Shown here: one piece after another, positions 1-64,000 of the stretch
Layout: the number at the start of each line of letters is the position of its first letter
How positions within the stretch are numbered: position 1 is the first letter of the stretch
Assembly (NCBI GenBank): GCA_031282525.1
Contig: JAITDN010000003.1
Coordinates: 124,001-188,000 of the forward strand
Direction: 5' to 3'
Length of the DNA: 64,000 bases
DNA from: Candidatus Endomicrobiellum basalitermitum
GTDB taxonomy: Bacteria; Elusimicrobiota; Endomicrobiia; Endomicrobiales; Endomicrobiaceae
Notes under the pieces: generated by a model
Database searches by the model: none
What the model saw: only the letters and a program-made list of their open reading frames with translations
What the model was told of the DNA's origin: nothing
Made by a program: the position numbers and the translations under genes

Positions 1-182
1 ATTGACCACCTGCCAGTTACTAGTGCATACCAAATCCAGAGCGTTGCCGACGCTGTACACAGGACAAATGTAAACATTGAGACATCTTGCGCTTTCTTCG
101 TTACCAACGTTTTTGCTAATTGTGGGGCAAAAGATACCGTCTTTAAAATCCCTGCACTCAGTCCAATAAATTCCATGTTCAT
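1..182 (-). CDS. SemiSWEET / PQ-loop family sugar transporter (partial, truncated by window start)
   Basis: Reverse complement reads MNMEFIGLSAGILKTVSFAPQLAKTLVTKKAQDVSMFTFVLCTASATLWIWYALVTGRWS, with the PQ motif. GGAGG Shine-Dalgarno lies just upstream of the ATG. Not in the supplied ORF track. Confidence 0.8.
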   Translation of the reverse strand, partial: MNMEFIGLSAGILKTVSFAPQLAKTLVTKKAQDVSMFTFVLCTASATLWIWYALVTGRWS

Positions 183-679
183 TTTCTTTTTCCTCCACTA
201 TATATATAGACACTTATCCAAAAAGATTCCCAGATCATTTTCTTTAAAATATTAAAATAATTTATAAATTTAAAAAATCTTTTAATTATTATATCTTCGC
301 TACAATCTAGTTTATATCTGTTTTTTAAATTTCTCTTTTTTATATTGTAACAAAAAAAGGTAAAAGAGTATAGGAGTTAAAAGTAACTCACAGTGTAATC
401 AACAACATATAGAAAAAGGAAAATATTAAAAAATCTAACAAAAATACTTAAGCTAACCGCTTTATTTTAGTGCTTTATTCTTTCAAATCTATCATTGTCA
501 TAACCATCATTTTTTAGCGAAGTAATATCAATTTATTTACTATCATATTTTTAAGATAATATACTTAATAAATGCATCACACTTGCTAAGAAACGTTTTT
601 ATTTTGACATTTGCAATACCACAAATTTACTATAATCTATGAAATAAATAAATTTTTGCTATAGTTGCTATTTAATAAC

Positions 680-1777
680 ATGCTAAAAAAACTACATTTA
701 TATATTATTAAAGAATTTTTAGGCTATTTCTTTTTTGGCCTCGCTGTTTTCTCCATTTTTTTTCTTTTAAACAATTTGTTTGATTTTATAAATCTTTTTT
801 TTTCAAGAGGAGTTCCTCCTTTTTTAATTCTTAAATTATTTATCCTTACTGTTCCAAAGATTTTAATGTCAACAATACCAATGGCTGTACTTCTAGGTAT
901 ACTAACATCTTATGGAAGATTAGCGGAAGATAATGAAGTAACAGCGATGAAATCTTCTGGAATAAACTATAAAACATTGACAATACCAATAATAGTCTTA
1001 GTTTGTACAATATTTATTTTTCTTTTACTCTGTAATCATTTTATAACACCATCAGCAACTTCAAACTTTAGAAATCTTTATAAAGAAATTATTATAAAGA
1101 GACCTCTTTCAAGACTGACAGAAAAAACAATAAACGAAATAGGAGAGTACAGTTTATATGCAAATAAAGTAAATCATAAAGATAATACTCTTTCAGGAAT
1201 TAGCATATATAAATTTGGAAACGAATATGCTTCAACAAAAACTTATCGCATATACGCGTCATCAGCCATAATCAAACCTTATCCAAACGCCATTAAAATC
1301 ACTCTCTACAATGGATACTTACTACATGCACACCCTTCAGATATGAACAATATGATGCACATTACTTTTAAGTCCTACTGTTTTTTTATAAAATTAAACA
1401 ATGAAATTAAAGACGATAATTTGCTTATACTTGGCATGTCTTCTCCAAAAATCATTAAAACCATAAAAATCTGTAAAGAATCATGTATCCCATATAAAAA
1501 GTATGAAATTGAATTATGGATAAGATGGGTTTTCGCATTTGCCTCAATTGCATTTAGTTTTGTCGCATTACCCATAGGAATAATGGCGGGAAAGGGCGGG
1601 AAAGGTATAGGTTTCGGAATTAGTTTAGGTATCATCCTGATTTACTATCTGTTAACTATACTTGCAATAGACTTAAGTGAAGAAAAATATATGCCAACAA
1701 GTCTAGTAATGTGGTTTCCAAATATTATTATTACAATACTTGGAATTTATCTGCTTATAAAAATGAGAAAAAGATAA
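680..1777 (+). CDS. lptF: LPS export ABC transporter permease LptF (YjgP/YjgQ family)
   Basis: Six-TM YjgP/YjgQ-like sequence paired with a second family member. ORF track starts at TTG 665; ATG at 680 is likelier. Confidence 0.75.
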   Translation: MLKKLHLYIIKEFLGYFFFGLAVFSIFFLLNNLFDFINLFFSRGVPPFLILKLFILTVPKILMSTIPMAVLLGILTSYGRLAEDNEVTAMKSSGINYKTLTIPIIVLVCTIFIFLLLCNHFITPSATSNFRNLYKEIIIKRPLSRLTEKTINEIGEYSLYANKVNHKDNTLSGISIYKFGNEYASTKTYRIYASSAIIKPYPNAIKITLYNGYLLHAHPSDMNNMMHITFKSYCFFIKLNNEIKDDNLLILGMSSPKIIKTIKICKESCIPYKKYEIELWIRWVFAFASIAFSFVALPIGIMAGKGGKGIGFGISLGIILIYYLLTILAIDLSEEKYMPTSLVMWFPNIIITILGIYLLIKMRKR

Positions 1778-1779
1778 TA

Positions 1780-2844
1780 ATGAAAATTTTTTATAGATAT
1801 ATTGTCAAGAACTTTGCAAAAATTTTTATATTTATATCACTAGTGTTTATACTAATAGGGATAACATCTGAACTACTTAGACAAAAGGAATTTTATATGG
1901 AATATAAAACTCCTTTTTATTTGATATTACTGCATTTGATTTTAAATGTCCCACGCTGGTTCATGCAAGCTCTTCCTATAATTACCCTCATAGCTTTATT
2001 ATTTTCTTTAGGGGATTTATCAAAAAAAAATGAGATAACAGCAATAAAGGCTGCAGGAATAAATATTTGGAGAATTATATCATTATTCATCGTAACAGGT
2101 TTAATCATAGGAGCTATAGAACTTAGTGTAAGAGAATTTATAATTCCTAAAACACATAAATATTATAAGAAAATACAAAAAGAGAAAATACAAAAAGAAA
2201 TCGAATTTTCTAATTTAATACTTTTTATGCCTAATAATACAAGACTTACAGTTGAATATCTAAATACTGATGAGAAAATAATTAGAGATATCGTGATAGA
2301 AAAATATAACAATGAGTCTGGTATAGAATATCTCATTTTATCAAAAGAGGCTACATGGGAAAATAACGTATGGTTATTGAAAAATGGTGTTATAAGAAAA
2401 TTAAATAGTGATACTTGGCATGAAATTTATTTTAAAAATCATAAATTAGACATAAATATAAAACCAACAGATATGGTAATACAAACAATTTCCAATAATT
2501 CTATGAACACTTTTGCATTCAAAAAATATATAAACCATCTTAGAGTTTCTGGGAAGGCAACAGTTAAAGAAAAGATAGCTTTAAATATGAGATATGCGGA
2601 TGCTTTTTCTCACATTGTAGTTATGATGATTGGCATTCCTTTTGCAATAGGTCCAGGAAGAAGATTAAATAAAGTATTAAGTTTTACACTTGCTCTAATC
2701 GCTATATTTATTTACTGGGGCACACAAGCAACAGTAGTATCACTTGGTGAGAATTTTATATTACAACCATTCACAGTTGCTTGGTTACCAATCTTTATAT
2801 TCACTATAATAGGTGTCTATATTCTTATCAAAACAAGAAAATAA
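1780..2844 (+). CDS. lptG: LPS export ABC transporter permease LptG (YjgP/YjgQ family)
   Basis: YjgP/YjgQ-like protein immediately after lptF. Internal ATG (MKIFYRYIVKNF) right after the lptF stop is the likely start. Confidence 0.75.
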   Translation: MKIFYRYIVKNFAKIFIFISLVFILIGITSELLRQKEFYMEYKTPFYLILLHLILNVPRWFMQALPIITLIALLFSLGDLSKKNEITAIKAAGINIWRIISLFIVTGLIIGAIELSVREFIIPKTHKYYKKIQKEKIQKEIEFSNLILFMPNNTRLTVEYLNTDEKIIRDIVIEKYNNESGIEYLILSKEATWENNVWLLKNGVIRKLNSDTWHEIYFKNHKLDINIKPTDMVIQTISNNSMNTFAFKKYINHLRVSGKATVKEKIALNMRYADAFSHIVVMMIGIPFAIGPGRRLNKVLSFTLALIAIFIYWGTQATVVSLGENFILQPFTVAWLPIFIFTIIGVYILIKTRK

Positions 2845-2954
2845 TAAAGACTTTCATAATAAAATTTACATTATTTTAAACCTTTAAATAATTTTTTGAT
2901 AGAATTAGCTGACCTATTAATATGAAATGATATTTTATATATCTGGAGACAAGT

Positions 2955-3623
2955 ATGCATATTCCTGACGGACTCTTAAATAACAACCTAGCAGCAGGAT
3001 TACTTGCTGGAATATCAATTATTTTTAGTTATTGTTTAAGGAGGGTTTACAAAATTACAACTACAATCCCACTTACAATTTCAGAAAACAATAAAAATAT
3101 AGGAGTCTGCACATTTGGATTTTTTAATACCACAAATGAATATATCCAAAAATTAACAATTATTGCAATGTGGGTATTTTCTTCTCAAATGTTTAACATT
3201 CCTGTACAATCAAAAATTTCAGCACATTTAATAGGCGGAGTGTTTACAGCAGTTATCGTAGGACCGTTTGCAGGATTTTTAGTAATATCTTCAGTTCTTA
3301 TTATTCAATCTATATTTTTTTCAGATGGTGGAGTATTAGCGCTAGGTGCAAATATTTTTAATATGGCTTTTATTGGTTCTTTCATTTCATATTATATTTA
3401 CAAAGCAATAGTAAATAAAAATTACTATCTTGCCATATTTGTAGCTTCTTTATTCTCAGTCTTAAGTGCTGCTTTTTTTTGTTTACTTGAACTTAGTATT
3501 TCTGGAGTCGTGTATTTTTCAATATCATTTAAAAATATGATGTATTTACATCTACTTGTTGCATTATTAGAAACTATTATCACCCTAACATTGTTGTGGT
3601 TATTAAAATTTTCTTATGAATAA
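2955..3623 (+). CDS. CbiM/NikM/LarM-type nickel/cobalt ECF transporter S component
   Basis: N-terminal MHIPDGLL metal-binding signature of CbiM/NikM, multi-TM, followed by a PDGLE protein and lar genes. Confidence 0.85.
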   Translation: MHIPDGLLNNNLAAGLLAGISIIFSYCLRRVYKITTTIPLTISENNKNIGVCTFGFFNTTNEYIQKLTIIAMWVFSSQMFNIPVQSKISAHLIGGVFTAVIVGPFAGFLVISSVLIIQSIFFSDGGVLALGANIFNMAFIGSFISYYIYKAIVNKNYYLAIFVASLFSVLSAAFFCLLELSISGVVYFSISFKNMMYLHLLVALLETIITLTLLWLLKFSYE

Positions 3624-3912
3624 ATTTATCAGCAAAAATGGAATGGAAATGAATAAGAAAGCTATTGTTGTATTATTCCCTATATTTATTGTATTTTTTG
3701 CAAGCTTATTTTCTTCAAAACATCCTGACACTCTAGAAACATTTGCAGTAAATCAAGGTTTTGAAAAACAAGCTAAAGAAATAGTTTTGATATTTAATGA
3801 CTATAACTTACCTTTTATCAATAATCAATTTCTATCTTCATTTTGTGCTGGTATAATTGGGTTAGTTTTGCTGTATATCTTATATAAAACAATTAAATTT
3901 TTTGAAAAATAA
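3616..3912 (+). CDS. PDGLE-domain (CbiN/NikN/LarN-like) transporter accessory protein
   Basis: Two TM segments flanking SSKHPDTLETFAVNQGFEKQA (PDGLE-like); overlaps the upstream gene. Confidence 0.75.
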   Translation: MNKFISKNGMEMNKKAIVVLFPIFIVFFASLFSSKHPDTLETFAVNQGFEKQAKEIVLIFNDYNLPFINNQFLSSFCAGIIGLVLLYILYKTIKFFEK

Positions 3913-4692
3913 ATGAACAGTATAAATAAAATAAATGAAAAAGAACAGATATTAAAGTTATTAAAACAAGTGAAGGACGGATCAATATCGCCAGATGAAG
4001 CTTTACTGAATTTGCAGACTATGCCATTTAAAAACTTAGGACATACTAATATTGATTATCATAGAGGATTACGTCAAGGTTATGGAGAAGTAATTTATGG
4101 ACAAAATAAAACATCCGAACAAATTAAAGATATTATTTTAAACATGTTAGATAAAGGTTTAAATAATATTATAATTACGCGTATTCTTCAATCAACAGTT
4201 GATTTTTTAATTAAACAAAAAATAGATTTAGAATATTATTCTATTGCTAAACTTGCTATTGTAAAACGTAATAATGCAATGAATTTAAAAGGCTCAGTTG
4301 TAATCGCATCAGGAGGTACAAGTGATATACCTGTATGTGAGGAAGCAGCTATTACAAGCGAAGTTTTGGGAAGCTACGTTACTCGCATATATGATGTTGG
4401 TGTCGCAGGGTTACATCGCCTTTTGTCACAATATAACATTTTTCTAAAAGCTCGTGTCGTTATAGCAGTTGCAGGCATGGAAGGGACTCTTCCTAGTGTG
4501 ATTGGTGGACTTATAAGTTGCCCCGTTATTGCAGTACCAACAAGTGTGGGATACGGAGCTAATTTTAATGGTCTTTGTGCATTACTTGCTATGCTTAATT
4601 CGTGTGCAAATGGTGTTTCAGTTGTTAACATTGATAACGGTTTTGGTGCAGGTTATATTGCAAACCGTATCAATATGATGGAGAGTATTTAA
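3913..4692 (+). CDS. larB: Nickel pincer cofactor biosynthesis protein LarB
   Basis: LarB/PurE-like: [20 protein letters not shown]...[12 protein letters not shown]...[13 protein letters not shown]. Confidence 0.92.
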
Positions 4693-5960
4693 TGAAAACA
4701 CTCTATTTAGAATGTTCTATGGGTGCGGCTGGAGATATGCTAATGGGAGCTTTACTAGAATTGATTGAAAATAAAACAGATTTCTTAAAGCAAATAAACT
4801 CACTTGGATTTTCTAACTTTAGAGTAAATATAAAATGTGTTAAAAAATGCGGTATCGTAGGTACACGCATACTGATAAGTATTAATGACAAACAACCAGA
4901 CATTATTTCACAAAATACTCACATTAACACACAACAACACAAAGAGAACTGCCACAATCAAAATAAAAATGATCACATAAATATTAAAAAAATTGAAAAT
5001 GTGATAAGACAATTGAAAATTAGTCAGAAAGTTAAAAGTAATTCCCTTGCTATATATCAGTTGATTGCTGAAGCTGAAGCTAGAGTGCATAAATGTCCAG
5101 TTAAGTACATACATTTCCATGAAATAGGCAACATTGACGCTTTAATAGACATCATAGGTGTATGCATACTAATAGAATACCTTGGACCTGAAGAAATAAC
5201 AGTATCCCCAATTAATGTTGGTAGTGGATTTATAAATTGTCAACATGGTATATTGCCAGTACCGGCTCCTGCTACGGCTTATATTTTACAAGATATTCCA
5301 ATTTATAATGATAATAATGTGCGTGATGAACTATGTACACCTACCGGAGCTGCCATTATTAAGTATTTCGCAACAAATTTTAAACAAATGCCAAAAATGC
5401 GTGTAAAAAAAATAGGTTATGGAATGGGAGCAAAAGATTTTGAACAAGCAAATTGTGTGCGAGCATTTTTGGGAGAAATTGAAACTAAAACTAAAGAAAC
5501 AAATGATATTATAGTTAAATTAGAATGCAACCTAGACGATATGACAGGGGAAGCTATAGGTTTTACTGTAGATTTACTATTTGAAAAAGGTGCACTTGAC
5601 GTTTTTATCACGCCTATTCAAGCAAAAAAAAGCCGTCCTGCAGTTTTATTAACTTGTATATGTAATGAATACAAATCCAATTTTTTTATAAAATTAATGT
5701 TACGTCATACAACTACTTTTGGTGTACGAAAAAATATTTGCGATAGATATGTGTTAAAACGCAAAACCTCAATACAAAAAACACCATATGGTAATATAAG
5801 AGTAAAAACAGGAGAAGGGTATAGTGTAAAAAAAGTTAAGCCTGAGTATGAGGACATCGTAAAAGTTGCACGCTTAAATAATGTATCTTTTAATGATGTC
5901 AACAATGCTACTGTAGACCTGACAAAGAAAAAATATGAACAAAATAAAACAAAAATATGA
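4692..5960 (+). CDS. larC: Nickel insertion protein LarC (DUF111)
   Basis: [41 protein letters not shown]; single uninterrupted ORF; 1-nt overlap with larB. Confidence 0.92.
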
Positions 5961-6768
5961 AATACTTAAACAATATATATATGAATTGGGTAATGTAATT
6001 GTTGCATTTTCAGGGGGTGTAGACTCAACTTTTTTATTAAAAACGATTAAAGATGTTTTAGGTGATAAAGTTATTGCTATAACGGCAAGATCATATTCTT
6101 TTCCAAAACGAGAACTAAATGAAGCAATAACATTTTGTAAAAAACAAGGTATTCAACATATCATCTGCGATTCAGAAGAACTGAATATCAAAGGATTTTC
6201 TGATAATACTACTAATCGTTGTTATCTCTGCAAAAAAGAGTTATTTTCAAAAATTTGGAATATAGCTAAAGAAAAAAATATAAAATATGTGGTTGAGGCC
6301 TCAAATATAGACGATAATAATGATTATCGTCCTGGTTTGAAAGCAGTCCATGAATATAGTGTGAAAAGTCCGTTGTGTTACGCAAGACTTACAAAAAACG
6401 AAATTCGTATACTTTCAAAAAAGCTCGAACTCTTAACATGGAACAAACAATCTTTTGCTTGCCTGTCTTCACGTTTCCCTTATGGTGAACATATTACTTT
6501 AGAACGTCTATCGATGATAGAACATGCAGAACAATTACTTTTAGACATAGGCCTTAGACAAGTCAGAGTACGTTACCACGGAAATCTTGCACGAATTGAA
6601 ACTGATGAATACGGATTTAATATTATCATGAAACGCAACCAACGCGAAAAAGTATATAAACAATTTAAAAAAATAGGATTCATTTATACTGCAATAGACA
6701 TCTTAGGATATCGTACTGGAAGCATGAACGAAATATTAACAAAACCTACTAATAACAAAAACCATTAA
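5935..6768 (+). CDS. larE: LarE, ATP-dependent sulfur transferase
   Basis: PP-loop [33 protein letters not shown]; overlaps the end of larC. Confidence 0.92.
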
Positions 6769-6841
6769 AATCCTTATTCTAAGTTATAGAACAAATAAAA
6801 TAATTTATATATGGTTTGGCTATAAAAATCTTAATTTATTA

Positions 6842-7726
6842 TCACCATCTCGGATGGAATTTTTTGTATTGTTCCACTATTTTCCTTCTTTCAAGATGTG
6901 TATAGATTTGTGTTGTCATAATTGAAACATGCCCTAACATTTCTTGAACAAAACGAATCTCTGCCCCCCCAGCAAGCAAGTGACTCGCAAATGAGTGTCT
7001 TAAAGTATGCGGTGTAATATTTTTAGTAATTCCTATATTTTTAACAATATTTTTAAGCTGTCTCCAAAATTCTACTCTTGAAAGTTTTTTACCTAATCTA
7101 GAAATAAATATATTGTCTTCTATAGTTAAAACAGGCTTTCGTTTCATTAAATAAGTATCAATAAACTCTTTAGCTTTTTGTCCAAAAGGAATAAGCCTTT
7201 CCTTAGAACCTTTACCTAAAACTCTTAAAAAACAATTTTCTAGATCCACATCAGAAAATTTCAGATTTATAAGTTCTGAAACCCTCAATCCAGTAGCATA
7301 CATAAGTTCAAGCATTGCCCTATTTCTTATATGTATTTCACCATTAACATTTACAGAATTTAAGAGAAAAGTAACTTCATCAAAAGTAAGTATACATGGT
7401 AAATTCTCAGATACTTTTGGAGATCTCAAATATAATGTAGGATCACTTTTTACTAAATTTTCTAAGTTTAAAAATCTATAAAATTGCTTCAACGACTCAA
7501 CAAGTCTGCAAATTGATCTTGGATTTAAACCTTTAATTTTCAACTTCCATAAAAAATCAGTTATATCGTGATGTTCAAAATCCTCAAGAAACATTTGCTC
7601 TTTTCTAGCAAACTTAATAAGTTTTAAAACGTCAGTCTTATAAGCCAAAACTGTATTTTTTGATAGTCCTTTTTCAACGATTATATAAGAAATAAAATTA
7701 TTAAGTGCTTTTTTATAATCTAACAT
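6842..7726 (-). CDS. xerD: Tyrosine recombinase XerD-like
   Basis: Catalytic R..HxxR..H/Y residues: ATGLRVSELINL, HTLRHSFASHLL, LGHVSIMTTQIYTH. Confidence 0.88.
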   Translation of the reverse strand: MLDYKKALNNFISYIIVEKGLSKNTVLAYKTDVLKLIKFARKEQMFLEDFEHHDITDFLWKLKIKGLNPRSICRLVESLKQFYRFLNLENLVKSDPTLYLRSPKVSENLPCILTFDEVTFLLNSVNVNGEIHIRNRAMLELMYATGLRVSELINLKFSDVDLENCFLRVLGKGSKERLIPFGQKAKEFIDTYLMKRKPVLTIEDNIFISRLGKKLSRVEFWRQLKNIVKNIGITKNITPHTLRHSFASHLLAGGAEIRFVQEMLGHVSIMTTQIYTHLERRKIVEQYKKFHPRW

Positions 7727-7745
7727 TTTTTCAAACTTCCAACTC

Positions 7746-8354
7746 TTATTTTAAATATGGATTATGTCTTAATTCATTCGCTAATGTAGTTTTACTTCCA
7801 TGTCCAGGATAGATAACAAGAGATGGATTCAATCTTTTTATTTTAGAAAGAGAACCTAAAATTTCTCCGTAACTTCCACCAATCAAATCTGTTCTGCCTA
7901 TTGTACCTGCAAAAAGAGTATCTCCAGTAATTAAAAAATCCCTAAATAACAAGCAGATACTACCTTTTGTATGACCAGGTGTATGTATAACTTTAAAAGT
8001 TGTAAAAGTTAACTTCACTTCTTGACCATCCTCAAGAATTATTTCAGGCATTTTAACAGAACATGAAAAATTTAATAAATTAGAAGTATTGACAACTGTT
8101 TCTAATTCATATCTATGTATAGCTAAAGGAATCTTAAATTTTAAACGTATTTGATCATCAGATAATACATGATCATAATGACCATGCGTATTTATGATCA
8201 TTTCAGGTTTCAATTTATATTTTACTAACTCAAAAATAACTTTTTCCCCGTCTTCTCCTGGGTCTATGACTACTGCCTGTAAATTTTCAGAATTGTAAAC
8301 CACATAGCAGTTTTCAGCTAAAACACCAGATACAATCTTTTTTATTTTTATCAT
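7746..8354 (-). CDS. MBL-fold metallo-hydrolase (glyoxalase II-like)
   Basis: THGHYDHVLSD, HTPGHTKGSICL, TGDTLFAGTIGRTD, PGHGSKTT. Confidence 0.88.
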   Translation of the reverse strand: MIKIKKIVSGVLAENCYVVYNSENLQAVVIDPGEDGEKVIFELVKYKLKPEMIINTHGHYDHVLSDDQIRLKFKIPLAIHRYELETVVNTSNLLNFSCSVKMPEIILEDGQEVKLTFTTFKVIHTPGHTKGSICLLFRDFLITGDTLFAGTIGRTDLIGGSYGEILGSLSKIKRLNPSLVIYPGHGSKTTLANELRHNPYLK

Positions 8355-8818
8355 TTTATCACCATAATAACTTGCAATATAATGTTCACAAATATCCCCG
8401 CTGTAATATCATCTAAAGTAACTCCAAATCCACCTTTTAATTTTTGCAATTTTTTTATAAACAGAGGCTTTCTTATATCAAATATTCTAAATAATAAAAA
8501 ACCAAAAAATAAAATTATAAAAGTTTTTGGTAGGAATGCAATTGAAAACCATGATCCAGCAACTTCATCTATAACTATTCTCTGATCATCCTTTTTATTA
8601 TAAATAGCTTCGGCAATAGAAGAAAACAAAACTGAAATGACAAATACTACAACAAGCAGAAAAACTTGAAATATATATCTATTCGGGACAAATAACATCC
8701 AAAGCAAAAAAGCAATTAAACTGCCAAATGTTCCTGGAACATACTTCAAATAGCCTACACCAAAAAAAGAAGAAAAAAATATTATTATTTTATTCACTTT
8801 CTTATTCTTAGTTTTCAA
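8351..8818 (-). CDS. pgpA: Phosphatidylglycerophosphatase A
   Basis: PGTFGSL; IVIDEVAGSW; FRIFDIRKP; GFGVTLDDITAGI. Confidence 0.88.
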   Translation of the reverse strand: MKTKNKKVNKIIIFFSSFFGVGYLKYVPGTFGSLIAFLLWMLFVPNRYIFQVFLLVVVFVISVLFSSIAEAIYNKKDDQRIVIDEVAGSWFSIAFLPKTFIILFFGFLLFRIFDIRKPLFIKKLQKLKGGFGVTLDDITAGIFVNIILQVIMVIK

Positions 8819-9422
8819 TTAATAATTTCCTATACTTCCACACATATTTTAATCCTGAATAAACTGTAAGCACAACAACAATAAAAGTCATCCAAAATGG
8901 TGTTTTTTTCATTACAATAAGAATCATAGAATAAGAGTTTTTCATAGTACTTTGTGTTATCCCAAAAAACTTAAAAAATGCCTTATTAACTAAAAAAATT
9001 ATTATTACCATTATAATTATAATAGCTACCATTTGCGCTGTAGTTTTAAATTTTCCAGTTTTATCTGCATGTATCATTATTCTTTTAGTGGCAGCAATAG
9101 AACGTAAACCTGTCATCAAGAACTCCCTTGCAACTATTATTATAACCATCCATGTTGCAACCCCAAGTATTGGAATCTTAATAAAATATATAAAAGCAGC
9201 TGATATTAATAGTTTATCGGCAAGAGGATCCAAAAATATTCCTAAGGGTGTCACTGTTTTATTTTTCCTTGCTATTCGCCCATCAAGTAAATCTGTAATT
9301 GATGCAGTACAGAAAACAACCAACGCTAAAATACTGTTATAAATCCCACCTAATTCCATAAATAGAATAAAAAACGGAATCATACATATTCTTGTTATGG
9401 TAAGCTTATTCGCTAAATTCAT
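8808..9422 (-). CDS. pgsA: CDP-diacylglycerol-glycerol-3-phosphate 3-phosphatidyltransferase
   Basis: CDP-alcohol phosphotransferase motif SITDLLDGRIARKNKTVTPLGIFLDPLADKLL; MNLANKLTITRI. Confidence 0.92.
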   Translation of the reverse strand: MNLANKLTITRICMIPFFILFMELGGIYNSILALVVFCTASITDLLDGRIARKNKTVTPLGIFLDPLADKLLISAAFIYFIKIPILGVATWMVIIIVAREFLMTGLRSIAATKRIMIHADKTGKFKTTAQMVAIIIIMVIIIFLVNKAFFKFFGITQSTMKNSYSMILIVMKKTPFWMTFIVVVLTVYSGLKYVWKYRKLLIEN

Positions 9423-9482
9423 TTACTTTCTCCATCTATCACAAATTTTAACATTGTATTGTAAAATAAATTTCTATAGATT

Positions 9483-10196
9483 CTAATTAAGTTTTATAAA
9501 TTCAATATCATTGTTTATATTGAATTTAAACATATTTTTATCTAGACTAGAGTTAATAACATAGTGCTTAAATACAGTCTTCATAATAACTCCGTCAAAT
9601 TCTACAATAACTTTTTCAGGGCACATATTTAATTTTGAGATATAAATCTTCATATCACAGTTCGTCTTTGATAAAGAGTTAATTTTAACTAAAACATATT
9701 TCTCATCTTCACTAACAAAATCTATCATATTCGTTTTTTTTATTCTTTTTAAATCTCCACAAACACCTATAAAACTTAAAAGAGTCGTGGAAGTAGGATT
9801 CTCACTAATTGGACCATTCCAGTTATCAATTATAACTTGCCTATTTTCTGGAATATAAATAGTTATATTCTTACCATTAAAATATATTTGCTGTTCCTGT
9901 GGAGTTTTTTGATTTATATAAACTCCACAGTTTTTTTTAAAAAATAATTTCCCATAGTTTTTTTTCTCCTCTCTTGTAGATTCAAAAAAAATACTTTGAA
10001 TATAATCTGCGCTAATAGTATTTATTTTTTTATTATTCGCTTCTATTTTCTCAAGGAATATATTAATTCTATCATCACATACTCTAGCATAAGCAGTTTT
10101 AAAAAAAGCAAATACAATAACCAGTAAAGTAATAATAGTTACTCTTACAATAAATATATAATTCTTCAACAACAAATTTCTATGTTTATAATCCAT
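9483..10196 (-). CDS. LolA-like outer-membrane lipoprotein carrier
   Basis: Signal peptide, then INTISADYIQ...GKLFFKK...YFNGKNITIYIPENRQVI. Confidence 0.7.
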   Translation of the reverse strand: MDYKHRNLLLKNYIFIVRVTIITLLVIVFAFFKTAYARVCDDRINIFLEKIEANNKKINTISADYIQSIFFESTREEKKNYGKLFFKKNCGVYINQKTPQEQQIYFNGKNITIYIPENRQVIIDNWNGPISENPTSTTLLSFIGVCGDLKRIKKTNMIDFVSEDEKYVLVKINSLSKTNCDMKIYISKLNMCPEKVIVEFDGVIMKTVFKHYVINSSLDKNMFKFNINNDIEFIKLN

Positions 10197-10198
10197 TT

Positions 10199-12352
10199 TT
10201 AATTATTTCCCATTTTATCTTTTAAATAGTTCTCTATTTTATAATAATCTATTTGCCATTTATTGGTACCCTCTGGCTTTGTTATAAAACCTTTTATTTC
10301 AAGTATACTCAATATATTAGTAGCCTTTGCAGATCCTCCAAAATTCGCTTTAAGTAAATCCTGAGATACACGCCTACGCTCACTTATAAGTTTAAGCGCT
10401 AGAATTAAATCTTTCTCTCCTTTATCTTCCTCATTCTTACAGAAACTATCCTTTTCTTCGACTTCAGTAATTATAGGCTCGTAAATTCTCGGAAATTTTT
10501 GATCATTTATAAAAGAGATAATTCTTTCGACTTCTTTCAACGAGACGTAAGCCCCTTGTAGACGAATAGGTTTTGCTTCTCCAGGCGGTAAAAACAACAT
10601 ATCACCTCTACCAATCAAACATTCAGCCCCAAGCATATCCAAAATAACTCTTGAATCTATTTTTGATGTCGTCTGAAATGATAATCTTGCAGGGAAATTG
10701 GCCTTAATAATACCCGTTATAACATTAACTGACGGTCTTTGAGTCGCAAGAACTAGATGTATACCCACAGCTCTCGCCATTTGAGATAAACGCTGTATAG
10801 AATCCTCTATTTCTTTTTGTGCCATAAGTATCAAATCTGCAAACTCATCTACTATAACAATTATATAAAATTCTTTCTCACCACCAATATTAGCTATTTT
10901 ATTGTTATACTCTTCAATATTTCTCACCATTTGTTTTGCAAACTTTGTATACCTCTCCTCCATAATCACAACAAGTTTTTTTAAAGCTTTTGCGGCCTCT
11001 TTAGGATTCGTTATAACATCTGCATTAATCGCATAAGTACATGGATTAAATATATGAGGAATATTTTTATAAATAGATAATTCAACTCGCTTAGGATCAA
11101 TTAACATAAATTTTACTTCATCAGGACGTGCTTTATACAAAATAGAAAGTATTATAGAATGAATACCAATACTTTTACCCGAGCCCGTAACACCTGCAAT
11201 CAAAAGATGTGGCATTGAAGCCAAATTGGCCACGTAACCCAAACCATCAGTTGTTTTGCCCAAAGCCAAAGTAACCAAGGATTTTGAATTTTTAAAAGCA
11301 CTATTTCCTAAAATTCCCCTTAAACCAACGTTTACGCTTGAAGGATTAGGCACTTCTATTCCTACAGCAGCTTTTTCAGGAACAGGGACAACTCTTATTG
11401 ATGCAGTGCGCATAACAAGAGAAATATTATCAATAATATTAGATAAAGCTTGTATTCTTATTCCAGGGGCCAAAATCAAGTCATAGCGCGTAACAACAGG
11501 ACCTGGAATAATATCTTTAACTTCAGCATTAATACCAAAATCTGCAAGAGTTTTTCTTAAAAGTCCCGCTCTTTCAAAAAAGTCATTTTTATTCACATCA
11601 AAATTTGTAGTAGAGTCAATGCTAAGCAAATCAATAGGAGGAAGTCTATAATTAAAGATTCTAATATTAACTTTTTCATGATCAGGAATCATTTGCACAA
11701 AATTATTTGATTTTTTACATTCTTCTTTCTCATGACCACTTATAATGTTCGGTCTTAAAAATCCATATTTAGAAATTTTAGAGGAAAACTCTTGTTTTAA
11801 TATAAGTTTTGTTTCATTTCTTTGTCTTGTATTTTGAACCTTATCTTTTCTTAATTTTCTCAGAAAATCATATATATAAGAAATTGACGAGCATTCTAAA
11901 ATTCTTACAATAGAGAAAAAAAATATAAGTGTAACTATGCCAAAACAAAGCCATGTGCCAAAAAGTTCCTTAAGAAACACATATAACCTACCTCCAATCC
12001 AACCACCGGAAACTTTCGGCATAAACATAAAATGTATCGCTTCAAACAGCACAGCAGTAGAAACAATAAAAACAACAGACCATATAAAACAAAGCTTTTT
12101 TCCATAGTTAACAGATTGCTTTATTTGCATTATAAAATATCGCAAAAATAATAAAGATATAAAATACGATGCTGTCCCAAACATACTTAATATTACACTA
12201 GAAAAAGCTCGTCCAAATATACCTGATTTAGTCGGTAAAACAAAAACATAAGTACTAAAAAAAAATGCCAACGCAAAAAACAAAACTATTATTTCCCTAC
12301 TTTTTTCTGAAACACTTTGTTTTTTACTCTTAAATTTTTTATTTTCCAACAC
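10199..12352 (-). CDS. ftsK: DNA translocase FtsK/SpoIIIE
   Basis: N-terminal TM segments, Walker A AGVTGSGKS, VDEFADL, ATQRPSVNVITG, C-terminal winged helix. Confidence 0.95.
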   Translation of the reverse strand: MLENKKFKSKKQSVSEKSREIIVLFFALAFFFSTYVFVLPTKSGIFGRAFSSVILSMFGTASYFISLLFLRYFIMQIKQSVNYGKKLCFIWSVVFIVSTAVLFEAIHFMFMPKVSGGWIGGRLYVFLKELFGTWLCFGIVTLIFFFSIVRILECSSISYIYDFLRKLRKDKVQNTRQRNETKLILKQEFSSKISKYGFLRPNIISGHEKEECKKSNNFVQMIPDHEKVNIRIFNYRLPPIDLLSIDSTTNFDVNKNDFFERAGLLRKTLADFGINAEVKDIIPGPVVTRYDLILAPGIRIQALSNIIDNISLVMRTASIRVVPVPEKAAVGIEVPNPSSVNVGLRGILGNSAFKNSKSLVTLALGKTTDGLGYVANLASMPHLLIAGVTGSGKSIGIHSIILSILYKARPDEVKFMLIDPKRVELSIYKNIPHIFNPCTYAINADVITNPKEAAKALKKLVVIMEERYTKFAKQMVRNIEEYNNKIANIGGEKEFYIIVIVDEFADLILMAQKEIEDSIQRLSQMARAVGIHLVLATQRPSVNVITGIIKANFPARLSFQTTSKIDSRVILDMLGAECLIGRGDMLFLPPGEAKPIRLQGAYVSLKEVERIISFINDQKFPRIYEPIITEVEEKDSFCKNEEDKGEKDLILALKLISERRRVSQDLLKANFGGSAKATNILSILEIKGFITKPEGTNKWQIDYYKIENYLKDKMGNN

Positions 12353-12495
12353 AAAAATAATCCTACTTTTGAAAAGCTTATTTTAAAGGGATTTAATAAC
12401 TAAACAACCAACTGATAATTACTTTATCCTAATCTTAAAAATCACAACTTTTAAGATAAAATATTTTATAGATCTATATAGATTTGTTTTCAAAC

Positions 12496-12525
12496 AAAAA
12501 GTTTAGGTGTATCCTTAAACTTTTT
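12496..12525 (-). terminator. Candidate (bidirectional) intrinsic terminator at the 3' end of accB
   Basis: AAAAAGTTTA-GG-TGTAT-CC-TTAAACTTTTT hairpin overlapping the accB stop codon, with A/T tracts on both sides. Confidence 0.6.
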
Positions 12526-12994
12526 CTACCTCAAATAAGTCTTGGTTTAAATTTACTGATTTCCCATTTTCTACCAATATTTTTAATATCTTTGTTTTAA
12601 AAGTGCTTTTTATTTCATTCATAACCTTCATTGCTTCAACTATACATATAGTTCTTCCAATTTCAACAATATCCCCCTCATTAACAAACACTGCAGATGA
12701 TGGAGATGGTGACCTATAAAACACACCCATTATCGGTGATTTTATTGTTTCATTTAAGATTATTGAAGAAACTACTATAGATTCTTTTTTTTCTTTATTA
12801 GAATCCAAAGATTTTTGTTCTTTTATATTTTTTTGAATTACTGTATAATCATCACTGCTATTATGTCTATCATCATAATCTTTACGTTTTATGTAAATTT
12901 TATGCTCTTTTGAATTTATCTCAAGTTCTTGAATCCTCTCATCTTTCATTATTTCGTAAAGAAACTTCACTTTGTCTATAATATTACCACTCAT
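12515..12994 (-). CDS. accB: Acetyl-CoA carboxylase biotin carboxyl carrier protein
   Basis: IKSPIMGVFYRSPSP and biotinylation motif VEAMKVMNEI. Confidence 0.92.
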   Translation of the reverse strand: MSGNIIDKVKFLYEIMKDERIQELEINSKEHKIYIKRKDYDDRHNSSDDYTVIQKNIKEQKSLDSNKEKKESIVVSSIILNETIKSPIMGVFYRSPSPSSAVFVNEGDIVEIGRTICIVEAMKVMNEIKSTFKTKILKILVENGKSVNLNQDLFEVEKV

Positions 12995-13178
12995 AATAAT
13001 CCCTTCTGCAAGAGTGTGAAACTAAAATAAAAAAATACTAGAAATCAAATCAATAATCCAATTATTAACCCTTAATAAATAACAATCAATTACACAATGT
13101 CTAAATAATAAACTACTTATTGAATATTATTGCTGACTTTCCACAAAAAAACAATAAAACCTTTTTTTATTATTTTAT

Positions 13179-15269
13179 TTACAAGATTTTATTTACTACT
13201 TTTAGGCTTAAATTTATTCTTCCTTGACTATCAATTTCAATTACCTTAACTCTAACTTCATCTCCTTCTTTTACAACATCTTCAACCTTTTTTATGCGAT
13301 GATCTGATAACTGAGAAATATGTATTAATCCTTCTTTTCCAGGTAAAATTTCAACAAAAGCACCAAATGTCATAACTTTAACAATCCTACCTTTATAAAT
13401 TTTCCCAACTTCAGCTTCGACAGTCAACGACTCAACATATTCCTTTGCAGAATCAACTCCAACAGATTCCAATCCAGTAATAAACACTTTTCCAGTCTCT
13501 TCAATATTTATCTTAACATTATTATCTTCTTGAATTTTCCTTATATTTTTCCCGCCTGGACCTATAAGCTCGCCAATTTTATCTTGAGGTATAAACAAAG
13601 TTACCATCCGCAGAGCATAATTTGAAATATTATTTCTAGGAACTGAAATTGCAGTATCCATTTTATCTAATATAAATAATCTGCCACGCTTTGCCTGTTC
13701 AAGGGCCTGAGCTATAATTTCAATAGTAATCCCCAAAATTTTTATATCCATTTGTAATGCAGTAACACCTTTTTTTGTACCTGCAACTTTAAAATCCATA
13801 TCTCCAAGATGATCTTCCATCCCCATAATATCTGTTAAAACAATATAATTTTCACCATCTTTAATGAGTCCCATAGCAACACCAGCACAACTTGACTTTA
13901 CAGGCACCCCAGCATTAAACAGAGCCAGTGAACCACCACAAACAGAAGCCATTGACGATGAACCATTTGACTCCAATATATCCGACACTATTCTTATAGT
14001 ATATCCAAAATCATTCTCATTTGGCAAAATATATTTCAAAGCTCTTTTAGCTAAATTTCCATGTCCAATCTCTCTCCTGCTAGTAGATCTCTCTCCTTTA
14101 GGTTCACCAGTTGCAAAACCAGGGAAATTATAATGAAACATGAAACGTTCTTTATGCTCACCTGTAAGTTCATCAACAACTTGCATATCAGTTGGAGTCC
14201 CAAGTGTTACTGTTACTAAAGCTTGAGTTTGCCCTCTTGTAAATAAACTTGAACCATGAACTCTAGGAAGTATATCTGTTTCACAAATTATAGGTCTTAT
14301 TTCTTCAAAATCGCGCCCATCTGAACGAACCCTTTTATTTAAGATAAGTTCTCTAGCTTTTTTATAGAAAATATCCTCTAATATTTCATTTATAGTTGAC
14401 ATTGACTCGTTAGGATATTTTTTTATCAACCTCACTGACAAATCTTTTTTAAATGAACTCCAAAAAAGTTCTCTCTCAAATTTTTCTTTAATTGCAACAC
14501 TTAATTCAGCTTTTAAAATAGCTTCAGATTCAATATCTGTTTTTAACAATAAATTATAATTGGGATATAAAACCTCAATTTTTGTTTTTGTAGAGAACGC
14601 TTTCTGAAACAAACACATTTCTTTTATTGTATCTTTTGCAAGACTTAAAGCCTCAACTATTTCCATCTCTGAAAGTTCATTTGCAGCCGCCTCAACCATC
14701 GTTAAAGCTTCTTCCGTTCCACTAACAACTAAATCCAACTCACTAGATCTCTGATCTGTAATTAACGGATTTATAATGAGTCGTCCATTCACTTTACCTA
14801 TTCTTACAGATGCTACAGGTATTTTGAAAGGCAAATCTGATATATACAAAGCAATTGAAGTCCCCAAAATAGCTGCTATATCAGAATCATTTTTACCATC
14901 ATGTGAAAGAACTATTACAGAAATTTGTGTGTTATTTCTCCAATATTTTGGAAAAAGAGGTCTAATACTCCTATCTATAAGTCTACTTGTTAATATTTCC
15001 CAATCTCTAGGTCTAGCCTCTCTCTTAAAAAAACCACCAGGGATTTTTCCGGCAGCGTAATTTCTTTCTCTATAGTCTACTGTTAAAGGCATAAAATCTG
15101 CATTGGGATTAGGTTCTTTTGAAGCAACTACTGTGGCTAAAACAATTGTCTCACCAATTTTTACAGTGCAAGAACCATTTGCATGTCTTGCAAATTTGCC
15201 AGATTCAATAGTAAATTTTTCTCCAGCAACTTCCAATTCTCTATTAAAATATTCCACTTTTAACTCCAT
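13179..15269 (-). CDS. pnp: Polyribonucleotide nucleotidyltransferase
   Basis: Two RNase PH domains, KH motif IGPGGKNIRKI and C-terminal S1 domain. Confidence 0.97.
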   Translation of the reverse strand: MELKVEYFNRELEVAGEKFTIESGKFARHANGSCTVKIGETIVLATVVASKEPNPNADFMPLTVDYRERNYAAGKIPGGFFKREARPRDWEILTSRLIDRSIRPLFPKYWRNNTQISVIVLSHDGKNDSDIAAILGTSIALYISDLPFKIPVASVRIGKVNGRLIINPLITDQRSSELDLVVSGTEEALTMVEAAANELSEMEIVEALSLAKDTIKEMCLFQKAFSTKTKIEVLYPNYNLLLKTDIESEAILKAELSVAIKEKFERELFWSSFKKDLSVRLIKKYPNESMSTINEILEDIFYKKARELILNKRVRSDGRDFEEIRPIICETDILPRVHGSSLFTRGQTQALVTVTLGTPTDMQVVDELTGEHKERFMFHYNFPGFATGEPKGERSTSRREIGHGNLAKRALKYILPNENDFGYTIRIVSDILESNGSSSMASVCGGSLALFNAGVPVKSSCAGVAMGLIKDGENYIVLTDIMGMEDHLGDMDFKVAGTKKGVTALQMDIKILGITIEIIAQALEQAKRGRLFILDKMDTAISVPRNNISNYALRMVTLFIPQDKIGELIGPGGKNIRKIQEDNNVKINIEETGKVFITGLESVGVDSAKEYVESLTVEAEVGKIYKGRIVKVMTFGAFVEILPGKEGLIHISQLSDHRIKKVEDVVKEGDEVRVKVIEIDSQGRINLSLKVVNKIL

Positions 15270-15361
15270 TTCTCAATCCGTCAAAAATAAAAACTACTAC
15301 ATTAAAACTGAAATAACTTCTTAGTTTTATAACTATTTTAGATTATATTTAAGTGTATTTT

Positions 15362-15622
15362 TTACCTTCTGATATCTAATTTCTTAATCAATGAAGAATA
15401 ATTATCTTTATTATGCTTTCTAATATAATTCAACAATACTTTTCTACGACCTATCATTTTAAGAAACCCCATTTTGGATGCAAAATCTCGTGGAAACTTT
15501 TGAAAATGAGTTGAAAGATATTTAATCTTTGTTGTAAGAATAGCAATCTGAACTTCGATAGAACCAGTATCAGTTAAATGTGTTCTAAACTCTTCAATCA
15601 CCGCTTTTTTAGTAAACATCAT
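15362..15622 (-). CDS. rpsO: 30S ribosomal protein S15
   Basis: DTGSIEVQIAILTTKIKYLSTHF...RRKVLLNYIRKHN; just upstream of pnp. Confidence 0.96.
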   Translation of the reverse strand: MMFTKKAVIEEFRTHLTDTGSIEVQIAILTTKIKYLSTHFQKFPRDFASKMGFLKMIGRRKVLLNYIRKHNKDNYSSLIKKLDIRR

Positions 15623-15821
15623 ATTATTTTTTACCTACCCTTTCCTCATTAATTTTTTGCACTTTAGCGACCCAAAAATTTTACAAAATATTTTATTTCC
15701 TGTCCAACGCCCAATTCCTTATATTTTTCATTATCAAACTCAATGCTTATCTTAAATTTTATTTTAACTTACAAACAAAACAATAAAATAAAGTCACTTT
15801 CAAAGAAAACATAAAAAAATT

Positions 15822-18800
15822 CTATTGCAAACCCCTCCCCTTTAACTCTTCATCTAAATAATCAACCATTCTCTTATCAGATCTACCTATTAACTTACGA
15901 AAGAAATACCTAAATTTATCCATGTATTCAAATATTGCTGGAACAACAATTAAGGTTAGAATTGTAGAACTTATTATACCACCTATTATAACAATCCCCA
16001 TACCTCTCCTAAATTTGCCTATCTCACTAAATCCTAAGGCTGTGGGGAGCATACCAGCAACAATAGCAAATGACGTCATAAGTATGGGACGTAATCGCAT
16101 AGATCCTGCTTTTATTATAGATTCATCTATGCTTAATCCACTACGAATCTGTTGCTGTATACAATCAACTAAAAGTATTGAGTTTTTAGCAACAATTCCA
16201 AGCAGCATTACCATACCTATCATTGTAAACACATCAATAGGTTGCTTAAAAAGTAACAATGCAATTATTCCACCAATAACTGCAAGCGGAAGTGCTGTCA
16301 TAATTGTAAAAGGCGTTACAACAGATTCATAGAGGCTAGCAAGAACTATAAATATAAATACTATCGAAGCGGCACTGGCTATAAAAATACTTTTAAACAT
16401 ATCGCTCATATCTTCAGCATTTCCAGAGAGGTTATAATCAATATTTTTCCATTTTTCAAAATTTTTTGTACTAGATTTCTCCTCATTAAAAATACGTAAC
16501 ACTTCTTTCTGAATTTCACCTACAGTACCGTTAACAGCAATGTTCCCTTCAACTGTAACACAACGAGATTTGTCTTTTCTATATACCTTTGTAGAACTAG
16601 AAGTTTTTTCAGCAAGTGCAATGTTTTTGAGCCTTATAAGTTTATTATTAATATTGCTCACATATGTATCATCAAAATTTCTAAATACATCTTTTTGATC
16701 ATCTTTAAATTTAACTTTAATATCGTATTCAATACCATTATCTTTATATTTCCCAGCCAAAACACCATTAATCATAGCTCCTATTTCTCTACCTACAGCA
16801 CTAGAACTCACACCTAAATCTCTCATTTTTTGATGATCCATTTTTATCTGAATTTCAGGTTTTCCAAGCTTACAATTTGAATGTACGTCAACAAAATAAG
16901 GTATTTTTTTATATCTTTTGATAAGAGTATTTGCCACATCATATAAAACATTAGTATCCCCACCCGTAAGTTCCATAATAAATTCACTTTTTCTACCACC
17001 TGCAGATAGTCTAACAACAGAAAACTCAAGTTCATCGCCAAATTTCTCATTTAAAACTTTCCTTAAATAATCCTTCATTTCCGAAGTCGTCAGTATTTTA
17101 TTTTTAGAGATTGATATATTTTTCTTCTTATTTAACAACCCTTTAACTTTTTCTATAAATCCACCTTGAGACCTTCCTGATACCATCCTAACATATATAT
17201 CTGTTTGGTTAGAAATATTTGTAAACATATCACCAGAACCAACAGTAGAAGAAATAAACTCAATGTTAGAATCATTCATAATTATTTCCTCAATTTGCTT
17301 TGAATATTTATCCATAGTATCTAAAGAAGTTCCCGGCCTTCCTGTAACAGTAACATTAAATTCACCCCACTCAGAATTAGGCATAAATGTAGTCTTGAGA
17401 TACCTTTTTGCTACAATAGTCATTCCTAAAAATACAAATACAAAAATAAGTAGTGTGATAAATTTCCAACTTACAGTAAAATATTTTTTATCTTTTTTCA
17501 AAAATTTAATTGAAATATTTATAAATTTCCCCTTGACTATAAAAGAAATTAGTTTTCTATATGATCTTTCAATAAGACTGAAAATTTTATTAAACCAATC
17601 AACGGTAAACATTCTAAAAATTTTAATAACTCTTTTAAAAATCCTTTGCACTTCACATCCCACAAAAATTTTATCATCACCATGATCAGGAATTATATAA
17701 GCAGAAAGCATAGGAGCTATTGTCAAAGCATCTAAAATAGATATAATCATTGCAAAAACCACCGTTAAACCAAATTCCTTGAAAAATTGTCCCATGATTC
17801 CACTCATAAAAGCAACCGGTAAAAAAACAGCTATAACGGTACTTGTAGTAGCAATAACAGCAAGAGTAACTTCTTTTGTACCTTCGATTGCTGCTTTTAT
17901 AGGATTCGCTCCCTGTTCATAATGTCTAAAAATATTCTCACGCACAACAATGGCATCATCTATTAAAAGTCCTACCGTAAGAGATAATGACATCAGTGAA
18001 ATAACATTTAAACTAAAGCCAAAGATATGCATAAAAACGAAGGCACCTATTAAGCTGTTCGGAATCGCCAAAGCTGTAATAAGAGTTGAACGCCAACTCC
18101 CTAAAAATAAATACACCACTATCACAGCAAGAAAAATACCTTCAAGTATAGTAGATTTTACATCATCAAGATTCTTTCTTACACCAACCGCAAAATCCGA
18201 TATCACTGTAAGTTTTGGTTCACCTTTACACATCCTGTATTTTTCATTTAGTTTTGATATTTTTTCCCTTACTCTATCTGATACCGTAACATCATTTCCT
18301 TTAGCTTGTTTATAAATACTTAATAAAAGAGAAGGTTCATACGTAATCCTCCCATTTTCTTTTATGTCAAGTCTCGATCTTGAAACTTCTTCTCCCATAC
18401 TATACTCAACTTTTGCAACATCTTTTACGGTGACTGCCCTATCATTTCCAGCAAAATTTACAACAATATCATTTATTTGCCCTATTGATTTGAATTCACC
18501 TATAGTTCTAAATGTTATTTCTTCAGCTCCCTTACTAATTCTTCCAGCTGGTATATTTAAACCATTAGATAAAATTTTTGTAGCAAGTATACTAAGGGTG
18601 AGTTCATACTCTTTAAGTTTTCTTTTATCTGCATTAACGTGTAATTCTTTTTTTACACCTCCCATAATCTGAACTCGTGAAACCCCTGAAACTTGAGCTA
18701 AATCCTTAGAAACCACATCATCTGCAAAGTCAAATAACTCCTCAGAACTCATACTTTTAGATTTCAAACTCAGTGTAATAAGAGGCAAGCTATTTATATC

Positions 18801-19193
18801 GGCTTTCATTATGATAGGTTCTTTTATATCATCAGGTAAAGTAGATCTTATTTGTTCTACTTTATCTCTTATCTCTTGAGTTGCAATATCAGGATTTTTT
18901 GAGAGTTCAAATTCACAATAGACTATAGATATATTATCCTGGCTTATAGAACCGGAATGCTTAAGTCCTGAAACACCACTTAAAGTATCTTCTATAGGTT
19001 TCGTAACAAGCTTCTCAATATCCGCAACACCTGCACCGGGATAACTAATCATAACAAGTACATACGGATACTCAACATCCGGAAACATTCTTACATCTAA
19101 CTTATTTAGACATACAAGCCCTAGAATAAGTATAGACACAAGTAATGCCGTAACGAAAGTAGGACGCTTTATCGCTAATTTTGCTAAATTCAT
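15822..19193 (-). CDS. RND (AcrB/HAE1-type) efflux transporter
   Basis: 1123 aa; MFPDVEYPYVLVMISYPGAGVADIE; GLLIDDAIVVREN; duplicated 6-TM halves. Confidence 0.93.
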   Translation of the reverse strand: MNLAKLAIKRPTFVTALLVSILILGLVCLNKLDVRMFPDVEYPYVLVMISYPGAGVADIEKLVTKPIEDTLSGVSGLKHSGSISQDNISIVYCEFELSKNPDIATQEIRDKVEQIRSTLPDDIKEPIIMKADINSLPLITLSLKSKSMSSEELFDFADDVVSKDLAQVSGVSRVQIMGGVKKELHVNADKRKLKEYELTLSILATKILSNGLNIPAGRISKGAEEITFRTIGEFKSIGQINDIVVNFAGNDRAVTVKDVAKVEYSMGEEVSRSRLDIKENGRITYEPSLLLSIYKQAKGNDVTVSDRVREKISKLNEKYRMCKGEPKLTVISDFAVGVRKNLDDVKSTILEGIFLAVIVVYLFLGSWRSTLITALAIPNSLIGAFVFMHIFGFSLNVISLMSLSLTVGLLIDDAIVVRENIFRHYEQGANPIKAAIEGTKEVTLAVIATTSTVIAVFLPVAFMSGIMGQFFKEFGLTVVFAMIISILDALTIAPMLSAYIIPDHGDDKIFVGCEVQRIFKRVIKIFRMFTVDWFNKIFSLIERSYRKLISFIVKGKFINISIKFLKKDKKYFTVSWKFITLLIFVFVFLGMTIVAKRYLKTTFMPNSEWGEFNVTVTGRPGTSLDTMDKYSKQIEEIIMNDSNIEFISSTVGSGDMFTNISNQTDIYVRMVSGRSQGGFIEKVKGLLNKKKNISISKNKILTTSEMKDYLRKVLNEKFGDELEFSVVRLSAGGRKSEFIMELTGGDTNVLYDVANTLIKRYKKIPYFVDVHSNCKLGKPEIQIKMDHQKMRDLGVSSSAVGREIGAMINGVLAGKYKDNGIEYDIKVKFKDDQKDVFRNFDDTYVSNINNKLIRLKNIALAEKTSSSTKVYRKDKSRCVTVEGNIAVNGTVGEIQKEVLRIFNEEKSSTKNFEKWKNIDYNLSGNAEDMSDMFKSIFIASAASIVFIFIVLASLYESVVTPFTIMTALPLAVIGGIIALLLFKQPIDVFTMIGMVMLLGIVAKNSILLVDCIQQQIRSGLSIDESIIKAGSMRLRPILMTSFAIVAGMLPTALGFSEIGKFRRGMGIVIIGGIISSTILTLIVVPAIFEYMDKFRYFFRKLIGRSDKRMVDYLDEELKGRGLQ

Positions 19194-19378
19194 ATTTTTT
19201 ATTCCTTATTTATTTAGTTATTTTTAATTTTAACTCATGAATTATAACATGATTTATTGTTACACAAATTCTTTTAAAATCTAAATTTTCATTGAATACA
19301 TAAATTTATAATAATAACAATTATTTTCACTTTGTTTTCTTTAAAACAATGTTACTTATAAGTTAATCCAAATACACT

Positions 19379-20827
19379 TTAAAATTCATATTTATAATTA
19401 CCGCTATACAATATTTTCGCTTTCTCATATATCTTAATAAGATCTAAAATACTTTGTAAAACATTTAATGCAGCATCATCTAATTCTTGTTCACTTTTTA
19501 AAACAAAATATGTAGTACTTCTCCCTTTTCTTAGAAGATTTTCATCTTCTTTATGCCTTTGTATCTGTATTCTTTCAATTTCGCCAGCAAGTTTAAGTCT
19601 ATTCTTAGCACTATTCCAATCGTCTAAAATTTGAAGCCATTCATTGCTTTCTTTAATTACAGCATATTCAGCAGATTCTTGAGTTGAAAGTTTTGCCAAC
19701 TTATAACTCTTATTTATGCTTCTTCTAAGTCTGAAATCAAGTGGCAACGTATATTCCAAACCTATTGAATAATTCAATCTACCAATTTGCTTTTTCTCAT
19801 ATATACCACCATTAGTAACATTACAATCAAAACTTCCTTTTAAAGCTAACTCCGCACCTAAACTCTTTTGGAAAATTATTTGGTCACACAAAGCAATGTG
19901 AACATTTTCAAGAGCTGAAAGTACATCTGCTCTTACTCTTTTTTTTTCAGGAATTGTTTTATCTTTAAAACTAACACTTTTTTTTTCAAATTTCTCTAGT
20001 TCATATTTAATAACACTTCCGTCTTCAATATTTAAAAACTGATTAAACTCCTTTATAGCTCTTTTTTCAGTTTCATAAGCACGATTTAAATCCAATTCTT
20101 TAGATTTCACTGCAGCTTGCGCTTGAAGTAAATTTGACTTTTCAGATAAATCCATATCATATTTTTTTTGAGTCCAATTTAAAATTTTTCTTGCCCTTTC
20201 TAATGATAACTTTTTAAAATCTATAACTGTTTTTGAATAAGCTAAATCCCAATACGCAAATTTAGCTCTAAGTAAAATATTTTCTATTTCATATTCTAGT
20301 AAATACAACCCTGACCTTATAACTGCTTGTTCCTTAGATATAACAGCCTTTGTAAATACGCCATTTACATCTTTCCATAGTGACTGTTGTAAACTTAAAG
20401 AAGGGGTTAGAAAAATTGATTTTGGCTTCGGCAAATCAGTTCCAACAGAACTATTATTCATATCCAAGCTTTTCCAGTAACTTTTATCGCATTTTAAACC
20501 AAAAGAAACGTCCATACCCATTTTAAGAAATTTACTTATATTTGCACTATAGGTTTCCATTTCATTAAATTTACATTCAGCTCTATTTTTACCATCAATA
20601 TAATTAGTACATGCCTTAAAAAGATAAGAGTACTTTCTCTCAGTTTGAAGAAGCTTTTCTTTTGTAGAATCAATTTTTAAGTTTACAGATCTAAATTCTT
20701 TGTTATTTTTGACAACTATATCAATATAATCTTTTACACTTAATACTTCACAGAAGGCAGAAAATGCCACAAAAATAAACATAATTACTAATGATAATTT
20801 TAATATTTTCATAATATCTCCAATCAT
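19379..20827 (-). CDS. TolC-family outer membrane efflux protein
   Basis: Signal peptide, repeated OEP-like coiled-coil segments (LLQAQAAVKSKELDLNRAYE), adjacent to the RND pump. Confidence 0.82.
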   Translation of the reverse strand: MIGDIMKILKLSLVIMFIFVAFSAFCEVLSVKDYIDIVVKNNKEFRSVNLKIDSTKEKLLQTERKYSYLFKACTNYIDGKNRAECKFNEMETYSANISKFLKMGMDVSFGLKCDKSYWKSLDMNNSSVGTDLPKPKSIFLTPSLSLQQSLWKDVNGVFTKAVISKEQAVIRSGLYLLEYEIENILLRAKFAYWDLAYSKTVIDFKKLSLERARKILNWTQKKYDMDLSEKSNLLQAQAAVKSKELDLNRAYETEKRAIKEFNQFLNIEDGSVIKYELEKFEKKSVSFKDKTIPEKKRVRADVLSALENVHIALCDQIIFQKSLGAELALKGSFDCNVTNGGIYEKKQIGRLNYSIGLEYTLPLDFRLRRSINKSYKLAKLSTQESAEYAVIKESNEWLQILDDWNSAKNRLKLAGEIERIQIQRHKEDENLLRKGRSTTYFVLKSEQELDDAALNVLQSILDLIKIYEKAKILYSGNYKYEF

Positions 20828-22312
20828 TTATAACTCTAATAATATTATAACTTCAATATGATATGTCTGTGGAAACATATCAATAAGTCTAATTTTTTTC
20901 ACTGTATATTTACTGTTTTCGATAATCAACCTCAGATCTCTAGCTAGCGTTGATGGATTACAGGAAACATAAACTATTCTCTTTGCTTTTGATTTAATCA
21001 AAAAATTAACAACATTTTTTGTTATACCACTGCGTGGAGGATCAACAACTATAGCATTAAAAGTGGACTCATTTTCTCTAATCCAGTTTTCTACAGTTAA
21101 AGCTTGGAATTCTATATTGTAAATATTGTTAATCAACGCATTTTTTTGCGCATTTTTAATTGACTGGTTCGACTGTTCTATTCCAACAACTCTTTTAAAA
21201 TTCTCAGCCATCAAAATGCCAATTACTCCTATGCCACAATATAAATCAAGCAGAGTATCAGTTTTCAACGGATCTAGAACACTTAGAACTTCGTTATATA
21301 AAATTTCAGCACCTTTCGAGCTCGTTTGGAAAAATGAAAATGGTGAAATATTAAAAAAATATTCTTTATCATTTACGACAAGTTTTTCAGTAATAAACGC
21401 TTCCCCATGCATAAGAGTTAGCTTATCAAATAAAACCGCATCAGATTTCGCTCCATTAATTGTCCAATAGACACTATTCGAAAACTCACTTAATTCACTT
21501 ATAAGTTGTTTCAAAAATCCTGGGATATAATCAACGCTATTTGTTACTATGTTCACAAGAAGCTGATTATCGTTTTCAGCTTTACGTAAAACTAAATGTC
21601 TAAAAAATCCTCTATGTGTCGTATTACTATAAACTGTAAGATTATTTTTATTCACAAAATTTTTTACTAATTCCACAATAAAAGAAAAGCCTTTATACGA
21701 TATCAAACAAGGTGGTACCGAAATATACTTATTAAAACTTCCTTTACAATGAAGTCCTATATCAACAACATTTTTTTTACTAATATCATTACTGATATTT
21801 TCTACACAATAAGGTTCACCATGAATATAAATATTAGGTAATGACATTTGAAAATCATACCGATTTTGACATTTTAAACTAGTCGCATTAAAAAAACTAA
21901 ATTCCATTTTATTTCTGTAATGCCAAATTTGCATATTAATTAATATATTAGGAACTTCTACTTTGGTAAAACTCAAAAGCTCAGACGTATACTCATACTT
22001 ATATTTAATTTGGTTTTCATAAGAAACATTTTGAAAAGAACAACCTCCGCATAAACCGAAAGACGAACAGCAAGAATTTATTCTTTCATCAGATACTGAA
22101 GTAATAGTTTTTACCAATCCTTCTCTAAATGTTTTCTTATCCTTTGTTACAAACACATCTGCAGTTTCATTTGGAAGTAATCCTTCAGTAAACAAAGCAA
22201 CTCCATCCATACATCTACAAAGAGAACGTCCTGGAAAAACAATCTTTTCAGCCACTACATCAATGATTTTGTTTTTAAAAATATTATTATTAGGCATAAA
22301 AATGACACCCAC
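20828..22312 (-). CDS. 23S rRNA (uracil-5-)-methyltransferase, RlmD/RumA-like
   Basis: CCSSFGLCGGCSFQ Fe-S cysteines, LLDLYCGIGVIGI, VVDPPRSG, YVSCNPSTLARDL. Confidence 0.9.
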   Translation of the reverse strand: MGVIFMPNNNIFKNKIIDVVAEKIVFPGRSLCRCMDGVALFTEGLLPNETADVFVTKDKKTFREGLVKTITSVSDERINSCCSSFGLCGGCSFQNVSYENQIKYKYEYTSELLSFTKVEVPNILINMQIWHYRNKMEFSFFNATSLKCQNRYDFQMSLPNIYIHGEPYCVENISNDISKKNVVDIGLHCKGSFNKYISVPPCLISYKGFSFIVELVKNFVNKNNLTVYSNTTHRGFFRHLVLRKAENDNQLLVNIVTNSVDYIPGFLKQLISELSEFSNSVYWTINGAKSDAVLFDKLTLMHGEAFITEKLVVNDKEYFFNISPFSFFQTSSKGAEILYNEVLSVLDPLKTDTLLDLYCGIGVIGILMAENFKRVVGIEQSNQSIKNAQKNALINNIYNIEFQALTVENWIRENESTFNAIVVDPPRSGITKNVVNFLIKSKAKRIVYVSCNPSTLARDLRLIIENSKYTVKKIRLIDMFPQTYHIEVIILLEL

Positions 22313-22373
22313 AATTTATAAACAAAAGATTAAAATCTACTAATAAAGTTAGAATAGGAAACCTAAAGTCATC

Positions 22374-22871
22374 TCATCTATAATTAACAAATTGTAAAGG
22401 TAAAGAGAAAAATATTTTTTTTAAATAATCTATTACCTGTTGCAAATCGTCTTTTTTTGAAGAAATAACTCTCACTTTTGAACCGTCTATCTGAACTTGA
22501 ACCTTTATTTTTGAATCTCTAATAGTCTTTAAAAGCTCTTTTGCTTTCTCTGTTGTAAGTCCAGAAATAATTTCAACTATCTGTTTTACACATCCTTCAA
22601 AAGCTTTTTCCTGTTTTTTATAATCTAAAGACTTTATTGAAACTCCTCTTTTTGCAAAACGTCCTTCCAAAATATCTTTCAAAGCTTTTAACTTATATTC
22701 ATCATCTGCAATCAAAATTATCTTCTTATCACTCCTACTCAACTCTATACAAGACTTAGTACCTTTAAAATCAAATCTGTTTGCAAGCTCTTTTTGTGCC
22801 TGATCTACAGCATTATATACTTCCATCATATTTACTTCTGATACAATATCAAAAGAAAATTTATTGGCCAT
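22374..22871 (-). CDS. yajQ: YajQ family (UPF0234) nucleotide-binding protein
   Basis: MANKFSFDIVSEVNMMEVYNAVDQAQKE...RFDFKGTKS. ORF track start (22919) is probably too far upstream; a GAGGA site precedes this ATG. Confidence 0.92.
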   Translation of the reverse strand: MANKFSFDIVSEVNMMEVYNAVDQAQKELANRFDFKGTKSCIELSRSDKKIILIADDEYKLKALKDILEGRFAKRGVSIKSLDYKKQEKAFEGCVKQIVEIISGLTTEKAKELLKTIRDSKIKVQVQIDGSKVRVISSKKDDLQQVIDYLKKIFFSLPLQFVNYR

Positions 22872-22960
22872 ACAATTTTCCTCCTCATATAAATCGTGAC
22901 AAGAGTCTACATTATGCAATTTTTGTTTTTCAAGCCAACCTATAATAAAAATACAATATT

Positions 22961-24169
22961 TTAATTCTTATTTTTACTCTCAAAGGTTTTCTGACTCCAA
23001 ACAGGAGACATTGAACGCAGACTACTCACAATTTCTGGTAAAACTTCAAGTACATAATCAACATCTTCTTCCGTATTATGGCAATCAAAAGAAAAACGTA
23101 TCGCTCCTTGAGCTGAAATAGGATCAACAGACATAGCAGATAGAACATGTGAAGGCTCTGCAGACCCAGAAGCGCATGCAGAACCTGTAGAAACAGCTAT
23201 TCCTTTCATATCAAGCATAAGAAGTAAAGATTCTCCTTCTATATAATTAAAACTTACATTCAAAATATTAGAAACAGCTTTATTGCCACTTCCATTTATA
23301 ACCACCTCAGGGATTATATCCAAGATACATTTTTTAAGCTTTTCCCTTAGAGAAAAAATTCTTTTATCATATTCTTCAATCCTATTGTGTGAAATCTCAA
23401 GAGCCTTTGCAAATCCTACAATATATGGAATATTTTCAGTTCCAGGTCGAAGTCCATTTTCATGATGACCACCAAAAGTTATAGGAGATATATTTACTCC
23501 TTTTTTAACATACAGAGCACCAACACCCTTAGGTCCATTAAATTTATGAGCCGACATAGAAAGTAAATCAATTCCAAGCTTTTTAACATTTAATCTAATT
23601 TTACCCGCAGTCTGTACAGCGTCTGTATGAAAGTAAATTTTGTCTTTCCTCTCTTCATTAATTCTCTTCAACTCCAACGCTATATTTTCTATTGGTTGAA
23701 TTGAACCTACTTCATTATTTGCATGCATTATTGTTACAAGCAAAGTATTGTCTTTTACAGCTTTTTTAAAATCTTCAACCAAAACAACGCCATCTTTATT
23801 AACACCTAGATAAGTTACTTCATATCCATTTTTCTCAAGATATTTACATGTGTATAAAACAGCAGGATGCTCTATTTTAGTTGTTATTATGTGCCCCTTT
23901 TTATCGTAAGCATTAAGTATTCCAAATATTGCGATATTATCACTTTCAGTACCACAACCATTAAAAAATATTTCTTCAGATTCCGCATTTAACATATCAG
24001 CTATTTTCCTTCTTGCATCATTAAGTGCCATCTTTGCTTGCCTTCCGAAATAGTGAAAACTAGAGGCATTCCCATAAACGTCAAAAAAATATGATTGCAT
24101 TTCCATTACAACTTCAGGATCAACGACTGTTGTAGCACTATTATCCAGATAAACTCTTCTTTGTTTCAT
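22961..24169 (-). CDS. Cysteine desulfurase (NifS/IscS)
   Basis: YLDNSATTVVDPEV; SAHKFNGPKGVGALYV; STGSACASGSAEPSHVL. Confidence 0.93.
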   Translation of the reverse strand: MKQRRVYLDNSATTVVDPEVVMEMQSYFFDVYGNASSFHYFGRQAKMALNDARRKIADMLNAESEEIFFNGCGTESDNIAIFGILNAYDKKGHIITTKIEHPAVLYTCKYLEKNGYEVTYLGVNKDGVVLVEDFKKAVKDNTLLVTIMHANNEVGSIQPIENIALELKRINEERKDKIYFHTDAVQTAGKIRLNVKKLGIDLLSMSAHKFNGPKGVGALYVKKGVNISPITFGGHHENGLRPGTENIPYIVGFAKALEISHNRIEEYDKRIFSLREKLKKCILDIIPEVVINGSGNKAVSNILNVSFNYIEGESLLLMLDMKGIAVSTGSACASGSAEPSHVLSAMSVDPISAQGAIRFSFDCHNTEEDVDYVLEVLPEIVSSLRSMSPVWSQKTFESKNKN

Positions 24170-24500
24170 TGCTATTACCTTTATTATAACGATTAAAAAT
24201 TATTTACAAATAAATGACAACCAATATCTTAATTAGAGTTTAAATAACCAAACTTTGACAAACATTAAAAAATTATAAGATAAAAGTTAGTCAATATTTT
24301 TTTTCTTTAGAAAAATACAAATTCATTTTGACAAAAAAATATTCCTACACTTCCATGTTTCACTCTTATGACATAATATATCTACTTAATTCACATAAAC
24401 TTTTTAATTTAGAATCAAAACAATAATTATAGAATTTTTAAAACTTCCATTTTTATGAGATTTAATAAAATTGAAACTCATTTTCACTTATTATCAATTT

Positions 24501-24938
24501 TTAAACAGTTACATGTATATCTAGATATGTCTGTAAAATCAGTGCAGCAGCGATTTTATCCTTAACATATTTTCGCTTCCTTCTAGAGATATTAGCCTCA
24601 TTAATAAGCATTTTTTCAGCTTGCATCGTAGTAAGCCTTTCATCAATTGTTTCTACTCTAATATACGAAGAAGAATTAATCACCTTAATGAATTTATAAA
24701 CAATTTTAGTCATTTCTCCAAAGCTTCCATTCATATTTACTGGTAATCCTAAAACAATTAAAGAAACATCATTTTCCTCTGCAATCTTTAAAATCCTCAA
24801 TGCATTTTTTTTAAAAGACAAATTTTCAATAATACTAAAAGGACTTGCCACAGTATGAGTTACATCACTCATAGCAATACCTATATTTTTAAAACCATAA
24901 TCAATTCCCATTAATCTAGATAACACTCTATTTTCCAA
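24501..24938 (-). CDS. ruvX: Putative pre-16S rRNA nuclease YqgF/RuvX
   Basis: MGIDYGFKNIGIAMSD; VLGLPVNMNGSFG; ETIDERLTTMQAEKML. Confidence 0.9.
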   Translation of the reverse strand: MENRVLSRLMGIDYGFKNIGIAMSDVTHTVASPFSIIENLSFKKNALRILKIAEENDVSLIVLGLPVNMNGSFGEMTKIVYKFIKVINSSSYIRVETIDERLTTMQAEKMLINEANISRRKRKYVKDKIAAALILQTYLDIHVTV

Positions 24939-25063
24939 TAAGTAATAACATACAACATTTTAATATAACTAACTACTGGAATTGCCAAATATTATTTTCC
25001 TTTACCAAGTTTTAAATCCAAAAGGACATATAAAATGCTGAAGGATCAATTTCATTGAAGAGC

Positions 25064-25192
25064 ATTCCTATTTTCTCAATCATTCTCGCAAGTTCGGATC
25101 TTCTAGATTCGAACTTTTTTGCTGTACACAGAACATTATTGAAACTACAACTATTATTCTTGCACATCTTGGAGAATCCGGAGAATAGGAAT
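25064..25192. repeat. 129-bp nested-palindrome element with about 25-bp imperfect terminal inverted repeats
   Basis: Left end ATTCCTATTTTCTCAATCATTCTCGCAAG against right-end reverse complement ATTCCTATTCTCCGGATTCTCCAAG. Inner 11-bp stem AGTTCGGATCT-TCT-AGATTCGAACT (25091-25115) followed by T6. Confidence 0.6.
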
Positions 25193-25368
25193 TAATTTTA
25201 ATTTATCAAAACTATTCTTTAACAAATCCAAATAAGTAATTTATAAACAAAACTACTTTTAATTCATAATTTACATATGTCGTGTTGTATTTGTATTAAG
25301 AAAGAAAATCATATTTTATATATTAACTAAAATAACCTTATTATTATTTAAGATATTTAAATTATAAA

Positions 25369-26553
25369 TTAGACGACAGATATCTTTTTTTGCTTGGATA
25401 TAATATATTTTAACACTATGGGGGTAATAAAAGTTGTGAGCATTATGACCGCGACTAAAGAACTATAATCTCGTATCTCAAAAATATTTTTCTTTAAACC
25501 TAATCCTGCGAATATCAATCCAACTTCACCACGAGGAACCATTGAAATACCTATCAAAAATTTATTAACACCCTTTTTCAATACAGCAAAACCAGCCAAA
25601 ACTTTACCTATAAAAGCAACAATAAAAAGAATTCCAGTCAAAATTAAAATTTCTGTATTTGTAGCAACAAAAGGGTTAAACGTATTTATATCAACATTAG
25701 TTCCCATTAAAACAAAAAATATAGGAACAAAAAAAGCATAAATAGGTTTTATATCTCTTTTCATTTCTTCAATTTGTTGTTCTCTTATTGTTGAGAGGAC
25801 AAGTCCTGCAATAAATGCTCCCATTATAGAGGCAAGCTTAACTTTAAGTGAGAATGCTGCTAAAGTAAAACATAAAGCAAAACCCATAATAAATACTACA
25901 TTGGATTGTTTTATTTTTGAAACAAATTTAAAAATTACAGATACGACAGGAATACCTATAATAATAGACGCAACCAAAAATAATAATGCATCTTTACTTA
26001 TATGTAAAAAAGTTTTAAAAGTAACTGCTTTATCTGTAATAAACTCTAAAACAACTGCAAGTATACCAAGTACTATAATATCATCGATAACCGCAGCACC
26101 AAGTACTATCTTTGCTTCCTGAGTTTCCAAATATCTTAAATCTAAAAACACTCTTGCTGTAATACCTATTGAAGTCGCTGTAAGAACAGCAGCAGCAAAA
26201 ACTGCTTGCGTATTTGTGAGTCCAAAGTACAAAAATACAAAATATCCTAATAAGTAAGGAATTATAATTCCTACAGAAGCTACAATTATAGCCCACCCAC
26301 CTACTTTAAAAAATTCTTTTATATTTGTTGAAAGTCCAACCTCAAAAAGAAGGATTACTGCACCTAGCTCAGACATACATGATAAAACTGGAGTTTCGTG
26401 AATAATTCCAAAAACAGCAGGTCCCATAATAATACCTGCTACAAGCTCTCCAATTATTGTGCTCTGACCTAATTTTAAAGCAATTTCTCCAAAAATTTTT
26501 GCAAAAAAAAGAATACCAGCCAAAACTAACAAAAAAGCAAACATTTCATTCAT
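25369..26553 (-). CDS. CPA2-family Na+(K+)/H+ antiporter
   Basis: 12-TM pattern; GELVAGIIMGPAVFG; AAVIDDIIVLGIL; SMVPRGEVGLIFAGLG. Confidence 0.88.
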   Translation of the reverse strand: MNEMFAFLLVLAGILFFAKIFGEIALKLGQSTIIGELVAGIIMGPAVFGIIHETPVLSCMSELGAVILLFEVGLSTNIKEFFKVGGWAIIVASVGIIIPYLLGYFVFLYFGLTNTQAVFAAAVLTATSIGITARVFLDLRYLETQEAKIVLGAAVIDDIIVLGILAVVLEFITDKAVTFKTFLHISKDALLFLVASIIIGIPVVSVIFKFVSKIKQSNVVFIMGFALCFTLAAFSLKVKLASIMGAFIAGLVLSTIREQQIEEMKRDIKPIYAFFVPIFFVLMGTNVDINTFNPFVATNTEILILTGILFIVAFIGKVLAGFAVLKKGVNKFLIGISMVPRGEVGLIFAGLGLKKNIFEIRDYSSLVAVIMLTTFITPIVLKYIISKQKKISVV

Positions 26554-26563
26554 TTTATATATT

Positions 26564-27241
26564 TTATATCATAATCTTTTTCCAAGGATTATGACACGGA
26601 AAGATTTCTTTGCAGTTTCCCCTTACGCATTTAGGTCCCGCATTACAAAATAATTCAGATGCTTTTTCTCTAACAATATCTAACATACAACATGCCATAT
26701 TTCTTATTTCTCTCTGCGACTTGTTACAACATCTCAATGAAAAAAAATGTCTCAATTCTCTAGCATTCATAGTAATTATCAATTTTGTAGGAGAAGCTAA
26801 TGGTAAAATATATCTCGCATCTTCGGCAGGAATACCCGCATCCAAAAATTCTCTATATAACAACTCAATACTCTTTAATACATTATTATATTTCTTTAAA
26901 AGCGATTCATTTTCCTTTATTGTATCAGGAATTATAAATTCGATATCCCCAGAAAATTTTACATACCTCTGGCTTTGTACAGAAAAAGAAGCTAATCTGT
27001 GCCTTGTAAGTTGAGCAAGCAAACTACGCGATACGTCATCGATACCAAATGTAAAAGAAGCATGTTCTAAAACAGAATAATGACCCGCTAAAATAATTTT
27101 TTTGAGAATATTCTTTAGTTCACTGCTTTCTACAAATCTTTCAGAAATTTTATCGATATCTACAGAACTGTAGCACAAATTTGCTGCCATTGCGCATATC
27201 TTCTCTGCCTCATATGTAAAATTTAAAAGCTTTATCTTCAT
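26564..27241 (-). CDS. thyX: FAD-dependent thymidylate synthase ThyX
   Basis: ThyX motif RHRLASFSVQSQRY; HYSVLEHASFTFGI. Confidence 0.95.
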   Translation of the reverse strand: MKIKLLNFTYEAEKICAMAANLCYSSVDIDKISERFVESSELKNILKKIILAGHYSVLEHASFTFGIDDVSRSLLAQLTRHRLASFSVQSQRYVKFSGDIEFIIPDTIKENESLLKKYNNVLKSIELLYREFLDAGIPAEDARYILPLASPTKLIITMNARELRHFFSLRCCNKSQREIRNMACCMLDIVREKASELFCNAGPKCVRGNCKEIFPCHNPWKKIMI

Positions 27242-27266
27242 TAAAATTCTATTCTTATCTTTGACT

Positions 27267-28553
27267 CTAAAACCAACTTATATCCTTATTGATTTCTATA
27301 ATTTCTTCCCTCTTTCTTCCAATTGAAACTAAATCTATTGAAGCACCTACAAGTTCTTCCAAATGCTTAATGTATTTCTGCGCATTAATAGGTAAACTTT
27401 CAAAGTTCATAACATCTTTAACTCTACCATTAAATCCTGGCATCTCCTCATAAACTGGTTCAGCATACTTTTGAATTGTCCTTGAAGCAGGAAATTCTTT
27501 ATATATTTTATTTTTATATTTATATGCAACACATATCTTAATTTTATCCAAATCTTCCATACAATCAAGCTTCGTAAGAATTAAATGTTTTATATCATTT
27601 ACCCTTACACTGTGACGAACTCCTACAGAATCAAACCACCCACAACGACGAGGTCTTCCAGTTGTCGCTCCATATTCTCCACCTTTTTCTCTCAAATAAT
27701 CTCCTACCTCATCAAAAAGTTCAACTGCAAAAGGACCTTCGCCCACTCTTGTAGTATATGCTTTTACAACACCTAAAACACTATTTATTTTTGTAGGTCC
27801 AACTCCGGCACCCGAACATACTCCACCAGCTATAGGATTAGATGATGTAACAAAAGGGTAAGTTCCAAAATCTAAATCAAGTAAGGTACCTTGAGCACTT
27901 TCAAAAAGTATCTTCTTATTTCCATTTATTGCCTCTTCAATCATAAGACTTGTATTAGCAACAAAAGGTCTAAGAAATTCTGAAAACTCATTATAATCTT
28001 CAAGCATTTTTTTCTTTAAATTTGAAATATCTATTTTACCTTCTAGTATAGCTGCTTTTTCAATAAGATTTTCTTCAAGCAAATCTTCAAAAACATCCCT
28101 TTCTAAATAATCAATAGATCTTATTCCTACCCTTTTTACTTTATCAGTATAGGCAGGACCTATTCCTTTTTTTGTAGTACCTATCTTAACACTCCTATCT
28201 TCTAAAATCCCATCGATAATTTTATGGTAAGGCAATATAATATGAGCTTGCTCGCTTATAAAAAATCTATCTTTGACAACAATTTTTTTCTTTGCCAATA
28301 CATTAACCTCTTCTTTCAAAGATTCTAAGTCAACTACAACTCCATTCGCAATCAAACAATACTTTTCAGGAAAAAGTATTCCTGAAGGTATTAAATGAAG
28401 CACAAAAGGTTTGTCTTCAAAAATTAAGGTATGCCCCGCATTATTACCACCTTGGTATCTAACAATATAATCTGCTTGCTTTGAGAGATAATGTACAACT
28501 TTCCCCTTCCCTTCATCTCCCCACTGCATTCCTAAAACAATTAATGTTGACAT
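27267..28553 (-). CDS. purA: Adenylosuccinate synthetase
   Basis: GMQWGDEGKGKVV; RYQGGNNAGHT; GVVKAYTTRVGEGPF. Confidence 0.97.
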   Translation of the reverse strand: MSTLIVLGMQWGDEGKGKVVHYLSKQADYIVRYQGGNNAGHTLIFEDKPFVLHLIPSGILFPEKYCLIANGVVVDLESLKEEVNVLAKKKIVVKDRFFISEQAHIILPYHKIIDGILEDRSVKIGTTKKGIGPAYTDKVKRVGIRSIDYLERDVFEDLLEENLIEKAAILEGKIDISNLKKKMLEDYNEFSEFLRPFVANTSLMIEEAINGNKKILFESAQGTLLDLDFGTYPFVTSSNPIAGGVCSGAGVGPTKINSVLGVVKAYTTRVGEGPFAVELFDEVGDYLREKGGEYGATTGRPRRCGWFDSVGVRHSVRVNDIKHLILTKLDCMEDLDKIKICVAYKYKNKIYKEFPASRTIQKYAEPVYEEMPGFNGRVKDVMNFESLPINAQKYIKHLEELVGASIDLVSIGRKREEIIEINKDISWF

Positions 28554-28688
28554 AATTAATCATCACCTTCCTAAAATCAAAAAAACCTTAACAATTTTAG
28601 TGTTTAGTTTTACTTATGATGGATTTATAATAACTATTATTTTTTACATTTAATTTAATTAAGTTAGATTTAGTATAGATTCAATAAA

Positions 28689-28761
28689 CGCTCCCAACGA
28701 GATTTGAACTCGTGTCGCAGGATTGAAAATCCTGTGTCCTAAACCCCTAGACGATGGGAGC
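28689..28761 (-). tRNA. tRNA-Glu (TTC)
   Basis: Cloverleaf GCTCCCATCGTCTAGGGG...CAGGA-TTTTCAA-TCCTG...GTTCAAATCTCGTTGGGAGCG. Confidence 0.95.
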
Positions 28762-28764
28762 AAA

Positions 28765-28837
28765 TGAGCCCGGTGCGGCTCGAACGCACGACAACCTCAT
28801 TAAAAGTGAGGTGCTCTACCGACTGAGCTACGGGCCC
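28765..28837 (-). tRNA. tRNA-Lys (TTT)
   Basis: Cloverleaf GGGCCCGTAGCTCAGTCGGTAGAGC...CCTCA-CTTTTAA-TGAGG...CGTTCGAGCCGCACCGGGCTCA. Confidence 0.95.
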
Positions 28838-28898
28838 CTTTTTTATATTACAAACTTTTATTAATTAAGAGTTTCTTGAGTTTAGAAACGACTTTTGA

Positions 28899-28927
28899 AG
28901 TATACACAAAAACACTTTTTTTGTCAA
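28899..28927 (-). promoter_or_regulatory. Sigma70-type promoter for tRNA-Lys/tRNA-Glu
   Basis: On the minus strand TTGACA (28927-28922), 17-bp spacer, TATACT (28904-28899). Confidence 0.75.
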
Positions 28928-29385
28928 ATTAAAGAATACAAATTTACCATTTCTATAGCACTCATAGCCGAATCAGCTCCTTTATTACCAACTTTAGTAC
29001 CAGCTCTTTCAATAGCTTGCTCTATAGAATCTGTCGTCAACACACCAAAAATTATTGGCACATTACTTTCAAGTCCAACCAAGGCAACACCTTTTGAAAC
29101 TTCAGAAGAAACATAATCAAAATGTGGTGTAGCTCCTCTAATAACACATCCTAAACAAATTATTCCATCAACTTTTCCACTTTTTGCAATTTTTTTCGCT
29201 ATTACAGGGATCTCAAAAGCTCCCGGGACCCAATAAATGAAGATATTTCCATCATCAACTGAATGTCTCTTGAGAATATCCTCTGCACCACTTATTAGTC
29301 TACTTGTTATAAATTCATTAAATCTCGATGCTACTATCGCAAACTTCTTACCCTTTCCATTAAATTGCCCATTAATAATATTCAT
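28924..29385 (-). CDS. ribH: 6,7-dimethyl-8-ribityllumazine synthase
   Basis: [43 protein letters not shown]. Confidence 0.95.
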
Positions 29386-29503
29386 TTTTCTCTCTATTTT
29401 TATACAAATCTTCTAAGTATAATTTAAATTTATATAACCTCCAAAACCAATTTCAGTTTAAAATTAAAAACACATATAAAGCACTTACATTATTTTTCTA
29501 TAC

Positions 29504-30727
29504 TTATACCGTTTCTAATATATGTCCCATTTTCTCTTTTTTAGTTTTTAAATATTTCTTATTAGATTCCGTAGGACTAATCTCCAACGAAATTCTTTTT
29601 GAAACCTTCACTCCAAACTCTTCAAGGCTTATTACTTTTTGAGGATTATTAGTCATGAGATTAACGCTATTGATACCAAGTTCAGATAGTATTTGTGCAC
29701 TTACCTTATAATCCCTTAAATCTGGAGCAAACCCCAATGCAACATTGGCTTCCACAGTATCCATCCCTTTTTCTTGTAAGTGATAAGCCTTGAGTTTATT
29801 CGCAAGCCCAATACCTCTCCCCTCTTGATGCATATATAAAAGCACACCTTCCCCAGCTTTCTCAATTAACTTTAAAGCTTTTTCAAGCTGATCTCCACAA
29901 TCACACCTCAAAGAATGAAATATATCTCCTGTTTCACAAGAAGAATGAACTCTTACTAAAACATCATCTTTACCTTCAACATTCCCCTTCACAATTGCAA
30001 GATTACAATCTTTATTTAATTTACATTCAAACAAAATAAGTTTAAAATCTCCATATTTTGTAGGCAAATTAACACTTACAGTTTTGCTGACCAGCTTTTT
30101 TTCTAGCAAACGTTTGTAATTTACAAGCTCTTCTATCGTAACAATTCTTAATTTATGCTTCTTAGCAAACTCTACTAAATTAAAAATTCTCGCCATTGTT
30201 CCATCGTCATTCATTATCTCACATATAACTCCAGCAGGATAAAGTCCAGCTAATTCAGCCAAATCAACAGCTGCTTCTGTATGTCCGGTTCTAATTAAAA
30301 CACCACCATCTTTAGATCTCAAAGGGAATATATGTCCAGGTCTTGCAAAATCCTCGGGTCTCGCACTCTTGTCAATAAGTTTTTTGACAGTAATACATCT
30401 GTCATAAGCCGATATCCCCGTCGTAGTCCCTATCTTATAATCAACTGAAACTGTAAAAGAACAACCCTTTTTTTCCGTTGGATTCTCAATCATATTTTTT
30501 ATTTTAAGCTCCTCAAGTCGCTCATGTTTCATCGGAACACATATGAGACCCCTTCCATGTTTTGCCATAAAATTTATGATCTCAGGAGAAATTTTCTCAG
30601 CAGCACAAACTAAATCTCCTTCATTTTCCCTATTTAGGTCATCAACAACTATACCCATTTTCCCAGATTTAATATCTTCAATGACACTTTCCACTGACGA
30701 AAAAATCTCGTTATACATACTATCCAC
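29504..30727 (-). CDS. ribBA: Bifunctional DHBP synthase / GTP cyclohydrolase II
   Basis: DDLNRENEGDLVCAAE; RPGHIFPLRSKDGGVLIRTGHTEAAVDL; HSSCETGDIFHSLRCDCGDQL. Confidence 0.96.
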   Translation of the reverse strand: MDSMYNEIFSSVESVIEDIKSGKMGIVVDDLNRENEGDLVCAAEKISPEIINFMAKHGRGLICVPMKHERLEELKIKNMIENPTEKKGCSFTVSVDYKIGTTTGISAYDRCITVKKLIDKSARPEDFARPGHIFPLRSKDGGVLIRTGHTEAAVDLAELAGLYPAGVICEIMNDDGTMARIFNLVEFAKKHKLRIVTIEELVNYKRLLEKKLVSKTVSVNLPTKYGDFKLILFECKLNKDCNLAIVKGNVEGKDDVLVRVHSSCETGDIFHSLRCDCGDQLEKALKLIEKAGEGVLLYMHQEGRGIGLANKLKAYHLQEKGMDTVEANVALGFAPDLRDYKVSAQILSELGINSVNLMTNNPQKVISLEEFGVKVSKRISLEISPTESNKKYLKTKKEKMGHILETV

Positions 30728-30887
30728 TGTAAGCCCCTTTCAATAATCACATATAAAATTAAAAATAATTTTAATTACAAAATAAAGACACAGAAACATT
30801 TACTACGAAACACAAATAAACTACAACTCATTTATTTACTTACATAATATCAAACCAACCTATCATTTTTCTAAAAAAGCCACTATA

Positions 30888-31511
30888 TTAACCTACAACA
30901 AAACCGTTTCTTTCCAACATTTCAAATGTAATACCATTTGTTTTTTTATTTGTAAATTTCTCTATATACCTAGCAAAAATGTCTGTTTCAATATTTACTT
31001 CATCACCTATCCTCTTTAACTGCATAATCGTATTATTAAAAGTTTCAGGTATAATAAAAACTTCAAACTCCAAAGTTGATACTGATGAAAGAGTTAGACT
31101 TATGCCATCAATTGTAACAGAACCTTTATCAACACAATATTTGGTTATATTTTCATTACAAGAAAATATAATTCTATAGAACTGCTTTAATTTTTCTATC
31201 TCTTTCACCTTAGCTATTCCATCAACATGTCCACTCACTATATGTCCGCCAAGACGAGAAGAAAGTCTCAGTGCTCGTTCTAAGTTAACTCTAGAATTTT
31301 TTTTCAATTTTGAAAGAGTTGTAATCTTATCCGTATTTGGACTATAATCGGCAACAAAACCATATTCACATACCAAAACCACAGTCAAACAGACCCCATT
31401 TACTGCAACACTTTCGCCTTTTACAATGTTATCAAGTTTTGCCTCAATTTCAATCTTAGAATTTGAAATATTTTTAATTATACCAACATCTTCAATTAAT
31501 CCCGTAAACAT
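30888..31511 (-). CDS. ribE: Riboflavin synthase alpha chain
   Basis: MFTGLIEDVG; SVAVNGVCLTV; GGHIVSGHVDG; VTIDGISLTL. Confidence 0.95.
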   Translation of the reverse strand: MFTGLIEDVGIIKNISNSKIEIEAKLDNIVKGESVAVNGVCLTVVLVCEYGFVADYSPNTDKITTLSKLKKNSRVNLERALRLSSRLGGHIVSGHVDGIAKVKEIEKLKQFYRIIFSCNENITKYCVDKGSVTIDGISLTLSSVSTLEFEVFIIPETFNNTIMQLKRIGDEVNIETDIFARYIEKFTNKKTNGITFEMLERNGFVVG

Positions 31512-31544
31512 TACATAATCCTTTCTTACTTTTAAAAAAGAATT

Positions 31545-32618
31545 TTATTTATTCACAATACTTCCAGTTATAAGCAGATCAGAATCTATTTTTCTCGTTT
31601 TCATATTTTTCACTAACAGTGATTCGCATATTTTTTCTACTCCTTGTCCGCCAACACTTGGAACTGCAAATTTACCACCTATTATTTTGGGAGCTATAAA
31701 AAAATATACATCATCTATCACATTTGAAAACAAAGCTGATGCTATTACTTCGCTTCCACCTTCAATTAAAATCCTTTTTATTGAAAGAGAGTTCAATTTT
31801 TTTATTATTATACCAAAATCTTTTTTTGCCATATTAATATCAACGGGAATAAGAATTATCCCTTTTTTATTCAAATAACTCGGTATATTAGCAACATTCG
31901 AATTATAAATAATAATTGTTGGAACAGTCGTGTCAAATAAATGAGATGAATTAGGAAGCTCTAACTTTGCATCTATAACAACCCTTATTGGATTTCTTAA
32001 GGTTTTAGAATGTGTTTTAAGAAAAGGATTATCTTTAAGAGCTGTATTTGTACCGACAAGAACTGCGTCATACTGAGATCTCATTTTATGCACAAAAGCT
32101 CTTGATTTTTCAGACGTTATCCACTTTGAATCATATTTACAAGTCGCAATTTTGCCATCTAATGTCATACCAACCTTGATTGAAACTTTTGGCTTATTCT
32201 TTAAATACTTCAAATAGTCTTTAACTAAAATCCTAGCTTGCTTTTTTAACAAACCTCCAAAAACTCTAACGCCATTTTTTTTCAAAACTTCTTTACCGCA
32301 CGACACATTACTATCAGACATCGCGTAATAAACATTTTTTATACCAGCTTTTATAATTGCAAGAGTACAAGGAGATTTTTTACCATAACTATTACAAGGT
32401 TCAAGAGTAACATATAGATCTGCTCCTTTGGCATTTTCCCCTGCATCTATAAGCGCATTTATCTCTGCATGATTGCCCCCAAAATACTGATGCCAACCCT
32501 TTCCAACAATTTTATTATCTTTTACAATTACACAACCTACCAAAGGATTAGTATAAACTTCACCTTTCCCTTTACTAGCAAGCTTTATTGCAATTTTCAT
32601 ATATTTTTCATTATTCAT
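31545..32618 (-). CDS. ribD: Bifunctional riboflavin deaminase/reductase
   Basis: NPLVGCVIVKD; HAEINAL; LEPCNSYGKKSPC; KVGMTLDGKIA; ILIEGGSEV. Confidence 0.95.
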   Translation of the reverse strand: MNNEKYMKIAIKLASKGKGEVYTNPLVGCVIVKDNKIVGKGWHQYFGGNHAEINALIDAGENAKGADLYVTLEPCNSYGKKSPCTLAIIKAGIKNVYYAMSDSNVSCGKEVLKKNGVRVFGGLLKKQARILVKDYLKYLKNKPKVSIKVGMTLDGKIATCKYDSKWITSEKSRAFVHKMRSQYDAVLVGTNTALKDNPFLKTHSKTLRNPIRVVIDAKLELPNSSHLFDTTVPTIIIYNSNVANIPSYLNKKGIILIPVDINMAKKDFGIIIKKLNSLSIKRILIEGGSEVIASALFSNVIDDVYFFIAPKIIGGKFAVPSVGGQGVEKICESLLVKNMKTRKIDSDLLITGSIVNK

Positions 32619-32837
32619 AAAAAAAACCTTTTAAAAATACATACTTTCTTTAAAATAAACTAAAATCACTAGCGCTATTTATGTAACTCTCTTCACAGAA
32701 AATATATTATCTTGATAAACTTTACCCAGTATGCAAAATAATCATTGCCCGGAAATCTATGACCATTTTTGTTTCATCAAAGATCTAAACATAAACTATT
32801 TTATTCACGCAACGTTTAATCACAACAACATTAAAGT

Positions 32838-34082
32838 TTATTTATTCTTTCTCAACATAGCATATACTTTCGTTGGTAAACCCCATAAGTTAATGAAACC
32901 CTCAGCATCTTTATGATTATAAATTTCATCCTTTTCAAAAGTTGCAAGTTTCTCTGAATATAGAGAGTATTTCGCAGTTCTCGCAACAGGTACAATATTC
33001 CCTTTATAAAGTTTCAACTTAACACTACCGGTAACATATTTTTGAGTTTCATTAATAAAAGCGTCAAGAGCTTCTCTAAGTGGAGAGAACCACAATCCAT
33101 AATATGCAATCTCCGCATATTTAGAAGCAAAGAGTTGCTTAAAATGTAGTGTATCGCGATCCATGGAAATAGACTCTAACTCTTCGTGAGCTGCATATAA
33201 AACAGTAGCTGCAGGAGCCTCGTAAACACCCCTTGATTTCATTCCCACAAGTCTATTTTCCACTATATCTGTTCTTCCTATACCATTTGAACCAACAATC
33301 TCATTTAACTTTATAATAAGTTCAACAGGTGATAATTCTTTGCCATCTATAGAAACCGGTATACCACTTTCAAATCCTATAACAATATACGTCGGTTTAT
33401 CTGGAGCTTTTTCAGGTGAAACAGTCATTTTAAACATTGACTCATCGTATTCTTTGTCAATATCTTCCAAAACTCCACCCTCATAAGAAATATGCCATAG
33501 ATTCGCATCTAAAGAATAAGGTTTCGCTTTTGTTACTGGAACTGGGATCTCTCTTTGCTTAGCATAATCAATTGCATCTTCTCTTGATTTTATATCCCAT
33601 TCTCTCCATGGAGCAATAATTTTTACATCTGGTATTAAAGCTTTAAAGGCAAGTTCAAAACGCACTTGATCGTTTCCTTTCCCAGTTGCACCATGACAAA
33701 CAGCATCAGCTTTTTCCTTTTTTACAATATCAGCAATTTTTTTAGCAATCACTGGTCTAGCGAGCGAAGTACCTAAATAATATTTATCCTCATATAAAGC
33801 GTTTGCCTTTATAGCTGGATGAATATAATCAACAACAAACTCTTTTTTAGCATCAATAATATAAGATCTTGAGGCACCAGTTCTCTTTGCTTTTTCATTT
33901 AATCCTTCCAATTCTGATCCCTGCCCCACATCCACACAACAAGCAATAACTTCACAATTATAGTTTTCCTTTATCCAAGACAAAATAACAGATGTATCAA
34001 GACCACCAGAATAAGCGACAACTACTTTTCCAACATTGTTTTTTTCATTATCAATCGTCATTTCAACACACCTTTTTTTCAT
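32838..34082 (-). CDS. argG: Argininosuccinate synthase
   Basis: [42 protein letters not shown]. Confidence 0.97.
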
Positions 34083-34101
34083 ATTCTAATACCTTTTATA
34101 C

Positions 34102-35304
34102 TTATTTTGTAACTAAAGTATAATTTAAGGCTTCGTCTAAAATCTTTGTAGCAAAATCCACATCATTTTTTGTAATTATAAGTGGAGGTAATAATCTTAT
34201 CACTGTATCATGTATACAGTTTATAATTAATCCATTATCCAAACAATAATTTACTATACTCGAACCATTTATTGTAAGATCAATACCTAACATTAAACCA
34301 AGTCCTCTTACATCTTTTATAATTGAATATTTCTTTTTTAAATCTTCAAGTTTCGAAGAGAGATATTTTGCAACTTCTAAGGAATCATTTAAAAACTTTG
34401 AATTAAGAATATTCAACACTTCAAGAGCAGCCGCACATGAAACAGGGTTTCCACCAAATGTAGACCCATGATCACCGTAAACAAAAGCTTCAGCGCATTT
34501 TTCTGCAGCCACAACAGCTCCCAAAGGTAATCCATTAGCCAAAGATTTTGCCAGAGTAACAATGTCAGGTTTAACATCATAATTTTCAAAAGCACAGAAT
34601 TTTCCAGTACGACCCACGCCACATTGTATTTCATCAAAAATCAAAAGAAGATTATTTTTATCACAAAGCACTCTCAATTCTTTTAAAAACGTTTTTTCAG
34701 ACAGAATCAAACCACCTTCTCCCTGTATGGGTTCTATCATTACAGCAACGGTTCTTTCATTTATAAGTTTTTTTACCGATCCTATGTTATTAATCTCTGC
34801 AAAAACAAACTTTTCCTGCAACGGTCTAAAAAATTTATGAAATTTCTCTTGACCTGTAGCAGAAAGCGTTGCTAAAGTTCTACCATGAAACGAATTTTTA
34901 AAACATATCATCTCATATCTATTCCTATTATCTATAGAAGAATTTAAAAAACCCCATTTCCTTGCAAGCTTTATAGCGCACTCATTTGCCTCAGCTCCAG
35001 AATTTGAAAGAAAAACTCTACCGTTTGGAAATATTCTTTTTGTAAGTTCTTCACCTAGCTTAATTTGTGAGGGTGCATAATATAAATTTGAAGTATGCAC
35101 AAAACTATCTAGTTGCTCTTTCGTGACTTTCAAAACAGAATCATTGCAATGACCCACATTGCATACACTTATACCAGCAAAAAAATCAAGATACTTTTTA
35201 CCACTTTCATCCCATAAAAACTGGCCTTTGGCCTTTTTTACTACTAAGTTAGCACGTTTATATGTACGCATAAAATATTTTTCTTCAATTTGTTTTATAT
35301 TCAT
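34102..35304 (-). CDS. argD: Acetylornithine aminotransferase
   Basis: FFAGISVCNVGHCN; FSNSGAEANE-type motif; FHGRTLATLSATG; LIFDEIQCGVGRTG. ATG at 35304 overlaps the argB stop (ATGA), favoured over the track start 35361. Confidence 0.93.
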   Translation of the reverse strand: MNIKQIEEKYFMRTYKRANLVVKKAKGQFLWDESGKKYLDFFAGISVCNVGHCNDSVLKVTKEQLDSFVHTSNLYYAPSQIKLGEELTKRIFPNGRVFLSNSGAEANECAIKLARKWGFLNSSIDNRNRYEMICFKNSFHGRTLATLSATGQEKFHKFFRPLQEKFVFAEINNIGSVKKLINERTVAVMIEPIQGEGGLILSEKTFLKELRVLCDKNNLLLIFDEIQCGVGRTGKFCAFENYDVKPDIVTLAKSLANGLPLGAVVAAEKCAEAFVYGDHGSTFGGNPVSCAAALEVLNILNSKFLNDSLEVAKYLSSKLEDLKKKYSIIKDVRGLGLMLGIDLTINGSSIVNYCLDNGLIINCIHDTVIRLLPPLIITKNDVDFATKILDEALNYTLVTK

Positions 35305-36050
35305 ACTTTTATCACTGTTCCCTTTATATCTTGTATCCCACTCATTCCATCTGCTATCCAAACTTCCTTTACACCCTTTTTAATAGAATTGACACAACCC
35401 TTAATTTTCGGTATCATCCCCCCGATTATGGTTTGATCTTTTATAAGAGTCTTTATCTCTTTCACTCTGATTTCTTTAATAGTATTTTTATTTTTATCAA
35501 GCACTCCAGCAACATCTGTCAAAAATATAAGTCTTCTGGCTTTAAAGGTTATAGCTATTGAAGCAGCTAAAGTATCAGCATTAACATTCATAACATTACC
35601 CTTAACATCAGCAGCGATTGAAGCTATAACAGGTAAGAATCCATTTCTCATTAAAATATCTATAAGCTTTTTATCTATTCTAGTTGGCTCACCAACAAAA
35701 CCAAATTTTTTTATCTGTTTACATATCACACTTCTTCCATCTTTACCTGATATACCAACAGCATTCGCACCATTCTTTATAAGACTCGTCGTTAAAATTC
35801 TATTTACTTTACCACTTAATGCCATTTCAACAACATCAAGGGTTGCAGCATCAGTAAATCTCAAACCATCCACAAATCCGCTTTTTATAGAAAATTTTTC
35901 AAGCAAAGCATTTATCTCAGGACCTCCACCATGAACTAAAATAATATTTTGTGTTCGTGAAATTTTAGCAGTTTCCTTAAGAAATTTATCTTGTGCTTGT
36001 ATATTAGCAGTTAAACTTCCACCAAACTTCACCACTGTCAAATGTTTCAT
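35301..36050 (-). CDS. argB: Acetylglutamate kinase
   Basis: VKFGGSLTAN; ILVHGGGPEINALL; GISGKDGRSV; FLTDVAGVLDKN. Confidence 0.94.
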   Translation of the reverse strand: MKHLTVVKFGGSLTANIQAQDKFLKETAKISRTQNIILVHGGGPEINALLEKFSIKSGFVDGLRFTDAATLDVVEMALSGKVNRILTTSLIKNGANAVGISGKDGRSVICKQIKKFGFVGEPTRIDKKLIDILMRNGFLPVIASIAADVKGNVMNVNADTLAASIAITFKARRLIFLTDVAGVLDKNKNTIKEIRVKEIKTLIKDQTIIGGMIPKIKGCVNSIKKGVKEVWIADGMSGIQDIKGTVIKV

Positions 36051-36077
36051 CTATTTCTCCTGTATCAATTTTTAACT

Positions 36078-36794
36078 CTAAAAGCTGAAAAATTTGCATT
36101 TAAATTTTAAATCACATATCTGACACTTTGAAACATCAGGATCAAAATTTTCCGCCATTATATTTTCTGCAGTATTTATCGCAACATTTATTACATCAGA
36201 TATTTCAATTTGAGATTTTATTGTATAAACTTTTTTATTTTCTGACAAAAAATAAACTGACATTTTATCTGGATTAAAACCAAAAACACTCCTACAAGCA
36301 TAAGCGTAAAAACTTAACTGTAAATCTTCATTTACTCTTTCAGGTTCCCATGCCTTTATATGAGTTTTATAATCTATAATTTCATACGTACCGTCTGGAT
36401 ATCTATCAACTCTGTCAATAATACCTATAAACTTGTATTTCCCTATATTAGTGTCAAACGCTTTTTCAACATACAAAACTTCGGTATCTGATTCTTTGAA
36501 AGACCTATAATAATTCTCCAGCATTTGCTTGCCTCGTTGATAATATTCGAAAATTTGCTGAGGATTTACAAATCCATCATTTCTCCATGAATTATTATAA
36601 CATTCAAACAACAAATCACGGTTTGACTTTTCAAACCTGTGAAACTGTTCAAGAGTTTTATGAATTATACGTCCGAAAGTAATATCTACACTGATGGGAA
36701 CGTAAATATTATCCAAATATACAAGCTTATATTTATAGTGACAAAACAAATATAAGTTAATTCTTGAATAACTTATTTTAAAGTCCTGTCTCAT
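36078..36794 (-). CDS. PD-(D/E)XK (RecB/Cas4-like) nuclease family protein
   Basis: ISYSRINLYLFCHYKYKL; GRIIHKTLEQFH; YEIIDYKTHIKAW; C-terminal cysteines CQICDLKFKC. Confidence 0.8.
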   Translation of the reverse strand: MRQDFKISYSRINLYLFCHYKYKLVYLDNIYVPISVDITFGRIIHKTLEQFHRFEKSNRDLLFECYNNSWRNDGFVNPQQIFEYYQRGKQMLENYYRSFKESDTEVLYVEKAFDTNIGKYKFIGIIDRVDRYPDGTYEIIDYKTHIKAWEPERVNEDLQLSFYAYACRSVFGFNPDKMSVYFLSENKKVYTIKSQIEISDVINVAINTAENIMAENFDPDVSKCQICDLKFKCKFFSF

Positions 36795-36796
36795 TT

Positions 36797-37369
36797 TTAT
36801 ACTACACGCTTATAAAAAGAAATAAGAGTGTCCCCATACTTCTCCGACCTAAAACATTCAAGTCCAGTGACATCTCCCACATACTCTTTTATATGTCTTT
36901 GCGTAATAAGTATGGAATCATCCTTTAGAATACCATACTTTACCGAATTTCTTAATACACTATACGTAAAAGCAAGCATATTCTTATCTTTATCTCTGTA
37001 AGGAGGACCGACGAAAATTATATCATATTTACCTTGCAAAATGGCAAAACTTCTTGTTATATCACATTTAATTATTCTTGCTCTATCATCAAAACCCAAC
37101 ATACTTACATTATGCTTAATAAGTGACAGAGAAGTATTGCTAAATTCTACAAATATGACTTTTTCTGCACCTCTCGAAAGAGCTTCAATTCCAATTGAAC
37201 CTACACCTGCAAACAAATCAATAAAAACAGAACAAGGAATTTTAGATCTTATTATGTCAAAAACAGACTTTTTTATTCTCCCAAGCATAGGACGTATAGA
37301 TAAATCATTAATAGGTAAAGTTTTTAATACTCTCCCACATGCTATACCAGAAATAACCTTCAAAGCCAC
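36797..37369 (-). CDS. rsmD: 16S rRNA (guanine(966)-N2)-methyltransferase RsmD
   Basis: FIDLFAGVGSIGIEALSRGA; IIFVGPPYRD (NPPY-like); RPMLGRIKKSVFDII. Confidence 0.88.
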   Translation of the reverse strand: MALKVISGIACGRVLKTLPINDLSIRPMLGRIKKSVFDIIRSKIPCSVFIDLFAGVGSIGIEALSRGAEKVIFVEFSNTSLSLIKHNVSMLGFDDRARIIKCDITRSFAILQGKYDIIFVGPPYRDKDKNMLAFTYSVLRNSVKYGILKDDSILITQRHIKEYVGDVTGLECFRSEKYGDTLISFYKRVV

Positions 37370-37520
37370 TTAATTATCCTTCAAAAATTTAAAAACACAA
37401 CTTCTATAAATATCTCTAACAATCAGCATAAAAAACTAAATTGATTCAATTTTATGACTTAAAACAGTTCAATTTCAATTCATAAAGATGTATAACCAAA
37501 ATCTTTATCAATATCAATGT

Positions 37521-37593
<73 letters not shown>

Positions 37594-37740
37594 TCTTCCC
37601 AATTTCCACTACATTCAAAAATTTCTCAATGCGATATATTTTAATTTACTATTTGCAAATATATGATTTTAAACAATATTACTAACTAAAAAACTCATCT
37701 CTTAAACTAGTCTCGAATATTATATCCTCATCAGGGCACA

Positions 37741-37769
37741 ATTATAATGAAAAGCATACTTATTGTCAA
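37741..37769 (-). promoter_or_regulatory. Perfect-consensus sigma70 promoter reading toward tRNA-Ala
   Basis: Minus strand TTGACA (37769-37764), 17-bp spacer, TATAAT (37746-37741). Confidence 0.8.
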
Positions 37770-38416
37770 TTTTTAAGTTCCAAAAAATTGTACCACTATC
37801 ATATGCTATTAACTATTGTATATATTTTTTTATTTTTACATATACGTAAGATTTAAAGTTTTCAACTAATTATCAATTCCAAAATTAAATTTGTCCCAAT
37901 ATACTACAGATATTTACTATTCCTCAAACTAACACATCATGGCATAGAATCTAATTGAACATGTTATCAAAATCATTTATCGTAAAAATAAGAGTATCTT
38001 GCAAAAAAAACAAAGCACTGGTAGAAAAGATATCACATGAATAAAATTCAAGTAAATTACTACAAAAGGATAAAATGAAAACTCAAAGATAGAAGGTATT
38101 GAGCAAAGTTTAAACGTTTGTTCAATAGGGGGATGCAACAGTGTTGTCATTGAATAAATATAATGATAGTTCTATTTATATGCCTCAAGATGTCATTTTA
38201 TACGAGTAGAATTTTTAAATCTTCCATAGCTATAGGAACTGAATTAGTTTATATATTTATATATCCAAAGAGCGCGGACAAATCACTTTCCTCAATTTTT
38301 TTTAAAGAAAGAAGCAATTTAATTGGAAACTATATAAAAAAATATTCCTAAAATCGATAAATCAGCATCTTACGAAATAAATCTTATTTCAGAAGGCAAC
38401 ACAACACACCACTATT

Positions 38417-40093
38417 TTATTTAGAGTGCTCAAATTGAAGAGTTTTAGTTATCATATCTGTTAATTCCGGAGGACCAAAGTACTGCAGAGGTCCTGGAAA
38501 GACATAATTTTCACTAATAGCCCATTTATTTCTATTTTTCACAAATTTTTTGAATGGTTTCCCATTTAAATCAACTAAAGCTTTCCGTATAACAGGCTTA
38601 TCTTTACCATGTCTTTTTTCAATATTCATCATCATCGTAAGAGGAATTCCACCACATTCCCAATACTTAGGAGGTTTTACAAGATTCCTTACTGAAGATA
38701 AATAACCTGTAAATCCATTAAGTACAAGCATAGCCGCATTATATCCTAAAGCATAAGTGTAATTAGCATCAAAATTTGATGGTATTCCACAACGCCCCTC
38801 ATACCCGAAAAAATGCGTAATTGCCAAGAATTTACCTTTATATTTATTTACTCTCTTAAGTTCTAAAAGTCTTTTTTGTATCATCTCAACTAAAAGCTTT
38901 TCCGTTTCAATCAATGATAATCTAACATTGCCATGAGGATCCCTATCCAACATAAATTGTGAAGCAATTCCTACAGGAAGAGATTTCATCAAATCGGAAT
39001 CTTCCTTCGAAAGCTTAGTATAAATAAACTCCTTTTTTTCTTCAACTGAATGAAACTTTGCAACAATCTCACTATTTTCAACTAAAACATCGTTAAGATT
39101 AGATATCAACTTTTTCATCTCATATATAAACTCTATAAGTCCTTCAGGTACCAAAATAACTCCGAAATTTTTACCACTCTGCGCACGTTTAACTATAACA
39201 CTAACAATATTTTCAACTACTTCGGCAAGCGTCATTTTATTCGCTAAAATTTCCTCACCAATTAAAACGACATTAGGTTGAGTTTTAAACCCAACTTCCA
39301 ATGTAATATGAGAAGCACTTCTGCCCATAAGACGCACAAAATGCCAGTATTTTTGTGATGAATTTACATCTCTGCAAATATTCCCAACAAGTTCTGAATA
39401 AATCTTTGTGGCTGTATCAAAGCCAAATGAAGTCTCAATATACTTATTTTTTAAATCCCCATCAATAGTTTTGGGAACTCCCACAATACATTTATTTAAA
39501 TTTTCTTTTTTCATATACTCAGCTATCATAGCAGCATTTGTATTTGAATCATCCCCTCCGACAATTACTAACGCATCAACTTTAGAAGCTGTAAGATTAT
39601 CTCTTATCAAGCAAAGTTGTTCAGGTGTTTCAATTTTTGTTCTGCCCGATTGTATAAAATCAAAACCTCCGGTATTTCTATAATTACACAACATTTTTTC
39701 AGAAATCAATTTATATCTATTCTCCAAAATTCCAGAAGGACCACCTAAATATCCTAGCAAAATATTTTTTTCATTTGTTTTTTTCAACCCATCAAAAAGT
39801 CCAGCTATAACATTGTGTCCACCAGGAGCTTGCCCACCAGAAAGAACCACAGCAACTTTTATAGATTTTTTCGCAATATTTTTATTTACACCTTTTTTAA
39901 ATGTAATTTCAGGTAAACCATATGTATTTTTAAAAATTTCTCTCAAATTATCTTGACCCACAGTATAATTTGTGACTTTCCTTTTAACGGGCTTTATAAA
40001 AGAAGCATCTTTCTTCAATATATCTGGAAGAACAGGCTTAAATTTCCCCCTTTCAATCTGAAGTTTTGAAACACATGTTGATTCTTTAGCCAT
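38417..40093 (-). CDS. pfp: Diphosphate-fructose-6-phosphate 1-phosphotransferase (long-type PPi-PFK)
   Basis: 558 aa; LSGGQAPGGHNVIAGL; VVGGDDSNTNAAMIAEY with GGDD (PPi-type); VPKTIDGDLKN. Confidence 0.93.
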   Translation of the reverse strand: MAKESTCVSKLQIERGKFKPVLPDILKKDASFIKPVKRKVTNYTVGQDNLREIFKNTYGLPEITFKKGVNKNIAKKSIKVAVVLSGGQAPGGHNVIAGLFDGLKKTNEKNILLGYLGGPSGILENRYKLISEKMLCNYRNTGGFDFIQSGRTKIETPEQLCLIRDNLTASKVDALVIVGGDDSNTNAAMIAEYMKKENLNKCIVGVPKTIDGDLKNKYIETSFGFDTATKIYSELVGNICRDVNSSQKYWHFVRLMGRSASHITLEVGFKTQPNVVLIGEEILANKMTLAEVVENIVSVIVKRAQSGKNFGVILVPEGLIEFIYEMKKLISNLNDVLVENSEIVAKFHSVEEKKEFIYTKLSKEDSDLMKSLPVGIASQFMLDRDPHGNVRLSLIETEKLLVEMIQKRLLELKRVNKYKGKFLAITHFFGYEGRCGIPSNFDANYTYALGYNAAMLVLNGFTGYLSSVRNLVKPPKYWECGGIPLTMMMNIEKRHGKDKPVIRKALVDLNGKPFKKFVKNRNKWAISENYVFPGPLQYFGPPELTDMITKTLQFEHSK

Positions 40094-40260
40094 TTTAAAT
40101 TTTCCCCTCTATTTTTACTCTAACCTACAGTTTCTAACTTTTTATGTAATATCTTTCGATGTAATCTGAGAAATATTATCCCTCTTTATCACTATATGCT
40201 TTTCTATAAGGACAAAATCAAATTAAAGTGAATATGTGTAACTAAACACACATACATACT

Positions 40261-40390
40261 TCATCCAACGACAACAACTAAATGCATTATCCCAGAATCT
40301 ATACCTACAAACAAACTACACATTTAAAAAAGCCACCACGTTATTTAAAATTCCTTTTTCTGCAACAAATATTCTAAAATTGTTTTCTCT
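40261..40390 (-). pseudogene. Remnant of a GT9 (heptosyltransferase-like) gene
   Basis: Minus frames give ENNFRIFVAEKGILNNVVAFLNV* and, in a shifted frame, MCSLFVGIDSGIMHLVVVVG*, resembling the GT9 C-terminal signature (FVGxDSGxMHLAxALG). Confidence 0.6.
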
Positions 40391-40594
40391 AAACCATTTT
40401 TTACATTATTTAAATTACTTTCTGAAAATATTTAATATGCCAATATAATCTCTTTTAATAATTTTTAGAACTAACACTAAACCCTAGCTACCTATTGTTA
40501 AACAGAGATGAAACCAAAGATAACACTTTTCAAAAGCTACTCTTACTTCTACTTTTGCAAAATAAGCTAACAAGTTGATTTATGTTGAAGAAGA

Positions 40595-41524
40595 TTATTT
40601 TATCCATTTTTTTATCTCTATAAAAACATCATTTGGTTCAATACAGTCAATATTTTTAGGACTACTCTTATTCCAAAGCAGAGAAGACTTACCTATATAA
40701 GGATACGTTTTATTAATATCTGAAGCCCCAAATATAAAAATAGAAGGGACTTGCAAAACCGCTGATAAATGCATAGGACCAGTATCCGCGCCAATATTGA
40801 CCTTACTTTTTAATAAAACAGCTGCGAGTTCTTCTATGCTAGTTTTACCACATAAATCCACGACCTTATTAGAATTTATTTTACCAAAATCTTTAATTGA
40901 ACCTAAAACTATAATCTGCATATCAAAATATTCATTTTTTATTAAATTGATAAGTTTATGATAATTGTATACACTCCAATCTTTTCCTTTCCCTCTTGCA
41001 AAAGGTATAAAAGAAATAAATTCTCCAAAAATTTTATTATCTTGCAAAATTTTATCCATACATGAATTCACTTTTATATTAATTTCAGGATGATAGTTCT
41101 TACCAGTCAAAAAACGAATAGGTTCAAGATTACGAAGCATGGCATTTAAATTAGCACTTTGAGGATACACTTCCTTTATTAAAAGATTACTGAACTCTTT
41201 CATTCCAGGTGCTCCAATCTTCACTTTTGCTTTTGCAAATTTTGCAAGTAATGCACTTCTTAAAAGTCCCTGTAAATCTATAATTAAATCATATTCCTTT
41301 TCATTAATTTTTTTCAACACTTCAAAGAAACCTATTAATCCTTTTCTTCTGCTCCAAGATATAACTTTATCAACATCAGGACAAATCCTTAAAACAGAAG
41401 TCCACATGCTAAAAACAACCCAACTTATTTCACAATTACAATATATTTTTTTAAAAGCCTCTGCGCAAGGTAAAGCATGAATGATGTCACCAAAAGAACT
41501 TGGTTTAATTATTAAAACTTTCAT
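40595..41524 (-). CDS. Glycosyltransferase family 9 (ADP-heptose:LPS heptosyltransferase-like)
   Basis: KVLIIKPSSFGDIIHALP; DLIIDLQGLLRSALLA; VNIGADTGPMHLSAVL. Confidence 0.9.
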   Translation of the reverse strand: MKVLIIKPSSFGDIIHALPCAEAFKKIYCNCEISWVVFSMWTSVLRICPDVDKVISWSRRKGLIGFFEVLKKINEKEYDLIIDLQGLLRSALLAKFAKAKVKIGAPGMKEFSNLLIKEVYPQSANLNAMLRNLEPIRFLTGKNYHPEINIKVNSCMDKILQDNKIFGEFISFIPFARGKGKDWSVYNYHKLINLIKNEYFDMQIIVLGSIKDFGKINSNKVVDLCGKTSIEELAAVLLKSKVNIGADTGPMHLSAVLQVPSIFIFGASDINKTYPYIGKSSLLWNKSSPKNIDCIEPNDVFIEIKKWIK

Positions 41525-43193
41525 ATTTTTTCTTTACCGCATTAAAAACTTCCTCAACAGATATATCGTGCATACATATAACATCTTTACAATTTCTATT
41601 CCTACAAGGTTGACAATCCACAGTGTGCTGTATGATTTCCGTATTCCCTTTGTACGGACCAGTACGTCTTACATTCGTAGGTCCCAAAATCGCAACAGCC
41701 TGAGTATTTAAGGCTGTTGCGATATGCATAGGCCCCGCCTCATTTCCCACAAAAACCCTACATATCCTTAAGAAAGCACATAATTCTTTCAAAGTAAATT
41801 TTCCAGTCATATCAATTATTTTAACAGAAGAAGTCGCAATTATTTTTTCGTTTAAACCTTTTTCACTTGTCCCACCCTCTTTACCCCCAACAAGAACAAT
41901 ATCAGCATTCAACTCTAATTTCAATTTTTTAGCAAGAGCAGCAAATTTATAACTTTTCCATCTTCTTGAAGTCCAACCAGCACCGGGATGAATACCTATT
42001 ATTTTCTCAAAATCTATATTTTCTCTTAATAATTTATCTGTAATACTTTTAAAATTTTCTTCACGAATTGAAATAGGGTAGCTTATTTCATCACAACAAC
42101 CCAAATATTTCGCGACCTTAAGGTGACGTTCAACGCAATGACAATTTTTAGAAGATTTTATTTCCCTTGAAAACAGCCATGAAAACTCCCTCATATTGTT
42201 TGTAGACGAAGAAGCTATTTTAAATTTCGCATTAGCAAATACAACAAGCAATGCAGATTTAGCAAGTCCATGTAAATCTATACTTAAATCAAACTTTTGA
42301 CTCCTTAATTGTCGTCTTAAATTTCTATAGTAATTAAAAGAAACCCGTCTTCTATTCCAGACAAAAACATTTTCTAACAAAGGATTATTATCTAAAATTT
42401 CGGCACATCTTTCATCAACAATCCAACTTAATCTTGCATTAGGATATCTTCTTTTTATTGCTGAAAGAACTGGCAAAGAAAATATAATATCACCTATTCT
42501 ACTAGGTTGTATAATTAAAATTTTAGGCTCTGGATGATACTCTAAGTACTTTAATATATCTTTTGTCCAGTAATATTTATTAGTAAATTCAAATAATTCG
42601 TTCACTTTCTCTTCTATAATTATAGTTTTTTCATCAATATCATCTTCTTTGTCAATATAAATTGGTTTTCCATAAGCTTGTACCATTTTTGAAAAAGGTA
42701 TTGGGATTATAAATTTATCCCAAGATCTAGAAAGCACAAACTTATTTTTTGATGAACAACTTATCGGAATTACCGGTATACCGGTCTTTTGGGCTACGTA
42801 TACAACTCCAAGTTTTAGTTTATGGTACGGACCCCTAGGACCATCTGCTGCGAAAGCAAGACTATATCCATCACGCGCACATCTTATCATTTTTATTAAT
42901 GCCCTTTTCCCTCCTCTACTCGAAGAACCTCTAATAGTCAAATAACCAAATTTATGCAAAACTCGAGATAAAATCTCCCCGTCCTTTGAAAGACTCACCA
43001 TAATGACTACATTACTTATCTGATGATTAGTTAGATTAGCTAATACTATCGGTAACTCATTCCCATGCCAAAAAGAATAAATTGAAGGCTTAGGGTAGAT
43101 GAAAGTATCATTTATAAATGTCTTTCTCAAGGTTTTATATAGAACACGACATACAAAAACAATAATCTTTACAACAATATTTTTATCATACAC
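41505..43193 (-). CDS. Fusion: DUF374 (LPLAT-like) N-domain + GT9 heptosyltransferase C-domain
   Basis: N-term YSFWHGNELPIVLA...GSSSRGGKRALIKMI...AADGPRGPYHKLKLGVVYVAQKTGIPVIPI. C-term KILIIQPSRIGDIIFSLPVLSAI...GIHPGAGWTSRRWK...VFVGNEAGPMHIATAL. Confidence 0.88.
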   Translation of the reverse strand: MYDKNIVVKIIVFVCRVLYKTLRKTFINDTFIYPKPSIYSFWHGNELPIVLANLTNHQISNVVIMVSLSKDGEILSRVLHKFGYLTIRGSSSRGGKRALIKMIRCARDGYSLAFAADGPRGPYHKLKLGVVYVAQKTGIPVIPISCSSKNKFVLSRSWDKFIIPIPFSKMVQAYGKPIYIDKEDDIDEKTIIIEEKVNELFEFTNKYYWTKDILKYLEYHPEPKILIIQPSRIGDIIFSLPVLSAIKRRYPNARLSWIVDERCAEILDNNPLLENVFVWNRRRVSFNYYRNLRRQLRSQKFDLSIDLHGLAKSALLVVFANAKFKIASSSTNNMREFSWLFSREIKSSKNCHCVERHLKVAKYLGCCDEISYPISIREENFKSITDKLLRENIDFEKIIGIHPGAGWTSRRWKSYKFAALAKKLKLELNADIVLVGGKEGGTSEKGLNEKIIATSSVKIIDMTGKFTLKELCAFLRICRVFVGNEAGPMHIATALNTQAVAILGPTNVRRTGPYKGNTEIIQHTVDCQPCRNRNCKDVICMHDISVEEVFNAVKKKYESFNN

Positions 43194-44478
43194 TCAAATT
43201 CTCTTTCAATTTTTCTATTACAAAAGACACGACATTTTTTTGAGACTCAACAGCTTTTAAAGCATTTTTGCCAATATCTTCAAGAAACCTTCTATCACAT
43301 ATAAATTTCTTTATATTATTATACAAATCATCACCATTATTAACGATTAAAGCACCATTATACTTTAAAAGAATTTCTGACTCTACTTTAAAATTATCCA
43401 TATTTTTACCGAACAAAACTGGTCTACCGTATCCTGCTGGTTCTATAGGATTTTGACCACCTTTATTTACAATTGCTCCTCCCACGTAACATATATCTGA
43501 GATAGAATATATGTCATGTAATTTTCCAAAAACATCAACCAAAATAAATCTACTTTTTAAATTTCCACTGGAAAATAATGAGTATTCAATACACCTATTT
43601 TCAAGGATTTTTACTATAGTTTTAATTCTTGAAAGATGTCTAGGCGCGACAAAGAACTTGATTCCATTGAAATTTAAACTTATCCTATTGAACACATCTG
43701 CGATAATCTCTTCTTCCCCTTCTCTTGTACTGCCTGCAGAAAACACAAAATCATCTTCGCTTAAAAGGAAATCTTCTCTTTTTGAATCTAATGTAAAATT
43801 TCTATCATATTTTATATTTCCTGAAACAATAACTTTACACTTACCGTTGGTCAAAAATGAAAACCTATCAGCATCATCTTTACTCACAGTAATAATAGTA
43901 TCAATTAGCATAATAAATTTATTCCAAAAAAATTTGAATTTCTTATAAATTTTAAACGATTTAGATGACATTCTGCCATTAATCGTAATAATTTTTATAT
44001 TTTTACATGACGCAATATAGAGCATGGTCACCCAAATTTCCGTCTCAAGAAGTATAAGCATATTCGGCTTAACAATATTGAAAAATTTACACATGATGGG
44101 GTATATATCCAATGGAAGCAAAGTTACAAAATCTGCTTTTTGCAAATTCTGTGCATAATCTCTTCCACTTCTAGTAAGAGATGTTAAAACAATGTAATAT
44201 TTATCCTTAAGATTTTCCAAAACAGGTTCTACAGCACGAACTTCACCAAGAGAAGCACAGTGTATCCAAAGAGTTGTTTTTAAGTTTTTATTTAACAGTT
44301 TACAAAACGAAAAACGTTCGGAAAGTTTATAAAAAATTTCTTTGTTATATTTATTATTAAAAATGAAGACAATCAAAATAAACGGCAAAGACAAAACATA
44401 TAGAATATTGTAGAATACGATAAAAAATCTTATCATTTTTATAGTATACAACATCCTCTCAATTAATCTAACAAGCAA
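43186..44478 (-). CDS. waaA: 3-deoxy-D-manno-octulosonic-acid transferase
   Basis: WIHCASLGEVRAVEPVL; ETEIWVTML; GSTREGEEEII; GKNMDNF. Confidence 0.92.
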   Translation of the reverse strand: MLVRLIERMLYTIKMIRFFIVFYNILYVLSLPFILIVFIFNNKYNKEIFYKLSERFSFCKLLNKNLKTTLWIHCASLGEVRAVEPVLENLKDKYYIVLTSLTRSGRDYAQNLQKADFVTLLPLDIYPIMCKFFNIVKPNMLILLETEIWVTMLYIASCKNIKIITINGRMSSKSFKIYKKFKFFWNKFIMLIDTIITVSKDDADRFSFLTNGKCKVIVSGNIKYDRNFTLDSKREDFLLSEDDFVFSAGSTREGEEEIIADVFNRISLNFNGIKFFVAPRHLSRIKTIVKILENRCIEYSLFSSGNLKSRFILVDVFGKLHDIYSISDICYVGGAIVNKGGQNPIEPAGYGRPVLFGKNMDNFKVESEILLKYNGALIVNNGDDLYNNIKKFICDRRFLEDIGKNALKAVESQKNVVSFVIEKLKENLSV

Positions 44479-44714
44479 TCATTACATTCTTACTTAGTTA
44501 TTCAATACTACAAAAAAGAATTTGTATCTGCTAAATCTTTATTATTTATTTTCTATCTTTTCTTTGAGGTACCCAACAAAACAATTCACATGACGAATAT
44601 TTAGGACTAAGTCACATTATATAATATACATATTCTTATACTCACACCTATTTTTTTAATAGAAATGTTCTCCGTGGTTACTTTGTACAAATCTTTAGAA
44701 ATGTAAATGCTGTC

Positions 44715-44996
44715 CTAAAGTTCGCAGTTTTCTTTTTGTGCTTCGACTAAAACAAGCTTTTGTGTAAAACTTTTTGATTGTTTTAAAGCATTAATAGCTA
44801 AAGCAGAAATAATCATTTTTCCAGTATATTCAGCAAGAGTTTCTTCATTCTTCTCATATTCTTCATATAGAACACTTCCTAAAATTATAAAAAATACCCC
44901 CCCCAGTAATTCATTTTGACGAGGTATTTTCTTTATAAGTAAATGAAAAGAAATTCTCTTGAAAAAGTCCCATAAATTAGAGAGAGAGTCATAGAT
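44715..44996 (-). pseudogene. Unlisted open frame / gene remnant with a G8 tract (unknown family)
   Basis: Frame reads DSLSNLWDFFKRISFHLLIKKIPRQNELLGGVFFIILGSVLYEEYEKNEETLAEYTGKMIISALAINALKQSKSFTQKLVLVEAQKENCEL*. No ATG/GTG/TTG near its 5' end. Confidence 0.45.
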
Positions 44997-45177
44997 TTAT
45001 AATAAAAACAACAACACCGTTGAACTGATTTTTCAATATTCCAAGACAGTCCAAGGGGTATTTACCAGTTTTTTTATTAAATACAAAACCTCTCTAACAT
45101 GCAAATTAACTCTAAAATTCTTAGTTTTTCGCATTATATTTTATAAGTTAGAGAAAAACTTCTCTAACTGTTTTGTT

Positions 45178-46089
45178 TTAATATACTTTTTTTAAACGTT
45201 TACTTTTTCTTGCCTCCCATTCATAAACGAGCGGAGCGCAAACAAATATTGAAGAAAACACTCCAACCACAGTTCCAATAACCATTATATAAGCGAAAGT
45301 ATGTATAACCTCACCACCAAAAAAAAATAGTGAACAAGCAATAACAAAAACTGTAAAAGAAGTAACAACTGTCCTTACAAGAACTTCATTTATACTTCTG
45401 TTAATTACAGTTGAAAAATTTTCCTTAACTACAACAAGTTTTAAATTTTCCTTTATCCTGTCAAATAAAACTATAGTATCGTTGATTGAATAACCGGCGA
45501 CTGTAAGAAGAGCAGCAATAACTGTTATATTAATTTCTTTGTCCGCTAGAACTAAAAAACCAAAACATATAATAACATCATGTAAAATACCTATAACAGA
45601 AGCAATACCCCACAAACTAGATTTAAATCTAAAAGCAACATATACAATCATACCTAAAAATGCAAATGAGAATGCATAAATAGCTTGTTTTGAAAAATAC
45701 TTGCCAACAGTAGATCCTACATACTCTATTTTTTCAATTTTTGCTACATTATCTGGAAACCTTAGTTCTATTGAATTTTTAACTAATTTCTCAAACTCTT
45801 CTAGAGATACGAGATTTTTTTTTGCCCTCAATATAATAATATTGCCAGAACTTTGGAGTTCAAAAGAACTTATATTGCTTTCTTTTATAACTTCACGAAA
45901 ATCTTGCAATTCAATTTTATCTTGAAAAGAAATCTGCATAAAAATACCACCCGTAAAATCAATCCCATAATTTGGTCCACCTCTATGAACTAAAATAAAC
46001 ATAGTCATTAACAACAAAAATCCAGAGATTCCAAAAAATTTGTAGCGATTTTTAATAAAATCTATATTTATACGCCTAAAAAATTGCAT
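45178..46089 (-). CDS. secF: Protein translocase subunit SecF
   Basis: YGIDFTGGIFMQI; YSINDTIVLFDRIKEN; C-terminal TM bundle. Confidence 0.95.
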   Translation of the reverse strand: MQFFRRINIDFIKNRYKFFGISGFLLLMTMFILVHRGGPNYGIDFTGGIFMQISFQDKIELQDFREVIKESNISSFELQSSGNIIILRAKKNLVSLEEFEKLVKNSIELRFPDNVAKIEKIEYVGSTVGKYFSKQAIYAFSFAFLGMIVYVAFRFKSSLWGIASVIGILHDVIICFGFLVLADKEINITVIAALLTVAGYSINDTIVLFDRIKENLKLVVVKENFSTVINRSINEVLVRTVVTSFTVFVIACSLFFFGGEVIHTFAYIMVIGTVVGVFSSIFVCAPLVYEWEARKSKRLKKVY

Positions 46090-46102
46090 TTACTCTCCAA
46101 TT

Positions 46103-47533
46103 TCATATTTTTATTTTCAATAAAAAATTCCCCCTAAATAAAAACTCATAAATAAGTTTAGTTACCGTAATAGAAGTAAACATACTTATTATAAGCCCAA
46201 TTGAAAGAGTAACGGCAAAACCCTTTATAGGACCTGTCCCAAACTGAAATAAAAAAAACGCAGCTATAAGAGTTGTAAAATTAGCATCAAAAATAGTCCA
46301 AAAAACTTTCTTATAACCGGTATCTACTGCGATCCTCGCTGTCTTTCCAATGAGAAACTCTTCTCTTACTCTTTCCAATATGAGTACATTCGCATCAACA
46401 GCCATAGCGAGCGTAAGAGCTATACCAGCTACTCCTGGAAGTGTAAGAGTAAATTGAAAATAAGCCACTGCAGCCATAAGCATTATTAGGTTCAAAGTAA
46501 GCGCTATATTAGCAATAAGCCCTAAAAAACGATAATATATAATCATAAAAAGGAAAACCGCTAAAATACCAACAATAGATGATATAATAACTTTCCTTAT
46601 AGAATCATCACCTAATGATGGTCCTATCGTTCTCTCTTCTATTACTTTAACAGGAGCTGGCAAAGCCCCTGCTCTTAAGGCTGTCGCAAGAAGCCGTGCA
46701 TCTTCAGAATTAAAATCACCTTCAATAACCGCCCTTCCATCATTTATTGTTGAACAAATTAGAGGTGTAGATTGTACACAACCATCAAAAACTATAGCTA
46801 GATTTCTGTCTTTATTTCTTGCAGTTATTCTTTCAAATACTTTACCACCTTCTCTGGTAAATTCTATAGAAACTCTTAAATGCCCAAACTCATCAAATTC
46901 AACTTTTGTATTTTTCAGAAAGATCCCTGTTAATAGAGCCTCATCTAAAACGTAGTATGCACCTTCTCTATTTTTAAAAACTGATGCATCCTTTGGCATA
47001 ATAGCCTCAATTTCAGGATACATCGTTAAATTCTCCCTATACTCTTCAGGCATAATTCTCTTTGCGGAAATAAGCTCAAGAACGCGAGCTGCATCTTTAC
47101 TTGTGTTCACCATTCTGAACTCAAGTAATGCAGTTTTGCCTATTAACTCTTTTGCAATTTTATGATTCTTAATCCCAGGAAGCTGTACCACTATCCATTT
47201 ATCTCCATGTTTCGCGACCATAGGCTCTGCTACACCAAAGTGATCAATCCTATCTCTAATAATTTCAACCGCTTTATCAACAGCATCTTTAACCTTTATA
47301 CTTTCACTCACACTCAATTTAGATAAATCCACTTCTAAAAGAAGATGCGTTCCACCTTTTAAATCTAAGCCCAATTTTAAGATTTTATTCAAAATCGAAC
47401 CTCTATCTTTTTCTGCTTGCTCCTTTTTCTCATCACACATCATTATCCATTTGCACGACGGCCACAGTGCATAAATAGAAAAAGCTAATAATATAGAAGT
47501 GATAAATAATTTCCAATTAATTTTTTCGATCAT
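46103..47533 (-). CDS. secD: Protein translocase subunit SecD
   Basis: LGLDLKGGTHLLLEVD; GVAEPMVAKHGDKWIVVQLPGIKN; AMAVDANVLILERVREE. Confidence 0.95.
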   Translation of the reverse strand: MIEKINWKLFITSILLAFSIYALWPSCKWIMMCDEKKEQAEKDRGSILNKILKLGLDLKGGTHLLLEVDLSKLSVSESIKVKDAVDKAVEIIRDRIDHFGVAEPMVAKHGDKWIVVQLPGIKNHKIAKELIGKTALLEFRMVNTSKDAARVLELISAKRIMPEEYRENLTMYPEIEAIMPKDASVFKNREGAYYVLDEALLTGIFLKNTKVEFDEFGHLRVSIEFTREGGKVFERITARNKDRNLAIVFDGCVQSTPLICSTINDGRAVIEGDFNSEDARLLATALRAGALPAPVKVIEERTIGPSLGDDSIRKVIISSIVGILAVFLFMIIYYRFLGLIANIALTLNLIMLMAAVAYFQFTLTLPGVAGIALTLAMAVDANVLILERVREEFLIGKTARIAVDTGYKKVFWTIFDANFTTLIAAFFLFQFGTGPIKGFAVTLSIGLIISMFTSITVTKLIYEFLFRGNFLLKIKI

Positions 47534-48259
47534 CTATACTAACTTTTTATTATTTATTAACAATTCAAATTTACAACTTAAAATGCTCGCAGCTCTTTTA
47601 CACATAAGCATTCTTGACATGAAAATTTCAAAATATTCTGCAACATTTGATATATGCGTATTAATATTAATTCGTAGGGATATAATTTTTTTATCTTTAC
47701 TAACCCTTAAAGATGACTTTTCTGCTGCAGAGTTTACTCTATCATGAATATTATCACATTTTAAACTATCTAAATTTCTCACTCTAGTTTTATGCACATC
47801 AGATTTATCAGCCAGAACTAAAGCAGCTGCTACAGGATTTCCAAAGTCCCAATCTTCTTCATCGTGGTTTCCTATAGCTGAAATTATAGACGCTATATCT
47901 TCATATTCCATACCCATATCTTTTAATAATCTCATTGATATGAGAGCCGATGATTGTCCATGCCCCTGTCTATTTACAATATTTCCTATATCGTGCATAT
48001 AACCTGCAATCTCAACAAGATTCTGAAACCTCTCCGAATAACCAAGATATACCAAAACATTTTTTGCTCTAGAAGCAACTAAGTTCACATGTCTAAAGCC
48101 ATGTTCAGTATAACCAATCGTTCCTAAATATTCATTAGCACATCTTATAAATGTAGCAATTATAGAATTCTTTTCTATATCTTTAAGCTTTATTTTTATA
48201 TCTGACGATTTTTCTTTTGTATCTGTATACATTATTTTGACCACACAATAAAACAACAC
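47534..48259 (-). CDS. HD-domain phosphohydrolase
   Basis: GFRHVNLVASRAKNVLVYLGY; GYMHDIGNIVNRQGHGQSSA; paralog of the 49466-50158 gene. Confidence 0.85.
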   Translation of the reverse strand: MLFYCVVKIMYTDTKEKSSDIKIKLKDIEKNSIIATFIRCANEYLGTIGYTEHGFRHVNLVASRAKNVLVYLGYSERFQNLVEIAGYMHDIGNIVNRQGHGQSSALISMRLLKDMGMEYEDIASIISAIGNHDEEDWDFGNPVAAALVLADKSDVHKTRVRNLDSLKCDNIHDRVNSAAEKSSLRVSKDKKIISLRININTHISNVAEYFEIFMSRMLMCKRAASILSCKFELLINNKKLV

Positions 48260-48315
48260 AACTTTTACATTTAATTCAAATCCAATCTAAATTTTCTTAA
48301 CTGCTTAATTATTAC

Positions 48316-48705
48316 TTATTTCTTGACTACTTCTGGCATTTCTAGTGTCTCTTCGTCTTTTTTTGTTATAACAGCAGATATCGATTGTTTTGCTATTTGA
48401 ACGCAAACGTCATCTGAAACTTTTATCTCAACAATGTTTCCTTTTACATTACTTACAGTAGCATACACCCCTCCTGCAGTAATAACTCTATCATCTTTTT
48501 TCAACGAATTTAGTAAATTACGATGTTCCTTCGCTTTTTTTTGTTGTGGCCTCATTAAAAACAGATAGAAAAAAACAAATATAAAAATAAGAGGCAGTAA
48601 TCCCCCAAGCGAAGACAATCCTCCAGAAGGCAATTGTGCAAACGCCAAAGAAGGCATCATAAAAACCATAATCAAAACCATAAATAAACTAACGAGCTTT
48701 TTCAT
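48316..48705 (-). CDS. yajC: Preprotein translocase subunit YajC
   Basis: FVFFYLFLMRPQQKKAKEHRNLLNSLKKDDRVITAGGVYATV. MKKLVSLF is a likelier start than the track start 48792. Confidence 0.9.
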   Translation of the reverse strand: MKKLVSLFMVLIMVFMMPSLAFAQLPSGGLSSLGGLLPLIFIFVFFYLFLMRPQQKKAKEHRNLLNSLKKDDRVITAGGVYATVSNVKGNIVEIKVSDDVCVQIAKQSISAVITKKDEETLEMPEVVKK

Positions 48706-48941
48706 TTTAACCTCAACATTTAATTTCTTGAATATAAAATAATTCTCTTTCAATGACTTTATTACCTTTTTTGTCAATTTTATCATAAACATAGATATTA
48801 TGTAAAGATAAAATACTCAAATTACAAACTCTATTAGATCTAACTAAATGACTTAAATATGCTTTTGAATATCCTTGCATATGGGAAACATAACAACAAT
48901 CACTATCTAAAAGACTAAAGTCTTTTTTGAATTCTAAATTT

Positions 48942-49268
48942 TTATATTAATTTTTTCAAAACTTGTAAAAACTCATCATTGTATCCATTACGAAAGGGAA
49001 CAACGTAGTCAAACATATCACGCTCACCGAACTTCCATAAATCATCACTCAGGCATCCAAAAACGCCTACAAAATATCTAACTTTAATGTCTACATCTAT
49101 ATCTTTTTGAATCTACATATATCTCTCTAGTAATAAAAAATTTTAGAATCAGCTACTCAAGACTTAAACTCAACTTCATTTTCACTAATCTTCAATATCA
49201 CTATCACTTAAACTAAATCTATGTCTTCTACCTATTTCTTTCATCATTTCAATACAAGATAGCGAAAA
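48942..49268 (-). pseudogene. Gene remnant, unknown family
   Basis: One minus frame carries FSLSCIEMMKEIGRRHRFSLSDSDIED*, a stop-rich stretch, then IQKDIDVDIKVRYFVGVFGCLSDDLWKFGERDMFDYVVPFRNGYNDEFLQVLKKLI*. Confidence 0.5.
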
Positions 49269-49465
49269 TTATAAATGATACGAATTAATCAATACAATTT
49301 TTGTACACAAAAACTCTTGGCAATGTTTTTTTAAGTTATCTCTCTTAGATGATTTTTTTTTCATAAGTTGATAAAATTTCTTCTAACATATTGAACTATT
49401 TATCTATAACCATTATAATTTAACTTTAATATACCAACAAATAAGTTGTACCCTAATATACATAT

Positions 49466-50158
49466 TTACAAAAATTTATCGTCATTGATGTATAACTCAA
49501 AATTACATTTTAAAACACTACTTGCTCTTCTACAATAATCTATCCTTGACATAAATATCTCAAAATAGTTCATAACTGAGCATATAGTGCTATCAATCTT
49601 TATTTTCAGTTCAATGCTCATTTTTTCTTTATTCACAACAACATTAACTTTCTTACAAGCAGAAACAACCAAAGAATGTTTATCAAAATCATATAAATCT
49701 TCTGCTCCTATTCTCTCATGACTCACATCTGTCTTATCTCCAATCATAAGAGCAGCCGCAACAGGAGACACTGGCTCTATAGTCTTATCTTCATGACAAC
49801 CTATAGCACTTACTATAGTAAAAACATCCTCATCATATCTATCATCTCCAATAATATTTAAAAACATTATTGCACTGCTTTGATTGTGTCCACGTTTTGA
49901 AATTATGTTACCAATATCGTGTAAATAAGCTGCAATCTTAGCAAGTTCATGTTCTCTTTTTTTATAACCTAAATATTTTAAGACTCGTTCTGCAATTTTT
50001 GCAGCACGTATAGCATGATTTCTATCATAACTTTTACGTTTTATAAGATTAAAAGTTTCATTCGTATTTTCAAAATACTCCTCCATATATTTAAAATACA
50101 TTTGTACTTCCACATTATTTCTTATCTCTCTATAAGTCAATATTCTATCCATAATCAA
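49466..50158 (-). CDS. HD-domain phosphohydrolase (paralog)
   Basis: RNHAIRAAKIAERVLKYLGYKKREHELAKIAAYLHDIGNIISKRGHNQSSA; same C-terminus as the 47534-48259 protein (NYFEIFMSRIDYCRRASSVLKCNFELYIN). Confidence 0.85.
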   Translation of the reverse strand: MIMDRILTYREIRNNVEVQMYFKYMEEYFENTNETFNLIKRKSYDRNHAIRAAKIAERVLKYLGYKKREHELAKIAAYLHDIGNIISKRGHNQSSAIMFLNIIGDDRYDEDVFTIVSAIGCHEDKTIEPVSPVAAALMIGDKTDVSHERIGAEDLYDFDKHSLVVSACKKVNVVVNKEKMSIELKIKIDSTICSVMNYFEIFMSRIDYCRRASSVLKCNFELYINDDKFL

Positions 50159-50305
50159 GATTATTGTATCAAATTTATACTTGTATTAATATATTTTTTT
50201 CTACTTTCAAAAAATACCCTACTATAATTTTATAACAATTTATTATGGTATACTTAATATCAGAAATTGAGAAAAATAAAATAATTTTAACTATTTGTTA
50301 TATTT

Positions 50306-51016
50306 ATGATAACAAAGTTTATGGAAAACAGTTTGATACAAATTAATTTCTTAAAAACTCCACTTGACAATTCCAGTACAATCACAGGATTAAAAAAATT
50401 TTGGGAAAAAGTTTTCCCCATTATTTTAAGCAGAGAAAAACACTTTGATAAAGTATGGGAGAGTGGAACTGATGAAGAAATATTTGCTGAACTCATATTT
50501 TGTCTTTTTACTCCACAAAGTAAGGCTGTTTGGTGTTGGAACGCAGTAAATGAGCTTGCTAAAAAAAATATGATATTTAATTCAGAAAAAGGGAGTATAG
50601 CCAAAGTAATAAAAAAAGTTAGATTTAGGAATAATAAGGCAAAATATTTAATTGAAGCAAGAAAGATGTTCACTGTTAATGGTAAAATAAATCTAAAAGA
50701 AAAACTTAAATCCTTCAAAGATATATACAAATTAAGAAAATGGTTTGTAGAAAATATTAAAGGAATGGGATACAAAGAGGCAGGACATTTTTTAAGGAAT
50801 ATCGGTATCGGGAAAGATTTAGCCATATTAGACAGACATATACTAAAGAATCTCAAAATTTACGGCGTAATAAAAGAAATACCATTAATACTCAAAAAAA
50901 ACACATACTTGGAAACAGAAAGGCAGATGCAACGCTTTTCAAAAAACACAGGAATCCCCATGTCTCATTTAGATATGTTGTTTTGGTGTAAGAACACAGG
51001 AGGAATATTCAAATAA
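50306..51016 (+). CDS. N-glycosylase/DNA lyase (Ogg2-like, HhH-GPD)
   Basis: LIFCLFTPQSKAVWCWNAV; IKGMGYKEAGHFLRNIGIGKDLAILDRHILKNL (HhH..K..D). Confidence 0.82.
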   Translation: MITKFMENSLIQINFLKTPLDNSSTITGLKKFWEKVFPIILSREKHFDKVWESGTDEEIFAELIFCLFTPQSKAVWCWNAVNELAKKNMIFNSEKGSIAKVIKKVRFRNNKAKYLIEARKMFTVNGKINLKEKLKSFKDIYKLRKWFVENIKGMGYKEAGHFLRNIGIGKDLAILDRHILKNLKIYGVIKEIPLILKKNTYLETERQMQRFSKNTGIPMSHLDMLFWCKNTGGIFK

Positions 51017-51049
51017 AATACTCTATGAAAATAATAAACTATTAAATTT

Positions 51050-51379
51050 TTATAATCCTGGAATCTTCATCCCACCACTAAATTTCTTAAACTCTTCAGT
51101 CATGATATTTTGTGCCTTTTTATTTGCTTCTACAAAGGCCGCCAATATAAGTTTCTCCACTTTATCTTTATTTTCTTTAAGTATATAATCTGGAATATTT
51201 AAATTTAGAAATTCATTTTTAGCATTTACTTGTACTTTTATGCCCTTATACTCCACATCTATAATCTGAGATTTTAATTTTTTGTCCATTTCATTCATTT
51301 TATTTCTCATAGCCATTGTTTCTTTCGCCATCTTAAACAATTCCATTCTCAATCCATCCTTCTTATTATTTTTTTCCAT
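51050..51379 (-). CDS. YbaB/EbfC family nucleoid-associated protein
   Basis: About 110 aa; EYKGIKVQVNAKNEFLNLNIPDY...KVEKLILAAFVEANKKAQNIMTEEFKKFSGGMKIPG. Confidence 0.8.
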   Translation of the reverse strand: MEKNNKKDGLRMELFKMAKETMAMRNKMNEMDKKLKSQIIDVEYKGIKVQVNAKNEFLNLNIPDYILKENKDKVEKLILAAFVEANKKAQNIMTEEFKKFSGGMKIPGL

Positions 51380-51440
51380 ATTTTCTAATAAATCCCTAAT
51401 AGTACAATTATAATATTAAATTGAAGTAAGTGCTAAAGAG

Positions 51441-52277
51441 TTATATCGTTCTAATCTTATTTTCCGCTAATCTTACACTTCCAGATACTATTTTTTTAAG
51501 CTCGCTTTCGGTTTTTACAATAAGCCTTCCACTTTCATCAATACCAAGATTCTTACCGGTCACAATATAACATCCACTATCAACAATTATATCTCTATTT
51601 TTATACGCAATTTTATTATTGTATTCTTTTAAAAAATTCTCAAATCCATTCTTCTTAAAATTAAAATATAAATACTCAAATTCATTAAAAAATGTGGAAA
51701 TAAACTCCAAAATATCTATTTCTTTTTTCAATATATCTCTTAAAGAAATCGAGATATTCTCTAAATATTTTGGCAAACTATTATTAATATTCACACCTAT
51801 TCCCACAACAACCCAGTTTATACTATTTTCTTTAACAGACATTTCTGTTATTATCCCTGCAATCTTCTTCCCAAATACAAGAACGTCATTAGGCCATTTT
51901 ATCTCAGAATTAATCCTATATTTTTTTTCAAAAACTCTTCTCACTACAATGCCCAATAATAGCGTCAATTTTGAAATTTCATTGGGATGTATTATAGGCT
52001 TTAAAAGCATAGAAAACCATAAACCACCTATGTTTGAAACCCATTTTTTTTTATCGCGCCCATAACCCCCAGTCTGCTTTTCTGCAATAACAATAACTCC
52101 TTCATCAGAACCCTTCTCTGCAAGTTCCTTAGTAACAATTTGTGTTGAGTCCACTTCTTTGTAATACCTTATAATTTTACATAAGTTAAACTGTCTTTTA
52201 GAATTCGTTTTTATTTCATATTCACTATAAAACTTATTACTTCTTATAAAAACATAACCTATAGAAGAAAACTTCAT
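51441..52277 (-). CDS. birA: Biotin-[acetyl-CoA-carboxylase] ligase (monofunctional, no HTH seen)
   Basis: EVDSTQIVTKELA; EKQTGGYGRDKKKWVSNIGGLWFSMLL; IKWPNDVLVFGKKIAGI; VGIGVNINN. Confidence 0.92.
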   Translation of the reverse strand: MKFSSIGYVFIRSNKFYSEYEIKTNSKRQFNLCKIIRYYKEVDSTQIVTKELAEKGSDEGVIVIAEKQTGGYGRDKKKWVSNIGGLWFSMLLKPIIHPNEISKLTLLLGIVVRRVFEKKYRINSEIKWPNDVLVFGKKIAGIITEMSVKENSINWVVVGIGVNINNSLPKYLENISISLRDILKKEIDILEFISTFFNEFEYLYFNFKKNGFENFLKEYNNKIAYKNRDIIVDSGCYIVTGKNLGIDESGRLIVKTESELKKIVSGSVRLAENKIRTI

Positions 52278-52367
52278 TATTTAATAATTCCTATTTAACT
52301 TAATCTAAAATTTACTCTCATCTAATAGAACAACTCAAAACATAATCATAAATAAACACTTAAACAC

Positions 52368-53210
52368 TCATCTTATTGTTATTTCAAGAGTTAAATCTAA
52401 AATTTTAGAAGAATGCGTAATCATTCCTATAGATATTCTCTCTACACCAAGTTTGGCAAACTCCTTTAAAGTTTCAATATTTACACTTCCAGAAATCTCT
52501 ATTTCAGGCTTATACTTTTCTGTAGAAAATTTTCTTATAAGAGCAACCATTTCTTTTGTATCTTCAAAATTTGTGTTGTCAAGCATTATAACATCAGCTT
52601 TTGCATCTAAAGCTTGTTTAATTTGTTCCATATTTTCACACTCAATCTCAACAGGTATATTTTTAAATCTCTCTCTGAATTCATCAATTTTAGCTCTTAA
52701 GTCATTAATAAATTTTAAGTGATTATCCTTTATAAGAACCATGTCGGCAAGACCCTTCCTATGATTAACCCCTCCACCACATTTTACCGCATACTTCGCA
52801 AGTTCCCTATATCCAGGTATAGTTTTTCTCGTATCGTATATTTTTGTTTTACCGTTGTTTATACACCCTACAAATTTATTTGTCAAAGTCGCAATTCCAG
52901 ACATATATTGTAAAAAATTAAGAGCTGTCCTTTCACCTGACAAAATTGTATACGCAGAACCAGCAATTACTAAGATTTCATCACCTTGCTTTACCTGTGA
53001 ACAATCCCATTTTCTTAACGATATACTACATCCTTTATCTATAGTCTTAAACACCTTTGTAAAAACATCAACACCACAAAGAATTCCAGGTTTATTCGCT
53101 ATTAATACTGCTTCAGCTTGTTTATCTTTATGTATAAATTCTTTGCTAGTAATGTCATTAAAAACACTATCTTCTTCTAATGCGAGATTGATAAGATTAT
53201 CTATAATCAT
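52368..53210 (-). CDS. nadC: Nicotinate-nucleotide diphosphorylase (carboxylating)
   Basis: EDSVFNDITS; ERTALNFLQYMSGIAT; YDTRKTIPGYRELAKYAVKCGGGVNHRKGL. Confidence 0.95.
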   Translation of the reverse strand: MIIDNLINLALEEDSVFNDITSKEFIHKDKQAEAVLIANKPGILCGVDVFTKVFKTIDKGCSISLRKWDCSQVKQGDEILVIAGSAYTILSGERTALNFLQYMSGIATLTNKFVGCINNGKTKIYDTRKTIPGYRELAKYAVKCGGGVNHRKGLADMVLIKDNHLKFINDLRAKIDEFRERFKNIPVEIECENMEQIKQALDAKADVIMLDNTNFEDTKEMVALIRKFSTEKYKPEIEISGSVNIETLKEFAKLGVERISIGMITHSSKILDLTLEITIR

Positions 53211-53308
53211 AAGTAAATAACAGTATAAATATTATATAGAAAAAACTCAATAAATATAATCTTTATACAACAACATCAATATTTTAAATTATCATCTAAT
53301 CTGTTTAA

Positions 53309-53953
53309 CTATATTATTTTATAAAAAGATGGGCAAAGTTTATTTAATGGACAAATTGAATGATTTGGATTTCTGGCCTTGCAAATGCTTCTTCCTAGAG
53401 TTTGTATTAAAAATGAAAAACTTATCCAGTATCCTTTAGGGACAACTCTAATTAAATCTTTTTCAATTCTTACAGGATCATTGTATTCTGTAAGTTTTAA
53501 TAAATTTGAAATCCTTATGACATGTGTATCAACAACAATTCCTTCACTTTTTCCAAAAGCAATACTTAGAACAACATTTGCAGTTTTTCTAGCAACACCA
53601 GGAAACTCAAGCAACTCTTCCATAGTCTGTGGAATAATACCATTGTATTTATTCATCACTAACTGCGCAGATTTAATAATATTCTTTGCTTTATTCCTAT
53701 AAAATCCCACAGATTTAATATAATTTTCAAGTTCTAAAATGTTAGCATTTGCATAGTCTTTTATGTTCCTATATTTTTCGAAAAGCCTACCCGTAACATT
53801 ATTAACCCTTTTTTCTGTACACTGAGCCGACAGAATCGTCGCAATTAGAAGTTCAAAAGGATTAGAAAAATCAAGAGCACATTTTATACCTTTATAATCT
53901 TTCTCTAAAATTTCTATTATTTTAAATACATACTTTTTATAATTTTTTTTCAT
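53309..53953 (-). CDS. nth: Endonuclease III
   Basis: ATILSAQCTEKRVN; EFPGVARKTANVVLSIAFG; VVDTHVIRIS; C-terminal Cys cluster CKARNPNHSICPLNKLC. Confidence 0.93.
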   Translation of the reverse strand: MKKNYKKYVFKIIEILEKDYKGIKCALDFSNPFELLIATILSAQCTEKRVNNVTGRLFEKYRNIKDYANANILELENYIKSVGFYRNKAKNIIKSAQLVMNKYNGIIPQTMEELLEFPGVARKTANVVLSIAFGKSEGIVVDTHVIRISNLLKLTEYNDPVRIEKDLIRVVPKGYWISFSFLIQTLGRSICKARNPNHSICPLNKLCPSFYKII

Positions 53954-54736
53954 TAATGATTTTGCAATATTTTTTTATGTAAAGCAGAACCATTTGATAC
54001 AAGCATTGTATCTTTAAACACTATGGAATCATCTAAACCAAAATAATCTGATATTTCTCCACCTGCTTCCTTTACTATCAAAACTCCAGCAGCAATATCC
54101 CACGGTTTTAGACCTTCATCCCAAAAAAAGTCAAAACGTCCACATGCCACATAAGCCATATCTAAAGCGGCAGATCCTAATCTCCTTACACCCTGCGTTT
54201 TAAGCATTATATTTGTGTAAAATTTCTCGTTACTCTCACAGTATTTTTTTAATATAATAAGGAAATCCCGTAACAGCTAAAGCCCGAATCAAATCTTCTG
54301 TTTTTGACACTCTAATCTTTTTACCATTAAGCCATGCACCCTTATTTTTCTCAGCAATAAAAATTTCTTTTGTAATAGGAGAATAAATTATGCTAGAGAT
54401 AATCTCATTTTTAAATTTCAATCCTATAGAAACGCAAAACATCGGTAAACTATGCACAAAATTTACTGTACCGTCAGAGAGGGGGCCTATGATCCAACAA
54501 TATTCCTTTTCTATCTCATTTATTTCATCTTCTTCTGTAAAAATACCATCTTGCGGAAAAATATTTTTTATTACCTTTATTATTTCTTTCTGTGAATTTA
54601 TATCAGCTTGAGTAACCGGATCAATTTCTCCCTTATACTCAATATTAAGAATATCGCTATTATAATACTTAAGAAGAACTGAAACCCCCTTTTTTGCAGC
54701 AAGCAAAGCTGTACTTGTGTAAGACGAAAACTTCAT
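53953..54736 (-). pseudogene. suhB: Inositol monophosphatase family protein (SuhB-like), frameshifted
   Basis: N-part (54236-54736) and C-part (53953-54207) lie in different frames. Removing one A from an A7 run restores GFPYYIKKYCESNEKFYTNIMLKTQGVRRLGSAALDMAYVACGRFD. Catalytic DPLDGT reads GPLSDGT. Confidence 0.85.
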
Positions 54737-54888
54737 ATATTTATATATTTCCTTTATATCTTTGATTGTTGGAAATAGAACTATCCAAATTTACACTACT
54801 AAAAATTACGAATTCATAATTTTCCTTTTACTATGATCCCCTTTCAACCTAAAAAATATCCATAAATCAAAAAAAATTACGTAACGAA

Positions 54889-54964
54889 CGGGGACGACGG
54901 GATTTGAACCCGCGATCTTTGCCTTGACAGGGCAATGTGTTAAACCAGGCTACACCACATCCCC
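54889..54964 (-). tRNA. tRNA-Asp (GTC)
   Basis: Cloverleaf GGGGATGTGGTGTAGCCTGGTTTAAC...TTGCC-CTGTCAA-GGCAA...GGTTCAAATCCCGTCGTCCCCG. Confidence 0.95.
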
Positions 54965-55100
54965 AAAATCTACCGATGAGATTTTATTATTAAATTATTA
55001 AAAAATATTCACTACTTCACCAATATACATAATTTTAAATCTACCACTAACTACAAATTGCACACAACTATTACAATTTTATGCATTCATCTTTATATTT

Positions 55101-56351
55101 TCAATATTTTAGATCTTTATATATAGGAAATTCATTGCACAATTTTAACATATCCAATCTAATATCAGAAATTACATTTTTATTATCTATATTTTTAAGA
55201 ACCTTAACTATTGCCTCTGCTATTTTTACCATTTCAGTTTCTTTCATTTTTCTTGTAGTAACAGCCGGAGAACCAATTCTTATTCCAGATGTGATTGTTG
55301 GTTTCTCTATATCATAAGGAATTTCATTTTTATTTAAAGTTATACCCGCCTTCTCCAAAGCCTCTTGAGCATCTTTACCCTTAACACCCAAAGGTCTTAA
55401 GTCAACTAAAAATACGTGAGAATCTGTACCACCAGAAACAATCTTTAAATTACCCTTTTCCAAAGTTTCAGCAAGTTTCTTAGCATTAATCAAAACCTGT
55501 TTTTGATATTCTCTAAACTCAGGTTTAAGTGCCTCGCCAAAAGCTACGGCTTTTGCTGCTATAACATGCATTAATGGCCCCCCCTGTCCACCGGGGAAAA
55601 CAGCAGAATTAATCTTTTTTGCAAATTCTTCATTATTAGTGAGAATTAAACCGCCTCTAGGTCCACGAAGGGTCTTATGAGTCGTAGTTGTAGTAATATC
55701 AGCATAATCTACGGATGACGGGTAAACCCCTGCTGCTACTAGACCCGCATAATGAGCTATATCTGCCATGTGATAAGCATTAATTTTTTTTGCAATCTTA
55801 CTTATTCTTTCCCAATCCCAAATTCTTGAATACGCACTACCACCACTAATTATAAGTTTTGGTTTGTGCTTTAAAGCTAGTTCTTCCATTTTTTCATAAT
55901 TTATATAACACGTTTTCTCTTCTACGGTATAAGAGATAATTTTGAACCATTTACCAGAAACATTATAAGGACTTCCGTGTGTTAGATGTCCACCATGAGA
56001 TAAACTAAGCCCCATAATAGTATCACCTGGATCCAAAAGAGCAAGTTGTACAGCAAAATTTGCTTGTGCACCAGAATGTGGTTGCACATTTGCAAATCTT
56101 GAATTAAAAAGTTTTTTTGCCCTTTCTACCGCAACAGCTTCTGCTATATCAACAACTTCACATCCACCGTAATATCTTTTACCAGGGTATCCTTCAGCGT
56201 ATTTATTTGTTAGACATGAACCTTGTGCTTCCATAATTGCTTGTGAAGCTATATTCTCAGAGGCAATAAGCTCTATAGTTTCTCTTTGCCTTTTAAGCTC
56301 TTTTACAAACATACTATAAATTTCACTATCGTTCCTTTTTAAGTTTTTCAT
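55101..56351 (-). CDS. glyA: Serine hydroxymethyltransferase
   Basis: [62 protein letters not shown] start preferred over track start 56414. Confidence 0.96.
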
Positions 56352-56377
56352 TTTTTTTCTCTCTATACCTCTTATAC

Positions 56378-57016
56378 CTATAAGTATTTCAATATCTTGT
56401 GGGTATTTAAACAACCCTTACGAACAATAATATATGGGAACCTTATCATATCTATAACTGTAGATTCAAAAGAAAACTTACATTGTCCCCCATCAACGAT
56501 AATATCAGCCACATCATCAAACTTCAAAGCCTCATCTACATTTTTGGCACTCTTTTCATTCGAAACATTTACAGAAGTTGTAAAGACAGGAGTATTTATC
56601 TCTTTCAATAGTTTTAACATAAATCTATTATTTGGAATTCTCACTCCTAAATCCTTCCTACCACCTGACAAAATTTGCCCAACTTCTCTTGTAGGAAATA
56701 TTAACGTGAGTTGCCCCGGCCAAAATTTTTGAGCAATCTGTAAAGCCTTTTTAGAAATATCAACAAAAACTCTCACACTATTAATATCATATGTCATCAT
56801 AATAAGCGGTTTTTTAATATCTCTATTCTTGATTTTATATAACGCTTTCTGTGCCTCAAAATTAAAAGCGTCAACGACAAAGCTGTAGACTGTCTCAGTA
56901 GGAACAATAGCTACACCACCACTTTTTATTACTTCACTTACTTCTTTATATACATTTTTATCTACTGACGAAACCTTCAAACTCATGTATTCTTCTTTTA
57001 CTCTAAACAATAACAA
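56378..57016 (-). CDS. L-threonylcarbamoyladenylate synthase (Sua5/YciO/YrdC family)
   Basis: [52 protein letters not shown]. Start may be MSLKV at 56986. Confidence 0.88.
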
Positions 57017-57069
57017 AATAAAAAGACGACACCTCTATAAATTAACTATATTTTTCATTTTACTTTACT

Positions 57070-58272
57070 TCAACCTCTATAACTACTGTTTATTTTAACA
57101 TAATCAAACGAAAAGTCACAAGTATAATACTTACCATTTTCTTTGCCCGCCTTAAAGTCTACAACAACCTTAACTTCTTTCTTTAATAATGATTTTTTAA
57201 CTGCTTCTTCAGAAAAATTTAGTATTCTGCCATTTTTAAAAGTTTGAACACCCCCTATATATATATCAACTTTACTTAAATCGAATATAACCCCTGATCT
57301 ACCTGCAGCTGCTAGAATCCTTCCCCAGTTCGCATCAGCACCAAACATTGCTGTTTTAAAAAGTGGAGAGGTAGCTATTGTTGAGGCTACAAGCCTCGCA
57401 TACATTTTAGTTTTAGTATTTCTAACCTCAATCTCAATAAACTTTGTAGCTCCTTCTCCATCTTTTGCAACAGATTGTGCGAGTTCTAAAGTAAGTTCGT
57501 CAAAAACCTTTTCAAATTTTTCTAAATTTGATTTTGACAATTTCCCAGTACCACTTTGACCATTAGCTAAAACTATTACCGTATCATTCGTCGAGGTATC
57601 CCCATCAACAGAAACACAGTTAAACGATTTTTCTGAAGAATTTTCCAATATTCTCTGAAGAATTTCACTTTCAATTTCAACATCGGTTAGAATAAATGAG
57701 AGCATCGTAGCATGCAGTCCACACATATTCGGATGAATCATACCAGCACCTTTTACACAACCCCAAATTTTAATCTCGCCATTCTCAACTTCAATTTTTC
57801 TATCTACCTTTTTCACAAAAGTATCTGTAGTCATTATTGCAAGAACAGCATCATTTTCATTTTCTATAGATACGCCTATATTATTCTTTAGTAAATCAAC
57901 ACTTCTTTCGAACCTCTCTTTAGAAATATTTAAACTTTGTCCTATAATTCCAGTAGAAGCACACAAAATAGATCCTACATTTAAACTGAAAGATTTTTCA
58001 ATCGCTAAACACATATTCTTTGCATCTTCTTCACCATCAATACCAGTACATGCATTTGCACATCCTGAGTTTGCTATAATCCCAAAAAACTTATCTTCTT
58101 TTCTTAATCTTTCAATATCAACTAAAACAGGAGCAGCTTTCACAACATTTTTTGTGAACACACCTGCAGCACTTGCAGGTGACTCTGAAATAAAAAGAGC
58201 CAAGTCTTTCTTTTCATTCTTCTTAGCTATTCCACTACATATTCCACCAACTCTAAAACCCTTGGGAAGCAT
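57070..58272 (-). CDS. argJ: Bifunctional ornithine acetyltransferase/N-acetylglutamate synthase
   Basis: MIHPNMCGLHATMLSFILTD (ATML autoprocessing motif); VAKDGEGATKFIEI; FGADANWGRI. Confidence 0.95.
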   Translation of the reverse strand: MLPKGFRVGGICSGIAKKNEKKDLALFISESPASAAGVFTKNVVKAAPVLVDIERLRKEDKFFGIIANSGCANACTGIDGEEDAKNMCLAIEKSFSLNVGSILCASTGIIGQSLNISKERFERSVDLLKNNIGVSIENENDAVLAIMTTDTFVKKVDRKIEVENGEIKIWGCVKGAGMIHPNMCGLHATMLSFILTDVEIESEILQRILENSSEKSFNCVSVDGDTSTNDTVIVLANGQSGTGKLSKSNLEKFEKVFDELTLELAQSVAKDGEGATKFIEIEVRNTKTKMYARLVASTIATSPLFKTAMFGADANWGRILAAAGRSGVIFDLSKVDIYIGGVQTFKNGRILNFSEEAVKKSLLKKEVKVVVDFKAGKENGKYYTCDFSFDYVKINSSYRG

Positions 58273-58274
58273 TA

Positions 58275-59312
58275 TTAATCTCTCCTCTTAACATCAAAAC
58301 CAATAGTTTCAGGTAAATCAAACATAAGATTCATATTCTGTACTGCTTGTCCAGATGCACCTTTTAATAAATTATCTATGACTGAAATTATAATAAGCTT
58401 GTTTGTCCTCTTATCAATTTTCATACTTATCTCACAATAATTAGTATTCAAAACATCTTTTATTGTCGGCACTACATTTTCATCAAGAATCTTTACAAAT
58501 TTTCTCCCCTTGTAAAACTCTCTATATTTATCAAGTATCAAAGATAAAGGAATTTGCTTTTTCATATCTAAATAAATAGTCGAAAGCATTCCCCTCTCCA
58601 TTGGAATAATATGAGGAGTAAAACTTACTGTTATATTTTCTCCAGATAAACTTGACAATTCTTGCTCTATTTCAGGTATATGCCTATGTGTACCTGCGAT
58701 TTTATATGCTTTGAAATTTGGATGTTCATTTTTAAAATATTCTTGTGTATCTTTTCTCCCAGATCCAGAAACACCACTTTTTGAATCTATAACTATATGT
58801 TTTAAGTCCACAAAATAATTCTTTACAGCAGGTGCACATCCTAAGATAACTGTTGTAGGATAACAACCAGGATTTGCGATAAGAGAAGCTCGCTTTATCT
58901 CATCTGTATTTAGCTCAGCTAATCCATAAACAGCCATATTAATGTATTCTTTTGCAGTATGTTTTACATTATACCATCTCTCGTAAATCTCTGAACTTTT
59001 CAACCTAAAATCAGCAGATAAATCTATAATCCTAACCCCAGTTTCGAATAAATGAGGAATAATTTCAAAAGCGACAGCATGCGGCAAAGCCAGAAATACT
59101 ACATCACATTCATTTCTAATTTGCTCTATGCTCAAAGCTTTTACATTAAAATCCAAATGACTAAAATGCGAATAAATATCTCTAAGATGTCTCTCTTTTG
59201 AATAATTTCTACCATAAAGACCGGCTATTTTAACATTTGGATGTTTTGAAAGAATTTTTAAAAGTTCTTCTCCAGTATATCCTGTTATACCTACAATCCC
59301 TACTCTTATCAT
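58275..59312 (-). CDS. argC: N-acetyl-gamma-glutamyl-phosphate reductase
   Basis: [55 protein letters not shown]. Confidence 0.95.
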
Positions 59313-59398
59313 TTTTTTCCTCTAATCTCTTACAAAAACACAACTAAAACTAACTATCACCAATCATAAAAATCACATCAAAAAAACAAATGAAAATT

Positions 59399-60118
59399 TC
59401 ATTTCACTTCATACTTTATTTCTGGATATATTAAAACCACAAATTCACCAAGTAAATCACGCTTGTTTTTAATCTTTTCCAAAATTCCTTCAATCGATCC
59501 TCTTATGAACTCTTCAAATTTCTTTGTTATCTCTCTCGCAAGACAAATTTCGGCATTTCTGCCAAACACATCCTTACATATACCTACAGTCTTAATTATT
59601 CTGTGTGGGGATTCGTAAAAAATAATAGTTTTCTTTAAATTTAAAAGATTAGAAAGTTCTTTTCTAATCTTAGCAGGTTTTCTCTTCAAAAACCCACAAA
59701 ATATAAAACCATCAACAGGAAGACCTGACCCTATAAGAGCAGTCGTTACTGCGCTCGCTCCTGGCAAAACCTTAACCCTTACATACTTTTCTATTGCTAA
59801 CTTAACTAAAACATATCCCGGATCTGAAATACAAGGCATTCCAGCATCAGAAACAAGAGCGATATTATTTCCGTTCAACAACTTATTGATTATATATTCA
59901 ACCTTATGACGCTCATTGTAAGAATGAAAACTAATCAAAGACTTTGAAATCCCAAAATGAGATAAAAGTTTTAAACTTTTCCTTGTGTCCTCACAAGCAA
60001 TCACATCGCATTCCTTCAGAACCCGCAAAGCTCTCAAAGTTATATCTTCAAGATTTCCTATTGGAGTTGGGACAATATACAAAACACCCTTTTCTTCAGA
60101 TTCTTTTAACATATACAA
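59399..60118 (-). CDS. rsmI: 16S rRNA (cytidine(1402)-2'-O)-methyltransferase
   Basis: LYIVPTPIGNLEDITLRAL; CEDTRKSLKLL; VSDAGMPCISDPGYVLV; FYESPHRI. Confidence 0.95.
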   Translation of the reverse strand: MYMLKESEEKGVLYIVPTPIGNLEDITLRALRVLKECDVIACEDTRKSLKLLSHFGISKSLISFHSYNERHKVEYIINKLLNGNNIALVSDAGMPCISDPGYVLVKLAIEKYVRVKVLPGASAVTTALIGSGLPVDGFIFCGFLKRKPAKIRKELSNLLNLKKTIIFYESPHRIIKTVGICKDVFGRNAEICLAREITKKFEEFIRGSIEGILEKIKNKRDLLGEFVVLIYPEIKYEVK

Positions 60119-60153
60119 AGTTGTAACAACGGAGAAATACTAGAAACATGAAA

Positions 60154-60182
60154 AACAATAACCCATACCCCTTGTTATTGTT
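60154..60182 (-). terminator. Weak terminator/attenuator-like hairpin upstream of rsmI
   Basis: Minus strand AACAATAAC-AAGGGGTATGG-GTTATTGTT followed by T's; 9-bp perfect but A/T-rich stem. Confidence 0.35.
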
Positions 60183-60651
60183 ATACATATTTATAAAATA
60201 TAATCCAAGTCATATTTTTTATTTCTATAGCATCCTTACAGTAATACAAAATTATGTCCATCTCTAAAAAATTTTAAAAATACACACACACTTAATACCT
60301 ACTAATATCTTAACTTAAAATTATAAAGATAAAAAGCCTTCATATTAGTTAGTAATACTTCAATTTTATATTGATAATAGAATAGTAGTCTCGTAAGAAT
60401 AGAGTATTTTTCTGGAAAATTAAATATAATTAGTAAATTTTATTAGTAAAGAAAACTAAATCCTATTTCTTTATTAATTTACATAAAAACTAAATTATAA
60501 AAATAAAGATCTAAATTTACGTAACTCCAAACAATAAACAATCATAATATAAACATTATAATTATTTTATAAATGTAACACTTTGTTATATAATTTTTAA
60601 GCTTGAAGAATCAATCTAAGCATCATATATCTCTTACTCTCGTAGTAAATT

Positions 60652-60681
60652 TTGACAAATTTTTAATAAATTATTTACAAT
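60652..60681 (+). promoter_or_regulatory. Candidate sigma70 promoter for topA
   Basis: TTGACA (60652-60657), 18-bp spacer, TACAAT (60676-60681), about 300 bp upstream of topA. Confidence 0.45.
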
Positions 60682-60977
60682 AATCTCTAATGAATAAAAA
60701 GATTTTTCTTTAAAATCTATTAAATCTGAACAAGAATTTAAAATTGCTTAAAAAAACAACATAAAAATATTTCTTTACAACAATACAGAGTCTTTAAGAA
60801 ATTTAATTGATAAATCGCCCATTTTTTAGATTTAAAGATATAGCATTTCAAAAAATTAAATGCAAATATTTTAGAGATAGCATCAACTCTCTTAAAACTT
60901 AAAATAAGTAAACTTATTAAAATGATTCCAATAGAAATATAAATTTAGAATATATTGAAAGTCAAGGGAATAATGTA

Positions 60978-63173
60978 ATGTCAAAATACTTAGTCATAGT
61001 AGAATCACCTTCAAAAGAAAAAACAATATCAAAAATTTTAGGTAAAGATTTTATTGTAAAAAGCTCTTACGGGCATATAAGAGATTTACCAAAAAACAAA
61101 TTAGGCATTGATATTGAAAATAATTTCAAGCCGACCTATACAAACATATCAAAAGCTAAGAAGCTCATAGCGAATTTAAAAAAACAAGCTGAAAAATCAG
61201 ATAAAATTTATCTTGCCACCGATTTTGATCGCGAGGGAGAAGCAATTGCTTGGCACTTAAAAGAGGCATTGAAACTTCCTGAAGATAAAATTTTAAGAAT
61301 AACATTTAATGAGATAACAACTAAATCAATTCTCAATGCAGTGAAAAAGCCAAGAAAATTGGATATGAAACTTATAAATAGTCAACAAGCACGAAGAATT
61401 TTAGATAGACTTTTAGGTTATAAACTTTCACCTCTTTTATGGAAAAAAGTAAAGTTAGGACTTTCTGCAGGTAGAGTACAATCCGTAGCTGTAATGCTTA
61501 TTTGTAATAGAGAAAAAGAAATTGAAAATTTTCTCCCAGTAGAATACTGGAATATCGAAGTAGAATTATCAAAGCATGAAAAAAATGCTGTAACTTTTAA
61601 AGCCAAACTCTTCTCAAAAAATGGTATTAAGTATGACAAACTTTCAATAAAAAATAAAGAAGAATCAAAGGAAATATTAAAAGGACTTGAAAGTGCAAAG
61701 TATACTGTAAAGTCAATTAATACAAATCAAAGGAAACGTTCTCCTTATGCACCTTATACAACCTCAACAATGCAACAAGACGCCCATAGAAAACTTGGAT
61801 TCTCAGCTGTAAAGACAATGTCCATAGCACAAAAGTTATATGAAGGTATCAATATTGGCAAAAATGCAGAAACTGGTCTTATAACTTATATGAGAACAGA
61901 TTCCCTAAATATTGCAAAAAATATCCAGAATGAAACACTAAAATTTATAGAGACTACATATGGAAATCATTTTCTACCAAAAACTCCAAGAATCTATAAA
62001 ACAAAAATTAAAGGAGCACAAGAAGCTCACGAGGCAATAAGACCAACTTTGCCGAATAAAACACCATTAGAAATAAAAAAATATTTATCAGCTGACGAAT
62101 TTAAGCTTTATGAATTAATATGGAAAAGATTTATCGCAAGCCAGATGGCAGATGCAATTTACAATACAACAACTGCGGAAATCTTAGCAAAAGACTATTT
62201 ATTCAAAGCATCCGGGAATACATTGTTTTTTGATGGATTTCTAAAGGTTAACGATATAACAGAAGAACACGAAAATGAAATAAAAATCCCACATTTAAAA
62301 AGTGATGAGGATTTAGATTTTTTGCATTTGACTTCTCAACAACATTTTACAGAACCTCCACCACATTACAACGAAGCAAGTCTAATTAAATCACTCGAGG
62401 AACACGGTATAGGAAGGCCATCAACTTACGCTCCAATAATTAAAACTATTTCTGATAGATTATATGTGCGAATCGATGGCAAAAAATTTATCCCAACAAA
62501 TATCGGTATTGTTGTAAATAACATTTTAAAACTTCATTTTAGAGATATAATAAATATTAAATTTACCGCAGATGTGGAAAAAAAACTGGATAGGATTGCA
62601 GAAGATAAAGTTGTATGGCAAAGCGTACTAAAAGACTTTTATGAACCATTTGACAAAAATTTAAGTAAAGCAGAAAAAAACTTACAAAAACAAAAAATTC
62701 AACAAAAACATACTTCAAAGAAATGTCCTAAATGTGGAAGTTATATGGTTATAAAAGATTTTAAAAGAGGACAATTTCTAGGATGTTCTGGATACCCTGA
62801 ATGTAAAACAACACTCTCGCTAGATAATAGCGGAAAAGTTATCCAGAACTACCAGGAAACAGATATGAAATGCGAAAAATGTGGAAGTCCATTAATAAAA
62901 AAAACTGGATTTCAAGGCAAACAGTATCTTTCATGCAAAAATTACCTAAACTGTAAAACTACGTATAGTATTGATAAATATGGTAATAAAGTACCTAAAC
63001 CCACACCGGAATATACGGATATAAAATGCGAAAAATGTGGTTCGAAAATGATCAAAAGAATAGGAAAAAAAAGATCATTCCTAACATGTTCATCATTCCC
63101 TAAATGTAGGAATTTAAAATGGATCAAAATAACAAAAATTCCAAAATTAAACACAAAAAAATCAAAGAGCTAG
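60978..63173 (+). CDS. topA: DNA topoisomerase I
   Basis: LVIVESPSKEKTISKIL; TDFDREGEAIAWHL; GLITYMRTDS; three C-terminal C4 zinc fingers. Confidence 0.97.
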   Translation: MSKYLVIVESPSKEKTISKILGKDFIVKSSYGHIRDLPKNKLGIDIENNFKPTYTNISKAKKLIANLKKQAEKSDKIYLATDFDREGEAIAWHLKEALKLPEDKILRITFNEITTKSILNAVKKPRKLDMKLINSQQARRILDRLLGYKLSPLLWKKVKLGLSAGRVQSVAVMLICNREKEIENFLPVEYWNIEVELSKHEKNAVTFKAKLFSKNGIKYDKLSIKNKEESKEILKGLESAKYTVKSINTNQRKRSPYAPYTTSTMQQDAHRKLGFSAVKTMSIAQKLYEGINIGKNAETGLITYMRTDSLNIAKNIQNETLKFIETTYGNHFLPKTPRIYKTKIKGAQEAHEAIRPTLPNKTPLEIKKYLSADEFKLYELIWKRFIASQMADAIYNTTTAEILAKDYLFKASGNTLFFDGFLKVNDITEEHENEIKIPHLKSDEDLDFLHLTSQQHFTEPPPHYNEASLIKSLEEHGIGRPSTYAPIIKTISDRLYVRIDGKKFIPTNIGIVVNNILKLHFRDIINIKFTADVEKKLDRIAEDKVVWQSVLKDFYEPFDKNLSKAEKNLQKQKIQQKHTSKKCPKCGSYMVIKDFKRGQFLGCSGYPECKTTLSLDNSGKVIQNYQETDMKCEKCGSPLIKKTGFQGKQYLSCKNYLNCKTTYSIDKYGNKVPKPTPEYTDIKCEKCGSKMIKRIGKKRSFLTCSSFPKCRNLKWIKITKIPKLNTKKSKS

Positions 63174-64000
63174 AAAACATAAGATATTTTTTCGAAAAAT
63201 ATCTTATTGCTGAACGAAACTTTTCTTCACATACTTTAAGAGCTTATCTAAAAGACATTCTTGACTTTGAGCTTTTTTTACAAAAAAAACAGCAAACTTT
63301 TTTGAATACTGATAAACATGACATAAGAGAATTTTTAGAAGAATTAAACAAAAAAAAACTAAGTAAAGCGACTGTTGCAAGAAAATTTACTGTGCTTCGT
63401 TCCTTTTATAAATTTTTAATAATTAACAATATTATTAAAGAAAATCCTTTAGAAGTAATGAAAGGTCCTAAAAAAGATAAGAAAATACCATTATTTTTAA
63501 CCGAAAATGAAATACAGGATCTCTTAAGCTTACCAAATATAAAACTACGGGATAGAGCAATAATTGAACTTCTTTATTCCTGCGGTTTAAGAGTTGGGGA
63601 ATTGACAAGTCTAAACATAAAAAATATAGATTTTATATCAAATACTGTAACCGTAATAGGTAAAGGGAAAAAAGAAAGAATTATTCCAGTAGGAGACACT
63701 TGCCTTGGTGCAATTAGAAATTATATAAACGAACGCTATAAGCTCGGATTATCTTATAATATAGAATCTCCCGTATTTTTAAACAATAATGCAAAAAGAC
63801 TTAACCAGAGAACCGCAAGAAGAGTTTTGCATAAATTATCCATTAAAGCTGACATCAAAAAAAAAGTTAGTCCTCACACTTTAAGACATACATTTGCAAC
63901 ACATATTCTTGATAATGGTTGTGATATAAGAAGCGTTCAAGAGATGTTAGGACACAAAAATCTTTCTACAACCCAAATTTATACACATGTTACAATAGAA
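63119..64000 (+). CDS. xerC: Tyrosine recombinase XerC-like (partial, runs off window end)
   Basis: Starts inside the topA 3' end. CGLRVGELTSLNIKNIDF; GKGKKERIIPVG; HTLRHTFATHILDNGCDIRSVQEMLGHKNLSTTQIYTHV. Absent from the ORF track. Confidence 0.88.
   Translation, partial: MDQNNKNSKIKHKKIKELENIRYFFEKYLIAERNFSSHTLRAYLKDILDFELFLQKKQQTFLNTDKHDIREFLEELNKKKLSKATVARKFTVLRSFYKFLIINNIIKENPLEVMKGPKKDKKIPLFLTENEIQDLLSLPNIKLRDRAIIELLYSCGLRVGELTSLNIKNIDFISNTVTVIGKGKKERIIPVGDTCLGAIRNYINERYKLGLSYNIESPVFLNNNAKRLNQRTARRVLHKLSIKADIKKKVSPHTLRHTFATHILDNGCDIRSVQEMLGHKNLSTTQIYTHVTIE

Follow-up and report, generated by a model that had tools for sequence, protein, structure and literature searches.

A DUF374 (LpxJ-like) domain joined to a divergent GT9 glycosyltransferase in Endomicrobiales: a predicted two-activity enzyme of lipid A and inner-core assembly

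A locus of Candidatus Endomicrobiellum basalitermitum raises the question of why a DUF374 domain and a GT9 glycosyltransferase should share one open reading frame beside a Kdo transferase gene, and of what the joined product would do. The stretch analyzed, hereafter the window (64,000 nucleotides; G000:C4:124001-188000), belongs to an assembly of 719 kb in 4 contigs that is 84% complete. The features of the locus are as follows:

44637..45134, minus strand: decayed remnant of a ~190-aa gene that lies between secF and waaA in relatives
43186..44478, minus strand: waaA-like Kdo transferase gene (PF04413), upstream of the fusion, overlapping its start by 8 nt
41505..43193, minus strand: whole fusion ORF, 562 aa, GTG start (ORF call and Pfam)
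42639..43193, minus strand: N-terminal DUF374/LpxJ-like half, aa 1-185 (Pfam and alignments)
42525..42638, minus strand: conserved linker, aa 186-223 (consensus LNKLFEFTxKYYWxKDIxKYLEYHPxPKI)
41508..42524, minus strand: C-terminal GT9 half, aa 224-562, GT-B fold, with Arg/Glu at the positions of WaaC K192/D261
40595..41524, minus strand: unfused GT9 gene, downstream of the fusion, overlapping its end by 20 nt
40148..40387, minus strand: remnant of a third GT9 gene, found downstream in relatives

The fused gene, its junction and its neighbors

An earlier note on this DNA had described DUF374 and GT9 domains within a single 562-aa ORF, itself part of an overlapping waaA>fusion>GT9 unit, and both descriptions were confirmed. 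The motifs quoted were present, both Pfam domains were matched (PF04028, DUF374, at aa 60-123 with 92.3 bits vs. a gathering score of 26.8; PF01075, GT9, at aa 290-536 with 141 bits), and the overlaps were of 8 nt and 20 nt. The gene order in Endomicrobiales is secD-secF-hypothetical-waaA-[DUF374-GT9]-GT9-GT9, and the fusion is still open in the window though the ~190-aa gene on the secF side and the third GT9 gene have decayed. Elsewhere in the window, two similar HD-domain-like ORFs on the same strand (47534-48259 and 49466-50158) flank a yajC-like gene.

A missed stop or start at the junction had been named as a possible flaw, and none was found: relatives read across the junction in the same single frame without an internal stop, and the linker sequence is kept among them. 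A search of the linker across relatives for a conserved internal start, which would free a GT9 protein, yielded none; the one in-frame GTG in the window linker is not conserved in relatives. A fused frame created by a sequencing or assembly artefact at this point was rejected as having practically no chance of being true, since the same fused frame recurs in separate assemblies whose sources differ in host and environment. The AlphaFold model of the whole fusion protein reached a pLDDT of 88.5 and a pTM of 0.88.

Predicted activities of the two halves

The role of DUF374, presented in the earlier note as poorly defined, is in fact known from studies of LpxJ, as the domain is now called. This lipid A secondary acyltransferase, with demonstrated activity, provides the lipid A of Rickettsia with a secondary acyl chain; its action can or must precede that of LpxL and even Kdo transfer in Helicobacter, Campylobacter and Wolinella (PMC6148475). 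The activity of R. typhi LpxJ is abolished by mutating W60, H61, D86, D132, W172 or D173 (PMC6148475), and these six essential residues are matched by W42, H43, D71, D117, W158 and D159 of the window protein. The aligned peptides (R. typhi/window, the former taken from the primer table of PMC6148475) were FWHNML/FWHGNE, SPHLDGKIL/SLSKDGEIL, TPDGPKGP/AADGPRGP and KSWDKLIIPIPFG/RSWDKFIIPIPFS. All six residues were invariant in 17 fusions aligned; in 28 fusions, all were invariant except D159, kept at 90% or more. The DUF374 half resembles LpxJ at every essential position; it belongs to the LpxJ family and is predicted to act as a lipid A late acyltransferase.

The domain had also been placed at or near the Kdo/heptose step. 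This stands as regards its company, as it is kept with Kdo and inner-core genes (in fusions to GT9 and to WaaA, and in adjacency to waaA), but not as regards the step, which would be lipid A acylation rather than Kdo or heptose transfer, given the activity demonstrated for LpxJ. That this half acylates some other lipid instead, e.g., a glycerophospholipid, is improbable: among solved structures, an outgroup DUF374 protein matched just one by sequence, a PlsC-type enzyme, and that very weakly (E=0.05), and the alignment showed no HX4D/E motif at H43 of the window protein (GNELP comes next), unlike in PlsC-type enzymes, the residue pattern being that of LpxJ. The neighborhood in the order, waaA and GT9, also argues against such a substrate. 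In structural comparisons, the Foldseek list for the whole-protein model was dominated by the GT9 half, to which all best hits belonged, and a single-sequence model of the DUF374 half alone, built without an alignment, had a pLDDT of 33.

For the GT9 half, Foldseek indicated a GT-B fold, with 3tov, WaaF (1psw) and WaaC (2h1h) as best hits. Among NCBIfam profiles, it narrowly passed that of heptosyltransferase II (TIGR02195, 140.1 vs. a cut-off of 134.6) and fell below the cut-off for heptosyltransferase I. The alignment with E. coli WaaC showed that Asp13 and His266 are kept, while Arg replaces Lys192 and Glu replaces Asp261, a signature present in all fused rows examined, in the rumen versions described below and in one Myxococcota relative; the downstream unfused GT9 of the window retains Lys and Asp at both catalytic positions. 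In trees, the fused GT9s formed a separate clade, not with WaaC, and the unfused neighbor clustered with the waaA-adjoining GT9 of outgroup families, although the joining of this waaA-linked group to E. coli WaaC was weaker, with long branches. Judging from the Arg/Glu replacements, the fused half is not an ordinary WaaC; its separate clade sets it apart from the orthologues of WaaC, and, given the grouping of its neighbor, the WaaC role would be better assigned to the unfused gene. The complete inner-core heptosyltransferase of the earlier note is weakened as a reading: Asp13 is kept, but Lys192 and Asp261 are replaced, and the WaaC-like gene is the unfused neighbor. On a Myxococcota contig (L133:156-2331), a GT9 with the Arg/Glu signature is followed by a WaaC-like GT9, in the same order as in the window. 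No DUF374 was seen beside GT9 in the deltaproteobacterial (L133) and Planctomycetota (L134) matches, both of which lie at contig ends.

Taken together, we consider it fairly probable, from sequence, that the fusion is a two-activity enzyme combining LpxJ-type acylation with GT9 core-sugar transfer at the lipid A/inner-core step. It would work at the cytosolic face of the inner membrane, where the LpxJ-type domain would transfer a fatty acid to a primary acyl chain of lipid IVA or Kdo-lipid IVA, its presumed acceptors, and the GT9 domain, with a predicted activity and donor, would place a core sugar, probably heptose, onto the same growing molecule. In doing so it would act alongside the products of the flanking genes, WaaA and the WaaC-like GT9, and the joining of the halves may bring some benefit.

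The set of lipopolysaccharide genes in these genomes bears on the first of the two activities. Matches to PF03279 (LpxL/LpxM) were found in neither the window genome (84% complete) nor its nearest relative (G014, 85% complete) nor a further relative (G024, 99% complete), while most other members of the class had one or more. The absence would be weak evidence from the incomplete window assembly alone, and is made firmer by the 99%-complete relative that also lacks a match. As no gene of the LpxL/LpxM family was found, late acylation in the window genome and in the 99%-complete relative probably depends on the DUF374 half alone. The window genome also gave matches to LpxK and WaaA, and to RfaE2-like and GmhA-like genes that score narrowly below their curated cut-offs (175.6 vs. 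181.5 for the former; 183.2 vs. 209.45 for the latter), which makes an ADP-heptose pathway likely, short of proof. In 12 genomes of the genus, some of them incomplete, WaaA and DUF374 matches were both absent, and LpxK was matched in 7 of the 12.

LPLAT domains bind membranes, and GT9 enzymes are otherwise soluble or peripheral. A non-catalytic DUF374 half, serving to anchor its GT9 partner on the membrane or on lipid A, would fit this background, yet it is quite improbable in view of the conservation of all six residues essential for acyl transfer, the existence of stand-alone GT9 versions in relatives and the failure to find another late acyltransferase family member in several of these genomes.

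Distribution, selection and history of the fusion

A scan of GTDB genomes with a fusion profile returned 62 loci, 45 of which carried a complete fused ORF (551-610 aa), all in Endomicrobia. Identity to the window fusion was 46-77% in the rows aligned, and the closest named match was 'Candidatus Endomicrobiellum mastotermitis' (77%), so that the bearer of the window very probably lives as an endosymbiont in flagellates of the termite gut. Among 40 relatives searched, most genus members had a stop-free fused frame (68-77% identity for full-length matches), as did all other families of the order that were sampled (47-51%). No record in a plasmid collection covered 80% of the fusion query, and the rows listed matched the GT9 half only. 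Pairwise dN/dS values involving the window (NG86) were 0.12-0.30 and alike in both halves, with synonymous sites near saturation in some pairs. Both halves are under purifying selection, and the higher values point to some relaxation of selection in the lineage of the window. In the nearest relative (L073:6001-7692), two near-invariant glycines of the GT9 half are changed (SRMSDII, GNEAWPMH), and this half may be starting to decay there.

DUF374 has a gene of its own in the outgroup families of the class, behind secD-secF-hypothetical and, in one family, with waaA in between; in others, a WaaC-like GT9 follows waaA at another locus. In rumen relatives (Ruminimicrobiellum and kin; L060-L063, L119-L131), DUF374 occupies a new site and GT9 stands alone beside waaA. 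The rumen DUF374 genes retain the linker, followed by degraded sequence in which hhalign recognized the beginning of the GT9 half (probability 89%, E=2e-6), and in trees they fell inside the fused clade, a clade of fused sequences only being rejected (p-AU 0.005). Both the placement and the relic indicate that the fusion came first and the split later. The simplest account is a single origin of the fusion, at the base of Endomicrobiales or earlier, when a divergent GT9 was attached to a DUF374 gene. Relatives with two separate genes, which the earlier note had named as evidence against the fusion, gave a mixed picture: separate in outgroups, fused across the order and re-split in the rumen relatives. 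An unfused DUF374 of another family (f9) also fell within the fused clade; this placement was distrusted, as a grouping of the fused and rumen rows together was not rejected (p-AU 0.44).

Decay of the fusion took more than one form. In Ca. E. glyptotermitis (L130:5767-7443), stops and frameshifts interrupt the DUF374 half, and the GT9 half is open; PF03279 had no match in G050, apparently the same genome. In an Rs-D17-like genome (G062; L064), breaks or reduction to fragments affect waaA, the fusion and both GT9 genes downstream. The gene is dispensable as a fusion, some descendants having split it or lost one half.

These cases are relevant to a reading with a substantial chance, if somewhat short of even, in which the chain holds two independent enzymes and their joining serves co-expression only, with no channelling or ordering of steps. 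The separate genes of the rumen relatives and the open GT9 half retained in Ca. E. glyptotermitis next to a broken DUF374 half are as this reading would have them, whereas the maintenance of fusion and linker across the order speaks against it, and the confident single-assembly model (pTM 0.88) fits a defined arrangement of the halves, without proving it. Within the preferred reading of a two-activity enzyme, a more far-reaching version is tentative and rather unlikely: an order-wide bifunctional enzyme that would couple acylation to glycosylation, with a GT9 donor or acceptor specificity changed along with the Arg/Glu positions, and that would serve as the sole late acyltransferase in some intracellular symbionts.

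Significance and comparison with known systems

That DUF374 belongs to lipid A/inner-core assembly was already known through LpxJ. In the literature searched, no description of the joined DUF374-GT9 form was found; it may be listed automatically in domain-architecture databases. Measured against that literature, the new points are that DUF374 is joined to a divergent GT9 across a whole order, that this joining was later undone, and that fusions to WaaA exist in parallel. The WaaA fusions were found in two Elusimicrobiota families (f14 and f17; L153-L163) as ORFs of ~625-675 aa with DUF374 at the N-terminus and a Kdo transferase at the C-terminus, four of them confirmed by Pfam and the others recognized by the same motifs; a test of whether they originated once or twice gave a p-AU of 0.29. 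In other parts of the phylum, DUF374 has its own gene, which overlaps or abuts waaA. LpxJ-like domains have repeatedly been joined to core glycosyltransferases, to GT9 in one order and to WaaA in two families, and nature thereby provides evidence that late acylation takes place physically close to core assembly. A simple case would be that of endosymbionts lacking LpxL/LpxM, in which a single domain would set the number of acyl chains of lipid A.

Compared with the LpxJ proteins of Helicobacter, Campylobacter, Wolinella and Rickettsia, the DUF374 half shares PF04028, the six residues defined in R. typhi and the lack of HX4D/E, but here the domain, with a predicted activity, forms the N-terminal part of a longer protein that ends in a GT9. 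With WaaC and WaaF, the GT9 half has in common the GT-B fold, PF01075, the Asp13 and His266 positions and the narrow pass of TIGR02195, and differs from them by its Arg for Lys192, its Glu for Asp261 and a clade of its own. The closest parallel in architecture is that of the f14 and f17 fusions, in which DUF374 likewise stands N-terminal to a glycosyltransferase of the lipopolysaccharide core, although the partner there is a Kdo transferase, not a GT9, and the lineages are separate.
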